Program-made: the position numbers and the translations under genes
Part shown: piece by piece, positions 1 through 64,000 of the stretch
How positions within the stretch are numbered: position 1 is the first letter of the stretch
How the letters are laid out: each line of letters begins with the position of its first letter
The notes under the pieces: model-generated
The model's input: only the letters and a program-made list of their open reading frames with translations
The model's database searches: none
What the model was told of the DNA's origin: nothing
Source: Sphingomonadales bacterium
GTDB taxonomy: Bacteria; Pseudomonadota; Alphaproteobacteria; Sphingomonadales; Sphingomonadaceae
NCBI GenBank assembly: GCA_027483465.1
Contig: JAIXUQ010000087.1
Location: forward strand, 26,320 to 90,319
Length of the DNA stretch: 64,000 bases
Direction of reading: 5' to 3'

Positions 1-302
1 GGCCAGGTCCAGCGCAGGCCGGTGGTGCGATCCGTGCCCTTGTATTCGCCAAACAGCGTCACCGCCGCCGCCTCGTTGGGTTGCAGGCTGTAGAAGCCCG
101 AAAGGATGAAGATCACGGCAAAGCCAAGGATGATCGAGGCCAGCACCATCCAGCCGCTGGCGCTGGCGATCAGCGCCAGCACCGCGCCGCCCAGGCCCAC
201 CAGGCTGAGCAGCAGCACGACCAGCATGGCAATGCCATTGCCGCCCACGCCGGTCACCTCGCGGTTGGGCAGGCGGGCGCCATCGGGGGACTGTGAAGAC
301 AT
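1..302 (-). CDS. SPFH/band-7 domain membrane protein, N-terminal part only (cut by window edge)
   Basis: This gene is not in the ORF track because it runs off the left edge; only about the first 100 codons are present. The start is ATG at 302, preceded on the minus strand by a good Shine-Dalgarno (GAGGAG). The protein has a short polar N-terminus, two closely spaced hydrophobic segments (about residues 22-45 and 52-70) and then FYSLQPNEAAAVTLFGEYKG, which is how bacterial SPFH/band-7 (stomatin-like) proteins begin after their membrane anchor. Such proteins form large membrane-associated oligomers, often linked to protease control; the exact role here is unknown. An AT-rich dyad lies just upstream. 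The SPFH core is outside the window, so the family call rests on the N-terminus. Confidence 0.75.
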   Translation of the reverse strand, partial: MSSQSPDGARLPNREVTGVGGNGIAMLVVLLLSLVGLGGAVLALIASASGWMVLASIILGFAVIFILSGFYSLQPNEAAAVTLFGEYKGTDRTTGLRWTW

Positions 303-326
303 GCGAATCGGCTCCTCGCTTTAATT

Positions 327-344
327 TGATATCATATTTATATC
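327..344. promoter_or_regulatory. AT-rich dyad in the SPFH promoter region
   Basis: The short AT-rich gap upstream of the SPFH gene contains the perfect 8-bp palindrome TGATATCA (327-334) and a wider dyad GATAT-N7-ATATC (328-344). It lies about 25-40 bp upstream of the SPFH start, inside otherwise GC-rich DNA, so it probably forms part of the promoter and perhaps an operator. No regulator is identified. Confidence 0.4.
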
Positions 345-375
345 GGATTGCCGCACCGGCGCAAGCGCAATCGGT

Positions 376-594
376 TCAGCGGCGGCGCGGTGGCTGATCG
401 GCCCAGGGCGCCACATCGGGATCAAGGGCGGGATCGATCATCGGATCAGGCGGGGCCTGTTGCCGGCGCGGGGGTGTTGGCGGGGGTGTGGGCGGGGATT
501 GGGGCCGCGCCGGCCCGCCGCGGCGCAAGGCGGCCAGCAGCAGCAGCGCCGTGCCGGCCAGAACCAGAACATGCACAAGGCCAAAACTGCCCAC
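376..594 (-). CDS. small membrane protein with proline-rich tail (uncharacterised)
   Basis: A 72-residue protein starting at GTG. It has one N-terminal transmembrane stretch (VLVLAGTALLLLAAL), then a positively charged boundary (RRGG) and a proline-rich tail ending APWADQPPRRR. It follows the next upstream small gene by 31 bp and points toward the SPFH gene, so it may belong to one transcript with its neighbours. The ribosome-binding site is weak (GATAGGC), which is the main doubt. I do not recognise a family. Confidence 0.5.
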   Translation of the reverse strand: MGSFGLVHVLVLAGTALLLLAALRRGGPARPQSPPTPPPTPPRRQQAPPDPMIDPALDPDVAPWADQPPRRR

Positions 595-625
595 CGCCTA
601 TCGCCGGCGGCCGGGCAGCGGCGGT

Positions 626-811
626 TCAGTCGCAGCCGCCGCCGCCGCCATCGCCGCCGCAATCGGCGCTGCCGCCGGCGTCGGCGGCCACCGTGCCGCC
701 GCCATCGCCGCCCTGGTCAAGCCGCTTGAAATTGTCGTTCTTGCGCGTGTCAGACAGCATGATGAACATCGCGACGCCAAGCGACAACAGGATGAGGACA
801 ATCACCACCAT
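626..811 (-). CDS. small membrane protein with Gly/Cys-rich tail (uncharacterised)
   Basis: The ORF track gives a longer frame, but the ATG at 811 fits better. It opens directly into a hydrophobic helix (VVIVLILLSLGVAMFIML) and begins 4 bp after the stop of the preceding small gene, with AGGA upstream inside that gene. The 61-residue product has one N-terminal membrane segment, a short charged linker and a C-terminal tail rich in glycine with two cysteines (ADCGGDGGGGGCD). Similar Gly/Cys tails occur in small bacterial membrane proteins of unknown function. No function can be assigned. Confidence 0.6.
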   Translation of the reverse strand: MVVIVLILLSLGVAMFIMLSDTRKNDNFKRLDQGGDGGGTVAADAGGSADCGGDGGGGGCD

Positions 812-815
812 CGCG

Positions 816-965
816 TCAATCCTGCTTGGGCGGTTCGTCGGCCGCCGGCGGCGGGCTGGGCGGCTGGCGCCGTTTCCACAGGTTCGCCTTGTCCTGGCTG
901 AACTGGTAGCCGAACCAGACAAACATCAGGACGTTGAGCACGCCAACAAGGATCACGCCAGTCAT
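816..965 (-). CDS. very small single-pass membrane protein (49 aa, below ORF-track size)
   Basis: This frame is too short for the ORF track. ATG at 965 opens a 49-residue protein beginning MTGVILVGVLNVLMFVWFGY. It has one transmembrane helix, a basic stretch (KANLWKRRQ) and an acidic, proline-rich tail ending DEPPKQD. The stop is 4 bp before the ATG of the next small gene, which suggests translational coupling. It starts 38 bp after the parC stop and may be cotranscribed with it. No family is recognised; the reality of the gene rests on the membrane-helix and charge pattern and on the tight spacing. Confidence 0.55.
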   Translation of the reverse strand: MTGVILVGVLNVLMFVWFGYQFSQDKANLWKRRQPPSPPPAADEPPKQD

Positions 966-1003
966 GCCCGGCCTTTACAAGCTGCCGGCGCGGCTGGCGA
1001 GGG

Positions 1004-3253
1004 CTAGAGGCTGAACTTGTTGTCACGGGGGAAGCCGGTGGGCGGCATCCGCCCGGCGCTGGCCCGCGCGCCCTTCCAGAAACTCAGGTCAGCCTCGGTG
1101 CGGGTGCGGCCCGATCCGCCGCCCATCGGCCAGCTCAGCCCGTCGGCCATCACGAAGCTGCGGGCATCGCCCAGCCCGCCATCCTTGTATTTCTGCAACG
1201 CCACGCCCTGGCCGCGTGCCATCTGCGGCAGCTCGTCCAGGGGGAACACCAGCAATTTGCGGTTCTCGCCGATCACCGCCACCATGTCGTCACCCGGCGC
1301 GATCCAGCGCACCACCGCCAGCCGGGCGCCGGGGCGCGGGGTCATCACCGTGCGGCCCTTGCGGGTTTCGGCCAACAGATCGCCGCTGTCGATCTGGAAA
1401 CCGCGCCCGTCGCTGGCCACCAGCAGCAGCCGGCGATCGGGCTGGTGGGCAAAGATCGCCACCACCGCACTGTCTTCGGCCAGATCGATCATCAGCCGCA
1501 GCGGCTCGCCAAAGCCGCGCCCGCCGGGCAGGCGATCGGGCATCAGCGTATAGAATCGGCCGTCGCTGGCGGCCAGCAGGATGCGATCGGTGGTGTGGGC
1601 GTGGAAGGCAAAGGCCGGGCCATCGCCCTCCTTGAATTTCAGCGCATCGGTGCCGGCCAGATCGGCATGGCCCTTCATCGCCCTGATCCAGCCCTTGGCC
1701 GAACAGATGATGGTGATTGGCTCCTTCTCGATCATCGCCTCGATCGGCACCAGCTTCACCTGCGGCGCGGCGGCCAGGCTGGTGCGGCGCCGGCCCAGCG
1801 CGGTGTCGGGGCCATAGGCGGTGCGCAGCGCCGCCAGATCGGCCGCCAGCCGCGCCGTCTGCCGGCCCGGATCGGCGATCAGCCCGCGCAGATCGGCGGC
1901 CTCGGCGGTCAGGGCCTTGTTTTCGCGGGTGATCTCGATCTCCTCCAGCTTGCGCAGGGATCGCAGCCGCATGTTCAGGATCGCCTCGGCCTGCACATCG
2001 GTCAGGTCAAAGGCCGCCTTCAACTCGGCCTTGGCATCATCGGCCTCGCGGATGATGCGGATCACCTCATCCAGGTTGAGATAGGCCTTGAGCAGCCCGC
2101 CCAGCACCTCCAGCCGGGCATCGATGCGCGCCAGCCGATAGGCCGCGCGGGCCAGCAGTACGCCGCGCTGGTGCGCCAGCCATTTCGCCAGCACCGGTTG
2201 CAGGCCCAGAACGCCGGGCCGGCCCTCGTCCAGCACGTTCATGTTCAGGGGCACGCGCACTTCCAGCGCGGTCATGCGGAACAGGCTTTCCATCAGCATG
2301 TCGGCATCGACATTGCGCGATTTCGGCGTGAGCACGATGCGCAGCCGGTCGTCGCTCTCGTCGGCCACATCGGCCAGGATCGGCAGCTTTTTCTCGGTGA
2401 TCAGCCCAGCCAGTTCCTCGATCAGCTTGCCCTTCAGCACCTGATAGGGGATTTCGCTGATCACGATCGTCCAGGTGCCGCGGCCCTGGTCCTCGATCGC
2501 CCAGCGCGCCCGCAGCCGGAAACTGCCGCGCCCGCTGGCATAGGCCTCGGCGATGGCGGCCGGCGGCTCCACCAGCACGCCGCCGGTGGGAAAATCCGGC
2601 CCGGCCACGAATTGCAGCAGGGCGGTGGTATCGGCATCGGGCTGGTGCAGCAGGTGCAGCGCGGCATCGATGATCTCGGCCGGGTTGTGCGGCGGGATGG
2701 AGGTGGCCATGCCCACCGCGATGCCGGCGGCGCCGTTCACCAGCAGATTGGGGAACAGGCCGGGGAACACCTCCGGCTCTTCCTCCTCGCCATTGTAGGT
2801 GGTGCGGAACGGAACGCTTTCCTCGTCCAGCCCGTCCATCAGGCGGATGGCGGCATCGGTCAGCCGCGCCTCGGTATAGCGCATGGCCGCCGCGTTATCG
2901 CCATCGATGTTGCCGAAATTGCCCTGGCCATCCACCAGCGGCACGCGCAGCGCGAAATCCTGCGCCAGCCGCACCATCGCATCATACACCGATGCATCGC
3001 CGTGCGGGTGATATTTGCCGATCACGTCGCCCACCACGCGGGCGCATTTCTTGTAGCCCTGATCCGGGTTCAGCCGCAGCAGCCGCATCGCCCACAACAG
3101 CCGGCGGTGCACCGGTTTCAACCCGTCGCGCAGATCGGGCAGCGAACGGGCGGTGATGGTTGAAAGCGCATAGACGAGATAGCGTTCCCCCAGCGCCGCA
3201 TCGAACGGCGTATCAAGGATGGTCTGCTCCATGTCGGGGGTCTGGCTGGCCAT
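1004..3253 (-). CDS. parC: DNA topoisomerase IV subunit A
   Basis: A 749-residue type IIA topoisomerase A subunit that cuts and rejoins DNA with ParE to decatenate chromosomes. The N-terminus ([20 protein letters not shown]), the winged-helix region [13 protein letters not shown] and the catalytic tyrosine in [11 protein letters not shown] (about Tyr126) are all present. The C-terminal third carries the beta-pinwheel repeats. ParC is preferred over GyrA because of its length, the short N-terminus and the absence of the GyrA-box QRRGGKG. In the quinolone-resistance region the usual serine after HPHGD is alanine, with serine one position later. The start ATG at 3253 fits the family start. Confidence 0.93.
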
Positions 3254-3531
3254 GGCGCAGCGTTAGCCGGGCTGGGGCCCGGCGGCAAGCAAGGCCGGCC
3301 CTGCCCCCGGACGCCGGTGCCGCGCCCCCATCGATTCGGGGCCGGCGCGCTGCCGCCGCCCCGGCAGCGCGCGGCTGTACCGGCCAAATACATCTAATAT
3401 GGTTGTTTTTCGCCCGGCGGCGCCAAAAACATAAAGAAAGATTGATATGGCGCATCTTTTCAGGTTATTCAAAGGTATATGCAGGGCAGGGCCGGGTGGG
3501 CTCTGAACGACGCACCCAGGGTTAAAATGCC

Positions 3532-4296
3532 ATGACGAACGCTCTTGTCCGTTTTGGACTGATTGCGGCTTGCCTGAACGCCGCGCCGGCAGCGGCTGTC
3601 ACCGAGCTGACCGCGACCGGCTTCACCATGTTCAGCAGCCAGGTGGGCAGCACCGCGGTGGTGCGGTTCAACGGCGTGGTCAATGGCGTCAAGCAGGATG
3701 ATCTGTCGGCCGATATCGCGTTCACCCTCACCGGGGTGCGCAATTTCGGCCGGCAGTGGAATTTCTCGGTCAATATCATCAACACCAGCGGCACGGCCTT
3801 CACCAGCGCCTCGATCGGCCTGTTCGGCTTTTCCACCGACAACCGCAACGTGGGCGGCAGCCAGTTCAAGCCGCTGATGGGCATCGCCACCCAGCCCGGC
3901 CTGTTTGACACCGGCCAGTTCAACAACGACGTCGGCTTCACCACGCCCGATCTGCCCACCGCCCAGCAGGTGTGTTTCAAGACCGGCGGCACGCTGGGCG
4001 AATGCGGCACCGGCGGCATCAGCGGCGTGGCCCAGGCCAGCAGCACCGGCCAGGCCTTCTCGCTCAATTTCGCCACGCCGCAGGGCTCGATCGTGCTGCA
4101 GAATTTTGTGCTGCGCTTCTTCAATGTGAACGGCGTGGCCAGCGGCGGCCCCGGCGGCCCGGCCGTGCCGGTGACCGGCGACGACATCTCCGCCCCCGGC
4201 ATCGTGGTGCCCGAACCCTCGTCATGGGCGATGCTGATCGCCGGCTTTGGCCTGATCGGCGCCATGCAGCGCCGCCGCCGCCAGATCGCCGCCTGA
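3532..4296 (+). CDS. PEP-CTERM (PEPxxWA) sorting-signal exported protein
   Basis: A 254-residue exported protein. It has an N-terminal signal peptide (VRFGLIAACLNAAPAAAV), a beta-rich, Gly/Ser/Thr/Asn-rich body with one pair of cysteines (QQVCFKTGGTLGECG), and a C-terminal PEP-CTERM tail: VPEPSSWAML, a hydrophobic helix and the basic end QRRRRQ. Such tails are recognised by an exosortase/archaeosortase-like enzyme encoded elsewhere, so the protein should reach the cell surface or matrix. The gene stands alone between convergent recO and divergent parC; its stop is only 8 bp from the recO stop. The 278-bp gap upstream (3254-3531) contains AT-rich promoter-like DNA and no other gene. The body has no recognised catalytic motif. 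Confidence 0.85.
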   Translation: MTNALVRFGLIAACLNAAPAAAVTELTATGFTMFSSQVGSTAVVRFNGVVNGVKQDDLSADIAFTLTGVRNFGRQWNFSVNIINTSGTAFTSASIGLFGFSTDNRNVGGSQFKPLMGIATQPGLFDTGQFNNDVGFTTPDLPTAQQVCFKTGGTLGECGTGGISGVAQASSTGQAFSLNFATPQGSIVLQNFVLRFFNVNGVASGGPGGPAVPVTGDDISAPGIVVPEPSSWAMLIAGFGLIGAMQRRRRQIAA

Positions 4297-4304
4297 TCCC
4301 CCGC

Positions 4305-5036
4305 CTACGCCCCGGCCAGCAGCGCCACCGCCCGCGCCCGCGCCGCCAGCAGGCCATCGCGCCCGCGCGTGCCGGCCAGCGCATCGCGGGCCAGGAAATG
4401 CCCGCTCAGCCGCAGGCCATCGGCCACATCGGCGGCAGCAGCGGGCGCATCGCTGATCAGAAAGGCCGGCAGCGGCAGCAGCCGGCTGGCCCAGGGCGCA
4501 CCGGGGCCGCGCGCCACCGCCTGGCGTGATCGGGGCGAGACATAGGCCAGATCGGTTCTGGCCCCGGTTGCGGCGCAGCGCGCCAGATCCAGCCCCAGCC
4601 CCAGTTCGGCCAGCAGCGCCAGTTCCAGCCGCACCAGCGCCGCCCCCAGCACCGGCCCCGCCGCCCCGGCACCGGCGCCGGCCAGCAGCGCATCGGCCAT
4701 GGCAAACAGCCGCGGCTGCGCCACCGCTTCGGGCAGCAGCGCCGCCAGCAGCCCGCACACATGGCCCACCATTTCGATCGCCGCCGGCCCGTGCAGCATG
4801 GCCAGATTGGCCGCCAGCAGATGCACGCCGGCCACCGGCAGGCGCTGGCCGCCGCCATCGGCCAGATCCAGCGCCAGCCGGTTGCCGGTTTGCAGCACCG
4901 GGCGCAGCCGCCGCCCGCGCCCACCGTGGACATAGGCCGCCACCACGCCCTGATCGGCGCTGAGCACCCGGGCGATCACCGCCGTCTCGCCATGCGGCAG
5001 CGCGCTCAGCAGCAGGGCCGGCTCCAGGCGCTGCAC
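4305..5036 (-). CDS. recO: DNA repair protein RecO
   Basis: A 243-residue protein starting at GTG, 6 bp after the era stop. RecO binds single-stranded DNA and, with RecR, loads RecA during gap repair. The N-terminal OB-fold is visible as ALLLSALPHGETAVIARVLSADQGVVAAYVHGGRGRR, and the helical C-terminal domain follows. The classical RecO zinc cysteines are not obvious, as in many alphaproteobacteria. The order rnc-era-recO is conserved and supports the call. The 3' end converges on the PEP-CTERM gene with almost no gap and no visible terminator. Confidence 0.9.
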   Translation of the reverse strand: MQRLEPALLLSALPHGETAVIARVLSADQGVVAAYVHGGRGRRLRPVLQTGNRLALDLADGGGQRLPVAGVHLLAANLAMLHGPAAIEMVGHVCGLLAALLPEAVAQPRLFAMADALLAGAGAGAAGPVLGAALVRLELALLAELGLGLDLARCAATGARTDLAYVSPRSRQAVARGPGAPWASRLLPLPAFLISDAPAAAADVADGLRLSGHFLARDALAGTRGRDGLLAARARAVALLAGA

Positions 5037-5042
5037 GGCGGC

Positions 5043-5945
5043 TTACTCCACGAAATCCAGCCCCACCGCGCTGTAGAGGCTGCGGTCATCGCCCCAATCG
5101 GGCTTCACCTTCACATGCAGGAACAGATGCACCGGCCGGCCGGTGAGCGCGCTGATCGCCGCCCGCGCCGCCGCCCCGATGGCGCGGATGCGCACGCCGC
5201 CCTTGCCCAGCACGATGGCCTTCTGGCTGTCACGCTCGACGATGATCTGCTGGTGGATGGCGGTGCTGCCGTCGCGCCGCTCCTCCCATTTCTCCGTCTC
5301 GATGGTGGCCGAATAGGGCAGTTCGGCGTGGAGCTGGATATAAAGCTGCTCGCGTGTCAGTTCGCTGGCCATCAGCCGGGTGGTGGCATCGCTCAACTGG
5401 TCTTCGGGATAATGCCACGGCCCCGGCGGCATGGCTGCGGCCAGCGCCGCCTTCAGTTCGGGCACGCCATCGCCGGTGCCGGCCGAAACAAAGAAGGTCT
5501 CGGCAAAGGCCGTCACCCCATTGAGGGCCTGGGCCAGTTCCAGCAGCCGTTCCTTCACGCAGATATCCACCTTGTTCAGGATCAGATATTTGCGCTCCCG
5601 CCGCTTGCCCAGCGCCTCGGCAATCGCCGGCACCTCGCCGCGCAGCCCGGCCTTCGCATCCACCACCAGCGCGATCAGATCGGCGTCTTCCGCCCCGTCC
5701 CACGCCGCCTTCACCATCGCCCGGTCCAACCGGCGGCGCGGGCGGAAAATGCCCGGCGTGTCCACCAGCAGCAGTTGCGCCGGCCCTTCCACCGCGATGC
5801 CCACCAGCCGCTGCCGCGTGGTTTGCACCTTGGCCGAAACAATCGCCACCTTCTGCCCCACCAGCGCGTTGACCAGGGTGGATTTGCCCGCATTGGGGGC
5901 GCCCACCACGGCCACGGCGCCACAGCGTTGTTCGGGTATCGTCAT
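5043..5945 (-). CDS. era: GTPase Era
   Basis: The ORF track frame is longer, but the ATG at 5945 overlaps the rnc stop (ATGA) and opens the normal Era start, giving 300 residues. Era is a GTPase that binds 16S rRNA and helps mature the 30S subunit. The G1 loop GAPNAGKSTLVN, G3 DTPGIF and G4 NKVD are present. The C-terminal KH domain carries VLGKGGVRIRAIG, which contacts rRNA. It is translationally coupled to rnc and followed closely by recO. Confidence 0.95.
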   Translation of the reverse strand: MTIPEQRCGAVAVVGAPNAGKSTLVNALVGQKVAIVSAKVQTTRQRLVGIAVEGPAQLLLVDTPGIFRPRRRLDRAMVKAAWDGAEDADLIALVVDAKAGLRGEVPAIAEALGKRRERKYLILNKVDICVKERLLELAQALNGVTAFAETFFVSAGTGDGVPELKAALAAAMPPGPWHYPEDQLSDATTRLMASELTREQLYIQLHAELPYSATIETEKWEERRDGSTAIHQQIIVERDSQKAIVLGKGGVRIRAIGAAARAAISALTGRPVHLFLHVKVKPDWGDDRSLYSAVGLDFVE

Positions 5946-6667
5946 GCGTCGATGGCTTTCAACAGGGCGGTGGCGGCGGCCTTTTCCGCCTCTTGCCGGG
6001 AACGGCCGCGGCCTTCGGCGGGCGGCTGGCCGCGCACCGTCACCGCCACCGTGAAAATGGGGGCATGGTCTGGCCCCTCGCGGCCGATCACCAGATAATC
6101 CGGCATGCCCAGCCGGCGTTTCAGCGCCCAATTCTGCAGGCTGCTCTTGGGATCGGCCAGATAGGGATCGGCGGCATCCATCAACGGCCCCCAGTGGCGC
6201 CGCACCAATTGCTCGGCCGCCGGCCAGCCGCCATCCAGATACACGGCGGCCACCAGCGCCTCGGCCACGTCACCCAGCACATTGTCGCTGCTGGCCAGGC
6301 CCTTGGTGCGGCTCACCGGCTCCATGGCGATCAGCGGTTCCACCCCCCAGCCGCGCGCCACCCGGGCGTTGGCCGGGCCTTCCACCATGGCGTGCAGCCG
6401 CGCGGTCAGCCGGCCTTCGGGTTCATCATGCTGGCCATAGAGCAGGCTGGCCACCGCACAGCCCAGCACGCGATCGCCCAGAAATTCCAGCCGCTGATAG
6501 GATTCGCCCGCCACCCGGCTGGCGCTGCCGTGGGTGAGGGCGCGATCGATCAGGCCGGGATCGGCAAAATCATGGCCCAGCACGCTGCTGGCCCAGCCGG
6601 CCAGAAGCGCCAGCCGTTCGGCGCGGCCGATGCCGGCATCGGGCAATGGCTTGGGCTTTTTGGCCAT
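5942..6667 (-). CDS. rnc: ribonuclease III
   Basis: A 241-residue double-stranded RNA endonuclease that processes rRNA precursors and regulates mRNAs. The signature YQRLEFLGDRVLGC lies in the N-terminal nuclease domain and the second acidic cluster is DNVLGDVAEALVAAVYLDGG. The C-terminal double-stranded RNA-binding domain spans about residues 170-240 (DPKSSLQNWA to EKAAATALL). The first signature position is Gln rather than Glu. It heads the rnc-era-recO operon and is divergent from pgi. Confidence 0.94.
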   Translation of the reverse strand: MAKKPKPLPDAGIGRAERLALLAGWASSVLGHDFADPGLIDRALTHGSASRVAGESYQRLEFLGDRVLGCAVASLLYGQHDEPEGRLTARLHAMVEGPANARVARGWGVEPLIAMEPVSRTKGLASSDNVLGDVAEALVAAVYLDGGWPAAEQLVRRHWGPLMDAADPYLADPKSSLQNWALKRRLGMPDYLVIGREGPDHAPIFTVAVTVRGQPPAEGRGRSRQEAEKAAATALLKAIDA

Positions 6668-6763
6668 CGCGCCCCGTTGCGCCCATCACCGCCCCCCGGT
6701 CAAGCCCGCATGCGCGTTATGCCGCTGGACATTCCCGCCAGCCCGGCGGAAAACCCCCCGACC

Positions 6764-8281
6764 ATGGACCATCTTGCCCCCTTACGCGCCGCCGCCGCCA
6801 CCCCGGTTGACATCCTGGCCCTGTTCGCCGCCGAGCCGGATCGCCTGTCGCGCCTGTCGCTCAGCGTGGCCGGCATCCATGCCGATCTGTCCCGCCTGGC
6901 GCTGCCGCTGCCCGTCCTCGATGCGCTGCTGGCCGCCGCCCAGGCCGCCGATCTGCCCGGCTGGCGGGCGCGGCTGTTTGCCGGTGATGTCGTCAACCCC
7001 TCCGAAGGCCGCGCCGCCACCCACATGGCCGAACGTGGCGTCGGCCGGCCCGATCTGGTCGCCACCGCAGCGGCGGCAGCAGCAGCGGTGGCCGAAACCG
7101 CCATGCACCTGCGCGCCGGCGACGTGGATGATGTGATCCACATCGGCATCGGCGGTTCGGCGCTGGGCCCGGCATTGTTGATCGATGCGCTGGGCCGCGA
7201 TGGCGATGGCCCGCGCATCCATGTGGTCGCCAATATCGATGGGGAGGCGCTGGCCCGCGCGCTGGCCGCCTGCAACCCGCAGCGCACCCGGCTGGTGATC
7301 GTCTCCAAAACCTTCACCACCGCCGAAACCATGACAAACGCGCAGAGCGCGCTGGATTGGCAGGCCGCCGCCGGCGTGGCCGATCCGCGTGGCCAGTGCA
7401 TCGCCATCACGGCCCGCCCCGATCGCGCCGCCGCCTGGGGCGCCGGCACCGTGCTGGATTTCGCCGAATCCGTCGGCGGCCGCTATTCGCTGTGGTCGGC
7501 CGTGGGCCTGCCGCTGGCGGTGCGCTGCGGGCCCCAGGCGCTGGCCCAGTTGCGCGCCGGCGCGGCGGCGATGGACGCGCATTTCCGCGATGCGCCGCTG
7601 GCCGCCAATCTGCCGGTGCTGGCCGCGCTGGCCGATGTGTGGGCCGCCCACGCCCAGGGCCAGCAGACCCGCGGCGTCTTCGCCTATGATGAACGGCTGC
7701 GCCTGCTGCCGGCCTATCTGCAGCAACTGGAAATGGAATCAAACGGCAAGCGCGTCAGCCGCGACGGCGATCCGCTGCCCGGCCCCAGCGCCGCCATCAC
7801 CTGGGGCGGCACCGGCACCGATGCCCAGCACGCGGTGTTCCAGCTGATCCACCAGGGCACCGCCATCGGCCCGATCGAATTCATCGGCGTGAAACAGCCC
7901 GGCCACGGCCTGGCGGCCGGCCACCACCGGCAATTGCTGGCCAACATGCTGGCGCAGGGCGCGGCGCTGCTCAAGGGCCGCAGCTTCGAAGCCGCGCTGG
8001 CGCTGTCGGGCGGCGATCCGGCGCTGGCCCGCGCCAAAAGCTTCCCCGGCAACCGGCCGTCTTCCACCTGGCTGCTCGATCGGCTGGATGCCCACACGCT
8101 AGGCGCGCTGATCGCGGCCTATGAACATCGCACCTTCGCCGCTGCCGTGCTGCTCGGCCTCAACCCCTTTGATCAATGGGGCGTGGAACTGGGCAAGGAA
8201 ATGGCCAACGCGCTGATCGCCGGGGAGGATCTGGGCTTTGATCCCTCCACCACCCGGCTGGTGGCGCTGGCCGGGCTCTGA
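6764..8281 (+). CDS. pgi: glucose-6-phosphate isomerase
   Basis: Interconverts glucose-6-phosphate and fructose-6-phosphate in glycolysis and gluconeogenesis. Visible family motifs include HIGIGGSALGPAL, VSKTFTTAETMTNA, the QLEMESNGKRV stretch and WGGTGTDAQHAVFQLIHQG, with GLNPFDQWGVELGK near the C-terminus. The ORF track extends far upstream antisense to rnc. I chose ATG 6764 (505 aa), which follows a modest GCGGAAAA. In-frame ATGs at 6710 and 6719 would add 18 or 15 residues and cannot be excluded. It is divergently transcribed from rnc. Confidence 0.92.
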   Translation: MDHLAPLRAAAATPVDILALFAAEPDRLSRLSLSVAGIHADLSRLALPLPVLDALLAAAQAADLPGWRARLFAGDVVNPSEGRAATHMAERGVGRPDLVATAAAAAAAVAETAMHLRAGDVDDVIHIGIGGSALGPALLIDALGRDGDGPRIHVVANIDGEALARALAACNPQRTRLVIVSKTFTTAETMTNAQSALDWQAAAGVADPRGQCIAITARPDRAAAWGAGTVLDFAESVGGRYSLWSAVGLPLAVRCGPQALAQLRAGAAAMDAHFRDAPLAANLPVLAALADVWAAHAQGQQTRGVFAYDERLRLLPAYLQQLEMESNGKRVSRDGDPLPGPSAAITWGGTGTDAQHAVFQLIHQGTAIGPIEFIGVKQPGHGLAAGHHRQLLANMLAQGAALLKGRSFEAALALSGGDPALARAKSFPGNRPSSTWLLDRLDAHTLGALIAAYEHRTFAAAVLLGLNPFDQWGVELGKEMANALIAGEDLGFDPSTTRLVALAGL

Positions 8282-8283
8282 AC

Positions 8284-8324
8284 AAAAAAAGACGGCGGCC
8301 ACCCCGGGGGCAGGGGCAGCCGCC
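8284..8324 (-). terminator. Rho-independent terminator of the small secreted-protein gene
   Basis: Read on the minus strand, a GC hairpin with arms GGCGGC and GCCGCC (8294-8299 and 8319-8324) and a C/G-rich inner stem is followed by a run of seven T (8284-8290). It lies 38 bp downstream of the minus-strand gene ending at 8362 and directly after the pgi stop. Confidence 0.75.
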
Positions 8325-8361
8325 GCAAGGCCAGCCGGCGGGGCAGCCGGCCGGCAGGGTT

Positions 8362-8655
8362 TCAGCGCCGCTCGGCCAGCTGGATATTCTCGTTCAGCGC
8401 CAGCCGGGCGCGGGCCAGCTTGCGATTGGCCTCGTGGGCATTGCCCTCGGCACAGATTTTCTCGGCCACCGCCACCAGGCGCAGCGTCTTGGCGGCGGCT
8501 TCGGGGCGGGCGGCGGCGTCGCTGCGCAGGCTGCGGGCTTCGGCCATGCAGGCCGGCTCGGCGGCGTGCACCGGGCTGATGGCCAGAAACGGCATGGCGG
8601 CGGCCAGCGCCAGGGTGGTGATGGTCAGGCGGTCAATGCTGCGGCGGGTGATCAT
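8362..8655 (-). CDS. small secreted protein (uncharacterised)
   Basis: A 97-residue protein. ATG at 8655 is chosen over the upstream ATG at 8673 because AGGAG sits 9 bp before it. A signal peptide (RLTITTLALAAAMPFLAISPVHA) ends near residue 31. The mature part is an alpha-helical, Ala/Arg/Glu-rich segment with two cysteines (PACMAEA and EKICAEG). It has its own terminator and is divergent from the LysR gene (99 bp between starts), which makes it a candidate target of that regulator. No family is recognised. Confidence 0.65.
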   Translation of the reverse strand: MITRRSIDRLTITTLALAAAMPFLAISPVHAAEPACMAEARSLRSDAAARPEAAAKTLRLVAVAEKICAEGNAHEANRKLARARLALNENIQLAERR

Positions 8656-8754
8656 GATGGGGGTCTCCTGCATCGGGTTCGGCAGTGGCTTGCCGATGAG
8701 GAGGTTTTAAGTCACACTCAGACGGAAGATAATCCGGATAATCCTGGGCGGCCC

Positions 8755-9696
8755 ATGAAGAAAGACTACACAATCCCGCGCAACCTGCTCGATGGCGTCG
8801 AAGCCTTCCTGCGCGTTGCCGATCGCGGCTCGTTCCGGCTGGCTGCCGATGATCTCGGCGTCTCGCCCTCCGCCATCAGCCAGACGGTCCGCCAGCTGGA
8901 AGACCGCATCGGCGTGCCGCTGTTCATCCGCACCACCCGCTCGGTCGGCCTGTCCGAAGCCGGCGCCCTGTTCCACGCGGCCGCCGCGCCCGCCTTCGCC
9001 GGCCTTGTCGCCGGCTGGGAACAGGCCCGCACCCTGGGGGAGCGCCCGGCCGGCCTGCTGCGCCTCAACATGCCGCGCGCCGTCGTGCCCCTGCTCATCG
9101 AACCGATCATCGCCAGCTTTTGCGAAACCTATCCCGAAATTGACGTGGAGATCATCGGGGAGGATGCGCTGGTCGATCTGGCCAGCAGCGGCCACGATGC
9201 CGGCATCCGGGTGGGCGAACTGCTGGAGGCCGACATGATCAGCGTCCGCCTCTCCACCCCGTTCCGCTTCGTCATCGTTGGCGCGCCGGCCTATCTGGCC
9301 GCCCACGGCCGGCCGCAGTCACCCGCCGATCTGAAATCCCACCACTGCATCCGCCAGCGCATCCCCGGCCGCAGCAGCCCCACCCCGTGGCGCCTGCAAG
9401 ACGGCAACCGCCACATCGACGTGGCCGTGAAAGGCCGCATCATCGTCAACGAAGACCCGGCGGTGCGCGCGCTGGCCCTGCGCGGCCTCGGCCTCGCCCA
9501 GGTCGCCGAACCGCTGATCGAAACCGAAATCGCCTGCGGCCAACTCGAAATCCTGCTCCCCACCCTCAGCCCCACCAGCCCCGGCCTCTTCCTCCACTAC
9601 CCCAGCCACAGCCAGATGACCCCCAAACTGCGCGCCTTCATCGACCATGTGAAACAGGCCATGGCCGCCGGCATGCTGGACCGGCTGACGATGTAG
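8755..9696 (+). CDS. LysR-family transcriptional regulator
   Basis: A 313-residue regulator. The N-terminal winged helix-turn-helix is clear (GSFRLAADDLGVSPSAISQT, then VRQLEDRIGVPLFIRTTRSV). It is followed by a linker helix and a two-lobed effector-binding domain (about residues 95-300) containing LASSGHDAGIRVGELLEADM. This pattern is typical of the LysR subgroup that regulates nearby oxidoreductase or efflux genes. ATG 8755 is the natural start; the ORF track extends upstream only because the DNA is GC-rich. It is divergent from the small secreted-protein gene. The effector is unknown. Confidence 0.88.
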   Translation: MKKDYTIPRNLLDGVEAFLRVADRGSFRLAADDLGVSPSAISQTVRQLEDRIGVPLFIRTTRSVGLSEAGALFHAAAAPAFAGLVAGWEQARTLGERPAGLLRLNMPRAVVPLLIEPIIASFCETYPEIDVEIIGEDALVDLASSGHDAGIRVGELLEADMISVRLSTPFRFVIVGAPAYLAAHGRPQSPADLKSHHCIRQRIPGRSSPTPWRLQDGNRHIDVAVKGRIIVNEDPAVRALALRGLGLAQVAEPLIETEIACGQLEILLPTLSPTSPGLFLHYPSHSQMTPKLRAFIDHVKQAMAAGMLDRLTM

Positions 9697-9710
9697 GATG
9701 TAAAATGCTC

Positions 9711-9720
9711 ACAATACCAA
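9711..9720. repeat. 10-bp direct repeat, left copy, flanking the low-GC gene
   Basis: ACAATACCAA lies 15 bp after the LysR stop. An identical copy lies on the other side of the low-GC gene. The pair may be a target-site duplication or the remnant of a recombination site. Confidence 0.5.
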
Positions 9721-9753
9721 AGTGACCAAATGCCCGGACCAAATACCTAAGCT

Positions 9754-10983
9754 TTACTGTAGAAGTGTTCTAAACGGAGACTTCTGGTTCCTGTCCAGAT
9801 CGATATCAAGTTCGATCCTATCGAAGGGCTCGCCGAACAGAACCGACCTGGTTGTCACAAGATAAAGCTTTGCTTTACGAACAGATTGATCCTTGCCATC
9901 ATCTTGGCCCTTAAACAAATATGATGCCGGGGCCTCGCTTACGAATGTAATGAGTTTCGATTCGCCAGGGGCGACAATAATCGCTTCCTTGACGGGAACA
10001 CGATCAAGATCGGTTTCCTCATTGGTTGCAGCTTCTTCGCTAGTTGCAACTAGATAGAATGGCTCCTGCTGTTCAATTTTATTGCCACCTGCATTCTTCA
10101 GAGGTGCTATATCTAAGCGCGCTTCGGGAACTACAGCAGCGCTTCGTCCTCCCGTGTTGGTTAGCAGCAACCTCACAACCAACCTGGTCCGCTTTAGAAA
10201 CACCATAGAACCGGGATCATCTTCAAGAATTGACTGAATTCGTTCAAGAATCATCAGTTGTTCTTGTGTAGACCTAAGTATCTGAAGCACGGGCTGCAAC
10301 AGCGCAGCATTCCCGTCCGCTACTGCAACCGCCAGCTGGGCGTAAACCTTCCTTAAGTTCTCCCGCTCGAATTGATTATCTTTAACTCTTGTCCAAAGGA
10401 GAGGAATGCGTTTGGTCTGATACTCAATGAAATAGTTACCGTCTGTATTTATAGAAATTCTAAAAAATCGATATTGGCGATTCTGCGGAGTGACGTCACG
10501 AAATTGCGACATGTCGACCTCATTTCGCCGAACTTCTCCGCTTAAAGCTCCATCTATAGCAACCAGATTGTCTTGGAGAATATCAAAGAATTTTACGGCT
10601 TCATTCATGGTCCTGAAATCAACAGTTGGCCAATCACCTAATGTTTCAACTGCCGGCCTTAAAGTTGGGATAACGTCAGAGACTTGATCATCAACTGTCT
10701 TTAGCTTCTCCTTCTGATCAGTAAAGTTCTCTAAATCTGCGGCCTTTATTGTATTCGCCCATTCACTTTGCTCGGTTAGGCGTGCCAATTCGTTAACCGT
10801 CCGCTCACTCAAGGGCTTTGCGGCCGAACTTTCGCTGTCAACTCTGAGTTCGGCAAAAAGCACGGGCAGTTTTGTCACATTAAGTTGCTCTGAAGAAAGA
10901 AAAAATGGCACCAAGTAAGCAATGATGGCACCCGCTACAGCGGAGCCTAGCCATGGCAAAGCCTTTTTTACTGATTCGTTCAT
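9754..10983 (-). CDS. membrane-anchored protein of unknown function, low GC, probably acquired
   Basis: A protein of about 409 residues. The ORF track frame starts at a TTG at 11046; I prefer the ATG at 10983, which opens directly into MNESVKKALPWLGSAVAGAIIAYLVPFFL, a single N-terminal membrane anchor. The rest is soluble: a helical middle (ENLRKVYAQLAVAVADGNAALLQPVLQIL) and a beta-rich C-terminal part with two domains of the sort that follow membrane sensors or scaffolds. Base composition is clearly lower in GC than every neighbour, and codons end in A/T unusually often. The gene is bracketed by a 10-bp direct repeat. I recognise no family or catalytic motif. No mobility gene accompanies it. 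Confidence 0.75.
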   Translation of the reverse strand: MNESVKKALPWLGSAVAGAIIAYLVPFFLSSEQLNVTKLPVLFAELRVDSESSAAKPLSERTVNELARLTEQSEWANTIKAADLENFTDQKEKLKTVDDQVSDVIPTLRPAVETLGDWPTVDFRTMNEAVKFFDILQDNLVAIDGALSGEVRRNEVDMSQFRDVTPQNRQYRFFRISINTDGNYFIEYQTKRIPLLWTRVKDNQFERENLRKVYAQLAVAVADGNAALLQPVLQILRSTQEQLMILERIQSILEDDPGSMVFLKRTRLVVRLLLTNTGGRSAAVVPEARLDIAPLKNAGGNKIEQQEPFYLVATSEEAATNEETDLDRVPVKEAIIVAPGESKLITFVSEAPASYLFKGQDDGKDQSVRKAKLYLVTTRSVLFGEPFDRIELDIDLDRNQKSPFRTLLQ

Positions 10984-11066
10984 AACATTACGATGATTAC
11001 CATCAAATGCCTTGTCAAGCTCGCCATAGCATTTTCGGGACTGCAATCTTTGTATTCAGGGTTGTA

Positions 11067-11076
11067 ACAATACCAA
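11067..11076. repeat. 10-bp direct repeat, right copy, flanking the low-GC gene
   Basis: A second exact copy of ACAATACCAA, upstream of the low-GC gene. GC content returns to the background level shortly beyond it, in the bpt region. Confidence 0.5.
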
Positions 11077-11125
11077 CCGAATGAGTTAAGGTTTAGCCAG
11101 GTGGAGGACAGATGGTCATAAATCA

Positions 11126-11142
11126 AAGGCGGCCTCCGCCTT
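11126..11142 (-). terminator. hairpin, probable terminator downstream of bpt
   Basis: A perfect 7-bp stem AAGGCGG-CCT-CCGCCTT lies 38 bp beyond the bpt stop. On the minus strand it is followed by TGATTTATG, a weak U-tract. Confidence 0.5.
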
Positions 11143-11179
11143 GTGGGTGGCCTATTAAATTACCATTTCACACCAGCCC

Positions 11180-11914
11180 TCACGCCAATTCCCGCCACTG
11201 GCCGCCCATCAGGGCTTCGACCGGGCGGAATTTGGTTTTGTAGGCCATGCGGTTGCAGCCTTCGATCCAATAGCCGAGGTAGACATAGGCGAGGCCGGCG
11301 CGGGCGGCGCGGGTGATGTGGTCCATGATGATGAAATTGCCCAGGCCTTCGCGGCCGGGCAGATCGGGTTCGTAGAAGCTGTAGATCATCGACAGCCCGT
11401 CGGACTGTTTGTCGGTGAGGCAGCAGCCGACGAGGCGGCCAAGGCGGCCATCGGGCGTGGGTTCGCGATATTCCACCACCACCGTGTCAACCGAGGATTG
11501 TTCCACCATGTCGGCGAAATCATGCGCGTCCATGGCGGCCATGCCGCCGCCGGGGTGGCGGGCGGCCAGATAGCGGCGCAGCAGGGTCCATTGTTCCTCG
11601 GTGGCCCAGGGTTCGCAGGCGTGGACCTCAAGGTCGGCGTGGGCGGCGAGCAGTTTGCGCTGGGTGCGGCCCGGCTGGAAGCGGGCGGTGGGCACCCGCA
11701 CCGACACGCAGGCCTGGCAGCCTTCGCACGACGGGCGGTAGACGACATTCTGGCTGCGGCGGAAGCCGATTCGGCCCAGCGCCTCGGCCATGGTCTGGGC
11801 ATCGTCGCCCTTCAGTTCGGCAAACACCTTGCGTTCGGTGCGGCCGGGCAAATAGGGGCAGGGTGACGGGGCCGTCACGAAAAACCGAGGAAAACGATAG
11901 GATTGGTCGGTCAC
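11180..11914 (-). CDS. bpt: aspartate/glutamate leucyltransferase (arginyltransferase family)
   Basis: A 244-residue protein that transfers leucine from tRNA to proteins with N-terminal Asp or Glu, marking them for ClpS/ClpAP degradation. The start [20 protein letters not shown] and the cysteine cluster [17 protein letters not shown] (about residues 58-74) are typical, as are [11 protein letters not shown] and [14 protein letters not shown] in the C-terminal GNAT-like domain. The start is GTG 11914 with a weak upstream ribosome-binding site. It sits alone between the low-GC insert and the threonine dehydratase gene. A hairpin downstream probably terminates it. Confidence 0.92.
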
Positions 11915-12040
11915 ACCGCAGGCCCTTTTGCGCTCGCACTCTCAAAGGCCGGCCATATGCGCTGGCCAGTCCCTCTCCCTGTTACGGCGATGCTAACCAA
12001 GGCTTGCGTGTGTGCAAGCGGATATTGGGGGGTTTTGGTT

Positions 12041-13312
12041 TCAATCCGCCTCAACCATGCGCACTTCATATCCGGCGGCGCGCAGCGCCTCGATCAGGCG
12101 CTCCAGATGCTCCCGGTCACGGGTTTCGCACTCCACGTCGGCGATCAGGCCCTTGGCCGGCAGGGTGGTGAACACGCGCTGGTGGTACACCTCCAGGATA
12201 TTCACCTGCTGCTGATCGAAAATGCGGGCCACTTCAAACAATTGGCCCGGCCGGTCCTTCAGGCGGATGCGCAGCCGCGCCAGCCGGCCGGCGCGGGCCA
12301 GATCGCGCAGCAGCACGTTGGCCAGCAGGCGCGTATCGATATTGCCGCCACACAGCACCAAGCCCACCTTGGCGCCGCGGAACCGGCGCGGATGGGCGAG
12401 CAGGGCGGCCAAGCCAGCGGCGCCGGCGCCTTCCACCACCGTCTTTTCGATGCCCAGCAGCAGGGCAACGGCGCGTTCCAGATCGCGTTCGCCCACCAGC
12501 ACGATATCGTCCACCAACGCGCGCACCACCTCGCGGGTGAGGCGGCCGGGGGTTTTCACCGCAATGCCTTCGGCCAGCGTGTCCCCATCGCACACGGCGC
12601 CTTGGCCCTTCATCTCGGCATACATCGACGGGTAAAGCTCGGCCTGCACGCCGATGATGGCGATATCGGGCCGCCGCGCCTTGGCCAGCGTGGCGATGCC
12701 GGAAATCAGCCCGCCGCCGCCGATCGGCACCACCAGCGTGTCGATCTCCGGCGCGTCCTCCAGCATTTCCAGGCCCACCGTGCCCTGGCCGGCCATCACG
12801 CGCGGATCATCAAAGGGGTGGACATAGACCAGCCCCTTCTGGTCGGCCAGTTCCAGCGCGTGGGCGCTGGCATCGTCATATTTCTCGCCAAACAGCACCA
12901 CCTTGGCCTGGTGGCTTTCGGTTTGCTGCACCTTCACGATCGGCGTGAAGCGCGGCATCACGATGGTGGCCGGGATGCCCAGCCGGCGGGCGTGATAGGC
13001 CAGCCCTTGCGCATGATTGCCGGCCGAAGCGGCGATCACCCCGCGCGCCCGCTCCTCGGCGGTGAGCGACAGCAGCCGGTTCAGCGCGCCGCGTTCCTTG
13101 TAGGCGGCGGTGAACTGGAGATTCTCGAATTTCAGCCACACCTCCGCCCCGGTGAGTTGGCTGAGCGTTTCGGATTTCAGGCAGGGGGTGCGGATCACCT
13201 TGCCGGCAATGGCCAGCGCGGCGGCCTCCACATCGGCAACGCCAATCGGCAGGGCCGGCCCGGCAGGCGCAGCAGATGGGGCAGATGGGGCAGAGGCGGA
13301 AAGCACGGTCAT
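12041..13312 (-). CDS. ilvA: threonine ammonia-lyase (dehydratase), with ACT domain
   Basis: A PLP enzyme that converts threonine to 2-oxobutyrate and ammonia, the entry to isoleucine synthesis. ATG 13312 gives 423 residues; the longer ORF-track frame runs into the divergent gene. The PLP lysine lies in FTAAYKERGALN, the serine/glycine loops are SAGNHAQG and PIGGGGLISGIA, and a single C-terminal ACT-like domain (about residues 340-423, RLRIRLKDRPGQLFEVARIF) suggests feedback control. The single ACT domain resembles the short ilvA/tdcB type rather than the long E. coli IlvA. Confidence 0.9.
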   Translation of the reverse strand: MTVLSASAPSAPSAAPAGPALPIGVADVEAAALAIAGKVIRTPCLKSETLSQLTGAEVWLKFENLQFTAAYKERGALNRLLSLTAEERARGVIAASAGNHAQGLAYHARRLGIPATIVMPRFTPIVKVQQTESHQAKVVLFGEKYDDASAHALELADQKGLVYVHPFDDPRVMAGQGTVGLEMLEDAPEIDTLVVPIGGGGLISGIATLAKARRPDIAIIGVQAELYPSMYAEMKGQGAVCDGDTLAEGIAVKTPGRLTREVVRALVDDIVLVGERDLERAVALLLGIEKTVVEGAGAAGLAALLAHPRRFRGAKVGLVLCGGNIDTRLLANVLLRDLARAGRLARLRIRLKDRPGQLFEVARIFDQQQVNILEVYHQRVFTTLPAKGLIADVECETRDREHLERLIEALRAAGYEVRMVEAD

Positions 13313-13370
13313 GCCCGTTCCATAACGCCGCAGGTGCCACAGCGCTACCCTCGTGCTAAGCGGCGTGCCC

Positions 13371-14255
13371 ATGAGCAGGATCGCCTTGAACATCGCCTTT
13401 CTGGGGCTGGGCGTGATGGGCGCCCCGATGGCCCGCCACCTCGCCGCCGCCGGCCATGATGTGACCGTGTACAACCGCACGCCGGCCAAGGCCGCGGCCT
13501 GGGTGGCGGCGCATGGCGGCGGCCACGCGCCCACCCCGGCGGCGGCGGCAACCAGGGCCGATGTGGTGATCGCCTGTGTGGGCGCCGATGCCGATCTGGC
13601 CGCCGTCACCCTCGGCCCCGATGGCGCCTTTGCCGCGATGCGCGCCGGCGCGCTGTTCATCGATCACACCACGGTTTCGGCCGCCATCGCCCGGCACCTG
13701 GCCGATGCGGGCGAGGCGCGCGGCCTGCTGGTGGTGGATGCGCCGGTGTCGGGCGGGCAGGCCGGCGCGGAAAATGGCCGGCTCACCATCATGGTGGGCG
13801 GCAGCGCGGCGGCCTTCGCGGCGGCCGAACCGGTGATGGCCGCCTATGCGCAGCGCATCGGCCACATGGGCCCGGCCGGCAGCGGGCAGCTCACCAAGAT
13901 GGTCAACCAATTGTGCATCGCCGGCATATTGCAGGGGCTGGCCGAAGGGCTGGCGCTGGGCCAGGCTGCCGGGCTGGATCTGGATGCGGTGGTGGAGGTG
14001 ATCTCCAAGGGCGCGGCGCAAAGCTGGCAGATGGACAACCGCGCCCGCACCATGGCGCGCGGCGAATTTGATTTCGGCTTTGCGGTGGATTGGATGCGCA
14101 AGGACCTGGGCCTGGCGCTGGACGAGGCGCGGCGGCTGGGCGTGCCGTTGCCGCTGACGGCGCTGGTCGATCAATTCTATGCCGATGTGCAGGCGATGGG
14201 CGGCCGCCGGCAGGACACGTCAAGCCTGATCCGGCGGTTGCGGCCTCAGCCCTGA
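13371..14255 (+). CDS. NAD(P)-dependent beta-hydroxyacid dehydrogenase (3-hydroxyisobutyrate dehydrogenase family)
   Basis: A 294-residue oxidoreductase. The Rossmann loop FLGLGVMGAPMARHLAAAGH is at the N-terminus, the substrate-binding signature DAPVSGGQAGAENGRLTIMVGG is at about residues 123-144, and the catalytic lysine lies in GSGQLTKMVNQL. The C-terminal helical domain completes the fold. ATG 13371 is preferred over the upstream non-ATG start in the track. It is divergent from ilvA (58 bp between starts), and its 3' end overlaps the convergent hydroxylase gene by 10 bp. The exact substrate (3-hydroxyisobutyrate, tartronate semialdehyde or another) cannot be read from the sequence. Confidence 0.87.
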   Translation: MSRIALNIAFLGLGVMGAPMARHLAAAGHDVTVYNRTPAKAAAWVAAHGGGHAPTPAAAATRADVVIACVGADADLAAVTLGPDGAFAAMRAGALFIDHTTVSAAIARHLADAGEARGLLVVDAPVSGGQAGAENGRLTIMVGGSAAAFAAAEPVMAAYAQRIGHMGPAGSGQLTKMVNQLCIAGILQGLAEGLALGQAAGLDLDAVVEVISKGAAQSWQMDNRARTMARGEFDFGFAVDWMRKDLGLALDEARRLGVPLPLTALVDQFYADVQAMGGRRQDTSSLIRRLRPQP

Positions 14256-15424
14256 TCCGCGTCGTAATGCGCGACGGATTCGAACAGCGCGGTCAGGCCG
14301 GCGCGTTCGGCCTTGCTCAGTTCCGGGCGCCAGATTTCAAAGATCAGCACCACGCGCACATCGTCGCTGTCGTTCCACGCCTCATGCTCGATGCTGTCGT
14401 CAAAGATCAGCATGCGCCCGGCCTCAACGCCGCGGGTGTGGTTGCCCACCCGCAGCCGGCAGCCGGCCGGCACGATCAGCGGCAGGTGGCAGATCAGCCG
14501 CGTGTTGAGCATGCCGCAATGGGGCTGGATATGGGTGTGCGGCGCCAGGATGGAAAACAGCGCCATCGGGGAGCGGCCGGCCACGCGCGGCAGCGGCAGC
14601 CCGGCCAGCGCCGCCATGGTGGCCGGGCAGCGGGCGGCGTGATCGGCAATCGGCTGGCCGGCGCGGAACAGGTGAAAGGCGCTCCAGCGCGGATCGTTCA
14701 TCAGGCTGTGGGCCTTGGCCGGCCGGTCGGGCGGGGCCTCCACATAGGGCGCGATGCCGGCGCGTTCGGCCAGCACGCCTTGCGCCTCCGCCCGGATCGC
14801 CGGCATTGCCGCCTCCAGCGCCGCCGTCCAGCCGAATTCGGCCGGATCATAGAAGGCGCGTTGTGGCAGGCCGGGGAAATAGAAATTGGTCGGCTGTTGC
14901 AGGTGCGGCTGGGCCTTGCCGGCCAGGATGGCGAGGCACTCGCCAAAACGGTCTCCGGCGGCGGCGCTGTCAACCCCGGCGGCGCTGAGCGCCGTGTGCA
15001 TGGTGGCAACGAACCGCCCCATGATGGCGCTGCTCTCCGCCTCGGCGCGGTGCAGCCGCTGCACCAGATCGGGCGGCAATTGCTGATAGCGGCCGGCGGC
15101 GGCCAGCGCCCGGCCATACCAGGCCACCGCAGCGCGGTCGTCCCCCTCCCGCGTGAGGATCTCGCCCATCATCACCAGCGCATAGGGGTTGTGTTCATCG
15201 GCGGCGAGCACCCGGGCCAGCGCGGCGCGGGCGGCGGCGCGATCGTCCAGCATGTCACAGCTTTGCGCCAGCAACAGCCACATCTGGGCGCTGGCGGTGC
15301 CGCTGGCGGTGATGGCGGCAAAGGCGGGCCGGGCGGCGGCGGCATCGCCGCGTTGCAGGGCGGCGATGCCCTGCTGGGCCAGGGCCTCCAGCCGGGCGCG
15401 ATCAGGGGAGGCGGCGCTGCTCAT
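14246..15424 (-). CDS. aspartyl/asparaginyl beta-hydroxylase-family protein with TPR-like N-terminus
   Basis: A 392-residue protein. The N-terminal half (about residues 10-120) is made of helical TPR-like repeats (AALQRGDAAAARPAFAAI, ALARVLAADEHNPYALVMMG). The C-terminal half is an Asp/Asn hydroxylase-type double-stranded beta-helix, with iron-ligand histidines in PHTHIQPHCGMLN and DSIEHEAWN and an Arg-rich substrate region. These are 2-oxoglutarate and Fe(II) oxygenases that act on protein side chains. ATG 15424 follows AAGGGG at good spacing and is chosen over GTG 15430. It is divergent from the GNAT gene. The target is unknown. Confidence 0.85.
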   Translation of the reverse strand: MSSAASPDRARLEALAQQGIAALQRGDAAAARPAFAAITASGTASAQMWLLLAQSCDMLDDRAAARAALARVLAADEHNPYALVMMGEILTREGDDRAAVAWYGRALAAAGRYQQLPPDLVQRLHRAEAESSAIMGRFVATMHTALSAAGVDSAAAGDRFGECLAILAGKAQPHLQQPTNFYFPGLPQRAFYDPAEFGWTAALEAAMPAIRAEAQGVLAERAGIAPYVEAPPDRPAKAHSLMNDPRWSAFHLFRAGQPIADHAARCPATMAALAGLPLPRVAGRSPMALFSILAPHTHIQPHCGMLNTRLICHLPLIVPAGCRLRVGNHTRGVEAGRMLIFDDSIEHEAWNDSDDVRVVLIFEIWRPELSKAERAGLTALFESVAHYDADQG

Positions 15425-15488
15425 CGCCACCCCTTACCGCCGCGCGGCCCCGGTTGCCAAGCCGGCCCGCCTGCGCCATCACGCCGGC

Positions 15489-16019
15489 ATGGCCGTCCAT
15501 TATCGCCTTGCCCGCCTGCCCGATGATGCGGCGCTGCTGATCGATCTCAACGCCGAATATCTGCACTTCGTCTTCGATGGCGTGGCCGAGCGGTTTGGCG
15601 TCGGCCTCGCCGATCTGTTTCCCGGTGGTGACATCCGCGCCTATCTGCCCGAGGCGCTGCCGAAAATCCTGGGGCCCGGCCCGCCGTCCAGCATCTTCTA
15701 CCTGATCGAACGCGGTGGCGCGGTGATCGGCATGGGCGGCATCCGGCGGGTGCGCGACGGCGTGTGCGAGATGAAGCGCGTCTATCTGCGCGATGCCGCC
15801 AAGGGCCTTGGCCTTGGCCGCGCGCTGGTGGAGCGGTTGATGGCCGATGCCGCCGGCTTTGGCTATCGCCAGATGCTGCTCGATACCGCGCCCACGCTCA
15901 CCACCGCGATCGCGCTTTATCAGCGGCTGGGCTTTGCGCCGATCCCGCCCTATCCTGAGGTGGAGGTGCCAGCCATCATGCATCCCAACTGGGTGTTCAT
16001 GGCGCGGGCGCTGGGTTGA
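15489..16019 (+). CDS. GNAT-family N-acetyltransferase
   Basis: A 176-residue acetyl-CoA-dependent transferase. The acetyl-CoA pyrophosphate loop is visible in EMKRVYLRDAAKGLGLGRAL, preceded by beta-4 (GAVIGMGGIRRV) and followed by a C-terminal LDTAPTLTTAIALYQRLGF motif typical of the GNAT fold. ATG 15489 is used; the track ORF extends antisense into the hydroxylase gene. The exported amidohydrolase gene starts 17 bp after its stop, so the two are probably cotranscribed. The substrate is unknown. Confidence 0.85.
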   Translation: MAVHYRLARLPDDAALLIDLNAEYLHFVFDGVAERFGVGLADLFPGGDIRAYLPEALPKILGPGPPSSIFYLIERGGAVIGMGGIRRVRDGVCEMKRVYLRDAAKGLGLGRALVERLMADAAGFGYRQMLLDTAPTLTTAIALYQRLGFAPIPPYPEVEVPAIMHPNWVFMARALG

Positions 16020-16036
16020 GAAAACGGGGGATTGCC

Positions 16037-17680
16037 ATGAAAAATCTGCTGTTCGCGCTGGCGCTCGGCACGTCGGCGCCGCTGCTGGCCGATACGCTCT
16101 ACACCAATGCCAATGGCTACACGCTGGATGGCGGCGGCGTGCTGCACCGCTTTGCCACGCTGGTGGTGGGTGATGACGGGCGGGTGAAGGCCACGCTGCC
16201 GGCCGGGGCGGCGCTGCCGGCGGGCACGCAGGTTGATCTGGCCGGCGCCACGCTGTGGCCGGGGCTGATCGATGCCCATGGCCATGTGATGGGCCTGGGC
16301 GAGGAGCGGTTGCAGATTGATCTGCGCGACACCGCATCGATCGCGGCGGCGCAGGCGCGCATCCGCGCCGGCCTGCCGGCCAGCGGCTGGGTGCTGGGCC
16401 GCGGCTGGAACCAGGAACGCTGGCTGGAGGGCGGCAAGCCCATCGGCCGCTTCCCCACCGCCGCCGAGCTTGACGCCGTGACCGGCAGCCGCCCGGCCTG
16501 GTTCGAGCGGGTGGACGGCCACGCCGGCTGGGCCAACAGCGCGGCGCTGAAGGCCGCCGGCATCACCCGGGAGACGAAGGACCCGCCCGGCGGCCAGATC
16601 ATCCGCGATGCCGCCGGCAATCCCACCGGCGTGCTGGTCGACAATGCCATGGCGCTGGTGGCCCGGCAGGTGCCCGCCGACGATGCCGCCCGCCGCGATC
16701 TGGTGCTGGCCAAGGCATTGGAAACCATGGCCGAAGTCGGCCTGACCGGGGTGCATGACGCCGGCATGGACAAGGACACGTGGGACCGGTACGTGCGCTT
16801 TGCGTCCAGCGGCCGGCTGACGGCGCGCATCTATGCCATGGCCTTTGGCCCGGCCAACCGCGCCGCCATCGCGCCCAACGGCCCCATTGATTGGGGCTGG
16901 AATGATCTGATCGCGATGCGGGCGATGAAGCTGGTTTCGGATGGCGCGCTGGGCAGCCGGGGTGCCTATCTGCTGAAACCCTATGCCGACATGCCGAACA
17001 CGCGCGGGCTGGAGATCATTCCGGCCGATGAGCTGAAGCGGTTGGTCACCACCGCCTCGGCCCAGGGCTTCCAGGTCAATGTCCACGCCATCGGCGATGC
17101 CGCCAACCGCGCCACCATGGCGGCCTTTGCCGCGGTGCCGCCGGCCGAGCGCACGGCGCGCCGCCACCGCAACGAACATGCCCAGATCCTCGACATGGGC
17201 GATCTCCACAGCTTTGCCGATCTGGCCGTGGTCGCCTCCATGCAGCCCACCCACGCCACCTCTGACAAGGGGATGGCCGAGGCGCGGCTGGGCGAGGCGC
17301 GGCTGGGCGGCGCCTATGCCTGGGCGGCGCTGAAGAAGAGCGGCGCGCAGCTGGCGCTGGGCAGCGATTTCCCGGTGGAGCCGCCGGAGCCGCTGTTCGG
17401 CCTGCATGCCGCTGTCACCCGCCAATCCCGCGACGGGTTGCCGGCCGGCGGCTGGCGGCCGTGGGAGAAATTGAGCCTCACCGATGCGCTGGCCGGCTTC
17501 ACCCTGTGGGCGGCGCGCGCCGGCCATGCCGAAACCAAGGTGGGCACGCTGGAGCCGGGCAAATGGGCCGATTTCATCACGCTTGAGCGGGACCCGTTCG
17601 CCACGCCCGAAGGCCAGTTGTGGCAGATCAGAGTGTCGGGCACCTGGCTGGCCGGCAAGCGCGTCTACAGCCGCAAGTGA
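16037..17680 (+). CDS. exported amidohydrolase (YtcJ/amidohydrolase-3 type)
   Basis: A 547-residue metal-dependent hydrolase with a signal peptide (KNLLFALALGTSAPLLADT). ATG 16037 is preceded by GGGGGAT and is preferred over the upstream in-frame codon. The metal motif WPGLIDAHGHVMG is at the start of the barrel, followed by NVHAIGDAANR, HRNEHAQILD and LGSDFPVEPPEPL. The C-terminal FITLERDPF belongs to the small beta domain. The order and spacing match the YtcJ-like group, which hydrolyses amide or related bonds; the natural substrate is unknown. The last codons are copied in a tandem duplication just downstream. Confidence 0.88.
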   Translation: MKNLLFALALGTSAPLLADTLYTNANGYTLDGGGVLHRFATLVVGDDGRVKATLPAGAALPAGTQVDLAGATLWPGLIDAHGHVMGLGEERLQIDLRDTASIAAAQARIRAGLPASGWVLGRGWNQERWLEGGKPIGRFPTAAELDAVTGSRPAWFERVDGHAGWANSAALKAAGITRETKDPPGGQIIRDAAGNPTGVLVDNAMALVARQVPADDAARRDLVLAKALETMAEVGLTGVHDAGMDKDTWDRYVRFASSGRLTARIYAMAFGPANRAAIAPNGPIDWGWNDLIAMRAMKLVSDGALGSRGAYLLKPYADMPNTRGLEIIPADELKRLVTTASAQGFQVNVHAIGDAANRATMAAFAAVPPAERTARRHRNEHAQILDMGDLHSFADLAVVASMQPTHATSDKGMAEARLGEARLGGAYAWAALKKSGAQLALGSDFPVEPPEPLFGLHAAVTRQSRDGLPAGGWRPWEKLSLTDALAGFTLWAARAGHAETKVGTLEPGKWADFITLERDPFATPEGQLWQIRVSGTWLAGKRVYSRK

Positions 17681-17744
17681 TTCAGCCGCCCCACACCGGC
17701 AGGCGCGTCTACAACCGCAAGTGATTCAGCCGCCCCACACCGGC
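17659..17744. repeat. 42-bp tandem duplication covering two convergent gene ends
   Basis: Copies at 17659-17700 and 17703-17744 are identical except for one base (ACAGCCG versus ACAACCG). Each carries the last codons and stop of the amidohydrolase gene and the last codons of the convergent prolyl-hydroxylase gene. Only the left copy ends the amidohydrolase and only the right copy ends the hydroxylase. Confidence 0.9.
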
Positions 17745-18346
17745 GGGTGATGGCGCGGGGCATCGCGGAACCAGGCGGTGATCACGTATTTGGTGCCGGC
17801 CCTGACCGGCAGGCCGGCGTGCAGGGTGAAGGCATTGACCCCGCCATCGGCGGTGCGGTTGTTCCAGGCGATCAGCTTGCCGGTTTCGGGCTGCACCGTC
17901 TTGTCCAGATGCACGAAGCGGGTGGCGCCGCCGGCCTGCGGCTCGTTCAGATAGACCATCAGCGTCCAGGTGCGCTGGCCGCCGTCTTCGGTGTGCGGGA
18001 AATAATCCAGGCCGGTCGGCTCGAAATAATCGGTGTGCGCCTTGAACTGCTGGCCGGGGGCATAGCGCTGGCCCTGCAAGGCCTCGGCATGGGCCAGTGG
18101 CAGGCCGGCATAATCGGCCAGGCGCGTGTAGACGGCGCGCACCAGCGGATCATCACCGGGCAGATCGGCGGTCTCGCTGGTGCGGAAGGCGGCATCGGCG
18201 CCATAGGCATCGGTGATGGTGGAGGGGCGGCGCAACCGGTCGATCAGCGCGATGATGCCGGCGCATTCGGCGGCCGAGAGGAACTTCTTGCGGATGCACA
18301 TCTCCACGCGCTTGTCGGGCACGCGCTGGGCACCGGGAAAATTCAT
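17726..18346 (-). CDS. 2-oxoglutarate/Fe(II) oxygenase (prolyl 4-hydroxylase-like)
   Basis: A 206-residue oxygenase. ATG 18346 overlaps the prepilin peptidase stop (ATGA) and follows GGGAG. The iron facial triad is AHTDYF (His and Asp) and the distal histidine in FTLHAGLPVRAGTKYVI, with Lys for 2-oxoglutarate binding close behind. The LMVYLNEPQAGGATRFVHLD stretch is typical of the prolyl-4-hydroxylase alpha-subunit fold. Substrates in bacteria are usually protein prolines but are unknown here. Its 3' end lies in a tandem duplication. Confidence 0.87.
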   Translation of the reverse strand: MNFPGAQRVPDKRVEMCIRKKFLSAAECAGIIALIDRLRRPSTITDAYGADAAFRTSETADLPGDDPLVRAVYTRLADYAGLPLAHAEALQGQRYAPGQQFKAHTDYFEPTGLDYFPHTEDGGQRTWTLMVYLNEPQAGGATRFVHLDKTVQPETGKLIAWNNRTADGGVNAFTLHAGLPVRAGTKYVITAWFRDAPRHHPPVWGG

Positions 18347-19089
18347 CGCAGCCGCTCCCCCCAATCCGGGCCGAGCATGAGCAGGATCAACGCCATGCCG
18401 GCCAGCAGCGCCCCCAGTGGCAGGGCGGTGGTGGCGGTTATCGCCCGGCCGCGCGCCCGGTCAAGCCCGGCCAGGCCGAGGCCGAGCAGCGCCGCGCCGG
18501 TCAGAATGAAGGGCAGCGGTATCCAGCCCAGCAGCGCGCCGATGCCGGCCATCAGCTTGGGATCGCCGCCGCCCATGCCCTCGCGCCCGGTGCGCCAGCG
18601 ATAGCCTGCCCGCAGCGCCGCCAGCGTGCCAAAGCCCAACAGGGCGGCCAGCGCCCGGTCGGCCAGCGGCGCAAAACCGATCACCTCGCCCAGCGCCAGC
18701 CCGGCCGGGATCAGCGGCAGGGTGAGGGCATCGGGCAGCCACTGGTGCTCGGCATCCAGCACGATCAGCGCCAGCAGCCACCAGCCGGCGATGGCGGCAG
18801 CGAGGCCGGGCAGCAGCGGGTAACGCCACAGCAGCACGGCCCCCACCGCCGCCCCGGCCAGTTCGATGGCCGGGTGCCGCCGGTCAATCGCCGCGCCGCA
18901 ATGGCGGCAGCGCCCGCGCAGCACGAGGAAGGACAGGACCGGCACCAGTTCCAGCGCGCGCAACTGCACCCCGCAGGCATCGCAGCGCGACCGGCCGGTG
19001 ATCGCCTGCCCCGCCGGCCAGCGCCCGGTGAGCACGGCGAGAAAACTGCCGATGATGAGGCCGAGCAGGGCGCCGAGGGCGGCCGTCAT
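18343..19089 (-). CDS. gspO: prepilin peptidase / N-methyltransferase (type II secretion GspO)
   Basis: A 248-residue polytopic membrane enzyme that cuts the leader of type IV pilin-like proteins and N-methylates the new first residue. The cytoplasmic zinc cysteines are CDACG and CRHCG (about residues 36-65). The two catalytic aspartates lie in LIVLDAEHQWLPDALTLP and MGGGDPKLMAGIGALLGW. The track ORF is extended by a translated repeat; ATG 19089 is the true start, and its strong Shine-Dalgarno (GGGGGAGGATC) is itself part of the palindromic repeat. It is the only such peptidase in the window and so the likely partner of the GspG-K pseudopilins 17 kb away. Confidence 0.92.
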   Translation of the reverse strand: MTAALGALLGLIIGSFLAVLTGRWPAGQAITGRSRCDACGVQLRALELVPVLSFLVLRGRCRHCGAAIDRRHPAIELAGAAVGAVLLWRYPLLPGLAAAIAGWWLLALIVLDAEHQWLPDALTLPLIPAGLALGEVIGFAPLADRALAALLGFGTLAALRAGYRWRTGREGMGGGDPKLMAGIGALLGWIPLPFILTGAALLGLGLAGLDRARGRAITATTALPLGALLAGMALILLMLGPDWGERLR

Positions 19090-19545
19090 GATCCTCCCCC
19101 TTGGGGGTGGCCCTGCCTTGATGATCCTCCCCCGCTGGGGGAGGTGCCCGCAGGGCGGAGGGGGCGGCGGGTTTGGAGATGTGCGCCTGGCCCGCCCCCT
19201 CCGCCTCCCTTCGGTCGGCACCTCCCCCCGAGGGGGAGGATCTGGGGTGGTGCGGCGATCATGATCCTCGCCCACTGGGGAAGAAGCTGAGGTGGTGCGC
19301 GCCAAGTCCCGATCCTCCCCCTCTGGGGGAGGTGCCCGCAGGGCGGAGGGGACGGCTCGCGTGGAGATGTGCGCCCGGCCCGCCCCCTCCGCCTCCCTTC
19401 GGTCGGCACCTCCCCCAAAGGGGGAGGATCTGGAGTGGTGTGGCGATCATGATCCTCGCCCACTGGGGCGGCCCTGCCTCGATGATCCTCCCCCTGCGGG
19501 GGAGGTGCCCGCAGGGCGGAGGGGGCGGCGGCTTGGGTGCATGTG
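19090..19545. repeat. cluster of palindromic intergenic repeats in composite array
   Basis: This 474-bp gap between the prepilin peptidase and alcohol dehydrogenase genes holds at least five units of one repeat family, each built on GATCCTCCCCC-n-GGGGGAGGTGCC followed by a GC-rich tail. Forward units with tail CGCAGGGCGGAGGGGGC lie at about 19122-19171, 19309-19353 and 19481-19531. Inverted units with tail CCTCCGCCTCCCTTCGGTC lie at about 19191-19242 and 19379-19432. A partial copy abuts the peptidase start. The forward/inverted pair plus its spacer (including CGATCATGATCCTCGCCCAC) is itself duplicated with a period of about 187 bp. There is no gene here. Confidence 0.88.
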
Positions 19546-19563
19546 GGGCCGCCTGGCCGCCGG

Positions 19564-20679
19564 TCACGGGATCAGGATCTGCCGCACGGCCTGGCCGCCG
19601 GCCAGTTCGTCGAGCGCGTGGTTGATATCAGCCAGCGGCAGCACGCTGGTCAGCAGGCGTTCCACCGGCAGGCGGCCGGCGCGCCACAGGGCGATGTAGC
19701 GCGGGATGTCGCGCGCCGGCACCGCCGAACCCATATAGCTGCCGATCAGCGTCTTGGCTTCGGCCACCAGGCTGACGGCCGGGATGGTGAAGGGATCGGC
19801 CGGGTTGGGCAGGCCGACGGTGACGATGCGGCCGCCGCGCGCCGTGGTGCGATAGGCCTCGGCCAGCACGCTGCCCTTGCCCACGCTCTCGATCGCGACG
19901 CGCGGGGCCCCGTGTTCGGCAAAGGCGGCGGCCACCTCTGCGGGCGCCACGGCGGCCCGGGCGCCCAGTTCGAGCGCGAGCGCGCGCTTTTCCGGCACCG
20001 GATCAATGGCGATCACCGGCTCCGCCCCGGCCGCCACCGCGCCCAGCAGTGCAGCCAGGCCAACGCCGCCCAGCCCCCAAATCGCCACGCTTTCGCCGGG
20101 GCGCACCACGGCGGAATTGAACACCGCGCCCACCCCGGTGAGCACGGCACAGCCGAACAGCGCGGCGATTTCGGCCGGAATGTCATCATCGATGCGCACA
20201 CAGCTGCGTTCATCGATCACGGCATGGCTGGCAAAGGCCGACAGGCCCAGATGATGATGCACCTTGTGGCCGCAATCACTCAGCCGGAAGCCGCCGCCCA
20301 AGAGTTCGCCCTTGCCGTTGGCGGCCGCGCCGTTGCTGCACAGCCAGGGCTCGCCGCGGTGGCAGGCCTCGCAATGGCCGCAGGCCGGCAGAAAGGCCAT
20401 CACCACGCGCGCGCCCGGTGCCAGCCGCGCGCCCGGCCCGGCGGCCAGCACGCGCGCCACCGCCTCGTGGCCCAGCGCCATCGGCAGCGGGCGCGGCCGA
20501 TCGGCGTTCACCACCGAAAGATCGCTGTGGCACAGGCCGGCCGCCTCGATCTGCACCAGGAGTTCGCCGGGGCCGGGCGGGGCCAGATCCAGCCGCTTCA
20601 GCGTGAGCGGCCGGCTGCTGGCATAAGGTTGGGCGGCGCCCATGGCATCCAGCACGGCGGCGGTGGTGGTGGTGATCAT
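19564..20679 (-). CDS. zinc-dependent alcohol dehydrogenase
   Basis: A 371-residue medium-chain dehydrogenase, class III-like. Catalytic zinc ligands are in GLCHSDL and LGHEAVARV, the structural zinc lobe is CGHCEACHRGEPWLC, and the NAD fold is WGLGGVGLAALLG. The C-terminal half has SYMGSAVPARDIPRYIALW, as in enzymes of the formaldehyde/S-hydroxymethylglutathione and aryl-alcohol group. The start ATG overlaps the racemase stop (ATGA), so it is coupled to the D-amino-acid genes. The substrate is not determined by sequence. Confidence 0.9.
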   Translation of the reverse strand: MITTTTAAVLDAMGAAQPYASSRPLTLKRLDLAPPGPGELLVQIEAAGLCHSDLSVVNADRPRPLPMALGHEAVARVLAAGPGARLAPGARVVMAFLPACGHCEACHRGEPWLCSNGAAANGKGELLGGGFRLSDCGHKVHHHLGLSAFASHAVIDERSCVRIDDDIPAEIAALFGCAVLTGVGAVFNSAVVRPGESVAIWGLGGVGLAALLGAVAAGAEPVIAIDPVPEKRALALELGARAAVAPAEVAAAFAEHGAPRVAIESVGKGSVLAEAYRTTARGGRIVTVGLPNPADPFTIPAVSLVAEAKTLIGSYMGSAVPARDIPRYIALWRAGRLPVERLLTSVLPLADINHALDELAGGQAVRQILIP

Positions 20680-21413
20680 GGCGCCACCCTATCGGGCAAA
20701 CGCGCCGCCGCCAATGTGGCGCGGGCCAGCGCGGCGGTGGAATTGATCAGCGGCACCGCCACGTCATCCGGCCCCAGCGCCAGCGGCACTTCTGTGCAGG
20801 CGGCGATGATCACGCCGGCCCCGGCCGCCACCAGCCGCGCCGCCTCGGCCGCCAGCGCGGCGCGCACCTGTGGCCCGGCATCGCCGGCCTTGATGGCGTT
20901 CACGGCCGGCTGCACCACCGCCAGATCGCCGGCCAGCACCGGCACCGGGCTGGCGCGGCCATAAAGATCCAGCGCCAGCGTGGCCCCCACTGCCAGCACG
21001 CCGATGCGCTGCGGGCCGTGGGCCAGCGCCTCGGCCAGGGCGGCATCGATCATCGAAACAAAGGGCGCCGCCGTGATCGCAGCGGCCCAGCCATGGGCGG
21101 CGTTGCACGGCATCGCCAGCACCTCGGCCCCCAGGGCCACCAGCCCCTGCGCCATCGCCGCCAGCGCCGGGCCGGGGGCGGGGCCGCCGCCTAGGGCCGC
21201 GGCGTTGCGATCGGGCACATGGGGGTTGCTGTCCACCAGCACGCGCGGGTGATCCGTGTCACGCGCGGCGGCGGCGCCGGCCACCAGCAGGGCCATGAAA
21301 TCGGCGGTGGCGGCCGGCCCCATGCCGCCGATCACGCCGATGGTGCGCCAGCCGGGCACGATCACGGTGCGCCAGCCGGGCACGATCACGGCGCGCGGGC
21401 GGTCGCGCGCCAT
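20676..21413 (-). CDS. aspartate/glutamate racemase family protein
   Basis: A 245-residue PLP-independent racemase. The two catalytic cysteines are in LAMPCNAAHGW and IIAACTEVPLAL, and the N-terminal IGVIGGMGPAATADF is the family start. It overlaps dcyD upstream and the dehydrogenase downstream by ATGA each. The N-terminus contains an exact in-frame tandem repeat VIVPGWRT-VIVPGWRT upstream of the fold, so the first 24 residues may be dispensable. Racemase and D-cysteine desulfhydrase together suggest D-amino-acid metabolism. Confidence 0.87.
   Translation of the reverse strand: MARDRPRAVIVPGWRTVIVPGWRTIGVIGGMGPAATADFMALLVAGAAAARDTDHPRVLVDSNPHVPDRNAAALGGGPAPGPALAAMAQGLVALGAEVLAMPCNAAHGWAAAITAAPFVSMIDAALAEALAHGPQRIGVLAVGATLALDLYGRASPVPVLAGDLAVVQPAVNAIKAGDAGPQVRAALAAEAARLVAAGAGVIIAACTEVPLALGPDDVAVPLINSTAALARATLAAARLPDRVAP
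21342..21389. repeat. two perfect 24-bp tandem units in the racemase N-terminus
   Basis: GGTGCGCCAGCCGGGCACGA plus TCAC is repeated twice without mismatch (21342-21365 and 21366-21389). It adds eight residues (VIVPGWRT) and keeps the frame. Confidence 0.92.
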
Positions 21414-22414
21414 CAGTTGAAGGCGGGATCGCGCAGCACGGGGGCAAAGGCCGGCAGGCTGGGGGCGCCACCGGTGTGCAGGAACAGCACCCGCTGCCCG
21501 GCAAAATCGCCGGCGCGGGCCAGCGCGATCAGCCCGGCCATCGCCTTGCCGCTGTAAACCGGATCAAGCAGGATGCCCTCGCTGCGGGCCAGCAGCCGCA
21601 CCGCCGCCACCATGTCGCGGGTGGGCAGTGAATAGCCGGGGCCAACCCAATCGGCCAGCGCCACGATGTCGGCCGCCGTGGGGCGCGGCGTGCCGAGCAG
21701 ATCGGCGGTGGCCTCGGCCAGCTTCAGCACATTGGCTTCCTGCTCGGCCCGCGGGCGGCGCACGTTGATGCCGGTCACGGGAATGCCGGCGTTCAGCGCC
21801 ACCAGCCCGGCCACCAGCCCGGCATGGGTGCCGGCGCTGCCCGAGGCGACCACGATCCGGTCAAACGCCACGCCGGCATCGAACGCCTGGGCCATGATTT
21901 CCTGGGCGCAGGCGGCATAGCCCAGCGCGCCCAGCGGGTTGGAGCCGCCGCCGACGATCACATAGGGCCGCCCGCCCGCCGCCGTCACCGCCGCCGCCTC
22001 GGCCGCCAGTTCGGCGTTCAGATCACTGCCGGCCTTCACCATGCGGATGGCCGCAGCGCCCATCAGATCAAACAGGAGATTATTGCCCAGCGCATCGGGG
22101 CTGTAGCTGCCGGGCACCCGCTCCTCGATCACCAGCCGGCAGGCCAGCCCCTCCCTGGCGGCGGCGGCGAGCGTGAGGCGGCAATGGTTGGATTGCGGCG
22201 CGCCCACGGTGATCAGCGTGTCGGCCCCTTGCGCCAGCGCATCGGCAACCAGGAATTCCAGCTTGCGGGTCTTGTTGCCGCCGCCGGCCAGGCCCAGCAG
22301 ATCATCGCGCTTGATCCACAGATCAGCGCCCAGCGCGGCCGAAAGGCGCGGCATCGCTTCCAGCGGGGTGGCGCCAGCCGTGTAGCGGCGGCGGGCAAAA
22401 CGGGCGAGATTCAC
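21413..22414 (-). CDS. dcyD: D-cysteine desulfhydrase / ACC deaminase family PLP enzyme
   Basis: A 333-residue PLP enzyme that breaks D-cysteine into pyruvate, H2S and ammonia (or deaminates 1-aminocyclopropane-1-carboxylate in relatives). The PLP lysine lies in GGGNKTRKLEFLVADAL, the serine-rich loop is APQSNHCRLT and the C-terminal DPVYSGKAMAGLI is typical. The GTG at 22414 follows GGGGGA at good spacing and is preferred to the upstream frame. It begins 13 bp after the autotransporter stop and overlaps the racemase. ACC deaminase and D-cysteine desulfhydrase cannot be separated by eye; the neighbouring racemase favours D-amino-acid use. Confidence 0.85.
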   Translation of the reverse strand: MNLARFARRRYTAGATPLEAMPRLSAALGADLWIKRDDLLGLAGGGNKTRKLEFLVADALAQGADTLITVGAPQSNHCRLTLAAAAREGLACRLVIEERVPGSYSPDALGNNLLFDLMGAAAIRMVKAGSDLNAELAAEAAAVTAAGGRPYVIVGGGSNPLGALGYAACAQEIMAQAFDAGVAFDRIVVASGSAGTHAGLVAGLVALNAGIPVTGINVRRPRAEQEANVLKLAEATADLLGTPRPTAADIVALADWVGPGYSLPTRDMVAAVRLLARSEGILLDPVYSGKAMAGLIALARAGDFAGQRVLFLHTGGAPSLPAFAPVLRDPAFN

Positions 22415-22427
22415 GGATTTTCCCCCA

Positions 22428-25400
22428 TCACATCGCAAAGCGCAGGGACGCCATCACCGATTGCGCGGTGAAGCTGCTGGCCTGTCGCCGGTCATAGCCG
22501 AGCACGGCGACAAAGCCGCTGCCGGCATAGGCGAACTGGCCGCCAACCTGCAGTTCGCTGGGCCGGATCGCATCGGCGCCCAGCACGAAATCGCTGCCGC
22601 CGCCGGCAAAGCGGCCGCTGAGCGCCAGCGCCGAGGTGCCCAGCTGGCTGACATAGCCGCCGCGCAGGCCCAGCCGCCAGGCGCCATCGCCCGATGGCAC
22701 GACATAATCGGCCGAAAGCGCCGCGGTGTTGGTGGTGATCGTCTGGCTCGACCGGTCCATCGTCACCGCCAGCGAACCCGCGCCGGTTTCGGTGAAGCCG
22801 TTCTGCCGCACCTTCAGCCAGCTGATGCTGTTCGATGGCATGATCGCCAGCCGTCCGGCCTTGATGGCATAGCCCAGCGTGCCGCTGGCGCCCTGGCTGG
22901 TGCCGCGCCAGCCGGCGGTGATCACCCCGCTCTGGGTGCCGAAGGTGAATTCCCGGCGCGAGCTGTAGCTGGTGAAGCCATATTGGCCTCCGATCGCCAC
23001 GAACAGCCCGCCAAACCGCTTGGCGGCATAAAGATCAACCTGGTTGGCGGTGAGCAGCAGCGGCTTGCCGGCCACCCCGCCATAGCGCACGTCCGACCAG
23101 CCGATGCTGTAGGCCAGCCCCACCGCGTCCAGCCCCAGGATCGGCTTGTCCACCCCCACCGAAAGGCCCAGCATGTTGCCGGTGAAGCCCGGCGTGTTGG
23201 CGCCATCTTTCTGGCTGATGAAATTGCCGGTTTCCTGCACCCACAGCGCCAGGCCGTTCAGATTGCCCAGTTCATCGCGCGAACCGCCCAGCCGCACCGC
23301 CGTCAGCCGCTGCGCCACGGCGCCCATGCCGGCATCGGCCATGCTGGCGGCCATGCGCAGCGGCGCGGCGCTGAAGGTGGCCGGGGCCAGCACGCGATAG
23401 GCGGCCAGCACATCGGCCTGGGTGGCCAGATTGCCGATCGCCGGCCCCAGCGTGGCATCGGCGGCGAGCGCCGCCAGCGACTGGTTGAAGAAGCCGGCCT
23501 GCCCCGGCGTCAGCCCCACCTCGGCCGCCGATTTGCGGTTGAGCGTGACGGTGACGGCGTTGGCGCTCACCGTGGCGCTGCCCAGCGTGTAGAGGAAAGG
23601 CACGGTGGCCGTATCAACCAGCGTTGACGGGCTGGCCGCCGTGATGCCTCCGGCGGCGGAGACGAGGGTGAGCGTCTGGCTGTTGGTGATCGAGGAGACG
23701 GCGACGCGCAGCCGCGCCGTGTCGGCAAAGCTGGCCGCGCCGGTCACCGTCAGGCCCGGCTGGCCGGAGCGCACCGCCACGGTGAGCCGGCTGCTGCCGC
23801 TCATGGCCAGCGACGACAGCGTGGGCGCGGTGCCGGCCGAAAGATCAAGGCTGGTCGCGCCCGAGAGGGTGACGGCCAGTTGCCCGCCGCTGGTGACGGC
23901 GCCGCTGATCGTCGCGCCGCCGCTCATCGTCAGGCGGTTGGCGCCGCTGCCCAGCGCCAGCCGGCCGGTGAGGCTGCCGCCGCTGAGCGTCACGGTGGTG
24001 GCGCCGTTGCCGCCGATGATGTCGCCGGTGATGCTGCCGCTGTTGCTGATCGCCACGGCGGCGCTGCTGGCCGACAGGTCGATGGCGCGCGCCGGCTGGC
24101 CGGACACGCTCGCTGTCACCTTGATGGTGCCGCTGTTGCTGATGCTGGTGATGCTGCCGGCCAGATCGGCGATGCCAAAGGCGGCGTTGTTGCCGCTGGA
24201 TTGCACGGTGATGGCGCCGCTGTTGACCACGCTGCCCAGATTGGCCCCGGCCTGCACCAGCACGCCCACCGCCAGCCCGCCGCTGCCGGCCGCCGTGGTG
24301 CCCTGTGCCGGGGTGAGGGCGCTGGCGACATTGGTGCTGCCAGCGAGATTGACCGCGGCCGCGCTGGCCCCGGTGCGCAGTTCGATGCCGATGGCGGTCG
24401 CATCCACCGCGCCCACGGTCAGATCGGCGCCGCCGATGCTGGCGATGCTGCCGGCCAGGCTGGCCGCGCCGCTCACCACGATGCCGCTTTGCGCGGTGCC
24501 GCGGTTGCGCCCCTGCGCCGCGATGCGCCCGCGGTTGACCAGCGATTGCCCGTCGCTGTTGCTGCCCAGCAGGATCGGATCATTGCCGGCCGGCGCCACC
24601 AACACGGCCGGCGTGCCGGCAAAGCTGGAAACGCTGCCCAGCACGGTGGTGGTGGTGGCGCTGCTGGCCGGTTGCACCACGCCGGCGGCATCGACGAAAT
24701 ACCGATCGATGGCAAAGCCGCCGCTGATCCCGGCGCCGATGCGCACCCCGGCGACGCCGGCGACGGCATTGACGATATTGCCCACCGCATCAAAACCCTG
24801 ATCGCTGCCCACCACGATATTCGCACCGCTCAGCACCTGGCCGGTGATCGGGGCCAATATGGCCAGGCCGGTGTTGCCGGTGCCGGTGGCGGCCACCGTG
24901 CCATAGGTGGTGAGATTGCCGCTGAGCGGGGCGGCCACCACGATCGCCGCACTGCCGCTGCCGGCCACCGCCACGCCGCCCAGGCTGACATTGCCCACCA
25001 CGGGCGCGGCCAGCCGCACGCCGGTGGCATTGTCCCCGGTCACGCTGATGCGGGAAAGGGTGCTGCTGGTCAGGCTGCCGGTGAAGCTGCCGCTGCCGCT
25101 CAGCAGCAGGCCGGTGTTGCCGGTGGCGCCGGTGGCGGTGCCGGTCACCGAAATCGCGCTGTTGTTGATCAGGCTGCCGCCGCTGGCGCTGTCGATGCGC
25201 ACCGCCACCACGTTGGATGATCCGGCGCTGGTCAGCGTGCCGTTGTTGGTGATGCTGTTGGCGCTGTTGATGGTGGCGGCGGTGCCGTCGGTCACCGCCA
25301 CGCTGATGCCGCTGTTCACCGTCACATTGGCCGGCTGGCCGCTGCTGGCGGTGGCGGTGGCCACCGGCGTCGTCTGGTTGGCGCTGATCACCACCTGGGC

Positions 25401-25466
25401 GGCGGCCGGCGTTGCAAGCATGGTGCCAGCCAGCAGGAGGAGACGGGGGGCGGTGCGGTCGGTCAT
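22428..25466 (-). CDS. autotransporter (beta-helix passenger plus C-terminal barrel)
   Basis: A 1012-residue secreted protein. ATG 25466 opens a signal peptide (APRLLLLAGTMLATPAAAQ). The passenger, to about residue 700, is a long Gly/Ala/Ser/Thr/Asn-rich beta-helix with many near-repeats such as VNSGAITVQSSGNNAAFGI and ISNSGTITGD-like turns. The last about 270 residues form the autotransporter beta barrel (GLALWVQETGNFISQKDGA to the end MASLRFAM). The final residues FAM are not the canonical terminal Phe, since two residues follow it. It is upstream of and probably cotranscribed with dcyD. The passenger has no catalytic motif and may act as an adhesin. Confidence 0.88.
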   Translation of the reverse strand: MTDRTAPRLLLLAGTMLATPAAAQVVISANQTTPVATATASSGQPANVTVNSGISVAVTDGTAATINSANSITNNGTLTSAGSSNVVAVRIDSASGGSLINNSAISVTGTATGATGNTGLLLSGSGSFTGSLTSSTLSRISVTGDNATGVRLAAPVVGNVSLGGVAVAGSGSAAIVVAAPLSGNLTTYGTVAATGTGNTGLAILAPITGQVLSGANIVVGSDQGFDAVGNIVNAVAGVAGVRIGAGISGGFAIDRYFVDAAGVVQPASSATTTTVLGSVSSFAGTPAVLVAPAGNDPILLGSNSDGQSLVNRGRIAAQGRNRGTAQSGIVVSGAASLAGSIASIGGADLTVGAVDATAIGIELRTGASAAAVNLAGSTNVASALTPAQGTTAAGSGGLAVGVLVQAGANLGSVVNSGAITVQSSGNNAAFGIADLAGSITSISNSGTIKVTASVSGQPARAIDLSASSAAVAISNSGSITGDIIGGNGATTVTLSGGSLTGRLALGSGANRLTMSGGATISGAVTSGGQLAVTLSGATSLDLSAGTAPTLSSLAMSGSSRLTVAVRSGQPGLTVTGAASFADTARLRVAVSSITNSQTLTLVSAAGGITAASPSTLVDTATVPFLYTLGSATVSANAVTVTLNRKSAAEVGLTPGQAGFFNQSLAALAADATLGPAIGNLATQADVLAAYRVLAPATFSAAPLRMAASMADAGMGAVAQRLTAVRLGGSRDELGNLNGLALWVQETGNFISQKDGANTPGFTGNMLGLSVGVDKPILGLDAVGLAYSIGWSDVRYGGVAGKPLLLTANQVDLYAAKRFGGLFVAIGGQYGFTSYSSRREFTFGTQSGVITAGWRGTSQGASGTLGYAIKAGRLAIMPSNSISWLKVRQNGFTETGAGSLAVTMDRSSQTITTNTAALSADYVVPSGDGAWRLGLRGGYVSQLGTSALALSGRFAGGGSDFVLGADAIRPSELQVGGQFAYAGSGFVAVLGYDRRQASSFTAQSVMASLRFAM

Positions 25467-25569
25467 CCGGGCTATTTTCCGATGCGGTGGATCTGGTGGC
25501 CAGCACAGCCGGCGCAGCGCCTGAATAACGGCTGAACCGGCAAAATCCACCCGAAAGGCAGCGGCGCGA

Positions 25570-27042
25570 TCAGCCAAACCAGATTGGCGGCCGCCGCGCA
25601 GCCCAGGGCGCTGCCTGTTCCAGCTGAAAGGCCAGATCCATCAGGCGGGCATCATCACCGCGCCGGCCGGCAAAATGCAGGCCCAGCGGCAGGCCGTTGG
25701 TGGCCTGCATGATCGGCACGCTCATCGCCGGCGCCCCGGTGAGATTCTGCACCGGCGTGTAGGCGACGATGCGCATCATGTCGGCCATCACGTCGGCCGG
25801 CGGGCGGTGGTGGCCCAACAGGCCGATGGGCAGGGCATGGCGGGCCAGCACCGGGGTCAACAGCAGGTCATGCTCCTTGAAACTGGCGTTGTAGGCATCG
25901 CGATAGCCCGCCAGCCGCGCCATCAGCGCCGGCACATCGGCCACGGCGGCGCCCAGGCCGGCCAGATGGCGGGTCAACGGCTCCAGCGCGGCCACGCCCT
26001 CGGCGCCGAACGCCTTGTCCACGCCGGCCACCGCCTCGGCCGCGCCCAGCGCCCACAGCGCGGTGAAATCGCGCGCAAACGCCCCCGGATCAAAGGGCCA
26101 GGCCACATCGAACACGCTGTGGCCCATGGCGTTGAGCAGGGCGCGGGTGCGGGCCATGCCGCCCAGCACCTCGTCATCGGGGGCGGCATTGTCGGCCCCG
26201 TTGGTGATCACCCCGATGCGGAAGCGCTGGCCCACCGGGCCGTTCATCCGCGCCAGCGGCGGCAGGCCGGGCACATCCTGGCCCTGCAGGGAAACCAGCA
26301 CCAGCGCCGCATCGCGCACCGAACGCGACAGCACATGGTCAACCGCCAGCGCCGCCGGATCATCGCCCTTCAATTGCCCGGCCAGCCGGCCGCGGCTGGG
26401 CTTGAAGCCGAACAGGCCGCACAGATTGGCCGGGATGCGGATGGAGCCGCCGCCATCATTGGCATGGGCGATCGGCACCACGCCGGATGCCACCGCCGCC
26501 GCGCTGCCGCCCGACGAGCCGCCGGGCGAGAAATCCGGGTTCCACGGGTTGCGGGTGGGGCCGCCGGCCAGCGGCTCGGTGGTGCACATCAGGCCGAATT
26601 CCGGCGTCGTGGTCTTGCCCAGCGGGTTGATGTTCATCTGGGCATAGGCATCGACGAAGCGTTCATTGGCCTTGGCTGCCGGGGCGCGGGCAAAGGCGCG
26701 GCTGCCGTTGCGGGTGGGCCAGCCCCTGTAGTCGTTCAGATCCTTGATGAAGCTGGGGATGGACGGGGTGCGCGGCGCATCGGGCACGCGGGCCAGCGCC
26801 CCCGGCCGGTCGATCAGCACCGCAAAGTTCAGCTTCGCCTGCGCCGCCTCGGCCCGGTCGAGCGCGGCGGCCACGGCATCGCGGGCGCTCAACTCGCCGC
26901 TGCGGATGCGGCCGGCCAGCGCGATGGCATCATCGGCGGCAGCAGCGGCGGGGGCCTGGGCCGCACCGGGCGCGGCCAGCGCCGCCGCGCCGGCGGCTGC
27001 CCCGGCCAGCAACTGGCGACGGTCGAGAATCTGATCAGCCAT
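25570..27042 (-). CDS. Tat-exported amidase (amidase signature family)
   Basis: A 490-residue hydrolase. ATG 27042 follows GAGAGGT at good spacing. The N-terminus ILDRRQLLAGAAAGAAALAAPGA is a twin-arginine signal. The Ser-cisSer-Lys triad is visible as PSFIKDLND (lysine), FSPGGSSGGSAAAVASG (serines) and HANDGGGSIRIPANLCGLFG, the amidase signature. It is in the same orientation as the autotransporter, 103 bp upstream of it. The substrate amide is unknown. Confidence 0.9.
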   Translation of the reverse strand: MADQILDRRQLLAGAAAGAAALAAPGAAQAPAAAAADDAIALAGRIRSGELSARDAVAAALDRAEAAQAKLNFAVLIDRPGALARVPDAPRTPSIPSFIKDLNDYRGWPTRNGSRAFARAPAAKANERFVDAYAQMNINPLGKTTTPEFGLMCTTEPLAGGPTRNPWNPDFSPGGSSGGSAAAVASGVVPIAHANDGGGSIRIPANLCGLFGFKPSRGRLAGQLKGDDPAALAVDHVLSRSVRDAALVLVSLQGQDVPGLPPLARMNGPVGQRFRIGVITNGADNAAPDDEVLGGMARTRALLNAMGHSVFDVAWPFDPGAFARDFTALWALGAAEAVAGVDKAFGAEGVAALEPLTRHLAGLGAAVADVPALMARLAGYRDAYNASFKEHDLLLTPVLARHALPIGLLGHHRPPADVMADMMRIVAYTPVQNLTGAPAMSVPIMQATNGLPLGLHFAGRRGDDARLMDLAFQLEQAAPWAARRPPIWFG

Positions 27043-27126
27043 GGCGCACCTCTCCCATATGGTTTGCCGCCATGCTGGCACGCGCCGCGCCGCTGAAAAA
27101 GCCCCTTTGGGGCGGTGGCCACCAAA

Positions 27127-27231
27127 GCCCGCCACGCCGTCACCAGCGCCCGTCATGCCGTCACCGGCGCCCGCGATGCGGCCACCGGGGCCCAAACTGC
27201 CGCCACATATGGCCCGCCTGCCGTCACGCCG
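27127..27231. repeat. five degenerate 21-bp tandem units in an intergenic gap
   Basis: The gap between the amidase and TonB-receptor genes (27043-27468) contains five 21-bp units beginning GCCCGCCACGCCGTCACC at 27127. Units 1-3 match closely; units 4 and 5 are decayed. Read on the plus strand the frame gives ARHAVTS-ARHAVTG-ARDAATG-AQTAATY, which may be a pseudogene remnant or simply a repeat. The rest of the gap holds a terminator and no gene I trust. Confidence 0.7.
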
Positions 27232-27395
27232 CGGCGGCCCCGAATCCCACAAACCGCGCGGTCAGTGCCGCATCCCGGCCCGGATCATGCTGAAATTCCA
27301 GTCACTTGGCTCCCGCCCTGTCCTACAGGGGGCGATTTCGGCCATGATGGCCGGGTTCTTTGACAGGAAAATCCCGCACACAGGTCGGCCGGCCC

Positions 27396-27435
27396 AAAAA
27401 TGCGGCCGCCGGCCCGGTTGCCCCGGCCGGCGGCC
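27396..27435 (-). terminator. Rho-independent terminator of the TonB-receptor gene
   Basis: An 11-bp perfect stem (GGCCGCCGGCC and its complement at 27404-27414 and 27425-27435) is followed on the minus strand by GCATTTTTG. It lies 33 bp beyond the receptor stop. Confidence 0.8.
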
Positions 27436-27468
27436 CGAAATCGGCGCCGAAATCAGCGCGCCGTGCGA

Positions 27469-30147
27469 TCAGAATTTGGCGCTGAGGCTGGCCTGGAAGC
27501 TGCGGCCGATCACATAGCTGTTGGTGTCGATCCGGCTGGCGTTCAGGCGCTGGAATTCCTGGTAGCGCGTGTTGGTGAGGTTGCGCCCTTCCAGCTTGGC
27601 CTCGATCTCCCGGCCAAAGATCTTGAAGCCCTGGCGGATCACCACATCGAGGCGGATGCCCGGCTTCTCGATCAGGTCGGGCTGGCCCGACGGGCCGCGG
27701 AAGGCGACGCGGTTGCTGGCATAGTTCAACAGGATCGTCTGTTCCGACAGGCCGGCATCATCCTGGAAGCCGAATTGCAGGTTGGCGACATGGTCGGACT
27801 GGCCGGTCAAGGGCAGGCCGCTGCGGAAAATGTCGGTCGCCGGCACCACTTGGCCCGAAAGCGGGAAGCGGGTGGTGTCCCCGGCCTTCACGCGGATCTG
27901 GCTGTCGGTGAAGGTATAGTTGGCCGAAACGAAGAAGCGCCGGGTTTCGAACAGGCCGCCCCAGCCCGACAGGTCGAAATATTTCTGCGCCTCGATCTCC
28001 GCGCCATACAGCCGGGCGTTGGGGGCGTTGGCGAAGGTGTTCTGGAAGGTGCCGCCCTGCACGAAGGCGATGGCATCGATCGGATTGTCGATATCCTTGA
28101 AGAAGGCGCCGGCGGCCAACCGCTCGTCACGGCCGAAATACCATTCATAGCGGCCTTCGATGTTGATCAGTTCCGAATTGGTGAGGAACTGGTTGCCAAA
28201 GCTCAGACGGTCGCTGTCGGTGTCGAAATAGGGCTGCGGCGCCAGTTCGCGGAACTGCGGGCGGGCCACCGTCTTCGATGCCGAGAAGCGGAACTGCATG
28301 TCCTCGGCGAAATTCCAGGTGACGGTGGCGGCCGGCAGCCAATAATCCTGGTTGATGCTGGTGGGCTGGTTGAACGCCGAACCGGGGTTGGCGTTGAACA
28401 CATCCTGCGGCACCACCCGCTGGCGGCCCTGCTCATAACGCACGCCCAGCACCACCTGCACGCCGTCGGCCGGCTCCAGCTCGACCTGGCCATAGCCGGC
28501 GTTCACCGTCAGCTTCGCCTCATAGCGCGGCGCCACCGTGGAGATGGTGTTGAGGATGATGCCATAGGTGTAGACGTTGAAATCCGACAGCAGGAAATCC
28601 GGGCGCTGCTGGGTGACGGCGCCGGGCAGGGCGGCGTTGGACTGGTAGCGATAGTCGAACCGCTCCGAGACACGCTCGGCCCGGCTGAAGGCATAGCCGG
28701 CGGCCAGCCGGATCGGGAAGGGGCCGCCGCGGATCTTGTAGCCCAGATCGAGCCCGGCGCCATAGACATCCTCGTTCAGGCGGCTGAACGAGACCAGGCT
28801 GGACTGGCCGGGCGAGCGCAGATCGTTGACGAAGTCGTTGAACTGGCTGGAGAAGGCATAGTTGTTGAACCGCTCATAGGGCGCCAGGCGCTTGGAATTG
28901 GCATAGGTGCCGCGCACGTCGAGCGTCAGGTCGTTGAACTTGAATTCGCCCACCAGCTGGGTGTCGATCAGCTGGCGGCGGAAATGGGCGGTGGCGTTGC
29001 GCTGCAACAGCACGTCGCGGCCAACATTGATGTCGTCGATGCCGGACTGGATGCGGGCTTCCTTGATCGTGTCGTTCACATAGACATTGACCAGGCGGAC
29101 CTTGTGATCGCCAAATTCGGCGCCGAACGACATCAAGCCATTGAGAACGCTACGGAATTCTGTGGCGGCGAAATCAAAGTCCTGATCCGGCTGCAGGGCG
29201 GCATTGGCGCCGGTGCCGGTGGCCCCGCCCGACAATTGCTGCCTGCCGGCCTTGGTCTGCCAATCGTTGGAGAAGCCGGCGGCAAACACGAAGCCGAGCC
29301 TGGCATCGCCCACGTCAAAGGCGCGGCCGCCCGACATGTTGGCGCTCCAGTTCACCGGGATATTGTCGTTGCGGAAGATGACGTTGGTCGCCGCGTTGTT
29401 CAGATCGGCGGTGATGTCCTGCAGGGCGCGCAGGTTGAAATTCTGGCCGATGGCCAGCGCCCGGCCATTGGCCTGGCTGGCGCGCAGGCCCTGCGGCGTG
29501 TTGCGGGCGCCATCGTCATAGCCGGTCCAGTCCTTGCCGCCGCCGGCATAGACATAGCCCAACTGGCCGGTGGTGGCGCTGTTGGCGCCGATGCTGCCGC
29601 CCACGTTGAAGAACGGGTCCTTGGGCACGGCGCGGGTGGTGAGGTTGATCACCCCGCCGCCGAATTCGCCGGGGAAGTTCACCGAATAGCTTTTCTGCAC
29701 CACCGAGGAGGCCAGCACCGAGGTGGGGAAGAGATCGAGCGGCACCACGCGGCGCAGCGGATCGGGCGAGGGGATGGGCAAGCCATTGAGCAGGGCCAAG
29801 GAATAGCGTTCGCCCAGGCCGCGCACATAGACAAAGCGGCCGCCCACCACCGACAGGCCGGTGACCCGCTTGAGCGCGCCGGCGATGTCGCCTTCGCCGG
29901 TGCGGGCGATGTCGGCGGCCGAGAGCACCGAGACCACTTCGCGGCTGGCGCGGATGGTGTTGGGGATGCGGGTGCCGACGATGACGATCTCGTCGTTGCT
30001 GCCGCCGGGGGCGGACACGTCAACCGGCTCTTCCTCCTCGGCCGGCGGGGCCGCCGGCGGTGGGGCCGGCTGGGCCGCCAGCGCCGGCGCGGCAAGTCCG
30101 GCCAGCACGGTGGAGGAAAGGAGCAGACGCGCGAGAGTGGTGGTCAT
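27469..30147 (-). CDS. TonB-dependent outer-membrane receptor
   Basis: An 892-residue outer-membrane receptor that uses TonB energy for uptake of a large or scarce substrate. ATG 30147 follows GGGGAAG. A signal peptide ends near residue 24 (AAPALA), then comes an acidic stretch with the TonB box-like DEIVIVGTRIPN. A plug domain follows (SVLSAADIARTGEGDIAGAL, RFVYVRGLGERYSLALLNGL) and then a 22-strand-type barrel ending FQASLSAKF with terminal Phe. It begins 67 bp after the lipoprotein gene and is probably in one operon with it. Its substrate is unknown; similar receptor/lipoprotein pairs are frequent in sphingomonads and Caulobacter. Confidence 0.92.
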   Translation of the reverse strand: MTTTLARLLLSSTVLAGLAAPALAAQPAPPPAAPPAEEEEPVDVSAPGGSNDEIVIVGTRIPNTIRASREVVSVLSAADIARTGEGDIAGALKRVTGLSVVGGRFVYVRGLGERYSLALLNGLPIPSPDPLRRVVPLDLFPTSVLASSVVQKSYSVNFPGEFGGGVINLTTRAVPKDPFFNVGGSIGANSATTGQLGYVYAGGGKDWTGYDDGARNTPQGLRASQANGRALAIGQNFNLRALQDITADLNNAATNVIFRNDNIPVNWSANMSGGRAFDVGDARLGFVFAAGFSNDWQTKAGRQQLSGGATGTGANAALQPDQDFDFAATEFRSVLNGLMSFGAEFGDHKVRLVNVYVNDTIKEARIQSGIDDINVGRDVLLQRNATAHFRRQLIDTQLVGEFKFNDLTLDVRGTYANSKRLAPYERFNNYAFSSQFNDFVNDLRSPGQSSLVSFSRLNEDVYGAGLDLGYKIRGGPFPIRLAAGYAFSRAERVSERFDYRYQSNAALPGAVTQQRPDFLLSDFNVYTYGIILNTISTVAPRYEAKLTVNAGYGQVELEPADGVQVVLGVRYEQGRQRVVPQDVFNANPGSAFNQPTSINQDYWLPAATVTWNFAEDMQFRFSASKTVARPQFRELAPQPYFDTDSDRLSFGNQFLTNSELINIEGRYEWYFGRDERLAAGAFFKDIDNPIDAIAFVQGGTFQNTFANAPNARLYGAEIEAQKYFDLSGWGGLFETRRFFVSANYTFTDSQIRVKAGDTTRFPLSGQVVPATDIFRSGLPLTGQSDHVANLQFGFQDDAGLSEQTILLNYASNRVAFRGPSGQPDLIEKPGIRLDVVIRQGFKIFGREIEAKLEGRNLTNTRYQEFQRLNASRIDTNSYVIGRSFQASLSAKF

Positions 30148-30214
30148 GATGGGCTTCCCCGGCAGACTGGGCAGGCGGCCGGCAGCCGTCGCAGCTGCCG
30201 GCCGGGGAGGGGGA

Positions 30215-31753
30215 TCAGCGGATCGGCGACGGCGCGGCTTCGCAGGCGGTGGCGCCAGCGCCGACGCCGCAGGTCCAGCCGGCAAACCAGGTGTCGCTGG
30301 CGTTGCGGAACGCGCCGACATAGGTCGTCTCGTCGAAGAAGGTGCCGGTGCCGGTCAGCGCGGTGCGCGGATTGGTGGCGGTGGCGCCGGTTTCGAACGT
30401 GCCAGGCAGGAACAGGCTGGTGAGCGTGAGGGTGACCGGCGGCAGCAGATTGTTGTTGCCGGTGATGATCGGGGTGATGGTGGCCAGCGGCACATCGCTT
30501 TCATCGCGCGCCGCGCCCGAGCAGCCGAAGATCACCGAGCGGAACACCGGCGGGCCGGCCTCATCGGTGGCGGCATCGGCGGCGGCCGCGGTCTGGGCGC
30601 CGTCGATATCCAGGCACAGGCCGGTGCTGGTGCTGTTCTGGATGATGCCGTTCACCAGGCCATAATCGGTGCCGCCGCGCAGCAGCACGGTATCGGGGGT
30701 GCGGCGGCCGATGAAGGTGAAGTTGGCGATGCGCGGGTTGGAGCGCGGGGTGCGGGCTTCACCGCCGGCGGTGTCGGCCTCGATCACGCGGTCACCACCG
30801 TCGGTGCGCTGCACCACCAGCGCATATTGGATCAGGCCCTTGTAGCCCAGATCGGTGTCGATCGAATCGTCGTCGGCACCGGTGATGACGATATTCTTGT
30901 GGTTCACGCGGCCGCCGAACCATTCGATGCCGTCGTCCGAGCTGTTGTGGACCTGGATGAAGTTGGCGAAGGTGCCCGAACCCACGCCGGCAAAGGTGAT
31001 GCCGTTGAGTTCGTTACCCGAGCTGACTTCGAAGCCCGGATAGCGGACCTGAATATAGGCGATGCGGCCCGAATTGTCGGTGGGGCTGGCGCCGCCATAG
31101 AAAGCGCCGGTGAGGCCTTCCACCGCCGACTGGCAGCCCACGGTGCCCGGCGTCACCCCCACGCCCACGCAGGTGTGGATCGGCGCGCGGCCAAGGATGA
31201 CGATGCCGCCCCACTGGCCAATCGACGAGGCGTTGACCGCGCCTTCCATGTTGGAGCGGCTGGTGAACACGATCGGGCGGGTGGCGGTGCCTTCGGCGAA
31301 GATTTGCGAGCCGCGGTTGACCACCAGCGCATCGGCACCCGAGGAGCCGAACACCACCACACCCGGTTCGATGGTGAGGATGCCCTGCTGGCCGCCGGCG
31401 GCCGGGGCGCCCGGATCAGCGCCCAGATCGATGCCGACATTGACGCGGCCCGACAGCGAGTAAACGACGCCCTGCAGGTTGGCGAGCGTGAGGGCGCCGG
31501 TGATGGTGCCCGAAATCTGGCAATTGCGCAGATTGTTGATCACGCCGACGTTGGCGGTGCCGGTGGGGCAGCTGGCCGCCGGGCCGGTGGGGGTGGGCGT
31601 CGGCGTCGGGGTGGGCGCCGGGGCCGGTGCCGGAGCCGGCGGCGGCGTCACCAGAGTGCCTTCGCCCGGCGAGGCGATGTTGGACGCGCCATCGCAGGCG
31701 GCCAGCAGGGCGGCGGAACCGATCAACAGCAGAGCACGGAAACGGGTGGTCAT
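30215..31753 (-). CDS. surface lipoprotein with beta-helix fold, partner of the TonB receptor
   Basis: A 512-residue lipoprotein. ATG 31753 follows AAGGGA. The signal peptide ends with the lipobox LLAAC (Cys20, followed by DGAS). Next is a flexible linker of Pro-Ala and Pro-Thr repeats (APAPTPTPTPTPTG), then a long Gly/Asn-rich body with parallel beta-helix character (VVVFGSSGADALVVNRGSQI, VHNSSDDGIEWFGG, HKNIVITGADDDSIDTDLG). Cysteines are few (CPTG, NCQIS, TCVGV, CLDID, GCSG, TCGV, ACEAA) and could form disulfides. The gene lies between the T2SS operon and the receptor gene, suggesting a surface protein that may be exported by T2SS. The function is unknown. Confidence 0.85.
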   Translation of the reverse strand: MTTRFRALLLIGSAALLAACDGASNIASPGEGTLVTPPPAPAPAPAPTPTPTPTPTGPAASCPTGTANVGVINNLRNCQISGTITGALTLANLQGVVYSLSGRVNVGIDLGADPGAPAAGGQQGILTIEPGVVVFGSSGADALVVNRGSQIFAEGTATRPIVFTSRSNMEGAVNASSIGQWGGIVILGRAPIHTCVGVGVTPGTVGCQSAVEGLTGAFYGGASPTDNSGRIAYIQVRYPGFEVSSGNELNGITFAGVGSGTFANFIQVHNSSDDGIEWFGGRVNHKNIVITGADDDSIDTDLGYKGLIQYALVVQRTDGGDRVIEADTAGGEARTPRSNPRIANFTFIGRRTPDTVLLRGGTDYGLVNGIIQNSTSTGLCLDIDGAQTAAAADAATDEAGPPVFRSVIFGCSGAARDESDVPLATITPIITGNNNLLPPVTLTLTSLFLPGTFETGATATNPRTALTGTGTFFDETTYVGAFRNASDTWFAGWTCGVGAGATACEAAPSPIR

Positions 31754-31940
31754 GGCTTTTCCCTTGCGGCCCGGACAATGGCGTGCGGAGGAGCTCATGG
31801 CCTTGCTGATGCGCCCCCGCTTCAATCCGGGCGAATAGGCGCGATTCGTGGCGGCAGGATTACGGCTGCGTTGCGGTTTTTGGGCAGAAGGATTGCGATT
31901 TTGTGACAGCGGCCGTGCCCCCCGGCCGGCACCTCTGGCC
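31754..31940 (-). promoter_or_regulatory. promoter-bearing gap between T2SS operon and lipoprotein gene
   Basis: 187 bp with no gene. On the minus strand it carries CTGTCACAAAA (about 31902-31912), a good match to one half of a PhoB box; the second half-site is poor. This gap makes an independent promoter for the lipoprotein/receptor pair likely. No terminator for the T2SS operon is obvious. Confidence 0.3.
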
Positions 31941-32624
31941 TCAGGGCAGCGCCTTCGCCTCGCGCTCCACGCCGCCCCGGCGATAGCGCAGGATCAACTG
32001 GCCGTTGGCGGCAAGTTCTTGCGGCAGCTCGATGATTTTCTCTTCCGACAGAAGTTCCTGGCCGTTGGCGGCGATCAGCACATCGCCGGTGCGCAGGCCG
32101 GCACGTTCCAGCACCGGCAGCTCTGCCAGGCTGCCCAGCCGCCAGCCGCCGGCCGGATCGCGGCGGAGCGCCAGCCGCCACGGCGTCGGATCACCCCCCG
32201 GCGGCGGGCTGGGGCCGGCACCGGCGGCCGGCGCATCGGCAAAGGCCAGCACCCGCTCCCCGCCGGGGCCGGCCAGGATAGCCCGGCCCGGCTCCACCCG
32301 CAGCAGCCGCCAGCCGCCCGGCAACGCCCGGCCCGGCGCCAGCCTGACATCGCGCCCGCCGGCGCGGATGATCGCCATGCCGCCATCCGGCCCGGTGCGC
32401 AGGCCGGTCAAGGCCAGATCGGCCGGTGCGGCCGGTGCGGCCGGTGCGGCGGGCGGCGGTGCGGGCGGCGCAAGCGCCGCGGGCTGGGCGGCTGGCATCG
32501 GCGGTGGCGGTGGCGGAACCGGGGCCTCGGCCGCCGGCCAGCGCAGGATCGTCACCAGCGTGGCCGCCAGCGCCAGCCCGCCGCCCACGGCGATCCCCCA
32601 TTCGCGCCGGCTGGCCGTGATCAT
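31941..32624 (-). CDS. GspC-like type II secretion protein with PDZ domain
   Basis: A 227-residue bitopic inner-membrane protein. It has one transmembrane helix (GIAVGGGLALAATLVTIL), a Pro/Ala-rich linker (including three copies of a 9-bp unit, encoding Ala-Pro-Ala), a GspC homology region (about residues 68-130, LALTGLRTGPDGGMAIIRAGG) and a C-terminal PDZ domain (AELPVLERAGLRTGDVLIAANGQ). This is the full GspC layout, yet another gene (gspC, 42626-43105) with only the membrane and homology regions begins the operon. It is the last gene of the T2SS operon and overlaps its neighbour (TGATG). Confidence 0.8.
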   Translation of the reverse strand: MITASRREWGIAVGGGLALAATLVTILRWPAAEAPVPPPPPPMPAAQPAALAPPAPPPAAPAAPAAPADLALTGLRTGPDGGMAIIRAGGRDVRLAPGRALPGGWRLLRVEPGRAILAGPGGERVLAFADAPAAGAGPSPPPGGDPTPWRLALRRDPAGGWRLGSLAELPVLERAGLRTGDVLIAANGQELLSEEKIIELPQELAANGQLILRYRRGGVEREAKALP

Positions 32625-33034
32625 CAGGTGCAGCCCAGGATGCCGGCCACCGGGATCACCAGCGCGCTGCCATCGGCTTCGGTGATGGTCAGGCTGCCGT
32701 CGCGCACCACGGCGCCGCCGCTGCCGGTGGGCAGGATCGTCAGCGCCACATCAAATTGCCGGCTGGCCGAACGATAGCGGGCGCTGGGCGCAAAGCCCAT
32801 CACCGCGGTGCCGCTGGCGCTGGCAAGGGGCAGATCGGTCATCTGCCCATCGATGCGGCCGCGCAGCGCGGCCGGATTGGCCGAGAGCATGACGATGCGC
32901 TGGCGGCTCGACTTGTCCCACAGGAACAGCGCGCAGCGGCCCGGTTCCAGCACCTGCGGCGGCAATTCCGCCAGCGGGCCTGCCGGCGCCGCCGCCCCGG
33001 CCAGTTGCAGCGCGATCAGCAGCGCGATCACCAT
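32624..33034 (-). CDS. small periplasmic protein in the T2SS operon (uncharacterised)
   Basis: A 136-residue protein whose ATG at 33034 overlaps the gspN stop. It has an N-terminal signal (VIALLIALQLAGAAAPAGPL), a body of beta strands (CALFLWDKSSRQRIVMLSAN, FDVALTILPTGSGGAVVRDG) and two cysteines, one near the start of the mature part and one at the C-terminal end (ILGCT). No known T2SS component matches. Its place between gspN and the second GspC suggests an accessory role in the periplasm. Confidence 0.75.
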   Translation of the reverse strand: MVIALLIALQLAGAAAPAGPLAELPPQVLEPGRCALFLWDKSSRQRIVMLSANPAALRGRIDGQMTDLPLASASGTAVMGFAPSARYRSASRQFDVALTILPTGSGGAVVRDGSLTITEADGSALVIPVAGILGCT

Positions 33035-33684
33035 GGGCCCTCCCGCCCCAGCGCCAGAGCGCTGCCATCGGCGCGGAAGCCGGCGGCGGCCAGCGCCACC
33101 TGCTCGGCCGCGCTCGCCCCGGCCACGGTGGCGCGTGCCTGCCAGCGGCCGGGCACCAGCCGGATCTCCAGCCGCAGCCGGCCATCGCCGCTGGCCAGCG
33201 GCAGCAGCAGCGCCTCGCCCTCGCAGCGCGGGCTGCCCAGCAACTGTCTTTGCCCGGCCAGCGGTGTCGCCAGCACCGCGCTCAGCTGCCCGCCGGCGCT
33301 CTGGCAACGGCCGGCGGCGTCCTGCACAACGCCCAGCCCGGCCAGATCGATGCCGGCCACCGCCAGCCCCGGCAGCGCCGCACCGCCCAGCCGGCCGGTC
33401 AAATCCTCCACACCCTGGGCGCTGGCGCTGCGCCACAGCCGGCCATTGAGCCGGCCTGCCACCTGCCATTGCAGCCGGCCCTGCAGCAGCGCCAGCGGCT
33501 GCGCTGCCAGCGCCAGATCGCCCAGCGCCAGCCCGCCGGCCTGTGCCCCATTCAGCCGGGCGGACCACAGGCTGCCACCGATGCCGGCCGCGGCCAGCGG
33601 CGGTGCCGGCAGCAACAACCGCGCCGGCACCAGCGCCAAAAGGCCCAGGCCCAGGCCAACAGCGAAGGCGGCGGCGCGCATCAT
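33028..33684 (-). CDS. gspN: type II secretion system protein N
   Basis: A 218-residue protein with one N-terminal membrane helix (AAFAVGLGLGLLALVPARLLL) and a periplasmic beta-rich domain of the GspN type (GIGGSLWSARLNGAQAGGLALGDL is the usual start). It overlaps gspM by ATGA. GspN is an optional component that may link the inner-membrane platform to the secretin; its role is not settled. Confidence 0.82.
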   Translation of the reverse strand: MMRAAAFAVGLGLGLLALVPARLLLPAPPLAAAGIGGSLWSARLNGAQAGGLALGDLALAAQPLALLQGRLQWQVAGRLNGRLWRSASAQGVEDLTGRLGGAALPGLAVAGIDLAGLGVVQDAAGRCQSAGGQLSAVLATPLAGQRQLLGSPRCEGEALLLPLASGDGRLRLEIRLVPGRWQARATVAGASAAEQVALAAAGFRADGSALALGREGPW

Positions 33685-34148
33685 CCCGCCTTGCGCACCA
33701 GCAGCCTGGCGCGCACCGATTGATCGGCATTGCGGCTGGCCTCAAGCTCGTCCACCACCAGCCCGTCCCGCTGCTCCAGCGCGGCGGCCCAAGCGATCAG
33801 CAGCCGGCCGTTGACGGCGGCCAGTTCCAGCACGGCCTGGCCCTGGCCCTGTGCCTCCAGCCGGGTGGGAGCCAGCCCGGCTTCGGCCAGCCGGCGGCCA
33901 AGCAGATCGATCACCGGCCCAGCGGGCGGGGCCGGCCGGGCGCGGATGGCGGCGGCCAGGGCGCGGGTGGTGGCCAGTTCGCGCTGGGCCGTGGCCGCAT
34001 CGTCCATCGCGCTGGCCCGTGCGGTGGCCAGCGGGCGCAGGATCAGCAGCCAGGCCAGCAGGCCGGCCAGCATCAGCGCGGCCAGCAGCAGCAGCGCCTG
34101 CTCGCGCCCGCTGCGCTGCCGCCACCAGGGGGTGAATGCCGCCATCAT
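33681..34148 (-). CDS. gspM: type II secretion system protein M
   Basis: A 155-residue inner-membrane platform protein that partners GspL. It has a short cytoplasmic N-terminus (FTPWWRQRSGREQALL), one transmembrane helix (LLLAALMLAGLLAWLLILRP) and a periplasmic alpha/beta ferredoxin-like domain. It overlaps gspL and gspN by ATGA. The call is supported by position and topology; the sequence itself is divergent. Confidence 0.82.
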   Translation of the reverse strand: MMAAFTPWWRQRSGREQALLLLAALMLAGLLAWLLILRPLATARASAMDDAATAQRELATTRALAAAIRARPAPPAGPVIDLLGRRLAEAGLAPTRLEAQGQGQAVLELAAVNGRLLIAWAAALEQRDGLVVDELEASRNADQSVRARLLVRKAG

Positions 34149-35164
34149 CGCTGCACCGTCACCGGTGTGTCGCTGCCGTCGGGCGTGGCGCGGGTGGCGC
34201 CGGCACTGGCCCTGAGGCCGCGCGCCGTCAGTGCATCGGCCAGCGCCTGGGCCTCGCCGGCGCCGCCGGCCACGCCGGCGACCAGCCCGCCGGCCGGCGT
34301 GTAGCGCAGGGAGGCCAGCGCGCTGCCGGGGCGGGTGGCGATCGCTTCCACCACCGGGCCAGCGAGCGCGCCCAGCCCGCCATCGGCGCCGCGCTGCCGG
34401 GCGAGTGCGGCCAGCGCCGCGGCCGGATCATCGGCCCCGGCCGGCAGCAAGCCGGCGGCGACGCCGGCGGCTTCGGCGCGGGCCGCCCCGGCAGCGCGCT
34501 TCGCCTGCACCAGCGCCGCCACATCGCCGGCCAGCCACAGGCCGGCCAGCGTGGCGGCCAGCAGGCCCAGGCGGCGGCCAAGGCCGGGTGGCGGCTGCCA
34601 GCGCGACACCGGCGCGAAATCGCCGCACAACAGGTTGAGCGGCGGCTCCGCTTCGGACGCGAAATCGGCCGCCGTGGTGGCGGCATCGCCCAGCAGCACG
34701 GCGGCCAGCCCGGCTTCGGCGGCAAAACCCTGATCGGCGGCGCGGGCCACCACGCGATCACCGCCGCGCCACACCGCAAAGCCGGTGGCCGGCGCCGGCA
34801 ACAGCAGCGGTTCGGGCAGGATCAGGCTGGGTGTGAGGCCGGCGGCGGCCAGTTCGGCCAGCCAGCCGGCCATGGTGGCGCGTGCCACCACCGCCACCGG
34901 GCGAAGGCCGCTGCCGGCCGCCACGGCAATATGGGGATCGGCTTCGGCCAGCGCCTCGCCCAGCAACAGCCGCGCCGCCGCTGCCGCCTGGGCCGGGGCC
35001 AGCGCCGGCAGATCCAGCCAGTGCAGCGCCACCGCCTCCCCGGGCACCACCAGCAGCAGCGGTTCGCCGGGGGTGGCCGGGGGCAGGCCTTCGCCGCTGG
35101 CCAGCACGCGCCGGCCATCCAGCCGTTGCCAGTGCGGCGCTGGGGCAAGGAAAAGGCGGATCAT
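34145..35164 (-). CDS. gspL: type II secretion system protein L
   Basis: A 339-residue bitopic protein that recruits the GspE ATPase. The cytoplasmic actin-like domain is residues 1-200 (ALHWLDLPALAPAQAAAAAR), one transmembrane helix lies at about 203-220 (LGLLAATLAGLWLAGDVAAL) and a periplasmic ferredoxin-like domain follows. The overlaps with gspK and gspM are ATGA. The family call relies on layout and position as well as sequence. Confidence 0.85.
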   Translation of the reverse strand: MIRLFLAPAPHWQRLDGRRVLASGEGLPPATPGEPLLLVVPGEAVALHWLDLPALAPAQAAAAARLLLGEALAEADPHIAVAAGSGLRPVAVVARATMAGWLAELAAAGLTPSLILPEPLLLPAPATGFAVWRGGDRVVARAADQGFAAEAGLAAVLLGDAATTAADFASEAEPPLNLLCGDFAPVSRWQPPPGLGRRLGLLAATLAGLWLAGDVAALVQAKRAAGAARAEAAGVAAGLLPAGADDPAAALAALARQRGADGGLGALAGPVVEAIATRPGSALASLRYTPAGGLVAGVAGGAGEAQALADALTARGLRASAGATRATPDGSDTPVTVQR

Positions 35165-36102
35165 TGCTCTGGCCCCCAGCGGCGCACCAGCAGCCGCGCC
35201 GGCCTGGTGCCGGCATCGAACAGCCCGGTGGCCTCCAGTGGCAGGCCGGGGCCGGCGTTGGCAAGGGTGAAGGCCACGAAGCGATCGCGCACCGCCACCT
35301 GGCGCAGCACATCGGCCGGCAACGTCCGCCCGGCCATCAGCGGCTGGCTCCAGAATTCATCCGGAGTGCGCCAGCCTTCGACCGGCCGGGCCGCAATCGC
35401 ATCGCGGGCGGTGGGCAGCGGCACATTGGCCAGCGCGGCCAGCACCGGCGCATCGGCCGGCACCAGGCTGTTGACATTGGGCTGGGACAATTCGGTGTCG
35501 GGCAGGGCGCACAGATGCGGGCGGGCGCGGGCAAAGATCGCCGGTGTCACCCCGGCCACCGCGCGCCACTCGCTCACCTCGGCCAGCGGCAGGCCGGCGG
35601 TGCGATAGGGCACGGCCGCCCTGGCATAGGCCGGGTCTTCGGCGCCGCCGCTGCCGGGCTGGCTGTCGATGTCGATCCAGTCGGCCGTGGCGCTGGCGAT
35701 GCGGGCGGCCTCATCGCCGGGCACATCCAGAAGGGTGAGCAGCCGGGCCAGTTGCTCCACGCCCAGCGGCCGGGTGGCGGTGCGCCCGGCCGGGCCGATC
35801 GCCACGCTGTTGAGATTGAAGCAATTGCCGCCGGGCGCCAGCTGCACCAGCGCCGGCCCGGCTGGCGTCTCCAGCCGGAAGGCACCGGCGGGCAGTGCCG
35901 GCAGCGGCAGGCGCGCCGCGATCATCGGCTCGGCGGCCAGCGCCGCGCTCTGGCCGGCGGCCACCGCGCTGCGGCTGGCATCAAGATGGCGGGCCAGCCG
36001 CAGCCGATCGAACAGGCTGGTGGACAGCGCCGCCATGATGCCAACCAGCACCAGCACGTTGATCAGCGCGGCGCCGCGCTCGGTGGGGCGGGGTGGCGGC
36101 AT
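35161..36102 (-). CDS. gspK: minor pseudopilin GspK
   Basis: A 313-residue minor pseudopilin at the tip of the T2SS pseudopilus. ATG 36102 overlaps the gspJ stop by one base. The leader MPPPRPTERG is cut before AALINVLVLVGIMAAL. The usual Glu at +5 is missing (Asn), as is typical for GspK. The large alpha-helical insert domain contains ATADWIDIDSQPGSGGAEDP, the region that holds calcium ligands in the family, and PNVNSLVPADAPVLAAL. Confidence 0.9.
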   Translation of the reverse strand: MPPPRPTERGAALINVLVLVGIMAALSTSLFDRLRLARHLDASRSAVAAGQSAALAAEPMIAARLPLPALPAGAFRLETPAGPALVQLAPGGNCFNLNSVAIGPAGRTATRPLGVEQLARLLTLLDVPGDEAARIASATADWIDIDSQPGSGGAEDPAYARAAVPYRTAGLPLAEVSEWRAVAGVTPAIFARARPHLCALPDTELSQPNVNSLVPADAPVLAALANVPLPTARDAIAARPVEGWRTPDEFWSQPLMAGRTLPADVLRQVAVRDRFVAFTLANAGPGLPLEATGLFDAGTRPARLLVRRWGPEQ

Positions 36103-36683
36103 CAGGGCGTGCCCCCCGGCCCCATCGGCACCACCAGCCGGATGCGGCCAATCTCCGGCCCCTCCAGCATGAGTTCCAGCGCGCGCGGCAGCGCCTGGGG
36201 ATCGGGATTGGTCCATCCGGCCTGCCAGCCGCGCCCATCATGCACCCGCATCGCCACGGCCGAAACGCCGCCCAGCAGCACGCTGGCCTCTCCTTCGGCC
36301 ACACCATCCAGCATCGGCGCGGGGCGGCGCACCAGTGCGCCACCCTCAACTGACCAACGCACCCGTTGCAGGGAGGCGCGCGGCATGCCGGCCGGATTGG
36401 CCCAGCCGCGCCGCACCAGCGTGAACAGCGCGCCGTCACCGCCGCTGAAGGCGGCATGGGTGCGGCCTTCGCCATCGCGCCACGGCCGTGGTGCAGCCTG
36501 GGCGGCATCGGCCATCAGCAGCGCCTGGGTGCGGGCCAGCGCGCCGGCGCCATCGGCCAGCCGGGTCGCGGCGTCGCTGGCAGCCACGCTGCCGGCCAGC
36601 AGCGCGGTGCCGGCGCTGGCCATGAGGCCGAAAATGGCCAGGCCCACCAGCAGCTCGATCAGGGTGAAGCCGTTGCGGATCAT
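36102..36683 (-). CDS. gspJ: minor pseudopilin GspJ
   Basis: A 193-residue pseudopilin. ATG 36683 overlaps the gspI stop (ATGA). The short leader MIRNG is cut before FTLIELLVGLAIFGLMAS, with Glu at +5. The C-terminal part (VRWSVEGGALVRRPAPMLDG) has the beta-rich GspJ head that packs with GspI and GspK. Confidence 0.9.
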   Translation of the reverse strand: MIRNGFTLIELLVGLAIFGLMASAGTALLAGSVAASDAATRLADGAGALARTQALLMADAAQAAPRPWRDGEGRTHAAFSGGDGALFTLVRRGWANPAGMPRASLQRVRWSVEGGALVRRPAPMLDGVAEGEASVLLGGVSAVAMRVHDGRGWQAGWTNPDPQALPRALELMLEGPEIGRIRLVVPMGPGGTP

Positions 36684-37030
36684 CGCCGGCTCCACAACAG
36701 CCGGTCGCTGGCGATGGTCTGGCCGGCGGCGCCGCGCACATCGACGGCGATCAGGATGGTGCCGGGATCGGGGCCGGGGCTGGTGCGGCGCACCCAGGCC
36801 CATTCGCGCCGGCCGGCGCGTTCCTGCCCGGCGGCCGGCCCGGGGGCGGTGGGGGAAAGCCAGGCCTCCAGCGCCTGGTTGCGGGCGACGATGGCGGCCT
36901 CCCCCCGTTCGGCCAGTGTGGTGGCGCTGGCCAGGCTCACCCCTTGCAGGCGGATCAGCGCGACCGCGGCCAGGCCGAAGATGGCCAGCGCCACCATCAC
37001 CTCAACCAGCGAGAAGCCCTCAGCGCGCAT
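36680..37030 (-). CDS. gspI: minor pseudopilin GspI
   Basis: A 116-residue pseudopilin with leader MRAEG cut before FSLVEVMVALAIFGLAAVAL. The C-terminal head ends LLWSRR. It overlaps gspH by 11 bp and gspJ by 4 bp. GspI starts assembly of the tip complex. Confidence 0.9.
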   Translation of the reverse strand: MRAEGFSLVEVMVALAIFGLAAVALIRLQGVSLASATTLAERGEAAIVARNQALEAWLSPTAPGPAAGQERAGRREWAWVRRTSPGPDPGTILIAVDVRGAAGQTIASDRLLWSRR

Positions 37031-37448
37031 GGACCGCTCCGGCGGCGCTGATCGTCACGCTGGCGCTGGCGCTGTCTTGCTGCACCGTCAGCCGCGCCGG
37101 GCTGGCCAGGCCGGTGGGATCGAAGATGATGGCGCCTTCCGGCTCGCTGATCAGGCGCTGGCCGGCTGGCAGGCGCACCGCCGGCTGGCCGGCCGCCTGC
37201 CAGCCCTGCGCAGCGGGCATCACCTGCACCGGCCGGCCCGACAGGATGGCGGCATCGCGCGCGGCATTCATGTGGGCGGCCAGCCGCTGGGCGCTGCGGC
37301 GCACATCATCGCCGTCGCCCGGCAGGCTGAGCACCACGGCCGCCGCGGCAATGCCGATGATGGCGATCACCACCACCAGCTCCACCAGCGTGAAGCCGGC
37401 CGCACGCCGCCTTGGCGGGGCGTCACAGGTTCCAGTTGCCGATGTCAT
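37020..37448 (-). CDS. gspH: minor pseudopilin GspH
   Basis: A 142-residue pseudopilin. ATG 37448 follows GGAG and overlaps the end of gspG by 26 bp; no better in-frame start lies between it and the cleavage site. The leader of 18 residues ends RRRAAG before FTLVELVVVIAIIGIAAAA. The head domain includes AAHMNAARDAAILSGRPVQV, typical of GspH. Confidence 0.86.
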   Translation of the reverse strand: MTSATGTCDAPPRRRAAGFTLVELVVVIAIIGIAAAAVVLSLPGDGDDVRRSAQRLAAHMNAARDAAILSGRPVQVMPAAQGWQAAGQPAVRLPAGQRLISEPEGAIIFDPTGLASPARLTVQQDSASASVTISAAGAVHAR

Positions 37449-37899
37449 CACCGTCGGCTCCGGGCCCGGTCTTGCCATCCGGCCCCATCGACCAGACATC
37501 GAACGGCCCGCTGCGGCCGGGGGCGGCATAGCGATAGGGATGACCCCAGGGATCATTGGGCAGCCGGCTGAGATAGCCGCCGGGGCGATAGCGTTCGGGC
37601 TGGGCCAGCCCGCCGGGCGGCGCCTTCAGCGCGTCCAGCCCTTCGGCGGTGCTGGGAAACGCCATCTGATCGGCGCGATAGGCGGTGAGCGCGGTTTCCA
37701 GCGCGGCGATATCGGCGCGGGCGCGGGTGGAGGCGGCCTTGTCCACATCGGGCAGCACGTTGATCACCACCACGGTGGTGAGGATGCCGATGATCACGAT
37801 CACCACCATCAGTTCGATGAGGGTGAAGCCGTTGATCCTCCCCCCCTGGGGGAGGTGCCCGCAGGGCGGAGGGGGCTGGGGGCGGCGGGCGGTCTTCAT
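37423..37899 (-). CDS. gspG: major pseudopilin GspG with repeat-derived leader
   Basis: A 158-residue major pseudopilin. ATG 37899 overlaps the gspF stop (ATGA), so this start is secure. Cleavage is predicted at G24/F25 in INGFTLIELMVVIVIIGILT. The leader is 24 residues, much longer than the usual 5-10, because residues 9-22 (PPPPCGHLPQGGRI) are encoded by a copy of the palindromic repeat family at 19.1-19.5 kb. The C-terminal part (LPNDPWGHPYRYAAPGRSGPFDVWSMGPDG) carries the conserved calcium-binding region of GspG. No alternative start exists between the repeat and the cleavage site. Confidence 0.93.
   Translation of the reverse strand: MKTARRPQPPPPCGHLPQGGRINGFTLIELMVVIVIIGILTTVVVINVLPDVDKAASTRARADIAALETALTAYRADQMAFPSTAEGLDALKAPPGGLAQPERYRPGGYLSRLPNDPWGHPYRYAAPGRSGPFDVWSMGPDGKTGPGADGDDIGNWNL
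37834..37876. repeat. palindromic repeat unit inside the gspG leader
   Basis: A forward unit of the family found at 19090-19545: GATCCTCC, then GGGGGAGGTGCCCGCAGGGC and GGAGGGGGC. It is in frame, has no stop codon, and lies between the gspG start codon and its prepilin cleavage site. Confidence 0.9.
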
Positions 37900-39107
37900 G
37901 CGCTGGCCAGGCTTTCCAGTTGCAGGATGGGGAGCAGGATGGCGAGGACGATCACCGCCACCGCGCCGCCCATCACCAGGATGATCGCTGGTTCCAGCAG
38001 GGCAAGCGCAGCGCGGGTGGCGGCTTCATGCTCACGCTCAAGGGCATCGGCACCGCGATCAAGCATGATATCCAGCCGCCCGGCGCTTTCGCCGCCGGCC
38101 GCCATCGCGACCAGCAGCGGCGGCAGGATGGCCGCCCGCTTCATCGCGGCGGTCAGGCTGGCGCCCTCGCTGATATCGTCGGCCATCTGCGCCACGCGGG
38201 CGCGGATCTCATGATTGCCGATGGTGGGCAGGGTGAGCTTGAGCCCGTCAACGATCGGCAGACGGCTGGCCACCATCATCGCCAGCGTGCGCGCCAGCCG
38301 GGCGGCCTGCCAGTTGCGGATCAGCCGCCCGGCCAGCGGCAACGTGAGCAGGCGGGCATCGATGCGGCGGCGGCTGGCGGGATCGGCCAGCGCGCGCGCC
38401 AGCACCATGGCCGCGCCGCCCAGCAGCAGTGCCAGCAGCCACCACCAGCCGGCGATCAGATCGGACAGGCCAACCACGATGCGGGTGAGCAGCGGCAGGG
38501 TCTGGCCGATATCGGCGAACTGTTCGGCGATGCGCGGCACCACGAAGGCCATCAGCGCCGTCACCGCCAGTGTGGCCACCACTGCCAGCGCTGCCGGATA
38601 GGCCAGCGCCGCCAGCAGCTTGCCGCGCAATTCGGCCTGCGCTTCCAGCAGGGCGGCCAGCCGTTCCAGCAGGGTGGGCAGGGTGCCGGCGCCTTCGCCC
38701 GCGGCCACCATGGCGCGGTAGAGCGGCGGGAAGCTGGCCGCTTCCTGGGCCATGGCTTCGGAGAGGCGGCGGCCTTCCACCACGGCACCGTGCACGCTGG
38801 CGATCACGGCGGCGGCGCCGTCGCGGCGGCCTTCGCTTTCGGCCTGGATGCGGATGGTGCGCAGTGCCTCTTCCAACGGCGCCACAGCGGCCAGGGTGGC
38901 CAGTTGCCGGGTGAACAGCGCCAGCGCGGCCGGCTTCAGGCGGCGGCTGCGCGCCGGCTGGCTGGCGGCGGCCAGCGGCTCAAGGCGCACCGGAAACAGC
39001 TTGCGGCCCAGCAGATCGGCGCGCGCCGCCTCGCGGTTGGCCGCCGCGATGCGGCCCCGGCGCGGCTGGCCGGCGCTGTCGAGCGCTTCCCACGCCCATT
39101 CAGCCAT
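37896..39107 (-). CDS. gspF: type II secretion system inner-membrane platform protein F
   Basis: A 403-residue polytopic protein at the centre of the T2SS platform. The N-terminal MAEWAWEALDSAGQPRRGRI is typical, followed by two homologous cytoplasmic domains (FTRQLATLAAVAPLEEALRT and [19 protein letters not shown]) and three membrane helices (near 165-190, 215-240 and 375-400). It overlaps gspE by 8 bp and gspG by 4 bp. Confidence 0.92.
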   Translation of the reverse strand: MAEWAWEALDSAGQPRRGRIAAANREAARADLLGRKLFPVRLEPLAAASQPARSRRLKPAALALFTRQLATLAAVAPLEEALRTIRIQAESEGRRDGAAAVIASVHGAVVEGRRLSEAMAQEAASFPPLYRAMVAAGEGAGTLPTLLERLAALLEAQAELRGKLLAALAYPAALAVVATLAVTALMAFVVPRIAEQFADIGQTLPLLTRIVVGLSDLIAGWWWLLALLLGGAAMVLARALADPASRRRIDARLLTLPLAGRLIRNWQAARLARTLAMMVASRLPIVDGLKLTLPTIGNHEIRARVAQMADDISEGASLTAAMKRAAILPPLLVAMAAGGESAGRLDIMLDRGADALEREHEAATRAALALLEPAIILVMGGAVAVIVLAILLPILQLESLASA

Positions 39108-40527
39108 TGTCGCCCCCGATCACCCGCAGCGCCTCGGCCGGGCTGGTCAGGCCGGTGGCCACGGCGTGGGCGGCCACCGCCACCAGCCCCTCGCTGGCCC
39201 CGGCCAGTTCGGCGGCGCTGGCCCCGGCGTTGATCTGGGCGGCCAGCGCATCGTTCATGCGGATGAGATCATACAGGCCCACCCGGCCCTGCCAGCCGCT
39301 GTGGCCACAGGCATCGCAGCCGGGCGCCGCCCAGTTGGCGGTGCCTGCGGCCAAGCCCAGCGCCGCCAGCGTGGCCGGATCGGCCGCCACCGGCGCCCGG
39401 CAATGGGGGCACAGGCGGCGCACCAGCCGCTGCGCCAGCACGGCGCGCACCGTGGCGGCGAGCAGAAACGGCTCGATGCCGAAATCGCGCAGCCGGGTGA
39501 TGGCGCTGGCGGCATCATTGGTATGCAGCGATGACAGCACGAGATGGCCGGTGAGGGCGGCCTGCACGGCGATCTGTGCGGTTTCGGCATCGCGGATTTC
39601 GCCCACCATCACCACATCAGGGTCTTGCCGCAGGATGGCGCGCAGGCCGGCGGCAAAGCTGAGGCCCACCTTGGGGTTCACCTGGGTCTGGCCGATCCCG
39701 TCCACGGCATATTCCACCGGGTCTTCCACGGTCAGGATGTTGCGGCTGCCATCGTTGAGCAGCTTGAGCCCGGCATAGAGTGTGGTGGTCTTGCCGCTGC
39801 CGGTGGGGCCGGTGACGAGCACGAGGCCGTTGGGCGTGGCCAGCGCGGCGCGGAACGCCGCATCGATGGCCGACGGCATGCCCAGCCCGGCCAGGTCGAT
39901 GCCGGCATTGTCCTTGTCAAGCAGGCGCAGAACCACGCGTTCGCCGCCGCGCGCCGGCAGGGTGGAGACGCGCACATCCAGCCGCTTGGCCGCCAGTGCC
40001 AGTTCCATGCGGCCATCCTGCGGCAGCCGGCGCTCGGCAATATCCAGGCGGGCCATCACCTTGATGCGGCTGACCAGCAGGCTGGCAACGCCGGGCGGCA
40101 GCCGGTGCATTTCCTTGAGCTGGCCATCGATGCGCATGCGCACCACCAGCGCCGCTTCAAACGGCTCGACATGGATGTCGGACGCCTTCAGCCGGGCCGC
40201 CTCGGCGATCAGGCCGTTGATCAGGCGGATGGCCGGGGCTTCATCGTCGCTGGCCAGCAGATCCTCTGCCGATGGCAATTCCTCGGCCAGGTCCATCAGC
40301 CCGTCGGCCGCCACCGCGCCGCTGGCATAATGATCCTGCAGCAGCCGGTCGAAGGCGGCGGCGCTCACCTCGTGCAGGCGCAGCGGCCGGCCGGCGATGC
40401 GGCGCACCTCGGCCAGGGCGGCCGTGCGGCTGCCCGGCCGGCGCGCCACCTCGGCCAGATCATCGCCGGTGCCGGTGAGGATCAGGCCGTTGGCGCGGGC
40501 AAAGCCATAGGGCAGTGTGGCACTCAT
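39100..40527 (-). CDS. gspE: type II secretion ATPase E
   Basis: A 475-residue cytoplasmic ATPase that powers pseudopilus assembly. Walker A is GPTGSGKTTTLYAGLKLL, the Asp box is NILTVEDPVEY, Walker B is DPDVVMVGEIRDAETA, and the His box is TGHLVLSSLHTNDA. The zinc motif is CPHCRAP with CDACG further on, typical of GspE. It overlaps gspD by ATGA. Confidence 0.95.
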   Translation of the reverse strand: MSATLPYGFARANGLILTGTGDDLAEVARRPGSRTAALAEVRRIAGRPLRLHEVSAAAFDRLLQDHYASGAVAADGLMDLAEELPSAEDLLASDDEAPAIRLINGLIAEAARLKASDIHVEPFEAALVVRMRIDGQLKEMHRLPPGVASLLVSRIKVMARLDIAERRLPQDGRMELALAAKRLDVRVSTLPARGGERVVLRLLDKDNAGIDLAGLGMPSAIDAAFRAALATPNGLVLVTGPTGSGKTTTLYAGLKLLNDGSRNILTVEDPVEYAVDGIGQTQVNPKVGLSFAAGLRAILRQDPDVVMVGEIRDAETAQIAVQAALTGHLVLSSLHTNDAASAITRLRDFGIEPFLLAATVRAVLAQRLVRRLCPHCRAPVAADPATLAALGLAAGTANWAAPGCDACGHSGWQGRVGLYDLIRMNDALAAQINAGASAAELAGASEGLVAVAAHAVATGLTSPAEALRVIGGDNG

Positions 40528-42629
40528 TTCGGCGGCTGGGCGGGCGGTTGGGGGCCGGGGGCGCCGGGGATCGGGCTCTTCAGATAGTCGCGCACCAGCG
40601 CGTCCAGGCTGGTGTCGCTGGTGCCTTCGCGCAAAGCCTGTTCGGCGCGCACATATTGATAGCGTTCGCCGGTCAGCCGGGCGGCGTCCTCGGCGCCCTT
40701 GATGATGGTGGGGCGGATGAACACCATCAGATTGGTCTTGGTGCGGTTGCGCGAGCGGGACTGGAACAGCCGGCCCAACAGCGGGATATCGCCCAGCAGC
40801 GGCACCTTCTCGATGGCGCGGCGCTCATTCTCGTCGATCAGGCCGCCCAGCGCGATGATCTGGCCATCATCCACGGTGACGGTGGTAGCGATCTCGCGCT
40901 TGTTGAAGATCAGATCGGGCACATTTTGCGTCACCACCGCCTGGGCGATGCTGCTCACCTCCTGCCGCAGGGTGAGCTTGATGGTGCCGCCGGCGTTGAT
41001 CTGCGGGCGCACATCCAGCTGGATGCCGATATCCTGGCGCTGCACGGTGCGGAACGCATTGTCGAAATTGTTGCTGAGGGCCTGGCCGGTGGCGATCGGC
41101 ACATTCTGGCCCACCAGGATGCGGGCCTGGGCATTGTCCAGCGTGACAACCGAAGGGGTGGAGAGCACATTGGATGCCGTGTCGGCCTTCACGGCGTTGA
41201 CGACAAAGCCGAACACCGCGCCCGAACCCAGATTGCCGCCAAAGCCGAACTGGCCGCCATTGGCGTTGAGCAGGCTGTTCACCGCCGCCGTGCGCAGTTG
41301 CACGGTGGTGGCATTATCCTGCCCATAGCGTTTTTCCGACGCGATGGCGCCCGCCACCGCCAGCAGATTGGGCGCGGCATTGCTGTAGTTGGTGACCGAG
41401 AAGGGGATATTGCTGTTGCCGGTGCCGCTGAGCAGGAACTGCACGCCCAGCCGCTGGGCAGCGACATCGCTGATCTCCACGATCACCGCTTCCACCAGCA
41501 CCTGTTCGCGCCGCACATCCAGTTGCCGCACCACCTCGCCCAGCCGGCGCTGCACATCGGCGGGTGCGGCGATCACGATGGCGTTGGCGCCTTCATAGCG
41601 GGCGATCACCGCCTGGCCGCGGCCGATGCTGGCGCCGGGCACAAAGCCCGACGTGCCCAGCCCACCCTGCGGCGCCGCCGGCAGCACGGTGGCGGCGGCC
41701 GCGGCGGGCTGGGCCTGGCCCGGCTGGCCGGCATTGGCATTGCCAAAGGCGCTCTGGGCGGGCTGGGTCAGCGGCGCGGCCTGCGAGGCCGGGCTGACCG
41801 GCTGGCCCACCAACTGCTGCAGCACGGGCACCAGCTTTTCGGCATCGGCATGATTGAGGAAGATCACCCGCACGTCGCTGCCGGCGGCGGCGGCCTGGTC
41901 CAGATCGGCGATGGTGCGCGCCAGCTTGGCCAGCGTGGCCGGATCGCCGCGCAGCACCAGCGAATTGCTGGCATCCACCGGCGCCACCTGCCAGCCGCGC
42001 CCTTCGGCCGAGCCTTGCGCCACCTGGGCCAGGCTGGTGGCAATCTCGCGCGCGCCGGCATGTTTCAGCGCCACCACCCGCACCGCGGCGCGATCCTGAT
42101 CCAACTGGCGGGCCAGCGCGATGATGCGGGCGACATTGTCGGCAAAATCCGCCACGATCACCGCATTGCCGGTGCGGTTTGCCGTCACCTGGCCTTCGCG
42201 TGACACCAGCGGCCGCAGCGATTCCAGCGCCGAGGCCGCATCGATATAGTTCAGCGGCACCACGCGGGTTTCAAACCGGTCACGCCCCTGGCCAGCCGAT
42301 GGCTGGGTCGCCGCCCCGTCGATCGGGGCCACGCGGAATGCCCCGCCGGCGGCCGGGGTGACCACCAGGCCATTGGCGCGCAGGGTGGAGAGAAACAGCT
42401 CGAAATAGCCGGCCTGATCGAGCGGCCGGTCCGACACCACGGTCACCTTGCCCTGCACGCGCGGATCGATGATGAAGCTGCGCCCGGTGGCCCGCGCCAC
42501 ATCCTGGATGAAGGCGCGCACATCGGCATCACGCAGGTTGACTGTGGTTTGCGCCAGCAGCGCCGGGGCGATCAGGGGCTGTGCCAGCAGCGCCGCCGCC
42601 ATCACAAGGTGCCGGATGCGCCGCCTCAT
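40524..42629 (-). CDS. gspD: type II secretion outer-membrane secretin D
   Basis: A 701-residue secretin forming the outer-membrane channel. It has a signal peptide (VMAAALLAQPLIAPALLAQ), an N0 domain (VNLRDADVRAFIQDVARATG), three N-domains (VPLNYIDAASALESLRPLVS, VVALKHAGAREIATSLAQVA, VIFLNHADAEKLVPVLQQLV) with an Ala/Gln/Pro-rich linker, and the secretin core ending KVPLLGDIPLLGRLF. The C-terminal tail is short and no pilotin gene is seen nearby. It overlaps gspC and gspE by ATGA each. Confidence 0.95.
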   Translation of the reverse strand: MRRRIRHLVMAAALLAQPLIAPALLAQTTVNLRDADVRAFIQDVARATGRSFIIDPRVQGKVTVVSDRPLDQAGYFELFLSTLRANGLVVTPAAGGAFRVAPIDGAATQPSAGQGRDRFETRVVPLNYIDAASALESLRPLVSREGQVTANRTGNAVIVADFADNVARIIALARQLDQDRAAVRVVALKHAGAREIATSLAQVAQGSAEGRGWQVAPVDASNSLVLRGDPATLAKLARTIADLDQAAAAGSDVRVIFLNHADAEKLVPVLQQLVGQPVSPASQAAPLTQPAQSAFGNANAGQPGQAQPAAAAATVLPAAPQGGLGTSGFVPGASIGRGQAVIARYEGANAIVIAAPADVQRRLGEVVRQLDVRREQVLVEAVIVEISDVAAQRLGVQFLLSGTGNSNIPFSVTNYSNAAPNLLAVAGAIASEKRYGQDNATTVQLRTAAVNSLLNANGGQFGFGGNLGSGAVFGFVVNAVKADTASNVLSTPSVVTLDNAQARILVGQNVPIATGQALSNNFDNAFRTVQRQDIGIQLDVRPQINAGGTIKLTLRQEVSSIAQAVVTQNVPDLIFNKREIATTVTVDDGQIIALGGLIDENERRAIEKVPLLGDIPLLGRLFQSRSRNRTKTNLMVFIRPTIIKGAEDAARLTGERYQYVRAEQALREGTSDTSLDALVRDYLKSPIPGAPGPQPPAQPPK

Positions 42630-43105
42630 TTGCCGTCCTGCCCGGGCGCCGGCCCGCTTTCATCGATGTACAATGTCTCGCGCGCGCCGCCGCGATCCAG
42701 CGTCACACTGTCAAACGCCACCGCCACCAGCCGCACGCCCGGCATGATCTCGTCGCCGGTGGCAAAGCTTTGCTGCTGGCCATCGGGCGTGGCGATGATC
42801 GCCGAACCGCGCCCGGCGGCGGCATCCACGCGCGTGCCAACCAACGCCAGATCAAGGCTGGAGACGGCATCGGCCGGCACCTCACCCTGCGGGAAGAAGG
42901 GATCAACCGCCACCCCGGCCAGCGAAGGCGGAGCCGGGGCCTGCCAATCGCCCAGCGCCCCGGCCGGGGTGATTGCCAGCCAGACGGCGCGCGCCAGCAC
43001 CAGCCCGGCGATGGCCCAGCCCAGCGCCTCGCCCGCCCGCATCAGCCGGGCCGGCCAGTCTGGCGGTGCATTCTCGTTGCGGATCAGCGGCTGGTCCCCC
43101 GACAT
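42626..43105 (-). CDS. gspC: type II secretion system protein C, short form without PDZ
   Basis: A 159-residue bitopic protein linking platform and secretin. ATG 43105 is used; an upstream frame is possible. It has one membrane helix (LGWAIAGLVLARAVWLAITP) and a GspC homology region (LDLALVGTRVDAAAGRGSAI, YIDESGPAPG). The PDZ or coiled-coil domain that normally follows is missing, and a separate gene at the other end of the operon supplies a PDZ-bearing version. This is the first gene of the T2SS operon. Confidence 0.88.
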   Translation of the reverse strand: MSGDQPLIRNENAPPDWPARLMRAGEALGWAIAGLVLARAVWLAITPAGALGDWQAPAPPSLAGVAVDPFFPQGEVPADAVSSLDLALVGTRVDAAAGRGSAIIATPDGQQQSFATGDEIMPGVRLVAVAFDSVTLDRGGARETLYIDESGPAPGQDGK

Positions 43106-43172
43106 GCGTGCACTTCCGTCGGCCTGCAGCCTAATCGGATTCGGCAATTGTTACAGCCCCTATCGGCGGCAT

Positions 43173-43190
43173 GTGACGGTTGGATTACAG
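43173..43190 (-). promoter_or_regulatory. candidate PhoB box upstream of the T2SS operon
   Basis: On the minus strand CTGTAAT-CCAA-CCGTCAC resembles the PhoB direct repeat CTGTCAT-N4-CTGTCAT (6 of 7 and 5 of 7 bases, correct 11-bp period). It lies 68 bp upstream of the gspC start. The gap 43106-43436 also holds the helicase promoter on the other strand and no gene; a small hairpin GGGTTG-CTGGT-CAACCC at about 43360 has no T-run. Confidence 0.35.
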
Positions 43191-43436
43191 TGTCGCGGCG
43201 CCTGCCGTTATCCGCCGGTGCCCAGCCGGATTTGACTTTCCGGCCCAACGCGTCCATTGCGCTGCTCTGACATCACTGGGCGCGTGATCGGAGCATGAGG
43301 CCATGGGCCAGGCTCCAGAGCCCCACCCCCCCAAGCTTGCTTCCCTTATCACGCGGGTTGCTGGTCAACCCCCTTGCTCCGTCTGGCCCAGGCTCCGCCT
43401 GTCTGCCGGCGGGGTTGCACTGATATTGGAACATCC

Positions 43437-44894
43437 ATGAACTTCTCCGATCTGGCGCTTGCCGAACCGATTGCCCGCGCCCTCAATGAAAAGGGCTATG
43501 CCGCCCCCAGCTCGATCCAGGCCGCCGCCATCCCGCCGGCGCTGGCCGGCCATGATGTGCTGGGCCTGGCGCAGACCGGCACCGGCAAGACGGCGGCCTT
43601 TGCCCTGCCCATGCTGCACCGGCTGGCCGCCGATCCCAAGCACCGCATCAAGATGAACACCCGCGCCCTGGTGCTGGCGCCCACCCGCGAACTGGCCAGC
43701 CAGATTGCCGCCAGTTTCCAGGCCTATGGCAAATTTATGCGGCTTTCGGTGGCGGTGGTGTTCGGCGGCGTGCCGATCGGACGCCAGGAACGCGCGCTGG
43801 CCCCCGGCGTTGACGTGCTGGTGGCCACGCCGGGCCGTCTGCTCGATCTGGTCATGAAGGGTGCCTGCGATCTGGGCCGGGTGGAGATGCTGGTGCTCGA
43901 CGAGTGTGACCAGATGCTTGATCTGGGGTTCATCCATGATTTGAAGCGCATCACCGGCCTCTTGCCCAAGCAGCGCCAATCCATGCTGTTTTCCGCCACC
44001 CTGGCCCCGGCCATCGAACAACTGGCCGAGCGTTATCTGAAATCGCCGGTGAAGGTGGCGGTGCAGCCGGCGGCGACCACGGTGGAAAAGGTGGTGCAAT
44101 CGGTGGTGCATGTCAGCCAGCCGGAAAAACTGGCGCTGCTGGCGCATCTGCTCGATCAGCCCGAAGTGGCGAGCAGCATCGTCTTCACCCGCACCAAGCA
44201 CGGTGCCGACCGGGTGGTGCGCCAGCTTGCCGCCCATGGTCTGGTGGCCGAAGCCATCCACGGCAACCGCAGCCAGCCGCAGCGCACCCGCGCATTGGAC
44301 GGTTTCCGCGCCGGCACGCTGAAGATATTGGTGGCGACCGATATTGCCGCCCGCGGCCTCGACATTCCGGCGGTGAGCCATGTCTTCAATTTCGAGCTGC
44401 CCAACGTGCCCGAACAATATGTGCACCGCATCGGCCGCACCGCGCGCGCCGGCCGGGCCGGGGTGGCGATTGCGCTGTGCGCGCCCGATGAGCGCCCGTT
44501 CCTGAAGGACATCGAGAAGACCATCCGCATGGCGCTGACCCCGGCACCGCTGCCGGCCAATTTCCGCGATCTGGTGGGCAAGACAGCCAAGCTGATCAAG
44601 TCCAACCCGGTGGCGGCCGAGCCACCGCGTGAGGAACGCGATTTCGCCCGCAGCCGCAATGGCGGCCGGCCGGGCCGCGATCCGCGTGCGGTGGTGCATG
44701 CCGAAGGCCGCCCGGCGCGTGCGCCGGCTGGCCGTGAGGGTGGCCGCGAAGAGCGGCGTGATTTTGGCCGCGAGGGCCAGCCGCGCCGCGATGCCGGGCA
44801 GGGCCGGCCGGCCGGTGGGCGTCCGCCGGGCCGCCCCGGTGGCGGCTTTGCCGGCCGGCGCGAAGGCCAGCGGCGCTCGCCAGCCGGGCGGTAA
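43437..44894 (+). CDS. DEAD-box-family ATP-dependent RNA helicase (RhlE-like, DECD variant)
   Basis: A 485-residue RNA helicase. ATG 43437 opens the usual N-terminus MNFSDLALAEPIARALNEKGY with the Q motif. Motif I is AQTGTGKTAAF, Ia PTRELASQI, Ib ATPGRLLD, motif II reads VLDECDQMLD (DECD instead of DEAD), motif III SATLAP, motif VI HRIGRTARAGRAG. The C-terminal 90 residues are a Gly/Arg-rich, basic tail (REERDFARSRNGGRPGRD), as in RhlE/SrmB-type helicases that act in RNA decay or ribosome assembly. It ends at a strong bidirectional terminator. Confidence 0.92.
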   Translation: MNFSDLALAEPIARALNEKGYAAPSSIQAAAIPPALAGHDVLGLAQTGTGKTAAFALPMLHRLAADPKHRIKMNTRALVLAPTRELASQIAASFQAYGKFMRLSVAVVFGGVPIGRQERALAPGVDVLVATPGRLLDLVMKGACDLGRVEMLVLDECDQMLDLGFIHDLKRITGLLPKQRQSMLFSATLAPAIEQLAERYLKSPVKVAVQPAATTVEKVVQSVVHVSQPEKLALLAHLLDQPEVASSIVFTRTKHGADRVVRQLAAHGLVAEAIHGNRSQPQRTRALDGFRAGTLKILVATDIAARGLDIPAVSHVFNFELPNVPEQYVHRIGRTARAGRAGVAIALCAPDERPFLKDIEKTIRMALTPAPLPANFRDLVGKTAKLIKSNPVAAEPPREERDFARSRNGGRPGRDPRAVVHAEGRPARAPAGREGGREERRDFGREGQPRRDAGQGRPAGGRPPGRPGGGFAGRREGQRRSPAGR

Positions 44895-44916
44895 CGGCCA
44901 GCCGGGCCACGCAAGG

Positions 44917-44948
44917 AAAACCCCGCCGGATCGCTCCGGCGGGGTTTT
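44917..44948. terminator. bidirectional Rho-independent terminator
   Basis: A perfect 14-bp dyad AAAACCCCGCCGGA-TCGC-TCCGGCGGGGTTTT lies between the convergent helicase and cyclophilin genes. Both strands end in T4, so it can serve both. Confidence 0.92.
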
Positions 44949-44967
44949 CGCATTCAGGTCAAAATGG

Positions 44968-45426
44968 TCAGGCGACCGTCGCCTTGACGATATGGCCCGG
45001 CTCGCGCGGGGGTTCGCCCTTGGGCAGCGCGTCGACGTGCTCCATGCCCGAGATCACCTCGCCCCACACCGTGTATTGGCGATCAAGGAAGCGGGCATCA
45101 TCAAAGCAGATGAAGAACTGGCTGTTGGCGCTGTGCGGATAGGAGGTGCGCGCCATCGAGCAGACGCCGCGCACATGCGGCACGTCGTTGAACTCGGCCT
45201 TCAGATCGGGCAGGGCGCTGCCGCCGGTGCCGGTGCCCTTGGGGCAGCCGCCCTGGGCCATGAAGCCGGGGATGACCCGGTGGAACTTGATGCCATCATA
45301 GAAGCCCTGGGCCGCCAGCGTGGTGATGCGTTCGACATGGCCGGGCGCCACATCGGGGCGCAGCTTGATGACGACATCGCCGCCGCTGCTCAGCGAAAGG
45401 GTGAGGGTGGTCGGCGCATCGGCCAT
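44968..45426 (-). CDS. cyclophilin-type peptidyl-prolyl isomerase
   Basis: A 152-residue cytoplasmic cyclophilin that speeds proline isomerisation. ATG 45426 is preferred to the upstream frame. The signature FHRVIPGFMAQGGCPKGTGTGG and NSQFFICFDDARFLDRQYTVWGEV are present. No signal peptide is visible, so PpiB-like rather than PpiA. It shares its terminator with the convergent helicase. Confidence 0.9.
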   Translation of the reverse strand: MADAPTTLTLSLSSGGDVVIKLRPDVAPGHVERITTLAAQGFYDGIKFHRVIPGFMAQGGCPKGTGTGGSALPDLKAEFNDVPHVRGVCSMARTSYPHSANSQFFICFDDARFLDRQYTVWGEVISGMEHVDALPKGEPPREPGHIVKATVA

Positions 45427-45458
45427 GGCAAGTCTCCGGTTGGGGGAAAGCGCCACCC

Positions 45459-45896
45459 CTAGCCGCGAAGTGCGAAGCCCTCAAGCCGTGTCCGCAACGG
45501 GGGCGGGATCGGGGCCGGGCCGCTGGCCGGATCGCGGTGCACCAGCACGCTGTCGCACAGCGCGATGCATTGGCCGTCCTGAAAGGCGGCCATGGCGACA
45601 GTGAAGCTGCTGCTGCCGATACGCGCGATGGCATAGCCGATGGTGACCGGGGCGGGATAATTGCCCTCTGCCAGATAATCGATGGCGACATGGGCGACCA
45701 CGAAGCTGGACCGGCGTTCACCTGGCGCCGGATTGACCGGGCCAGCCCGGTTGAACCGCACCCGCGTCTCTTCGAACAGGCGGGCGAAGGCCACGTTGTT
45801 GAGATGGCCGTTCACGTCCATGTCGGCAAAGCGGGTTTCGAGCGTGAGACTGGCCGGATAGGCCGCCAGTTCCCGCCGAAGCGGATCAGCCTTCAT
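45459..45896 (-). CDS. thioesterase of the 4HBT/hotdog family
   Basis: A 145-residue acyl-CoA thioesterase-like protein. ATG 45896 overlaps the P450 stop (ATGA). The hotdog core is RFADMDVNGHLNNVAFARLFEETR, with the Asp/His/Asn pattern of the 4-hydroxybenzoyl-CoA type, and FVVAHVAIDYLAEGNY. It is the third gene of a P450 operon and probably hydrolyses the acyl-CoA product; the substrate is not known. Confidence 0.85.
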   Translation of the reverse strand: MKADPLRRELAAYPASLTLETRFADMDVNGHLNNVAFARLFEETRVRFNRAGPVNPAPGERRSSFVVAHVAIDYLAEGNYPAPVTIGYAIARIGSSSFTVAMAAFQDGQCIALCDSVLVHRDPASGPAPIPPPLRTRLEGFALRG

Positions 45897-47200
45897 CGCA
45901 TCCGGTACCGGATCGGCATTGCCTTCAGACCGGAAACGAAATTGGCCACCGACAATTTCGGTTCGCCGGCCAGTTCGATCGCGTCCAGCCGCGGCAGCAG
46001 TTCGGCAAACAGCGCCCGGATTTCCATGCGGGCCAGATGCAGGCCCAGGCATTGGTGGACGCCATTGCCAAAGGCGGTCTGCGGGTTGTTGGGCCGGTCC
46101 ACCCGGAAGCGGAACGGGTCTTCGAACACCGCCTCGTCGCGATTGCCCGACCAGTAGAAGAGCGCAACGCCGTCGCCCTTGCGGATCGTCTTGCCGCCAA
46201 TCTGGGTGTCTTCGGTGCAGGTGCGCATGAAATGCTTCACCGGTGTCACCCAGCGGATCATCTCCTCCACCGCCTGCGGGATCAGCGCCGGGTCGGCCTT
46301 CAACTTGGCCATTTCCGCCGGATTCTGTGCCAGTGCCAAAAGGCCGCCTGATGTGCTGCTGCTGGTGGTGTCATGCCCGGCGGTGACGGCGATGGCGTAA
46401 TAGCTGATCGCTTCCAGCAGGCCGATCGGCTCGGCATCCACCGTGCCCTGCGCGATCACCGTGGCCAGATCATCGCGCGGATTGGCGCGGCGATCGGCCA
46501 GAACTTCACCGAAATACTGGAAGAATTGCTGCACCAGCGCGAACAGATCAACCTGCGGGTTGCCGCTGGCTTCCGGGCCGCTCAGGCCCTGGGTGATGAT
46601 CCGGCTGCGCGCCACCACGTCCGGGTCCTGCGGGCCGAAAATCTCCTGGGTCATCTGCAGCATGCGCGGCTCGTCAGCCTCCGGCAGGCCCAGGATCATC
46701 ATGATCACCCGCAGCGGATACCAGAGCGCCACTTCGTTGACGAAATCGCATTGGCCGCCCAGTTCGGCCATGCGGTCAACATGGGCCCTGGCGATTGCGG
46801 CGATCTGCGGCTCCAGCTTTTTCAGATTCTGCGGCATGAACCATGTGTGGGTGATACGCCGCAGCTTCATGTGGATGGGATCATCCAGATCCACCAGGGT
46901 GCGGAACAAATGACTGTCCCCGGTGGTCTGCTTCACCCAGGTTTCGGCCTCGATCGGGCTGATGTAGGTGCGCTCCCGGTTGATGAAGCGGTCGTTGGCT
47001 TTGGAAATCGCCACGATGTCGGCATGGCGGGTGATCGACCAGAAGGGGCGAAAGCCGGCGGGCTCGGTCCAGTGCACCGGGTCCTCGCGGCGCAGCTGGG
47101 TATAGGCATCATGGATGCTCTCGTCGGCATAGGCCGCGGGATTGACCAGCCTGTTGTCCAGCGTGTCGCTGTTGAAGCCGGGAAAGGGCATGGCAGTCAT
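45893..47200 (-). CDS. cytochrome P450
   Basis: A 435-residue soluble bacterial P450. The heme ligand lies in FGNGVHQCLGLHLARMEI, the I-helix oxygen motif is AVTAGHDTTSSS, and the K-helix ExxR is in VEEMIRWVTP. There is no membrane anchor, so electrons should come from a ferredoxin; none is encoded beside it. It overlaps the crotonase gene upstream (ATGA) and the thioesterase downstream. The pairing with acyl-CoA enzymes suggests hydroxylation of a fatty acid, terpene or steroid acid, but the substrate is unknown. Confidence 0.92.
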   Translation of the reverse strand: MTAMPFPGFNSDTLDNRLVNPAAYADESIHDAYTQLRREDPVHWTEPAGFRPFWSITRHADIVAISKANDRFINRERTYISPIEAETWVKQTTGDSHLFRTLVDLDDPIHMKLRRITHTWFMPQNLKKLEPQIAAIARAHVDRMAELGGQCDFVNEVALWYPLRVIMMILGLPEADEPRMLQMTQEIFGPQDPDVVARSRIITQGLSGPEASGNPQVDLFALVQQFFQYFGEVLADRRANPRDDLATVIAQGTVDAEPIGLLEAISYYAIAVTAGHDTTSSSTSGGLLALAQNPAEMAKLKADPALIPQAVEEMIRWVTPVKHFMRTCTEDTQIGGKTIRKGDGVALFYWSGNRDEAVFEDPFRFRVDRPNNPQTAFGNGVHQCLGLHLARMEIRALFAELLPRLDAIELAGEPKLSVANFVSGLKAMPIRYRMR

Positions 47201-47973
47201 TGGGCGCGTCCTCTGGCTTGCACGGCGCCGCGCGCAGCTTCCACCTCGGCGGCGGAAACCTGGGCATTGGCGGCGGTCGAGCGTTCGGCCTCCAGCGCCA
47301 TCGCCGCGCCGAAGTTCAGTTCATAGCCATCGTTGATCAGCCGCTTGTAGGCGCGGGCAAAGCCGGGTGCGATGCCGGCCATGTCGTGCGCCAGCGCCAC
47401 GGCGGCGGGCAGCAGCTGATCGGCGGGTACCACGCGGTTGAGCAGGCCCCAGCGCTCGGCCGTGGCAGCATCGAGGAAATTGCCCGACAGCGACAGTTCG
47501 CGGGCGCGATAGGGCCCGACCAGGCGTGAGAGCTTCTGGCTCAACCCCCAGCCCGGCATGATGCCCACCCGGGCATGGGTGTCGGCAAAGCGGGCATGTT
47601 CGCTGCCGATCAGCACGTCGCAGGCCAGCGCCACCTCGAATCCGCCGGTGATGGCAACGCCGTTGATGGCACCGATCACCGGCTTGCCGGTCTGTTCGAT
47701 GGCCTTCACCGGATTGTCGTCGGGCCCATCGGCATTGGCCGCGCCCAGGCCCTGTTGGCCCAGTTCCTTCAGATCAAGGCCGGCGGTGAAGGCGCGGGTG
47801 CCGGCGCCGGTCAGCACGATGGCGCGCACCGCGGCATCGGCCTCCAGATCGCGGAAGGCCGCCGCCAGCGCGCGGCGCAGGGCCTGGTTGAGCGCGTTCA
47901 TCGCCTGCGGCCGGTTCAGCGTGACGATCGCCACCGGGCCATCGCGATCGACCAGCACGACTTCATCGCTCAT
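47197..47973 (-). CDS. enoyl-CoA hydratase/isomerase (crotonase) family
   Basis: A 258-residue crotonase. ATG 47973 is used. The oxyanion-hole motifs are AFTAGLDLKELG and AINGVAITGGFEVALACD. The second catalytic Glu of true hydratases is replaced in the region THARVGIMPGWGLSQKLSRL, so it may be an isomerase or hydrolase instead. It is the first gene of the crotonase-P450-thioesterase operon. Confidence 0.87.
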   Translation of the reverse strand: MSDEVVLVDRDGPVAIVTLNRPQAMNALNQALRRALAAAFRDLEADAAVRAIVLTGAGTRAFTAGLDLKELGQQGLGAANADGPDDNPVKAIEQTGKPVIGAINGVAITGGFEVALACDVLIGSEHARFADTHARVGIMPGWGLSQKLSRLVGPYRARELSLSGNFLDAATAERWGLLNRVVPADQLLPAAVALAHDMAGIAPGFARAYKRLINDGYELNFGAAMALEAERSTAANAQVSAAEVEAARGAVQARGRAQ

Positions 47974-48049
47974 TGGCCTGTCCTCCCCAAAGGTCGCCCT
48001 TGTACCCGCCCGCCGGGCCGCTGCCGACTGCAATTGGCGATAGGGGCGC

Positions 48050-48562
48050 CTATTTGGCCCGCCGCAGAATCAGATAGAAGGCGCCGCTACCGCCATGGCG
48101 CGGATGGGCGGCACGCACACTGGCCACGGCGGGGCGCAGATCGGGCCGTTCCAGCCAGTGCATCAGTTCGGCACGGATGCGCGCTGGCCGGTCGGGCCGG
48201 CCCTTGCCGGTGATCACCAGGATCACGCGCGTGCCATCGCCGGCATGGATGGCGGCGGCCAGCCGGGCATGGGCATCGGCCAGCGTGTGGCCGTGCAGAT
48301 CGATCACGCGATCGGGCACCAGCCGGCCACGGCTGATCTGCCGATCCCATGTGCCATCCAGCGGCGCACCCAGCGGATGCGGGCCGGACTTGGCGGCGGG
48401 CGGGGCGGGGCGGGGTTTTGGTGGCGCAGCGGCGGGCTGCGGCGGCGGCGGTGCAGGCGGCGGGGCAGGCGGCAACTCGGGCTTTGGCTTGCCGGGCAGC
48501 GGCTTCACGCTGGCGGCAACGCGCGCCCACAGTGCCCGTTCATGGGCGCTGAGGCGGCGCAT
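48050..48562 (-). CDS. Smr domain protein
   Basis: A 170-residue protein with a helical N-terminus, a Pro/Ala-rich linker (ELPPAPPPAPPPPQPAAAPP) and a C-terminal Smr (small MutS-related) domain. The domain shows DLHGHTLADAHARL, VILVITGKGRPDRPARI and PRHGGSGAFYLIL. Smr domains act as nucleases on DNA or RNA. The start overlaps the end of mltA by 23 bp, and the order timA-mltA-smr is conserved in alphaproteobacteria. Confidence 0.9.
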   Translation of the reverse strand: MRRLSAHERALWARVAASVKPLPGKPKPELPPAPPPAPPPPQPAAAPPKPRPAPPAAKSGPHPLGAPLDGTWDRQISRGRLVPDRVIDLHGHTLADAHARLAAAIHAGDGTRVILVITGKGRPDRPARIRAELMHWLERPDLRPAVASVRAAHPRHGGSGAFYLILRRAK

Positions 48563-49769
48563 CGGGCAGCAATTTCAGGCGAATGGCAGCGGCACGGGGG
48601 ATCAGCACCGCGACCTGCGCCGGGGATGATTGTGCCCCGGCATCGGCGGCGGCCTCCGCCCCCGGCCCCAGGAAGAGATCAAGCCGGTTGGCGCCCTTGA
48701 TGGCGCCGCCGGTATCCTGGGCCACCATCAACTGCCGCAGCGGCTGGCCGGTGCGGGTGAGCATGGTTTCCACCAGCAGTGGCGCGCCCAGCGGCACGAA
48801 GGCCGGATCGGCCGCCACCGAAACCCGCGGCGTCACCGCCACGCCCATGGCACCGATCGGGCCGTCGCCCTCCAGCAGGCGGAAGAAGATCTTGGAGGGG
48901 TTGGCATTCAGGATGGCCGGCGCCTCCTCGGGGTTGGCGCGCAGCCAGGCGAGGATCTCGGCCATGCCGGCACGCCCTCGCTCCAGCTTGCCCTGTTCAA
49001 TCAGCAGCCGGCCGATGGCGACATAATCGCGGCCGTTCTGCCCATCATAGCCGATGCGCAGGATGCGGCCATCGGGCAGCCGCAACCGGCCACTGCCCTG
49101 GATTTCCAGGAAAAACGCCTCGAAGGGGTCGGCCGCCCAGGCCAGTTCCAGCCGACGGCCGACCAGCGCGCCGGCGGCGATCTGGGCGCGGCTGGCATAG
49201 GGCACCAGCCGGTTGCCCTCCACCCGGCCGCGCACCGTGCGGCCTTTCAGGCTGGGGGCAAAATCGCCCAGCGGCACATCGATCAGATCGGCCGGCCGGC
49301 GATAGAGCGGCACCTCATAGCCCGGCTGCCGGGTCAGGCTGGCGGCGATTTCCGGCTCGTAATAGCCGGTGGCAAAGCCCTGGCCGCCGGCCACCAGCAC
49401 CGCGACAAGCGCGGTGTGGAAGAAATCATCCTCCTGCCCGGCCGGCACGGCGGCGGCGGCGGCGCAGGCGGCCTGCCATTCAGCCGGCTGGGTGAGGCCC
49501 GACAAATCCTCCCGCCGCATGAGGCCGGGGCACGAGGAGCGGAACGCCGCCAGCGCGGCCGCGGCGCCAGGCAGCGGGCCCAACGGCGGCAGCGGCACGG
49601 CGACCAGCCCGGCATCGACGGCGCGGGCGGGTGGCGGCGGGGTGGCCGGTTGGGCAAGCGTGACGCTTTGCGGTGCCGGCGGCTGGATGGTGACTGGCGC
49701 GGGGCGATCCTGCCGCCCGGCGCAGGCGGCCAGCAACAACAGGCCGGCCAGCGCGAACGGAAAGCGCAT
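48540..49769 (-). CDS. mltA: membrane-bound lytic murein transglycosylase A (lipoprotein)
   Basis: A 409-residue lipoprotein that cleaves peptidoglycan glycan strands. ATG 49769 gives a perfect lipoprotein signal MRFPFALAGLLLLAAC (Cys16), although no strong ribosome-binding site precedes it; ATG 49820 is an alternative. The MltA core (QGFATGYYEPEIAASLTRQP, FLEIQGSGRLRLPDGR) and the C-terminal 3D domain with the Asp triad (LMVAQDTGGAIKGANRLDLFLG) are clear. It lies between timA and smr. Confidence 0.92.
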   Translation of the reverse strand: MRFPFALAGLLLLAACAGRQDRPAPVTIQPPAPQSVTLAQPATPPPPARAVDAGLVAVPLPPLGPLPGAAAALAAFRSSCPGLMRREDLSGLTQPAEWQAACAAAAAVPAGQEDDFFHTALVAVLVAGGQGFATGYYEPEIAASLTRQPGYEVPLYRRPADLIDVPLGDFAPSLKGRTVRGRVEGNRLVPYASRAQIAAGALVGRRLELAWAADPFEAFFLEIQGSGRLRLPDGRILRIGYDGQNGRDYVAIGRLLIEQGKLERGRAGMAEILAWLRANPEEAPAILNANPSKIFFRLLEGDGPIGAMGVAVTPRVSVAADPAFVPLGAPLLVETMLTRTGQPLRQLMVAQDTGGAIKGANRLDLFLGPGAEAAADAGAQSSPAQVAVLIPRAAAIRLKLLPDAPPQRP

Positions 49770-49782
49770 CGGGGAAAACGGA

Positions 49783-50445
49783 TCAGGCCGCGTGATCGGG
49801 CGGCAGCTCGGCGCTGTCATCCTCGTTGTCGGTGGCGATCAGCACCCAGGCCGGATCGCTGCTGGTGACATGGCGGCTGAACGTCCACACATCGCGGCTT
49901 TCGATCTCGCCGTCGGCCGTGGCGATGCGGGCAGCGAAGCGCACGGTCAATTCCACCATCTGGCCCACCAGATCAGCGCCCTCGATCATCGCCGATGGCG
50001 TGCCCAGCATGCGGTTGGGCAGGGCACCGCCGCCGCGCGCAGCGACGGCAGAGGCAAGATTGTCCTGCACCTCATCCGAAACCAGGCCGTGCACGCCGGC
50101 CAGATCGCCCGACCAGAAAGCGGTGAGGATCAGGCCATAGGCCGCACTGGCGCCGGCCAGGAACCGGTCAGGGGCAAAACCGGGATCGGCGGCGGCGATG
50201 TCCTCCAGCGCCGGCAGCAGGCGCATGTCGGTGCCGGGCGGCAACACCAGCTTGCCGCGCGGGCCGCGATTGTCCTCGCGGCGCGGTGGCGCGGTGACTT
50301 CCGCAGCCGGGCGGAAACTGTCCCCGATCTGCTGCGGGCGTTCCTCCCCGGTGCGCTTGCCAAGCACGGAGACAAGGCGCAGACCGATGAAGGCCGCCAG
50401 CATGGCCAGCAGCACAATCTCGACCCAGGCGCTTCCGTCGGACAT
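49783..50445 (-). CDS. timA: Tim44/TimA-family putative adaptor protein
   Basis: A 220-residue protein with an N-terminal membrane helix (WVEIVLLAMLAAFIGLRLVSVLG), a disordered middle and a C-terminal Tim44-like domain (GFAPDRFLAGASAAYGLILTAF to the end, ESRDVWTFSRHVTSSDPAWVLIATD). This is the alphaproteobacterial relative of mitochondrial Tim44 and is inner-membrane bound. Position next to mltA and smr supports the call. The function in bacteria is not well defined. Confidence 0.88.
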   Translation of the reverse strand: MSDGSAWVEIVLLAMLAAFIGLRLVSVLGKRTGEERPQQIGDSFRPAAEVTAPPRREDNRGPRGKLVLPPGTDMRLLPALEDIAAADPGFAPDRFLAGASAAYGLILTAFWSGDLAGVHGLVSDEVQDNLASAVAARGGGALPNRMLGTPSAMIEGADLVGQMVELTVRFAARIATADGEIESRDVWTFSRHVTSSDPAWVLIATDNEDDSAELPPDHAA

Positions 50446-50685
50446 TTCAGATCCCCGGTCATCGCGCTCGCCCGATCAGGCGGCCGCGATGGCAAAAACA
50501 ACAAAAGGTTTACGGGCAGGATGGGCAGAAGTTGCGCCTGTCCGCAATGCCGCGGCAAAGCGGGAATCACCCCGCGCTACACACCGGCACAAGCGTCACA
50601 ATCGGCCTTTGCCGCCGTGATTGCAAGGCTGTGCGGCAATTGCGGACGCTTTGCAGCGTCGATTGCCCAGCTTCCTGGTGCGCCA

Positions 50686-50772
50686 TGGTGCGGGCGGCGG
50701 GACTCGAACCCGCACTTCCGTTGGGAAAGCGGATTTTAAGTCCGCTGCGTCTACCGGTTCCGCCACGCCCGC
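50686..50772 (-). tRNA. tRNA-Leu (anticodon UAA)
   Basis: An 87-nt tRNA with encoded CCA. The acceptor pairs GCGGGCG with CGCCCGC, the anticodon stem is CGGACTTAAAATCCG with loop anticodon TAA, there is a long variable arm as in class II tRNAs, and the T-arm is GCGGGTTCGAGTCCCGC. The 240-bp gap on its 3' side (50446-50685) contains no gene that I can support. Confidence 0.95.
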
Positions 50773-50813
50773 CGGTTGTGCCCTGCGGGCTCCGGCGTGG
50801 CCCCGGCGCCCCC

Positions 50814-51092
50814 TCAGGCGTTCAGCTTCTCGCGTAATTCCTTGCCCGGCTTGAAATAGGGCACGCGCTTGGCATCCACCTCCACCGCCGTGCCGGTGCG
50901 CGGGTTGCGGCCGGTGCGCGCCTCGCGGGCGCGGGTGGAAAAGGCGCCAAAGCCGCGCAACTCCACGCGGCGGCCGCCGGCCAGCGCATCGGTGATCTCG
51001 TCAAAGATGGTGGTGACGATGGCTTCCACGTCCCGCACGGTCAGATGCGGGTTCTGCTCGGCAACGATGGCAACCAGTTCAGACCTGATCAT
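50814..51092 (-). CDS. ihfB: integration host factor subunit beta
   Basis: A 92-residue DNA-bending protein. ATG 51092 is chosen; the track ORF runs far upstream. The HU/IHF signature is [28 protein letters not shown], with the DNA-intercalating Pro in the loop RNPRTG. Ser-Glu near the start and [16 protein letters not shown] favour IhfB over HU. It follows rpsA, as in the common cmk-rpsA-ihfB order. Confidence 0.93.
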
Positions 51093-51273
51093 GGCGCGCT
51101 GTCCCCAGTTGGGCCGGCGTTGTGGTGTCGATCCCGGCGGAGCTGTGATTTTGGTTGGGATTTTATTGTCTTCCTTACCCCGGTCAAGGCGCGCCGACGA
51201 AAAACGCCGGTTCGGTGCGGGTTTTGCAGCATTGCTATCCTTTGGTATAGGCGATCTGGCCTGGTCGGCCAAG

Positions 51274-51305
51274 AAAAACGCCCCGGCAGCCAGGCTGCCG
51301 GGGCG
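51274..51305 (-). terminator. Rho-independent terminator of rpsA
   Basis: On the minus strand a 12-bp perfect stem CGCCCCGGCAGC-CTG-GCTGCCGGGGCG is followed by TTTTT. It is 25 bp beyond the rpsA stop and so separates rpsA from ihfB transcription. Confidence 0.92.
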
Positions 51306-51330
51306 TGTTTTCCGGGCCAATGGGCCAGGA

Positions 51331-53055
51331 TCAGTTCTTGTCGGCTTCCTCGCGCGCCTTGTTGAAGGCGGCGCCCAGGATATTGCCCAGCGTGGCGCCC
51401 GAATCCGAGGTGCCATATTGCGCCACGGCTTCCTTTTCCTCGCTGATCTGCAGCGCCTTAATGGACAGCATCGGCTTGCGGCCCTTTTCAAAGCCCACGA
51501 CCATGGCATCCACCTTCTGGCCGGGCTGGAAGCGCTCGGCCTTCTGCTCGTCGCGGTCGCGGGAAAGATCGCCGCGCTTGATGTAGACGACCGGGCCATC
51601 TTCGCCGATCTGCACATCCAGGCCGCCATCGCGCGCGGCCACCACGGTGGCGGTCACGATGTCGTTCTTCTTCCAGTCACCGCCGCTGGTGTTGCGGGTG
51701 CCGGTCACCGGGCCGCCCTGCTCGTCCAGCTGCTTGATGCCCAGGCTGATGCGTTCCTTCTCGATGTCCACTTCCAGCACGCGGGCCGAAACGCGCTCGC
51801 CCTTGTGGTGGCGCGACAGCGCGGCTTCGCCGGTCATGCCCCAGGCGATGTCGCTCATGTGCACCATGCCATCGACTTCGCCATCCAGGCCGATGAACAG
51901 GCCGAATTCGGTGGCGTTCTTGACTTCGCCTTCGACAATCGAGCCAACCGGGTGGTTTTCCGCGAAAACCTCCCAAGGATTGCGCTGCGCCTGCTTCAGG
52001 CCCAGGCTGATGCGGCGCTTGTCCTCGTCCACCTCGAGGACCATGACTTCCACTTCCTGGCTGGTCGAAACGATCTTGCCGGGATGGACGTTCTTCTTGA
52101 CCCACGACATTTCCGAGACGTGCACCAGGCCTTCGATGCCCGGCTGCAGTTCGACGAAGGCGCCATATTCGGTGATGTTGGTGACGCGGCCCGAATGCTT
52201 GGTGCCCACGGCATAATTGGCAGCGGCGGTGGTCCAGGGATCGGCTTCCAACTGCTTCATGCCCAGGCTGATGCGCTGGGTGTCGCGGTTGATGCGCACG
52301 ATCTGCACGCGCAGCACGTCACCGATGTTGAGCACTTCCGACGGATGGTTGACGCGCTTGTAGCTCATGTCGGTGACGTGGAGCAGGCCGTCGATGCCGC
52401 CCAGATCCACGAAGGCGCCATAATCGGTGATGTTCTTGACGGTGCCGTCCACGATCTGGCCTTCGGCCAGGCTGGAGATCAGGCCCGAACGGGCTTCGGC
52501 GCGCGATTCTTCCAGGATCGAGCGGCGGGAGACCACGATGTTGCCGCGCTTGCGATCCATCTTCAGGATCTGGAACGGCTGCGGCAGGTTCATCAGCGGG
52601 GTGACATCGCGCACCGGGCGGATATCGACCTGGCTGCCCGGCAGGAAGGCCACGGCGCCGCCCAGATCGACGGTGAAGCCGCCCTTCACGCGACCGAAGA
52701 TCACGCCTTCCACGCGCTCACCGGCGGCGAACTTGTGCTCAAGCGCATCCCAGCTGGCTTCGCGGCGGGCGCGGTCACGGCTCAGCATCGCTTCGCCCTG
52801 GGCGTTTTCCACCCGGTCCACAAACACTTCGACTTCGGAGCCGACCACCAGATCGACCTTGCCGGTGAGATCGGCGAATTCGCGCAGCGGCACGCGGCCC
52901 TCGCTCTTCAGGCCGACATCGATCACGGCGAATTCATTTTCGAGCCGGGTGACAACGCCGCGCACCACGCGGCCTTCGAAACCCTGATCCTTGCCAATGG
53001 TGGCATCAAGCAGCGCCGCGAAATCGTCGCGGGTCGGCTGGGCAGACGTGGCCAT
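51331..53055 (-). CDS. rpsA: 30S ribosomal protein S1
   Basis: A 574-residue protein with six S1 RNA-binding domains. It helps bind mRNA to the 30S subunit. Domains are visible as [104 protein letters not shown] and a more divergent sixth. ATG 53055 is used; the track ORF is 22 residues longer. Upstream lies a hairpin that could be a cmk terminator or an rpsA leader structure. Confidence 0.96.
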
Positions 53056-53189
53056 ATGTTCAATCAAACCTTCAACTGGGGCCGGCACGGGCAAAGTCTG
53101 TCCCGCGAAACCCCTCGGCAAGGCACCATTGCCCGCCGTTCATCGCCGTCGCGGTGGCACCATGCCAACCGCTCACATGCAAAACCGGG

Positions 53190-53232
53190 AAAAAGCCAAG
53201 CGCCCGTGCAGGGAAAATCCCTGCCGGGGCGC
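53190..53232 (-). terminator. nested hairpin between cmk and rpsA (terminator or leader)
   Basis: On the minus strand GCGCCC and GGGCGC enclose an inner stem GCAGGG-ATTTT-CCCTGC, followed within 6 nt by TTTTT. It could end cmk transcription or, being 135 bp upstream of the rpsA start, act in rpsA autoregulation. Confidence 0.55.
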
Positions 53233-53242
53233 CGATTGCCCG

Positions 53243-53896
53243 TTACCGGCCGCCGTGGCCCAATGCCCTTTCCACCAGGGCAATCGAAGCCGCGACGGCG
53301 GCGGCTATATCAAGCGTGCTGGTATCTAGCAAGGCGGCATCGGCGGCGCGCAGCAGCGGCGCGGCCGATCGGCCGGAATCGCGGGCATCGCGGGCGTGGA
53401 TATCGGCCAGCACATCGGCCAGCGTCTGCTCACCGCCGCGGCCGGCCAATTCGGCATGGCGGCGCTGGGCGCGGATTTCGGGCGTGGCGGTCACAAAAAG
53501 TTTCGCCGGCGCATCGGGCGCGATCACCGTGCCGATATCCCGCCCATCCAGCACGGCGCCGCCAGGCTGGGCGGCAAAGGCGCGCTGGGTATCGAACAGC
53601 GCAGCGCGCACCGCCGGGTGGCTGGAGACGATCGAGGCATAATCGCTGTTGAGGCTGCTCATCAGATCAGGATCATCCAGCAGCGCGGGATCGATGCAGC
53701 GGGCGGCGGCGGCGGCGGCCTCGGCATCATATGGGTCCTGCCCGGCCAGACGCACCGCCAGCCCGCAGGCGCGATAGAGTTTGCCGGTGTCCATGAACGG
53801 CAGGCGGTAATGGCGGGCAAGCGCCTTGGCGATGGTGCCCTTGCCGCTGGCGGCCGGGCCATCTACGGCGATGACGAGTGGGGGATGTGCAATCAC
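53243..53896 (-). CDS. cmk: cytidylate kinase
   Basis: A 217-residue CMP/dCMP kinase. Start is GTG 53896. The P-loop is VDGPAASGKGTIAKAL, the CMP-binding region includes FMDTGKLYRA and VLDGRDIGTVIAPDA, and the LID region is EIRAQRRHAEL. Its place before rpsA is conserved. Confidence 0.94.
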   Translation of the reverse strand: MIAHPPLVIAVDGPAASGKGTIAKALARHYRLPFMDTGKLYRACGLAVRLAGQDPYDAEAAAAAARCIDPALLDDPDLMSSLNSDYASIVSSHPAVRAALFDTQRAFAAQPGGAVLDGRDIGTVIAPDAPAKLFVTATPEIRAQRRHAELAGRGGEQTLADVLADIHARDARDSGRSAAPLLRAADAALLDTSTLDIAAAVAASIALVERALGHGGR

Positions 53897-53939
53897 GCCG
53901 CGGCGTTAGCCGCTGTGCCGCCGGCCGGCAAGCGCCGGC

Positions 53940-54539
53940 TCAGCCGGCGTATTTCACCGAACAGCCATAGGGGCGGGTGACGGCGGGGGCCGGGGCCTTG
54001 CCGGCCAGCACGGCCTTCACCGCATTCAGTGCCCATGGCGTGGCGGCCTTTGCATCGGCCTCCACCGCGGTGGGCCGGTCATCAATGGCGCCCTGATAGG
54101 CCAGCACGCCATCGGGGCGGATCACGAACATGTGCGGCGTCGTCTTGGCGGCATAGAGCCGGCCGATGCGGCCATCGGCATCCAGCAGATAATGCGACGG
54201 CGCCGCCTTGTTGGCGGCGATCTCGGCGCGGGCGCCGGCACCATCGACATGGCCCTGCTTGCCCCGCGCACCGCTGTTGATCGAGAGCCAGACAACGCCC
54301 AGGCCGCGCGCCTCGCGCTGGCGGGCCTGCATGGTGCCGCTGTCATAATGGGCGCGCACGAACGGGCAGCCGCTGTTCGTCCATTCCAGCACCACCGTCT
54401 TGCCGCGCAGATCGGCCAGCCGCACCGGCTTGCCATCGGCATCGGTGGCGGTGAAATCCGGTGCCGGCAGGCCATTCACCGGTTCGGCGGCCACCGGCGC
54501 GGCGAGAACAGCAGCGATCAGGGCAGGCAGCAGGCGCAT
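53940..54539 (-). CDS. exported thioredoxin-fold redoxin (AhpC/TSA type)
   Basis: A 199-residue protein with a signal peptide (RLLPALIAAVLAAPVAAE). The redoxin motif is EWTNSGCPFVRAHYDSG, with a single active-site cysteine. The C-terminus holds another cysteine in PYGCSVKYAG. The start is 3 bp after the dsbD stop, so the pair is coupled. It is probably a periplasmic thiol-disulfide or peroxide enzyme fed electrons by DsbD. Confidence 0.85.
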   Translation of the reverse strand: MRLLPALIAAVLAAPVAAEPVNGLPAPDFTATDADGKPVRLADLRGKTVVLEWTNSGCPFVRAHYDSGTMQARQREARGLGVVWLSINSGARGKQGHVDGAGARAEIAANKAAPSHYLLDADGRIGRLYAAKTTPHMFVIRPDGVLAYQGAIDDRPTAVEADAKAATPWALNAVKAVLAGKAPAPAVTRPYGCSVKYAG

Positions 54540-54542
54540 GGC

Positions 54543-56621
54543 TCAGGCTTTCAGGCTGGTCAGCAGATCGGCGGTGAGGATTTGCGGCAATTCGGTCTCG
54601 CCGCCGCCGGCATCATAATAGACATAGACCGGCACGCCGGCGCGCTTGTGCTCGGCCAACCAGGCGGAGATGGCCGGGTCCGACCGGGTCCAGTCCCCCT
54701 CCATCACGGTGATGCCCTTGGCCTTGAAGGCTTCGGCCACGCGCGGATCGGCCATGGCGCCCTTTTCGTTCACCTTGCAGGTGAGGCACCAGTCCGCTGT
54801 CATATAGAGGAACACCGGCTTGTTCTGCTGGCGCAGGCCGGCGAGCGCGGCCGGGGTGAATTTCACCGCGTCAAGCTCGCTGGCGGCGGCGGTCTGCCCG
54901 CCGGCGGCCGGCGCGGCGGTGGGCATCAGCGCCACGGCCGCCACCAATGTGGCCAGGCTGGCCAGGCCGGGCAGGGCCAGACTCTTGCCGCCATGCTGGC
55001 GGGCGCCCAGCCACCACAGGAACAGGCCAAAGCCCAGCGCACCGGCCAGGCCGATCGCCATGCCGTTCACCCCCACCTGCTGGCCCAGCACCCAGGCCAG
55101 CGCCAGCGCGGTGAGGAACATCGGCACCGACAGGATGGCGCGCAGCCGCACCATCCAGGCGCCTGGCCGGGGCAGGCGCTGGCGCAGCGCCGGCACGAAG
55201 CCGATCAACAGGAAGGGCAGGGCCAGGCCAAGGCCGAGCCCGGCAAAGACCGAAAGCGCCTGAAAGGTGGGCAGCACCAGCGCCGCACCCAGCGCCCCGG
55301 CCATGAACGGCCCGGTGCAGGGGGTGGCGACAAACGCCGCCAGCGCGCCGGTGAAGAAGGCGCCCGATGCCCCGCCGGAGCGCGCCTTGTCCTGCCCCAG
55401 ATTGCCGGTGGAGAGGGTGATTTCAAACAGGCCGGCCAAATTGAGCGCAATGCCGGTGACCAGCAGCAGCAGGAAGGCGATCACGCGCGGATCCTGCAAC
55501 TGGAAGGCCCAGCCAACCTGGCTGCCGGCGGCGCGCAGGGCCAGCACGATGCCGCCCAGCGCCGTCACCACCAGCACCACGCCGGCGGTGTAGGCCAACG
55601 CCTCGGCCCGGGCTTCGCCGGCGCCGACATTGCCGCGCGCCAGCGCCAGCGCCTTCAATGACAGGATGGGAAACACGCAGGGCATCACGTTCAGGATCAG
55701 CCCGCCCAGCACCGCGCCGAGCAGCACCAGCGCCAGACCAGGCTCACCGCCGCCGGCATCGCTGCTGCCGCTGCTAGCCAGCGGGCTGCCCGCCGCCGGC
55801 ACCTGGCCCTGATTGGCGGTGATGGCAAAGCCCAGCGGCGGCCCATCGGCCATCTCCACCCGCAGCACGCCGGCCACCGCGCCTTCGGGGCCGGGGCTGG
55901 CGGCATCGGTCTCGATGCGCAGATTGTCCCCGGCGCGGGTCACCTGCTGCGGCGTCACATGGGTGATGACCAGATCGCCTTCCGGGAAGAACCAGGCCGA
56001 TTTCACCTTGTCCAGCCCGGCCATCGGCACCGCCAGCACAAAACGCTTGCCCGCCAGCGCCCAGGTGGCGGTGGCCGCCAGCGGCTTGGGCAGGGCGGCG
56101 GCGGCGGCGGCCAGGCGCGGCGCCATCGCGGCATCGGGCGTGCCCGTGCCGACGGTGAGCGGCAGGCTGAGCAGTGCCTGTTCGGGCACGCATTGTTCGT
56201 GGCTGCACACCAGCCAATCCACCTGCACCTTCAACGGAAAGGCGCTGCCCGCCGCCAGCCCGGCCGGCACGGCGATGCGGGTGGTGAGCACGTTGGCCTT
56301 TTCATAGACATGGTTCATCAGGCCGGAGACGACGAGCGTGCCCGGCACCGGATAGGCCAGATCGGCCGGGGCCGGGGTGCCGGCCGGCAGTCGCCAATCC
56401 ACCCTCGTGGGGGCGCCGGCATCGCCGGGGTTCTTCCAATAGGTGTGCCAGCCGGCGCGCGGGGTCAGTTCGATCCCCACCTCCAGCATCTGCCCGGCCG
56501 CCGGCGTGCGGCTGGCGGCGATCAGTTCCACCCGCGTGTGCGGCTGTTCGCTCACCGCCTGGGCATGGGCGGTAACAGGGGCCAGCAGCAGGGCAAGGGC
56601 GGTGATAAGGCGGCGAATCAT
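54543..56621 (-). CDS. dsbD: protein-disulfide reductase DsbD
   Basis: A 692-residue membrane protein that passes electrons from cytoplasmic thioredoxin to the periplasm. ATG 56621 opens a signal peptide (RRLITALALLLAPVTAHA). The N-terminal alpha domain has WLVCSHEQCVPEQ. The eight-helix membrane part carries cysteines in NVMPCVFPILSLK and FVATPCTGPFMAG. The C-terminal thioredoxin domain has MTADWCLTCKVNEK. The redoxin gene follows. Confidence 0.93.
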   Translation of the reverse strand: MIRRLITALALLLAPVTAHAQAVSEQPHTRVELIAASRTPAAGQMLEVGIELTPRAGWHTYWKNPGDAGAPTRVDWRLPAGTPAPADLAYPVPGTLVVSGLMNHVYEKANVLTTRIAVPAGLAAGSAFPLKVQVDWLVCSHEQCVPEQALLSLPLTVGTGTPDAAMAPRLAAAAAALPKPLAATATWALAGKRFVLAVPMAGLDKVKSAWFFPEGDLVITHVTPQQVTRAGDNLRIETDAASPGPEGAVAGVLRVEMADGPPLGFAITANQGQVPAAGSPLASSGSSDAGGGEPGLALVLLGAVLGGLILNVMPCVFPILSLKALALARGNVGAGEARAEALAYTAGVVLVVTALGGIVLALRAAGSQVGWAFQLQDPRVIAFLLLLVTGIALNLAGLFEITLSTGNLGQDKARSGGASGAFFTGALAAFVATPCTGPFMAGALGAALVLPTFQALSVFAGLGLGLALPFLLIGFVPALRQRLPRPGAWMVRLRAILSVPMFLTALALAWVLGQQVGVNGMAIGLAGALGFGLFLWWLGARQHGGKSLALPGLASLATLVAAVALMPTAAPAAGGQTAAASELDAVKFTPAALAGLRQQNKPVFLYMTADWCLTCKVNEKGAMADPRVAEAFKAKGITVMEGDWTRSDPAISAWLAEHKRAGVPVYVYYDAGGGETELPQILTADLLTSLKA

Positions 56622-56722
56622 GGCGTGCCTTGTGCCAGCATCAGGGCGGCCCGCAAAGCCCGGCGCGCCTTGGCCGCAGCCAAGCCGGGCTTTGGCCAGG
56701 CGGCCCCAGGCGCGGCGCAACG

Positions 56723-56753
56723 AAAAACGCCGGGGCGTTGCCACCCCGGCGTT
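56723..56753 (-). terminator. Rho-independent terminator of the rplM-rpsI operon
   Basis: On the minus strand a 9-bp stem CGCCGGGGT/GCCCCGGCG is followed by TTTTTCG. It lies 23 bp beyond the rpsI stop. Confidence 0.9.
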
Positions 56754-56775
56754 GATCCTTGCGCGGCGATCCCGA

Positions 56776-57267
56776 TCAGCGCTTGCTGAACTGGAAGCTG
56801 CGGCGGGCCTTGGCCTTGCCGTACTTCTTGCGCTCGACCACGCGGGCGTCGCGGGTGAGGAAGCCGGCCTGCTTGACGGGCGTGCGCAGCGCCGGTTCAT
56901 ACTTGGTCAGCGCCTGGGCGATGCCATGCTTCACGGCGCCGGCCTGGCCCGAAAGCCCGCCGCCCACCACGGTGGCCACCACATCATACTGGTCACGGCG
57001 CTCGGCCACGTCGAACGGCTGGTTGATCACCAGGCGCAGCGAGGGGCGGGCGAAATACACGGTCTGATCGCGGCCGTTCACGGTGATCTTGCCGGTGCCC
57101 GGCTTCAACCACACGCGGGCGACGGCGTTCTTGCGCTTGCCGGTGGCATAGGCGCGGCCATAGGCATCCAACTCCTGCTCGCGCAGAGGGGCCGGGGGAT
57201 TGTTGTTGACCGGTGCTTCGGCTTCAAGGCCGGCGAGGTCAGACAGGGACTGGCGATTGTCGGTCAT
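56776..57267 (-). CDS. rpsI: 30S ribosomal protein S9
   Basis: A 163-residue protein with an N-terminal extension of about 33 residues over E. coli S9, as in alphaproteobacteria. The core is [21 protein letters not shown] and the C-terminal tail RRSFQFSKR reaches the P-site tRNA. ATG 57267 follows GAGGAT. It is 9 bp after rplM. Confidence 0.96.
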
Positions 57268-57276
57268 GGTCTATCC

Positions 57277-57753
57277 TCAACCAGCGATGGTGGTGTTCTT
57301 GCGGTTCATCGACTTGACGTCGAGCACTTCCGGCTGCTGCGCGGCATGGGGATGCTCGGTGCCGGCAAAGACGCGCAGGTTGCGCATCTGCTGGCGGCCC
57401 AGCGGCCCGCGCGGCACCATGCGCTCAACGGCCTTGATGATCACGCGCTCCGGGAACCGGCCTTCCAGCAGCTTGGCCGGGGTGGTTTCCTTGATGCCGC
57501 CGGGGTGGCCGGTGTGGCGATAGTAAATCTTGTCGGTCGCCTTCTTGCCGGTGAAGCGCACCTTGTCGGCATTGATGACGATGACATTGTCACCGCAATC
57601 GACGTGCGGGGTGAAGCTCGCCTTGTGCTTGCCGCGCAGGCGGTTGGCGATGATGGTGGCAAGCCGGCCGACCACGAGCCCTTCGGCATCGATCAGCAGC
57701 CACTTTTTTTCAACTTCCGCCGGCTTGGCCGGCGCCGTGGTACGGGTGAGCAT
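57277..57753 (-). CDS. rplM: 50S ribosomal protein L13
   Basis: A 158-residue large-subunit protein. The family stretches [38 protein letters not shown] and [20 protein letters not shown] are present. It is the first gene of the rplM-rpsI operon. A GC hairpin lies just upstream of the ATG. Confidence 0.96.
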
Positions 57754-57784
57754 GGCGTTGATTCCATTCGGCTAAAATGCAGCA

Positions 57785-57806
57785 GCCGGGGCGTGAAGGC
57801 CCCGGC
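57785..57806 (-). terminator. GC hairpin in the rplM leader
   Basis: A perfect 8-bp stem GCCGGGGC-GTGAAG-GCCCCGGC is 32 bp upstream of the rplM start and 77 bp after the stop of the upstream gene. The trailing T-run is weak (GCATTTTAG). It may end the upstream gene or serve rplM-rpsI leader control. A second small stem TCGCG-CAAA-CGCGA lies at 57821-57834. Confidence 0.45.
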
Positions 57807-57882
57807 GACGAGCGGCCATATCGCGCAAACGCGATTTTCCGTCAAGAAAATCCATCGCTTTGGCGTGTGGTATTTGAATACC

Positions 57883-58863
57883 TCAATTTTCGCGACGGAT
57901 GCGCCGCTCCTCCACGCGGTGCCGCCGGCCATCGGCGATGATCTCGCGATGCCAGCTTGCCCGCTGCACGAGGCCGCCGGGCAGGGCAATCAATTGCTGG
58001 GTGCGCTCGCGAAAGGCCAGGCGTTGCGGGAATGCCGCCGCGCTGCCGGGCGTGCCAGCGCTGCCGGCCGATTCCAGCAGGCGTTCCGCCTGTTGCTGGG
58101 CGAGGCGGGCCATGTCCCCGGGATCGGCGCTGGCGGTCATGTGCACGCGCGCCCAGGTGCCGGACGGGTTGCGGTCCATGCCGATGGCAACCCGTTGGCT
58201 CACCAATTCATCACCCCAGCGCGCCGGTTTCGCGATGTCCAGTTCCAGACATTGCCCCACCGGCAGCGCGATCCCGCAGTGCAGCGCCATCATCGCGATT
58301 TCGAGCAGGTCGTTTTCCCGTTGCTCGTCGTCCTGCTCGTCATATTGCCGGGCCACCGCCGCCAGCATGGCGGCCACCTGCGCCCGCCCGGCCGCCGGCA
58401 GTCCGGAAAATTGTTCATCCACCGCCTCGGCCAGGCCGGCCACCAGATCGGCCGAAATCGCCCGCCACTCGGCCAGATTGGCGAGGCCCAGCACATCGCC
58501 GGCCGGGTCCAGATCGATCAGCAGCGGCCGGTCCAGCGTGCCGGCCGCCAGCCGGTTCATCGCCTGCAGCAACATACCAATGTCTGCCGATCCCGGGCCG
58601 GTGGCCGCATGGTTGGCCGCCCGTGTCACCCATTGCAGGCGATAGCCGGTGTCGCTGCGAAACAGCGTCATCTCCTCGCGTGAACTTGTGGTCTGCACCA
58701 TGCCGCGCCGCTGCCGCTGCGACTGGTACGCATAGCGGATCGGCGTGCCCAGCGGCGGGTCGAACGGCAGCGGCATGGCGGGCGCGGCAACCGCGGCGGC
58801 ACCGGCCGAACCCGTGGTGCGCTGCCCGCCCAGCAGCGCCAGAATATCGCCAAACAGGCTCAT
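57883..58863 (-). CDS. uncharacterised protein
   Basis: A 326-residue soluble protein with no signal peptide or membrane helix. It contains a beta-rich start (PFDPPLGTPIRYAYQSQRQR), a central helical region with an acidic patch (VARQYDEQDDEQRENDLLEI) and a basic C-terminus (RRHRVEERRIRREN). The start overlaps the NUDIX stop (ATGA), so it belongs to the ctaA-DUF2237-NUDIX operon. I recognise no family. Confidence 0.75.
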   Translation of the reverse strand: MSLFGDILALLGGQRTTGSAGAAAVAAPAMPLPFDPPLGTPIRYAYQSQRQRRGMVQTTSSREEMTLFRSDTGYRLQWVTRAANHAATGPGSADIGMLLQAMNRLAAGTLDRPLLIDLDPAGDVLGLANLAEWRAISADLVAGLAEAVDEQFSGLPAAGRAQVAAMLAAVARQYDEQDDEQRENDLLEIAMMALHCGIALPVGQCLELDIAKPARWGDELVSQRVAIGMDRNPSGTWARVHMTASADPGDMARLAQQQAERLLESAGSAGTPGSAAAFPQRLAFRERTQQLIALPGGLVQRASWHREIIADGRRHRVEERRIRREN

Positions 58864-59285
58864 GCCAGCAGCAGCCGCAGCCGATCCTGCAAGGGCGCCA
58901 CCGCATCGGGCGCGGCCAGGAAATCGGCGATGCCCAGCATGCGGGGGCTGTGGCCTTCGTTGCCAAAGCGGATGGCGGCGATCTCGGCGGCGGCCAGGTG
59001 CAGCGCCAGGAACCAGCCTGTTCGGCCCGGCGCGTCCATGGCCGGGAAGGGGCGGGCCCAGCAGATGCGGCTTTCGGGCAGGTGGATGCCGAATTCCTCG
59101 GCCAGTTCGCGCAAGCCGCAGGCCGCCGGGCTTTCATCGCCCTCGCGCCCGCCGCCGGGCAGATCGATCAGGCCCGGCCAGGGGATGCCGGGCTTCGCGT
59201 CGCGGCGATAGGTGAGGATCCGGCCAGCGTGCAGGGCGGCCAGCTTGGCGCCGGCAAAATCGCTGCCGTCCCAGCGCTGGATCAC
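58860..59285 (-). CDS. NUDIX hydrolase
   Basis: A 141-residue hydrolase of nucleoside-diphosphate-linked compounds. The NUDIX box GGGREGDESPAACGLRELAEEFG matches GX5EX7REUXEEXGU. The start is GTG 59285, overlapping the stop of the DUF2237 gene. The substrate is unknown. Confidence 0.88.
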   Translation of the reverse strand: MIQRWDGSDFAGAKLAALHAGRILTYRRDAKPGIPWPGLIDLPGGGREGDESPAACGLRELAEEFGIHLPESRICWARPFPAMDAPGRTGWFLALHLAAAEIAAIRFGNEGHSPRMLGIADFLAAPDAVAPLQDRLRLLLA

Positions 59286-59641
59286 ACGCTGTGGGCCTGG
59301 AGATGGCCCAGCAGCGTCACCTCAAGGGTTTTTTCGTGCGTGGCCTCCAGCACCACCTCGGGCGCGAAACCGGCGCGGCGGGCTTCCTCCCAGCGGCCGG
59401 CGCACAGGCACCAGCGATCGCCGGGCTTCAGGCCGGGGAAGCCATATTCGGGGCGCGGGGTGGACAGATCATTGCCCACCGATTGGCTGAAGGCCAGAAA
59501 CTCCTCGGTCACCACCGCGCACACGGTGTGGAGCCCGCGATCGGCCGCATCGGTGTTGCAGCAGCCGTCGCGGTACCAGCCGGTCAGCGGGTCCATCGAG
59601 CAGGGGACGAGCGCCCGACCCAGCACATTCCTCGCGCTCAT
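59282..59641 (-). CDS. DUF2237-family protein
   Basis: A 119-residue protein. ATG 59641 overlaps the ctaA stop (ATGA). The family pattern is visible: RNVLGRALVPCSMDPLTGWYRDGCCNT, HTVCAVVTEEFLAFSQSVGNDLSTP and PGDRWCLCAGRWEEA. Several conserved cysteines are present. The biochemical role is unknown. Confidence 0.85.
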   Translation of the reverse strand: MSARNVLGRALVPCSMDPLTGWYRDGCCNTDAADRGLHTVCAVVTEEFLAFSQSVGNDLSTPRPEYGFPGLKPGDRWCLCAGRWEEARRAGFAPEVVLEATHEKTLEVTLLGHLQAHSV

Positions 59642-60675
59642 GCCCGCCCCCGCACGCTCCAGTGCGCGGCCCACACCGTGGCCGCCACCAGCAGCGCCGC
59701 CACGCCCTGGTGCGCCACGCCGAGCGGGATGGGCACATGATTGATGATCACCAGCACGCCCAGCGCAAATTGCAGCAGCACCAGCCCGCCCAGCGCCAGC
59801 GCGCGCACCCCGGCACCGGCCCGCCACAGCCGCACCGCCACCAGCAGCAGCGCGGCGGCCACTGCCCAGGCCAGGCTGCGGTGGATGAACTGCACGCTCA
59901 CCGGATCGGCGATGGCATCGCGGGCGCTGGCCAGGATACCATCAGGCACCAGCGCGCCCAGCATCAGCGGCCAGGTGTCTGCCGCGTGGCCGGCGCGCAG
60001 ACCGGCGGTGAAGGCACCCCACAAGATCTGCACCGCCAGCAGCGCCGCCACCGGCCACACCCAGGCACGCGGCCGGTCGCGGCGCGGCGCATCGCCGTCC
60101 AGCAGATCGAGCGCGGTCCACACACAAAGGGCCATGATGATCAGCGCATTGGAAAGATGCACCGCCAGCCGTTCCGGCGCCACCTCGGTGCGGTCCACCA
60201 GGCCCGATGCCACCATCCACCAGCCGATGGCACCCTGCAGCCCGCCCAGGGCAAACAGCACCAGCAGCCGCGGCTTGTACCCGGCCGGGATGTGCCGCCG
60301 CAGCCAGAACCAGGCCAGCGGCAGGGCAAAGGCCAGCCCGACCAGCCGGCCCAGCAGCCGGTGGACATATTCCCAGAAGAATATGCCCTTGAATTCCACC
60401 AGGCTCATGCCCCGGTTCATCAACTGATATTGGCTGGATTGCTGATACAGTGCGAACTGCCGTTGCCATTCCGCCTCGTTCATCGGCGGCAGCGTGCCCG
60501 AAACCACATCCCAGCGGGTGATCGACAGGCCGCTTTCGGTGAGCCGGGTGATGCCGCCCACCACCACCATGGCCAGCACCAGGCCCGCAATGCCCAGCAA
60601 CCACAGCGCGATGGCACGGGGCCGCGCATCGCTGCGGGCGGCGGAACGGGCAGGGGCGGCAGCAAGCGTGGCCAT
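59638..60675 (-). CDS. ctaA: heme A synthase
   Basis: A 345-residue eight-helix membrane protein that oxidises heme O to heme A for cytochrome oxidase. The motifs GGITRLTESGLSITRWDVVSG, FWEYVHRLLGRLVGLAFALP (heme His), RLAVHLSNALI and VQFIHRSLAW are typical of the alphaproteobacterial type. It is the first gene of an operon with the DUF2237, NUDIX and uncharacterised genes. Confidence 0.94.
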   Translation of the reverse strand: MATLAAAPARSAARSDARPRAIALWLLGIAGLVLAMVVVGGITRLTESGLSITRWDVVSGTLPPMNEAEWQRQFALYQQSSQYQLMNRGMSLVEFKGIFFWEYVHRLLGRLVGLAFALPLAWFWLRRHIPAGYKPRLLVLFALGGLQGAIGWWMVASGLVDRTEVAPERLAVHLSNALIIMALCVWTALDLLDGDAPRRDRPRAWVWPVAALLAVQILWGAFTAGLRAGHAADTWPLMLGALVPDGILASARDAIADPVSVQFIHRSLAWAVAAALLLVAVRLWRAGAGVRALALGGLVLLQFALGVLVIINHVPIPLGVAHQGVAALLVAATVWAAHWSVRGRA

Positions 60676-60722
60676 GATCCCCGTCTAGCCGCTTGCGGGC
60701 CCGCTGGCCAGCCGGCTGCGGC

Positions 60723-60938
60723 TCAGCCGTGCCAACTGAACACATCCTCCACGCCCACGCCAAAGAAGCGGGCAATGCGGAAGGCGCTCTCCAGGCTGGG
60801 GGAATATTTGCCCTGTTCGATGGCGATGATGGTGTGACGCGTCACGCCGATGGCCTCGCCCAGTTGGGCCTGGCTAACATTGCCGCGCGCCTCCCGCAGT
60901 TCGCGCACGCGGTTGCCGATCGGCGGTGGCGGCGGCAT
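60723..60938 (-). CDS. XRE-family helix-turn-helix regulator
   Basis: A 71-residue DNA-binding protein, essentially a single helix-turn-helix domain: RVRELREARGNVSQAQLGEAIGVTRHTIIAIEQGKYSPSL. ATG 60938 overlaps the stop of the membrane-protein gene (TGATG), so they form one operon. This short type (with the end FSWHG) often pairs with a small membrane protein. Two copies of a dyad upstream of the operon are candidate operators. Confidence 0.9.
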   Translation of the reverse strand: MPPPPPIGNRVRELREARGNVSQAQLGEAIGVTRHTIIAIEQGKYSPSLESAFRIARFFGVGVEDVFSWHG

Positions 60939-61375
60939 CAAAAGCCCCGGCGCAGCAGCCAGGCCGTGCCCAGATGCACCACCGCCTGTGACGCCAGCAA
61001 CCCGGCGAACAGCGAATGGAACAGCAAGGGGCCGTCGCGGTGGCCCACAAACCACAGCAGCGCCAGCACGATCACCATGGTGAGGACATGGCCGGCCCAC
61101 GCCACGGCCTGCATGCTCGCCGCCGCCTCGCGCTCATCGGCCGGGGCGCCCTGCTCGCCGCGATTGGCAATCGCCAGCACCACCTGCACGACGATGCTGC
61201 CGGCGATGGTGAGGAACAGATAGGCGATCAGCATGCCCACCGGCAGCGCCCCGCCCGCCTGCCAGGCCGCCGCGCCCAGCCGCCCGAAATACCAGGCCGC
61301 CATGGCGATCATCAGGGCGCCCATCGCCCAGCCGGATTTTTCCCGCACCGACATGCCGTTCCAGACCATTGCCAT
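60938..61375 (-). CDS. small polytopic membrane protein, partner of the XRE regulator
   Basis: A 145-residue protein with about four membrane helices (WAMGALMIAMAAWYFGRLGA, LIAYLFLTIAGSIVVQVVLA, AGHVLTMVIVLALLWFVGH, LFAGLLASQAVVHLGTAWLL). Between helices two and three is a charged stretch (DEREAAASM), as in the DUF2178-like family often encoded beside short XRE regulators. The start ATG 61375 is downstream of twin operators. Confidence 0.8.
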   Translation of the reverse strand: MAMVWNGMSVREKSGWAMGALMIAMAAWYFGRLGAAAWQAGGALPVGMLIAYLFLTIAGSIVVQVVLAIANRGEQGAPADEREAAASMQAVAWAGHVLTMVIVLALLWFVGHRDGPLLFHSLFAGLLASQAVVHLGTAWLLRRGF

Positions 61376-61394
61376 TGTTCGCCCTCCATGGTGT

Positions 61395-61416
61395 GATGTT
61401 GAAAATCTTCGACATC
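61395..61416. promoter_or_regulatory. candidate XRE operator, proximal copy
   Basis: A near-perfect dyad GATGTTGAA-N4-TTCGACATC lies just upstream of the membrane-protein/XRE operon. Confidence 0.6.
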
Positions 61417-61435
61417 GCTACCCGATTCGCGCCGT

Positions 61436-61457
61436 GATGTAAAATATTTTCGACATC
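61436..61457. promoter_or_regulatory. candidate XRE operator, distal copy
   Basis: A second copy GATGTAAAA-N4-TTCGACATC, 41 bp from the first centre to centre (about four helical turns), in the divergent gap with merC. Confidence 0.6.
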
Positions 61458-61486
61458 GCGCCGCGCCGAAACCGCTTGTGCCGCAG

Positions 61487-61503
61487 ATGTAACATTGTTA
61501 CAT
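61487..61503. promoter_or_regulatory. perfect 17-bp palindrome, candidate Zur/Fur box
   Basis: ATGTAACA-T-TGTTACAT is an exact dyad ending 7 bp before the merC start, where a bound repressor would block initiation. A Fur-family gene lies downstream. Confidence 0.7.
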
Positions 61504-61510
61504 TGGGCCC

Positions 61511-61879
61511 ATGGCGTCTCACCATTCCCCGCTGCTGGACCGGCTGGCCATCGGCTTGTCGGGCCTGTGCCTGTTGCACTGCACGGCCGGGTTCCTGCTG
61601 CTCACCCTGTTCACCCTCAGCGGGGAATGGCTGGATCACCGCGTGCATGCCATCGGCCTGTTGCTGGCGATGCCACTGGCCGCCATTGCCCTGTGGCGCG
61701 GCTGGCGCCGCCACGGCCGCGCGGCGATCGGCCTGATGGGGGTGGCCGGGCTGCTGATCATGGGCCTGTCGCTGCTGATCGAGCATGGCGAGACGCTGGA
61801 AATCCTGCTGTCCATGGCGGGCGTGACGCTGCTGGCGGTGGCGCACTGGCAGAATTTGCGGGCGCTGCGCCGGGCCTGA
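61511..61879 (+). CDS. MerC-domain membrane protein
   Basis: A 122-residue protein with four hydrophobic helices. The first helix pair has the MerC-like GLSGLCLLHCTAGFLLLTLF with two cysteines. MerC proteins carry metal ions across the inner membrane; here the context with a Zur-like regulator suggests zinc rather than mercury. There is almost no ribosome-binding site, and the candidate operator occupies its place. Divergent from the XRE operon. Confidence 0.82.
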   Translation: MASHHSPLLDRLAIGLSGLCLLHCTAGFLLLTLFTLSGEWLDHRVHAIGLLLAMPLAAIALWRGWRRHGRAAIGLMGVAGLLIMGLSLLIEHGETLEILLSMAGVTLLAVAHWQNLRALRRA

Positions 61880-61954
61880 GTTTCCGCATGGTCGAGGCTG
61901 CTTGCATGTGGCCGCGGCTGGGCGGATAAGGCGGCAGGAAACGAAAGCAGTGAG

Positions 61955-62437
61955 ATGGCAGCACATCACGGGACAGGATTGACCCACGATCACGGCCAGA
62001 TCGACAGCCGGCAGGATCTGGCCAGCGCCGCCCAGGCCCGGCTGCAGGCGGCCGGAGAACAGTGGACCCCGCTGCGCGCCCAGGTGTTTGGCGCCCTGGC
62101 CGGTTTTGGCCGCCCGGTGTCGGCCTATGACGTCACCGATGCGGTGTCGGCCGCGGTGGGCCGCCGCATCGCCGCCAACAGCGTCTATCGCATCCTTGAT
62201 CTGTTCGTGGCCAACAATCTGGCGGCGCGGGTGGAAAGCGTGAACGGCTTCATCGCCAATGTTCATCCCGATTGCCCGCATGATTGCATCTTCCTGGTGT
62301 GTGACCGCTGCGGCCATGCGACTCATGTGGATGATGACCGGATCACCGGCGATGTGCGGGCCGCGGCCTCGGCTGCCGGCTTCCTGCCGGTGCGCCCGGT
62401 GATCGAAGTGCGCGGCGTGTGCGCCAATTGCGCGTGA
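61955..62437 (+). CDS. Fur-family regulator, Zur-like
   Basis: A 160-residue metal-responsive repressor. The N-terminus is His-rich (AAHHGTGLTHDHGQ). The winged helix is RPVSAYDVTDAVSAAVGRRI followed by NSVYRILDLFVANNLAARVE. Metal sites include PHDCIFLVCDRCGHATHVDDD and the C-terminal CANC pair, which form the structural zinc site of Zur/Fur. It follows merC by 75 bp. Zur is favoured over Fur by the merC neighbour; direct evidence is lacking. Confidence 0.85.
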   Translation: MAAHHGTGLTHDHGQIDSRQDLASAAQARLQAAGEQWTPLRAQVFGALAGFGRPVSAYDVTDAVSAAVGRRIAANSVYRILDLFVANNLAARVESVNGFIANVHPDCPHDCIFLVCDRCGHATHVDDDRITGDVRAAASAAGFLPVRPVIEVRGVCANCA

Positions 62438-62470
62438 AATCAAATAGTTGATCCGCTGCGGCAATGCATG

Positions 62471-62488
62471 TGTCAGGGTGGGCTGACA
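62471..62488 (+). terminator. weak hairpin after the Fur-family gene
   Basis: TGTCAG-GGTGGG-CTGACA is followed by GTTTTGATG. The stem is only 6 bp. It could terminate the merC-zur unit or lie in the dxs leader. Confidence 0.4.
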
Positions 62489-62558
62489 GTTTTGATGACA
62501 GCGGCAGTCAACATCGCTAAGGGGCATCCCCTAGTCTTCCACCGCGCGAGCCGTACTC

Positions 62559-64000
62559 ATGAAGCTTGAAACCCCGCTCCTCGACCAGGTCAACATTCCG
62601 TCTGACCTGCGCAAGCTGGAGCCTGGGCAATTGCGACAACTGGCGGACGAGTTGCGGCAGGAGATGATCCATGCCGTGTCCTACACCGGCGGGCATCTGG
62701 GCTCCGGCCTGGGCGTGGTCGAACTCACCGTCGCGCTGCATTATGTGTTCAACACGCCCGACGACAAACTGGTGTGGGACGTGGGCCATCAGGCCTATCC
62801 GCACAAGATCATCACCGGCCGGCGTGACCGCATCCGCACCCTGCGCCAGGGTGGCGGCCTCAGCGGCTTCACCAAGCGCTCCGAGAGCGAATATGATCCG
62901 TTCGGCGCCGCGCACAGCAGCACCTCCATCTCGGCCGCGCTGGGCTTTGCCATCGCCAACAAGTTGCAGAACAAGCCGGGCAAGGGCATCGCGGTGATCG
63001 GCGATGGCTCGATGTCGGCCGGCATGGCCTATGAGGCGATGAACAACGCGCGCCAGGCCGGCAACCGCCTCGTTGTCATCCTCAATGACAATGACATGTC
63101 CATCGCGCCGCCGGTGGGTGCGCTGTCCTCCTATCTCTCGCGCCTGCTTTCGGGCCGCAAGTTCCTGGAACTGCGCGAATATCTGAAGCAGGTTTCCGGC
63201 CGCGTGCTGCCGCCGCCGCTGCAGAAGGCGGCCGCGCGCATCGATGAATATGCCCGCGGCTTTGCCCAGGGCGGTGGCACCTTGTTCGAGGAGCTTGGCT
63301 TTTATTATGTCGGCCCGATCGACGGCCACAATCTCGATCATCTGCTCCCGGTGCTGGAAAATGTCCGCGATGCCGCCGAAGGGCCGATGCTGATCCATGT
63401 CGTGACGCAAAAGGGCAAGGGCTATGCCCCGGCCGAGGCGAGTGCCGACAAATATCATGGCGTCGTCAAGTTCGACGTGGTGTCGGGCACCCAGCACAAG
63501 CCGCAGCCCAAGGCGCCGGCCTATCAGAATGTCTTTGGGGACATGCTGATCGAGGAGGCCAAGCGCGATCCCAGCATCGTCGCCATCACCGCCGCCATGC
63601 CGTCAGGCACCGGGGTTGACCGCTTCGCCAAGGCTTTCCCCGAACGCAGCTTTGACGTTGGCATTGCCGAGCAGCATGCCGTCACCTTCGCCGCCGGCCT
63701 GGCGGCGCAGGGCATGCGGCCGTTCTGCGCCATCTATTCCACCTTCCTGCAGCGCGCCTATGACCAAGTGGTCCATGATGTGGCGCTGCAAAATCTGCCG
63801 GTGCGCTTTGCCATCGACCGGGCCGGCCTGGTCGGCGCCGACGGGGCGACCCATGCCGGCAGCTTTGACATCACCTATCTGTCCACCCTGCCCAACATGG
63901 TGGTGATGGCCGCCAGCGACGAGGCCGAACTGGCCGACATGGTGCACACCGCCGCCCTGCACGATGATGGCCCGATCGCCCTGCGCTATCCGCGCGGCGA
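62559..64000 (+). CDS. dxs: 1-deoxy-D-xylulose-5-phosphate synthase, N-terminal three quarters (cut by window edge)
   Basis: The gene runs off the right edge and is absent from the ORF track; about 480 codons are present. It makes DXP from pyruvate and glyceraldehyde-3-phosphate in the MEP isoprenoid pathway. The thiamine diphosphate motif is [19 protein letters not shown] with LNDNDMSI, the N-terminal [20 protein letters not shown] holds the transketolase histidine, and [20 protein letters not shown] with [19 protein letters not shown] belong to the second domain. ATG 62559 begins the normal Dxs N-terminus ([20 protein letters not shown]). Confidence 0.95.

Follow-up and report, generated by a model that had tools for sequence, protein, structure and literature searches.

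A dispersed palindromic repeat at the start of gspO and inside the GspG prepilin leader of a freshwater Sandarakinorhabdus

Why should the gene of a prepilin peptidase and the gene of its main substrate carry the same palindromic repeat close to their starts? The question is raised by a window of 64,000 nucleotides (i.e. the whole stretch of DNA that was analysed) from the 3.58 Mb draft genome of a freshwater bacterium of the genus Sandarakinorhabdus (Sphingomonadales; coded G000), whose close relatives include Sandarakinorhabdus cyanobacteriorum TH057 (G009). A preliminary description of this window had offered two answers: a coincidence of an abundant repeat, or hairpins that link the expression of enzyme and substrate. 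Based on the comparisons below, we consider it probable that the repeats settle behind stop codons, that the copies in the leader and at gspO are tolerated, and that their meeting at enzyme and substrate is coincidence and not a shared RNA switch.

The repeat at gspO and in gspG

The features of the two genes and of the repeats associated with them are as follows.

18343–19089, minus strand: gspO, prepilin peptidase (A24_N_bact and Peptidase_A24; Pfam PF06750 at residues 8–90, the full profile, and PF01478)
19087–19100, minus strand: gspO ribosome-binding site and start, GGGGGAGG-ATC-ATG, a repeat-unit edge (from the sequence)
19093–19110, no strand assigned: decayed repeat hairpin, CCACCCCCAAGGGGGAGG on the gspO strand, with the Shine-Dalgarno predicted to be partly released (sequence, hairpin search and predicted fold)
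19123–19242, no strand assigned: repeat dimer of two inverted units, hairpins 19126–19144 and 19221–19239
19311–19430, no strand assigned: second repeat dimer, hairpins 19314–19332 and 19409–19427
19484–19528, plus strand: single repeat unit, hairpin 19487–19505
19564–20679, minus strand: alcohol dehydrogenase gene (adh), upstream of gspO
37423–37899, minus strand: gspG, major pseudopilin (TIGR01710, 151 bits against a cut-off of 88.85), whose start overlaps the gspF stop (ATGA)
37834–37876, minus strand: in-frame repeat unit in the gspG prepilin leader, encoding PPPPCGHLPQGGRI (residues 9–22); the sole in-frame start lies upstream of it
37828–37830, minus strand: codon of the −1 Gly (residue 24), with cleavage predicted at NG^FTLIEL (from the sequence, what is known of the family, and TIGR02532, the N-terminal motif of prepilins)

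The ribosome-binding site of gspO, GGGGGAGGATC-ATG (19100–19087), is the edge of a palindromic repeat with a CCTCCCCCNNNGGGGGAGG core. On the strand of the gene the sequence before the start reads CCACCCCCAAGGGGGAGGATC-ATG, in which the Shine-Dalgarno is an arm of the repeat hairpin; the earlier claim that it is a repeat-unit edge was confirmed by GGGGGAGG at 19093–19100, the border of a slightly decayed hairpin unit (19093–19110). The edge is located where the gspO Shine-Dalgarno must be, and would presumably be used as such. Beyond it stand five perfect CCTCCCCCNNNGGGGGAGG hairpins (at 19126, 19221, 19314, 19409 and 19487, reaching to 19505), in agreement with the four or more further units previously counted upstream. 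The two 120-bp dimers are a tandem copy with a spacing of 188 bp and are 93% alike, and the array as a whole occupies most of the gap up to adh at 19564. In repeat-free relatives the adh stop lies directly at the gspO start, mostly abutting or overlapping it. An extension of gspO upstream in frame to TTG at 19305 was rejected, as it is the ATG at 19089 that suits the A24 N-terminal domain; the open frame upstream of that ATG is explained as a by-product of the GC-rich repeats.

A repeat had also been placed in the leader of GspG, and a unit does lie there, although within the reading frame and not in an untranslated leader. The N-terminus reads MKTARRPQ-PPPPCGHLPQGGRI-NG^FTLIELMVV, with the repeat-encoded stretch before the predicted cleavage site, and the TIGR01710 match starts at residue 24, directly past that stretch. 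After the insertion GspG retains the hallmarks of a type IV prepilin (−1 Gly, F-T-L-I-E and a hydrophobic stretch; TIGR01710 and TIGR02532). There is no start codon between the repeat and the cleavage site, and the repeat must therefore be translated. The leader should then be removed by GspO at the predicted site; type IV pilin leader peptides are variable in length and are removed on the cytoplasmic side by prepilin peptidase (PMC10191384).

Abundance and placement of the repeat

Counted genome-wide, G000 contains 50 perfect hairpins at about 30 sites, compared with 0 for a control pattern read backwards, which shows that the repeat is not a product of chance. Counts of perfect hairpins across sister and same-genus genomes ranged from 0 to 113. 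Placement was assessed on 135 repeat clusters sampled from four sister species (G000, G009, G010 and G015), of which 65 lay in gaps of convergent genes, 60 in tandem gaps, 3 in divergent gaps and 7 at contig ends. Three of the sisters contributed 62, 25 and 18 clusters, nearly all beside unrelated genes. At the tandem sites the median distance was 17.5 nt to the upstream stop versus 84 nt to the downstream start, the stop being the nearer of the two in 45 of 60. The repeat is an ordinary dispersed palindrome biased to gene 3′ ends, and with about 30 sites in G000 and sister clusters beside unrelated genes, the first of the two earlier answers, coincidence of an abundant repeat, proved largely right. 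A role as intrinsic terminator was rejected, given that the hairpin has no following T-run. A covariance-model scan of the gspO and gspG repeat sites against Rfam gave no match up to E = 1, and nothing specific on this repeat in sphingomonads was found in the literature.

The repeat resembles REP/REPIN sequences in being a short, GC-rich palindrome with tens of copies that lie mostly between genes, singly or as inverted pairs; it is likewise multi-copy, mostly extragenic and biased to 3′ ends and convergent gene pairs (65 convergent versus 3 divergent). It differs in that G000 has no RAYT (PF01797) and that no GTAG tag was seen. RAYT-type transposases (Y1_Tnp, PF01797) gave 0 matches in G000 and were found in 1 of 24 genus genomes; a RAYT as mobiliser of the repeat was rejected, being absent from G000 and having its single genus match on a contig that lacks the repeat. 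That sole Y1_Tnp (RAYT-like) gene (L347:372–701) lies on a 3.7-kb contig of G009, which is also the genome with the most repeats; the contig has no repeat copy.

On our preferred explanation, the repeat would be a dispersed, non-coding REP/MITE-like palindrome that in this clade settles mainly just past stop codons. An insertion behind adh would have split gspO from the directly adjacent adh, leaving a purine-rich edge at the position of the gspO Shine-Dalgarno. The T2SS genes gspD to gspN overlap or abut, and in such a gap-free operon a repeat past a stop codon falls in the N-terminus of the next gene. Just past the gspF stop, an insertion would already be inside the overlapping gspG, in the segment that forms the leader, and the unit would have been kept there only for keeping the frame, having no stop and lying in a leader that GspO should cleave, so that the mature pseudopilin is unchanged. 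The coincidence of enzyme and substrate would then stem from where insertions are tolerated.

Insertions compared across sister species

The alternative of linked expression holds that gspO and gspG are translated in concert through their hairpins, by way of a shared RNA-binding factor or an mRNA structure that opens or closes both. In its favour, an identical unit in identical orientation does occur at both genes in G000 and G009. The repeat at the gspO start is present in G000, G009 (GGGGGAGGATTGAGATG) and G015 (GGGGGAGGATCATG) and absent from G010 and from distant relatives with readable starts; the in-frame gspG insertion is present, at the identical site, in G000 and G009 and absent from G010, G015, G005, G020 and G011. 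Conservation of the two insertions, which the preliminary description had made a test, was thus partial: gspO carries a copy in three of four sister species and gspG in two of four. G015 has the gspO insertion without that in gspG, and G010 has neither, yet both genomes have T2SS genes. In gspI, repeats follow the start in G009, G010 and G015, with none in G000. The species patterns at gspO, gspG and gspI differ, and the insertions in enzyme and substrate therefore do not travel together. A tree built from genes of the locus groups the four sisters as a clade (100/100) whose inner order is not settled; on the best tree of neighbouring genes two changes are needed for every one of the three insertions, which makes loss or parallel insertion likely at each.

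The local gene order differs as well. In G000 a block of 2OG-oxygenase, gspO, adh, racemase-like and desulfhydrase-like genes (17726–30147) has its orientation to the T2SS operon reversed with respect to G009, G010 and G015; only in G000 do an autotransporter-like gene (22428–25466) and an amidase-like gene (25570–27042) lie between the block and the T2SS side. The reversed block and the extra genes are a local rearrangement.

Folds predicted at the gspO start across relatives gave linked expression a measure of support, the Shine-Dalgarno being largely paired in G009 and G015 (unpaired probability 0.17 and 0.25, respectively) and paired to a lesser degree in G000, whose opposite arm has decayed. 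However, the hairpin contexts differ between the two genes: that of gspO covers the Shine-Dalgarno and start site, whereas that of gspG follows the start and is part of the coding sequence. The neighbours of about 28 further sites in G000 are unrelated. Furthermore, a ThiF/MoeB-like gene has a ribosome-binding site made of the gspO-type repeat in three species (G009, L232:1885; G010, L262:1607; G015, L276:2394), so that a repeat-made ribosome-binding site is not peculiar to T2SS. There is a nominal excess of sites at T2SS, with 2 repeat sites there in G000 against about 0.1 expected (based on about 13 T2SS junctions, roughly 3,400 genes as estimated from genome size, and 30 sites), and across the four species 8 clusters fall either within T2SS leaders or at the start of gspO. 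The enrichment that had been proposed as a check is real in number, yet post hoc and partly shared by descent among related species, and tolerance of leader insertions explains it at least as well as regulation does. Taken together, we regard co-ordination of gspO and gspG by their hairpins as very unlikely.

A separate possibility is that the repeat was kept at gspO, thiF and some gspI genes because a Shine-Dalgarno is provided by its edge, GGGGGAGG or GGCGGAGGGGG, a gain for each gene on its own and not co-regulation. The edge lies a few nucleotides before the start of gspO and of thiF/moeB, in three species each, and the G010 gspI repeat ends in GGAGGGGG with an in-frame ATG shortly after. 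In half of the gspO and thiF cases (G000 gspO, G009 thiF and G015 thiF) a hairpin arm is mutated and pairing of the Shine-Dalgarno weakened, although three of six is too few for a test. Such arrangements are rare, with two gene families among 60 tandem sites and starts usually about 84 nt off, and the distance from GGGGGAGG to ATG at gspO, 6 nt in G009, is a mere 3 nt (from GGAGG) in G000. A portable ribosome-binding site thus strikes us as an improbable reason for the retention of these copies, if a better one than co-ordination.

Pseudopilin leaders and other repeat families

Tolerance at the leader, as preferred here, can be followed in other pseudopilins. In-frame coding insertions of the repeat were recognised only in pseudopilin leaders, namely in gspG of G000 and G009 and in gspI of G009 (where a run of N makes the frame uncertain), G010 and G015; no others were recognised among the 135 clusters, a count from which some could be missing as the home-made gene caller is poor at N-termini. 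Sec signal peptides are likewise cleaved, and no repeats were seen in them, which counts against tolerance in cleaved leaders as the explanation. The run of 8 N (L158:4005–4020) lies within the repeat cluster of the G009 gspI leader and is perhaps an assembly gap caused by the repeats.

A scan of 185 prepilin motifs in the fetched loci found other palindromes in leader position. In all, the 5′ regions of gspG, gspI and gspJ hold palindromes of at least three genome-wide families, in seven Sandarakinorhabdus genomes and one Sphingopyxis. Family B (CCTCTCCCGCNNGCGGGAGAGG; 22, 33 and 18 copies in G004, G018 and G013) precedes the −1 Gly in GspI of G004 and of G018, and family C (GCCTCGACNNNGCTCGGCANGAGC; 30 matches in G013) does so in GspI of G013. 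GspJ of G015 has a variant of family C, GspI of Sphingopyxis indica has a related palindrome, and the remaining B and C copies in G018, G004 and G013 are nearly all intergenic. The G015 GspJ leader (L160:13420–13510) has a different palindrome with a 27-bp stem (CGCTCATGCCGAGCTTGTCGAGGCACG...) and with arms that are found again in one G009 locus (L229).

In G015 gspI there is no start codon past the repeat before the cleavage site, and here too the repeat must be translated. In G009 gspG a start codon lies at the very edge of the repeat, ahead of the cleavage site. A start codon between repeat and −1 Gly is present in G010, G018, G004, G013 and S. indica, whose repeats may be 5′-UTR or ribosome-binding site rather than coding.

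The several repeat families, along with the non-matching species patterns, point to tolerance of the leader site rather than to shared regulation. They could also be read as a target-site hotspot of a mobilising enzyme, since more than one species and more than one family show insertions at the same junction; the use of one site by different families, however, suggests selection on the outcome and not the target of one enzyme, shared ancestry accounts for part of the pattern, and a RAYT-type match was found in just 1 of 24 genus genomes. We hold a hotspot to be highly improbable. On balance, we lean slightly towards the view that sphingomonad T2SS pseudopilin leaders are a recurrent haven for in-frame, unrelated palindromes, whose peptide would be made and then removed by the prepilin peptidase; read from the sequences, translation through the repeat, cleavage of the leader and neutrality of the insert would all be expected.

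Several known systems are comparable. To the best of our knowledge, most known cases of in-frame palindromic repeats come from Rickettsia, and their effects on host proteins are largely unexplored. As with the Rickettsia palindromic elements (RPEs), a conserved protein has received a palindrome that is in frame and translated, the gspG insertion of G000 and G009 being in frame and stop-free with an empty site in G010, G015, G020, G005 and G011. RPEs have been reported in many unrelated metabolic genes (PMC10969869); here, in contrast, in-frame copies were recognised only in prepilin leaders expected to be cleaved, and the other copies of the repeat are intergenic. MITEs with in-frame fusions, such as the Coxiella QMITEs (PMC5896051), are similarly small non-autonomous repeats that extend proteins, but the empty sites here show no clear target-site duplication, and neither a terminal inverted repeat of a transposon nor, in a search directed at Y1_Tnp, a parent transposase was identified. 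Long-leader type IV pilins (T4bP, S. sanguinis; PMC10191384) share the class III signal peptide in which a long leader precedes the −1 Gly, whereas the extra length in G000 is a genomic repeat missing from close relatives, in which the GspG leader has 10–11 residues.

If the leader reading is true, selfish repeats can inhabit a gap-free operon with mature proteins unaltered, and the reason for their tolerance would be simple and testable, the insert lying in a segment that a dedicated peptidase should remove. The sister species would also provide a natural series for leader requirements, with leaders of 10 to 11, 24 and over 50 residues on the same pseudopilins. At gspO, a dispersed repeat could break a close gene junction and install its own ribosome-binding sequence. 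The start codons of repeat-bearing genes would be easily mis-annotated.

Lastly, a pattern of repeat edge followed by prepilin motif gave 4 matches in 301 genomes of the order, two of which were ordinary ribosome-binding sites (G056 and G069); the arrangement was found only in G000 and G009. Elsewhere in the window, a 44-bp tandem duplication (17652–17739; 95%) at the 3′ end of an amidohydrolase gene spans the stop codon and repeats the last codons.

Follow-up and report, generated by a model that had tools for sequence, protein, structure and literature searches.

A unit of a dispersed palindromic DNA repeat is read in frame as part of the leader peptide of GspG, the major pseudopilin, in the Sandarakinorhabdus genome described here (G000). 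The start codon is forced, the frame is kept and relatives have short leaders. The repeat follows a placement rule behind stop codons, and repeat-filled leaders recur in other species and other genes. The proposed explanation, to which a probability of about 0.82 is assigned, is that a non-autonomous repeat resembling repetitive extragenic palindromes (REPs) inserted behind the gspF stop codon, became the gspG leader and was kept as nearly neutral.

The gspG Start and Leader

The window, a stretch of 64,000 nucleotides (64 kb), carries gspG on the minus strand (37,423–37,899; Pfam T2SSG 4e-32, N_methyl 1e-7). The gene upstream of it is gspF (37,896–39,107, minus strand; Pfam T2SSF), and the repeat lies behind the 3′ end of gspF. 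GspG has a Gly-Phe (G/F) cleavage site, E5, a hydrophobic N-terminus, the T2SSG domain and a gsp operon context, all of which identify it as a pseudopilin; the rest of the operon matches the Pfam families T2SSE, Secretin, GspH, T2SSI, T2SSJ, T2SSK and T2SSL. The leader of a pseudopilin needs little: a start, some positive charge and a G/F...E site.

The gspF stop and the gspG start overlap as ATGA (37,896–37,899, minus strand), the gspG ATG occupying 37,899–37,897. The leader, MKTARRPQPPPPCGHLPQGGRING, spans 24 codons (37,828–37,899, minus strand) with predicted cleavage after G24, and the reading across the site is MKTARRPQPPPPCGHLPQGGRING/FTLIELMVVIVIIG, i.e., NG/FTLIELMVVIVIIG. Between the ATG and G24/F25 the window sequence has no ATG, GTG or TTG. 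As the overlap leaves no untranslated space and there is no alternative start, the repeat is forced into the predicted protein. An earlier note on this DNA had proposed a start fixed by the gspF stop, a leader of 24 residues with its Gly-Phe site at G24/F25, and a repeat origin for residues 9–22. Each of these points held, the unit covering residues 8/9–22 in frame; initiation at another codon, named there as contrary evidence, has no other start codon in gspG to use. The forced reading is not universal: in gspI of genomes G015 and G010, another start codon follows the repeat. The window’s own gspI (36,680–37,030, minus strand; Pfam T2SSI) has the short leader MRAEG/F and represents an empty site.

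The Repeat Family

The unit is a 43-nt palindromic repeat, GATCCTCCCCCCCTGGGGGAGGTGCCCGCAGGGCGGAGGGGGC (37,834–37,876, plus strand), the minus strand of which encodes ...PPPPCGHLPQGGRI of the GspG leader. It has a palindromic arm of 8 bp and starts 19 nt past the gspF stop. The window contains four copies of a 27-nt core (37,848–37,874) without a mismatch, compared with 0 expected in shuffles, and the three copies outside gspG all lie in an intergenic cluster at 19.1–19.5 kb. Genome-wide there are approximately 50 copies (49 at E ≤ 1e-5; 52 placed), and a reversed-pattern control of the search gave 0 matches. The gspG copy is the sole copy found within a reading frame in this genome, the others being intergenic.

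The cluster (19,123–19,526, unstranded), to which the earlier note had pointed, holds five units of the gspG-leader family plus a half unit. The units alternate in orientation, three being plus (19,123–19,165, 19,311–19,351 and 19,484–19,526) and two minus (19,194–19,242 and 19,382–19,430). The statement that these copies give the same peptide in the same frame is correct for the plus-oriented ones; it does not extend to the variable spacer, which differs (e.g., PPPPCGHLPQRGRI). A half repeat is found immediately before the start of the gene for the prepilin peptidase (18,343–19,089, minus strand; Pfam A24_N_bact and Peptidase_A24), the enzyme presumed to cleave off the GspG leader.

Repeat ends that abut start codons in the form GGGGGAGGATC-(N)-ATG are present in the window (19,081–19,107) and at loci L159 (1909–1960), L176 (1879–1926), L195 and L167. 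The genes concerned are the prepilin peptidase (window and G019) and a ThiF-like gene in three relatives. Judging from these sequences, the repeat end may supply the ribosome-binding site at such starts.

The family is REP-like in that many short palindromic copies are dispersed, chiefly between genes, and located directly behind the 3′ ends of genes. It also shares a feature of Rickettsia palindromic elements (RPEs), as the repeat is read in frame inside a conserved gene in a gspG leader with no alternative start. The terminal tetranucleotide GTAG/CGTC is absent, the window copies ending in GATC/GGGGC, which places the family outside the GTAG/CGTC REP superfamily. A RAYT (Y1_Tnp, PF01797) was found in G001 and not in G000, G015 or G019, drafts that may miss one. 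A RAYT as the mover of the repeat is unsupported, none having been detected in the genome’s own sequence (G000).

Placement Relative to Genes

A home-made gene caller based on codon usage and trained on the window was applied to 216 copies in the four genomes that carry the family. The resulting copy counts are approximate, as the draft genomes are gapped in repeats, the caller is home-made and BLAST thresholds were used. Of the junctions occupied by repeat clusters, 56 are convergent, 55 co-directional and 4 divergent, with a median distance of 15 nt to the flanking stop (quartiles 7 and 39) and of 68 nt to the flanking start. The gspG copy, 19 nt after the gspF stop, is at the family’s normal address.

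Within called gene bodies, 0/216 copies were found apart from one weak partial match (L200). In-frame copies are confined to gsp leaders, fliI N-termini and this weak match, the rest being intergenic or in ambiguous 5′ flanks. Because the caller favours starts downstream of repeats, upstream in-frame starts were also sought; 19 copies are readable from such starts, most of them ambiguous, with an ordinary start following the repeat. Besides the gsp leaders there is one clear in-frame case, G001 fliI (L222, 1799–2105, contig C81), a putative assignment made from its sequence and not by a family search. This gene has an N-terminal extension of ~90 residues from 3–4 repeat copies and an ATGA overlap with the preceding gene; there is no start codon between codons 26 and 102 and none close to the conserved part. 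In G015, fliI has a similar repeat extension but other starts are present. As G001 fliI carries repeats without a cleaved leader, cleavage is not the sole condition, and leaders are favoured as a repeat site yet not exclusive.

There are 23 tight same-strand junctions in the 64-kb window, or ~1290 per genome by extrapolation. With random placement of four events on tight junctions, the chance of at least three falling at the four pseudopilin junctions is ~1e-7, and ~3e-5 if the event prompting the search is left out; both figures are rough and the excess was noticed post hoc, while the cases from other genes, other genera and other repeat families do not depend on the initial observation.

Distribution among Sandarakinorhabdus Relatives

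The nearest named relative of G000 is Sandarakinorhabdus cyanobacteriorum TH057 (L053), which matches G001 and has identical leaders. The repeat family occurs in four of the 24 genus genomes searched (49 matches in G000, 56 in G001, 34 in G015 and 42 in G019), with none at E ≤ 1e-5 in the remaining ones. These carriers coincide exactly with the genomes in which a gsp leader region contains a repeat of this family, that of gspG in two genomes and that of gspI in three. The gspG repeat is found in G000 (24-residue leader) and in G001 (leader MKSPHRQPPPPCGHLPQRGRMNG), where an ATG at the repeat end would give the leader MNG. The other two carriers have gspG without the repeat, with leaders MNTTRRRIPNG (G015) and MNTTRRIIRNG (G019). 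Where the family is absent, the GspG leaders are mostly of 9–11 residues and start at the homologous ATG, e.g., MKTKKRPIQNG (G018) and MKRNRNEEG (G004); the ATGA start is also conserved in short-leader relatives. The alignment of relatives’ leaders that the earlier note had proposed as a check thus recovers short, repeat-free leaders and supports its view that a frame-keeping repeat lengthened this one. The outcome that would have spoken against it, relatives sharing the leader with no repeats elsewhere, is not seen; in the relatives that carry the family, dozens of further copies are spread over the genome.

In gspI, the 55-residue leader of G019 contains two inverted copies, with no in-frame start nearer than codon −55. 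The leader region of G015 has one copy, followed by an alternative ATG. In that of G001, at least three copies are present, and the assembly is interrupted within them by a run of N. The gspJ leader region of G019 (L033, 1853–1994) contains another, unrelated palindrome, HAELVEARTTDGPCLDKLGMS.

The tree of the GspG–GspN proteins is (G000,(G019,(G001,G015))), with all forks starred. The offset of the gspI insert is identical in G015, G019 and G001, 23 nt after the A of the ATG, and one gain would fit this pattern. The gspG insert is present in G000 and G001 and not in G015 or G019, so that on the species tree two separate gains, in G000 and in G001, appear the simplest account. Separate gains are also supported by the agreement of the two gspG repeats at 41/43 sites, compared with 53/77 for gspG fourfold sites, and by 5′ junctions that differ by 3 nt, the frame being kept in both. 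It is possible that the shared copies reflect one gain followed by two losses, conversion from other copies, or interspecies exchange.

Repeat-Filled Leaders in Other Sphingomonads

Many pseudopilin leader regions with palindromic repeats occur among the gsp loci of other sphingomonad genomes. The gspG leader of Sphingomonas oligophenolica contains a repeat with ~40 dispersed copies, its start overlapping the gspF stop as TTGA. That of Blastomonas aquatica has 46 codons, an ATGA overlap and likewise a repeat with ~40 dispersed copies. In these two families, 42/42 other sampled copies are intergenic. The gspH leader of S. parapaucimobilis is 54 codons long, with a GTGA overlap and a dispersed repeat family; its length and frame are kept in four Sphingomonas species, and S. 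sanguinis (L107) has a gspH leader of 31 codons without the repeat. The gspI leader region of the S. parapaucimobilis group holds a 132-nt repeat with >60 matches in each of four genomes, and G010 gspI has a dispersed repeat in its leader region, but a GTG follows. At the verified junctions, namely gspG of S. oligophenolica and B. aquatica and gspH/gspI of the S. parapaucimobilis group, the starts overlap upstream stops.

As unrelated repeats fill gspG and gspH leaders in Sphingomonas and Blastomonas, the phenomenon recurs. The earlier opinion that repeat-derived leader segments are unusual has to be given up for sphingomonad pseudopilins, in which several loci and several repeat families are involved. 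The likely cause lies less in the leader than in the repeat’s usual post-stop position combined with overlapping genes.

An inverted-repeat score singled out 9/202 sphingomonad leaders, compared with 0/202 and 1/202 in two control stretches and 5/201 in a third control 300–390 nt upstream, a comparison with little power overall. Orthologous matches overwhelmed a BLAST search of all loci with the leaders.

Two further kinds of leader were observed. In several Sphingomonas/Sphingobium (L113, 4367–5465; L110, L112, L128), pseudopilin leaders contain tandem copies of an 11-residue unit, (F)xxxRRSAEHG. Every copy has a G/F site of its own, and more than one of the G, H, I and J leaders is built in this way. 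The suspicion that the RRSAEHGF units are another dispersed repeat was rejected, as their matches lie in gsp operon leaders. In Sphingomonas aerolata, the gspJ leader frame (L129, 5267–5573) is of up to 102 codons and shows a tandemly doubled long repeat, VIPANAGTQ...GRWVPGQARDDG.

Proposed Explanation and Alternatives

In the proposed sequence of events, a non-autonomous REP-like palindrome, the usual site of which is a few nucleotides behind stop codons, would have inserted 19 nt past the gspF stop. As gspG starts inside that stop (ATGA), the post-stop address is the gspG leader. The insert, together with small flanking changes, would have added 39 nt to a short leader like that of the relatives and extended it from 11 to 24 residues; with 39 nt added, the frame is kept. 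The prepilin peptidase would then remove the leader, so that only the frame, the start and the G/F site need survive. With the leader removed and its sequence needs loose, a frame-keeping insertion would be nearly neutral and could persist. Both removal and neutrality are inferred here, and survival of the insertion probably depends on them.

It could be argued that the repeat is kept at the gspF–gspG junction as RNA, its hairpin stabilizing the mRNA or setting translation, and with it the amount of GspG relative to GspF. An 8-bp GC stem, CCUCCCCC/GGGGGAGG, is predicted in the gspG leader mRNA, the repeats stand behind stop codons like REPs that are thought to act on mRNA (PMC3733652), and the tree is most simply read as two occupations of the gspG site. 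However, folding does not improve on that of shuffled sequence (z of 0.01 with the leader mRNA and of −0.7 with the repeat), gspG of G015 and G019 manages without the repeat, and the family is scattered behind many unrelated genes. As the folding signal holds nothing beyond composition, a regulatory role is only a minor rival and is considered unlikely. The broader idea that sphingomonad pseudopilin leaders are a preferred, recurrent repeat site, at which the overlap hairpin now serves to control the proportions in which the gsp pseudopilins are made, is rather improbable as well.

If translation began elsewhere, through a non-standard codon or re-initiation, the repeat would be truly intergenic and outside the protein. 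The REP survey warns that many N-terminal REPs are possibly untranslated (PMC3733652), and the ATG at the repeat end in G001 would permit this; but the window has no ATG, GTG or TTG before F25, the frame is kept in two species despite a 3-nt indel, the ATGA start is shared with short-leader relatives, and the 54-codon gspH leaders hold length and frame across four Sphingomonas species. An intergenic repeat is accordingly very unlikely. Practically no weight is given to the possibility that the long leader is old and, in GC-rich DNA, came to resemble the repeat by convergence or by chance. Such genomes do commonly contain proline-rich, GC-rich sequence, but the 27-nt core is exact with 0 expected, the family occurs only in the four species whose gsp leader regions contain it, and outgroup leaders are short.

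Relation to Known Systems and Significance

REPs are small palindromes placed behind 3′ ends, including CGTC-1 of Sphingomonas wittichii, and some lie inside ORFs, as reported in PMC3733652. Like the window family, GTAG/CGTC REPs have tens of copies, often oppositely paired, at convergent or unidirectional 3′ ends; they end in GTAG/CGTC, whereas the window unit ends in GATC.../...GGGGC and no RAYT was found in its genome. The intragenic examples in the survey’s main text come from genes for DNA repair, from replication genes and from RNA-related ones, and not from pseudopilin leaders (PMC3733652). RPEs in protein genes (Ogata et al. 2000, as outlined in PMC2229807) resemble the gspG repeat in being palindromes translated in frame in a conserved protein without destroying it. 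According to that outline they are longer (105–146 bp) and present in many genes, whereas the window family is nearly all intergenic, with coding copies at overlapping junctions and mostly in leaders.

In Yersinia, the signal peptide predicted for YPO1552 is formed in part by the repeat RU-2 (PMC2759123), which, like the gspG repeat, contributes to an N-terminal targeting sequence. The Yersinia case concerns just one putative exported protein, whose signal peptide is a prediction, while the gspG case involves a prepilin-type leader in a conserved secretion part and recurs in several species and with several repeat families. Type IVb prepilins have leaders of ~15–30 aa, and the 24-residue GspG leader is within the length that their prepilin peptidases handle (PMC3927602). 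GspG differs in being a pseudopilin with short leaders in relatives, the length coming from a DNA repeat.

Proteins decorated by REPs or RPEs are already known; that pseudopilin leaders recurrently take up such repeats appears to be new in the open-access literature. In the gspG leader and its counterparts, translation of REP-type DNA as an N-terminus would be forced, whereas the main REP survey left this class out of account as possibly spurious. Gene-start prediction for pseudopilins can go astray where leaders are long and filled with repeats. The presence/absence pairs in sister species are natural tests of the leader length and strangeness that are tolerated in a prepilin. A fixed post-stop address combined with overlapping genes would offer a simple route from a mobile repeat to a protein.
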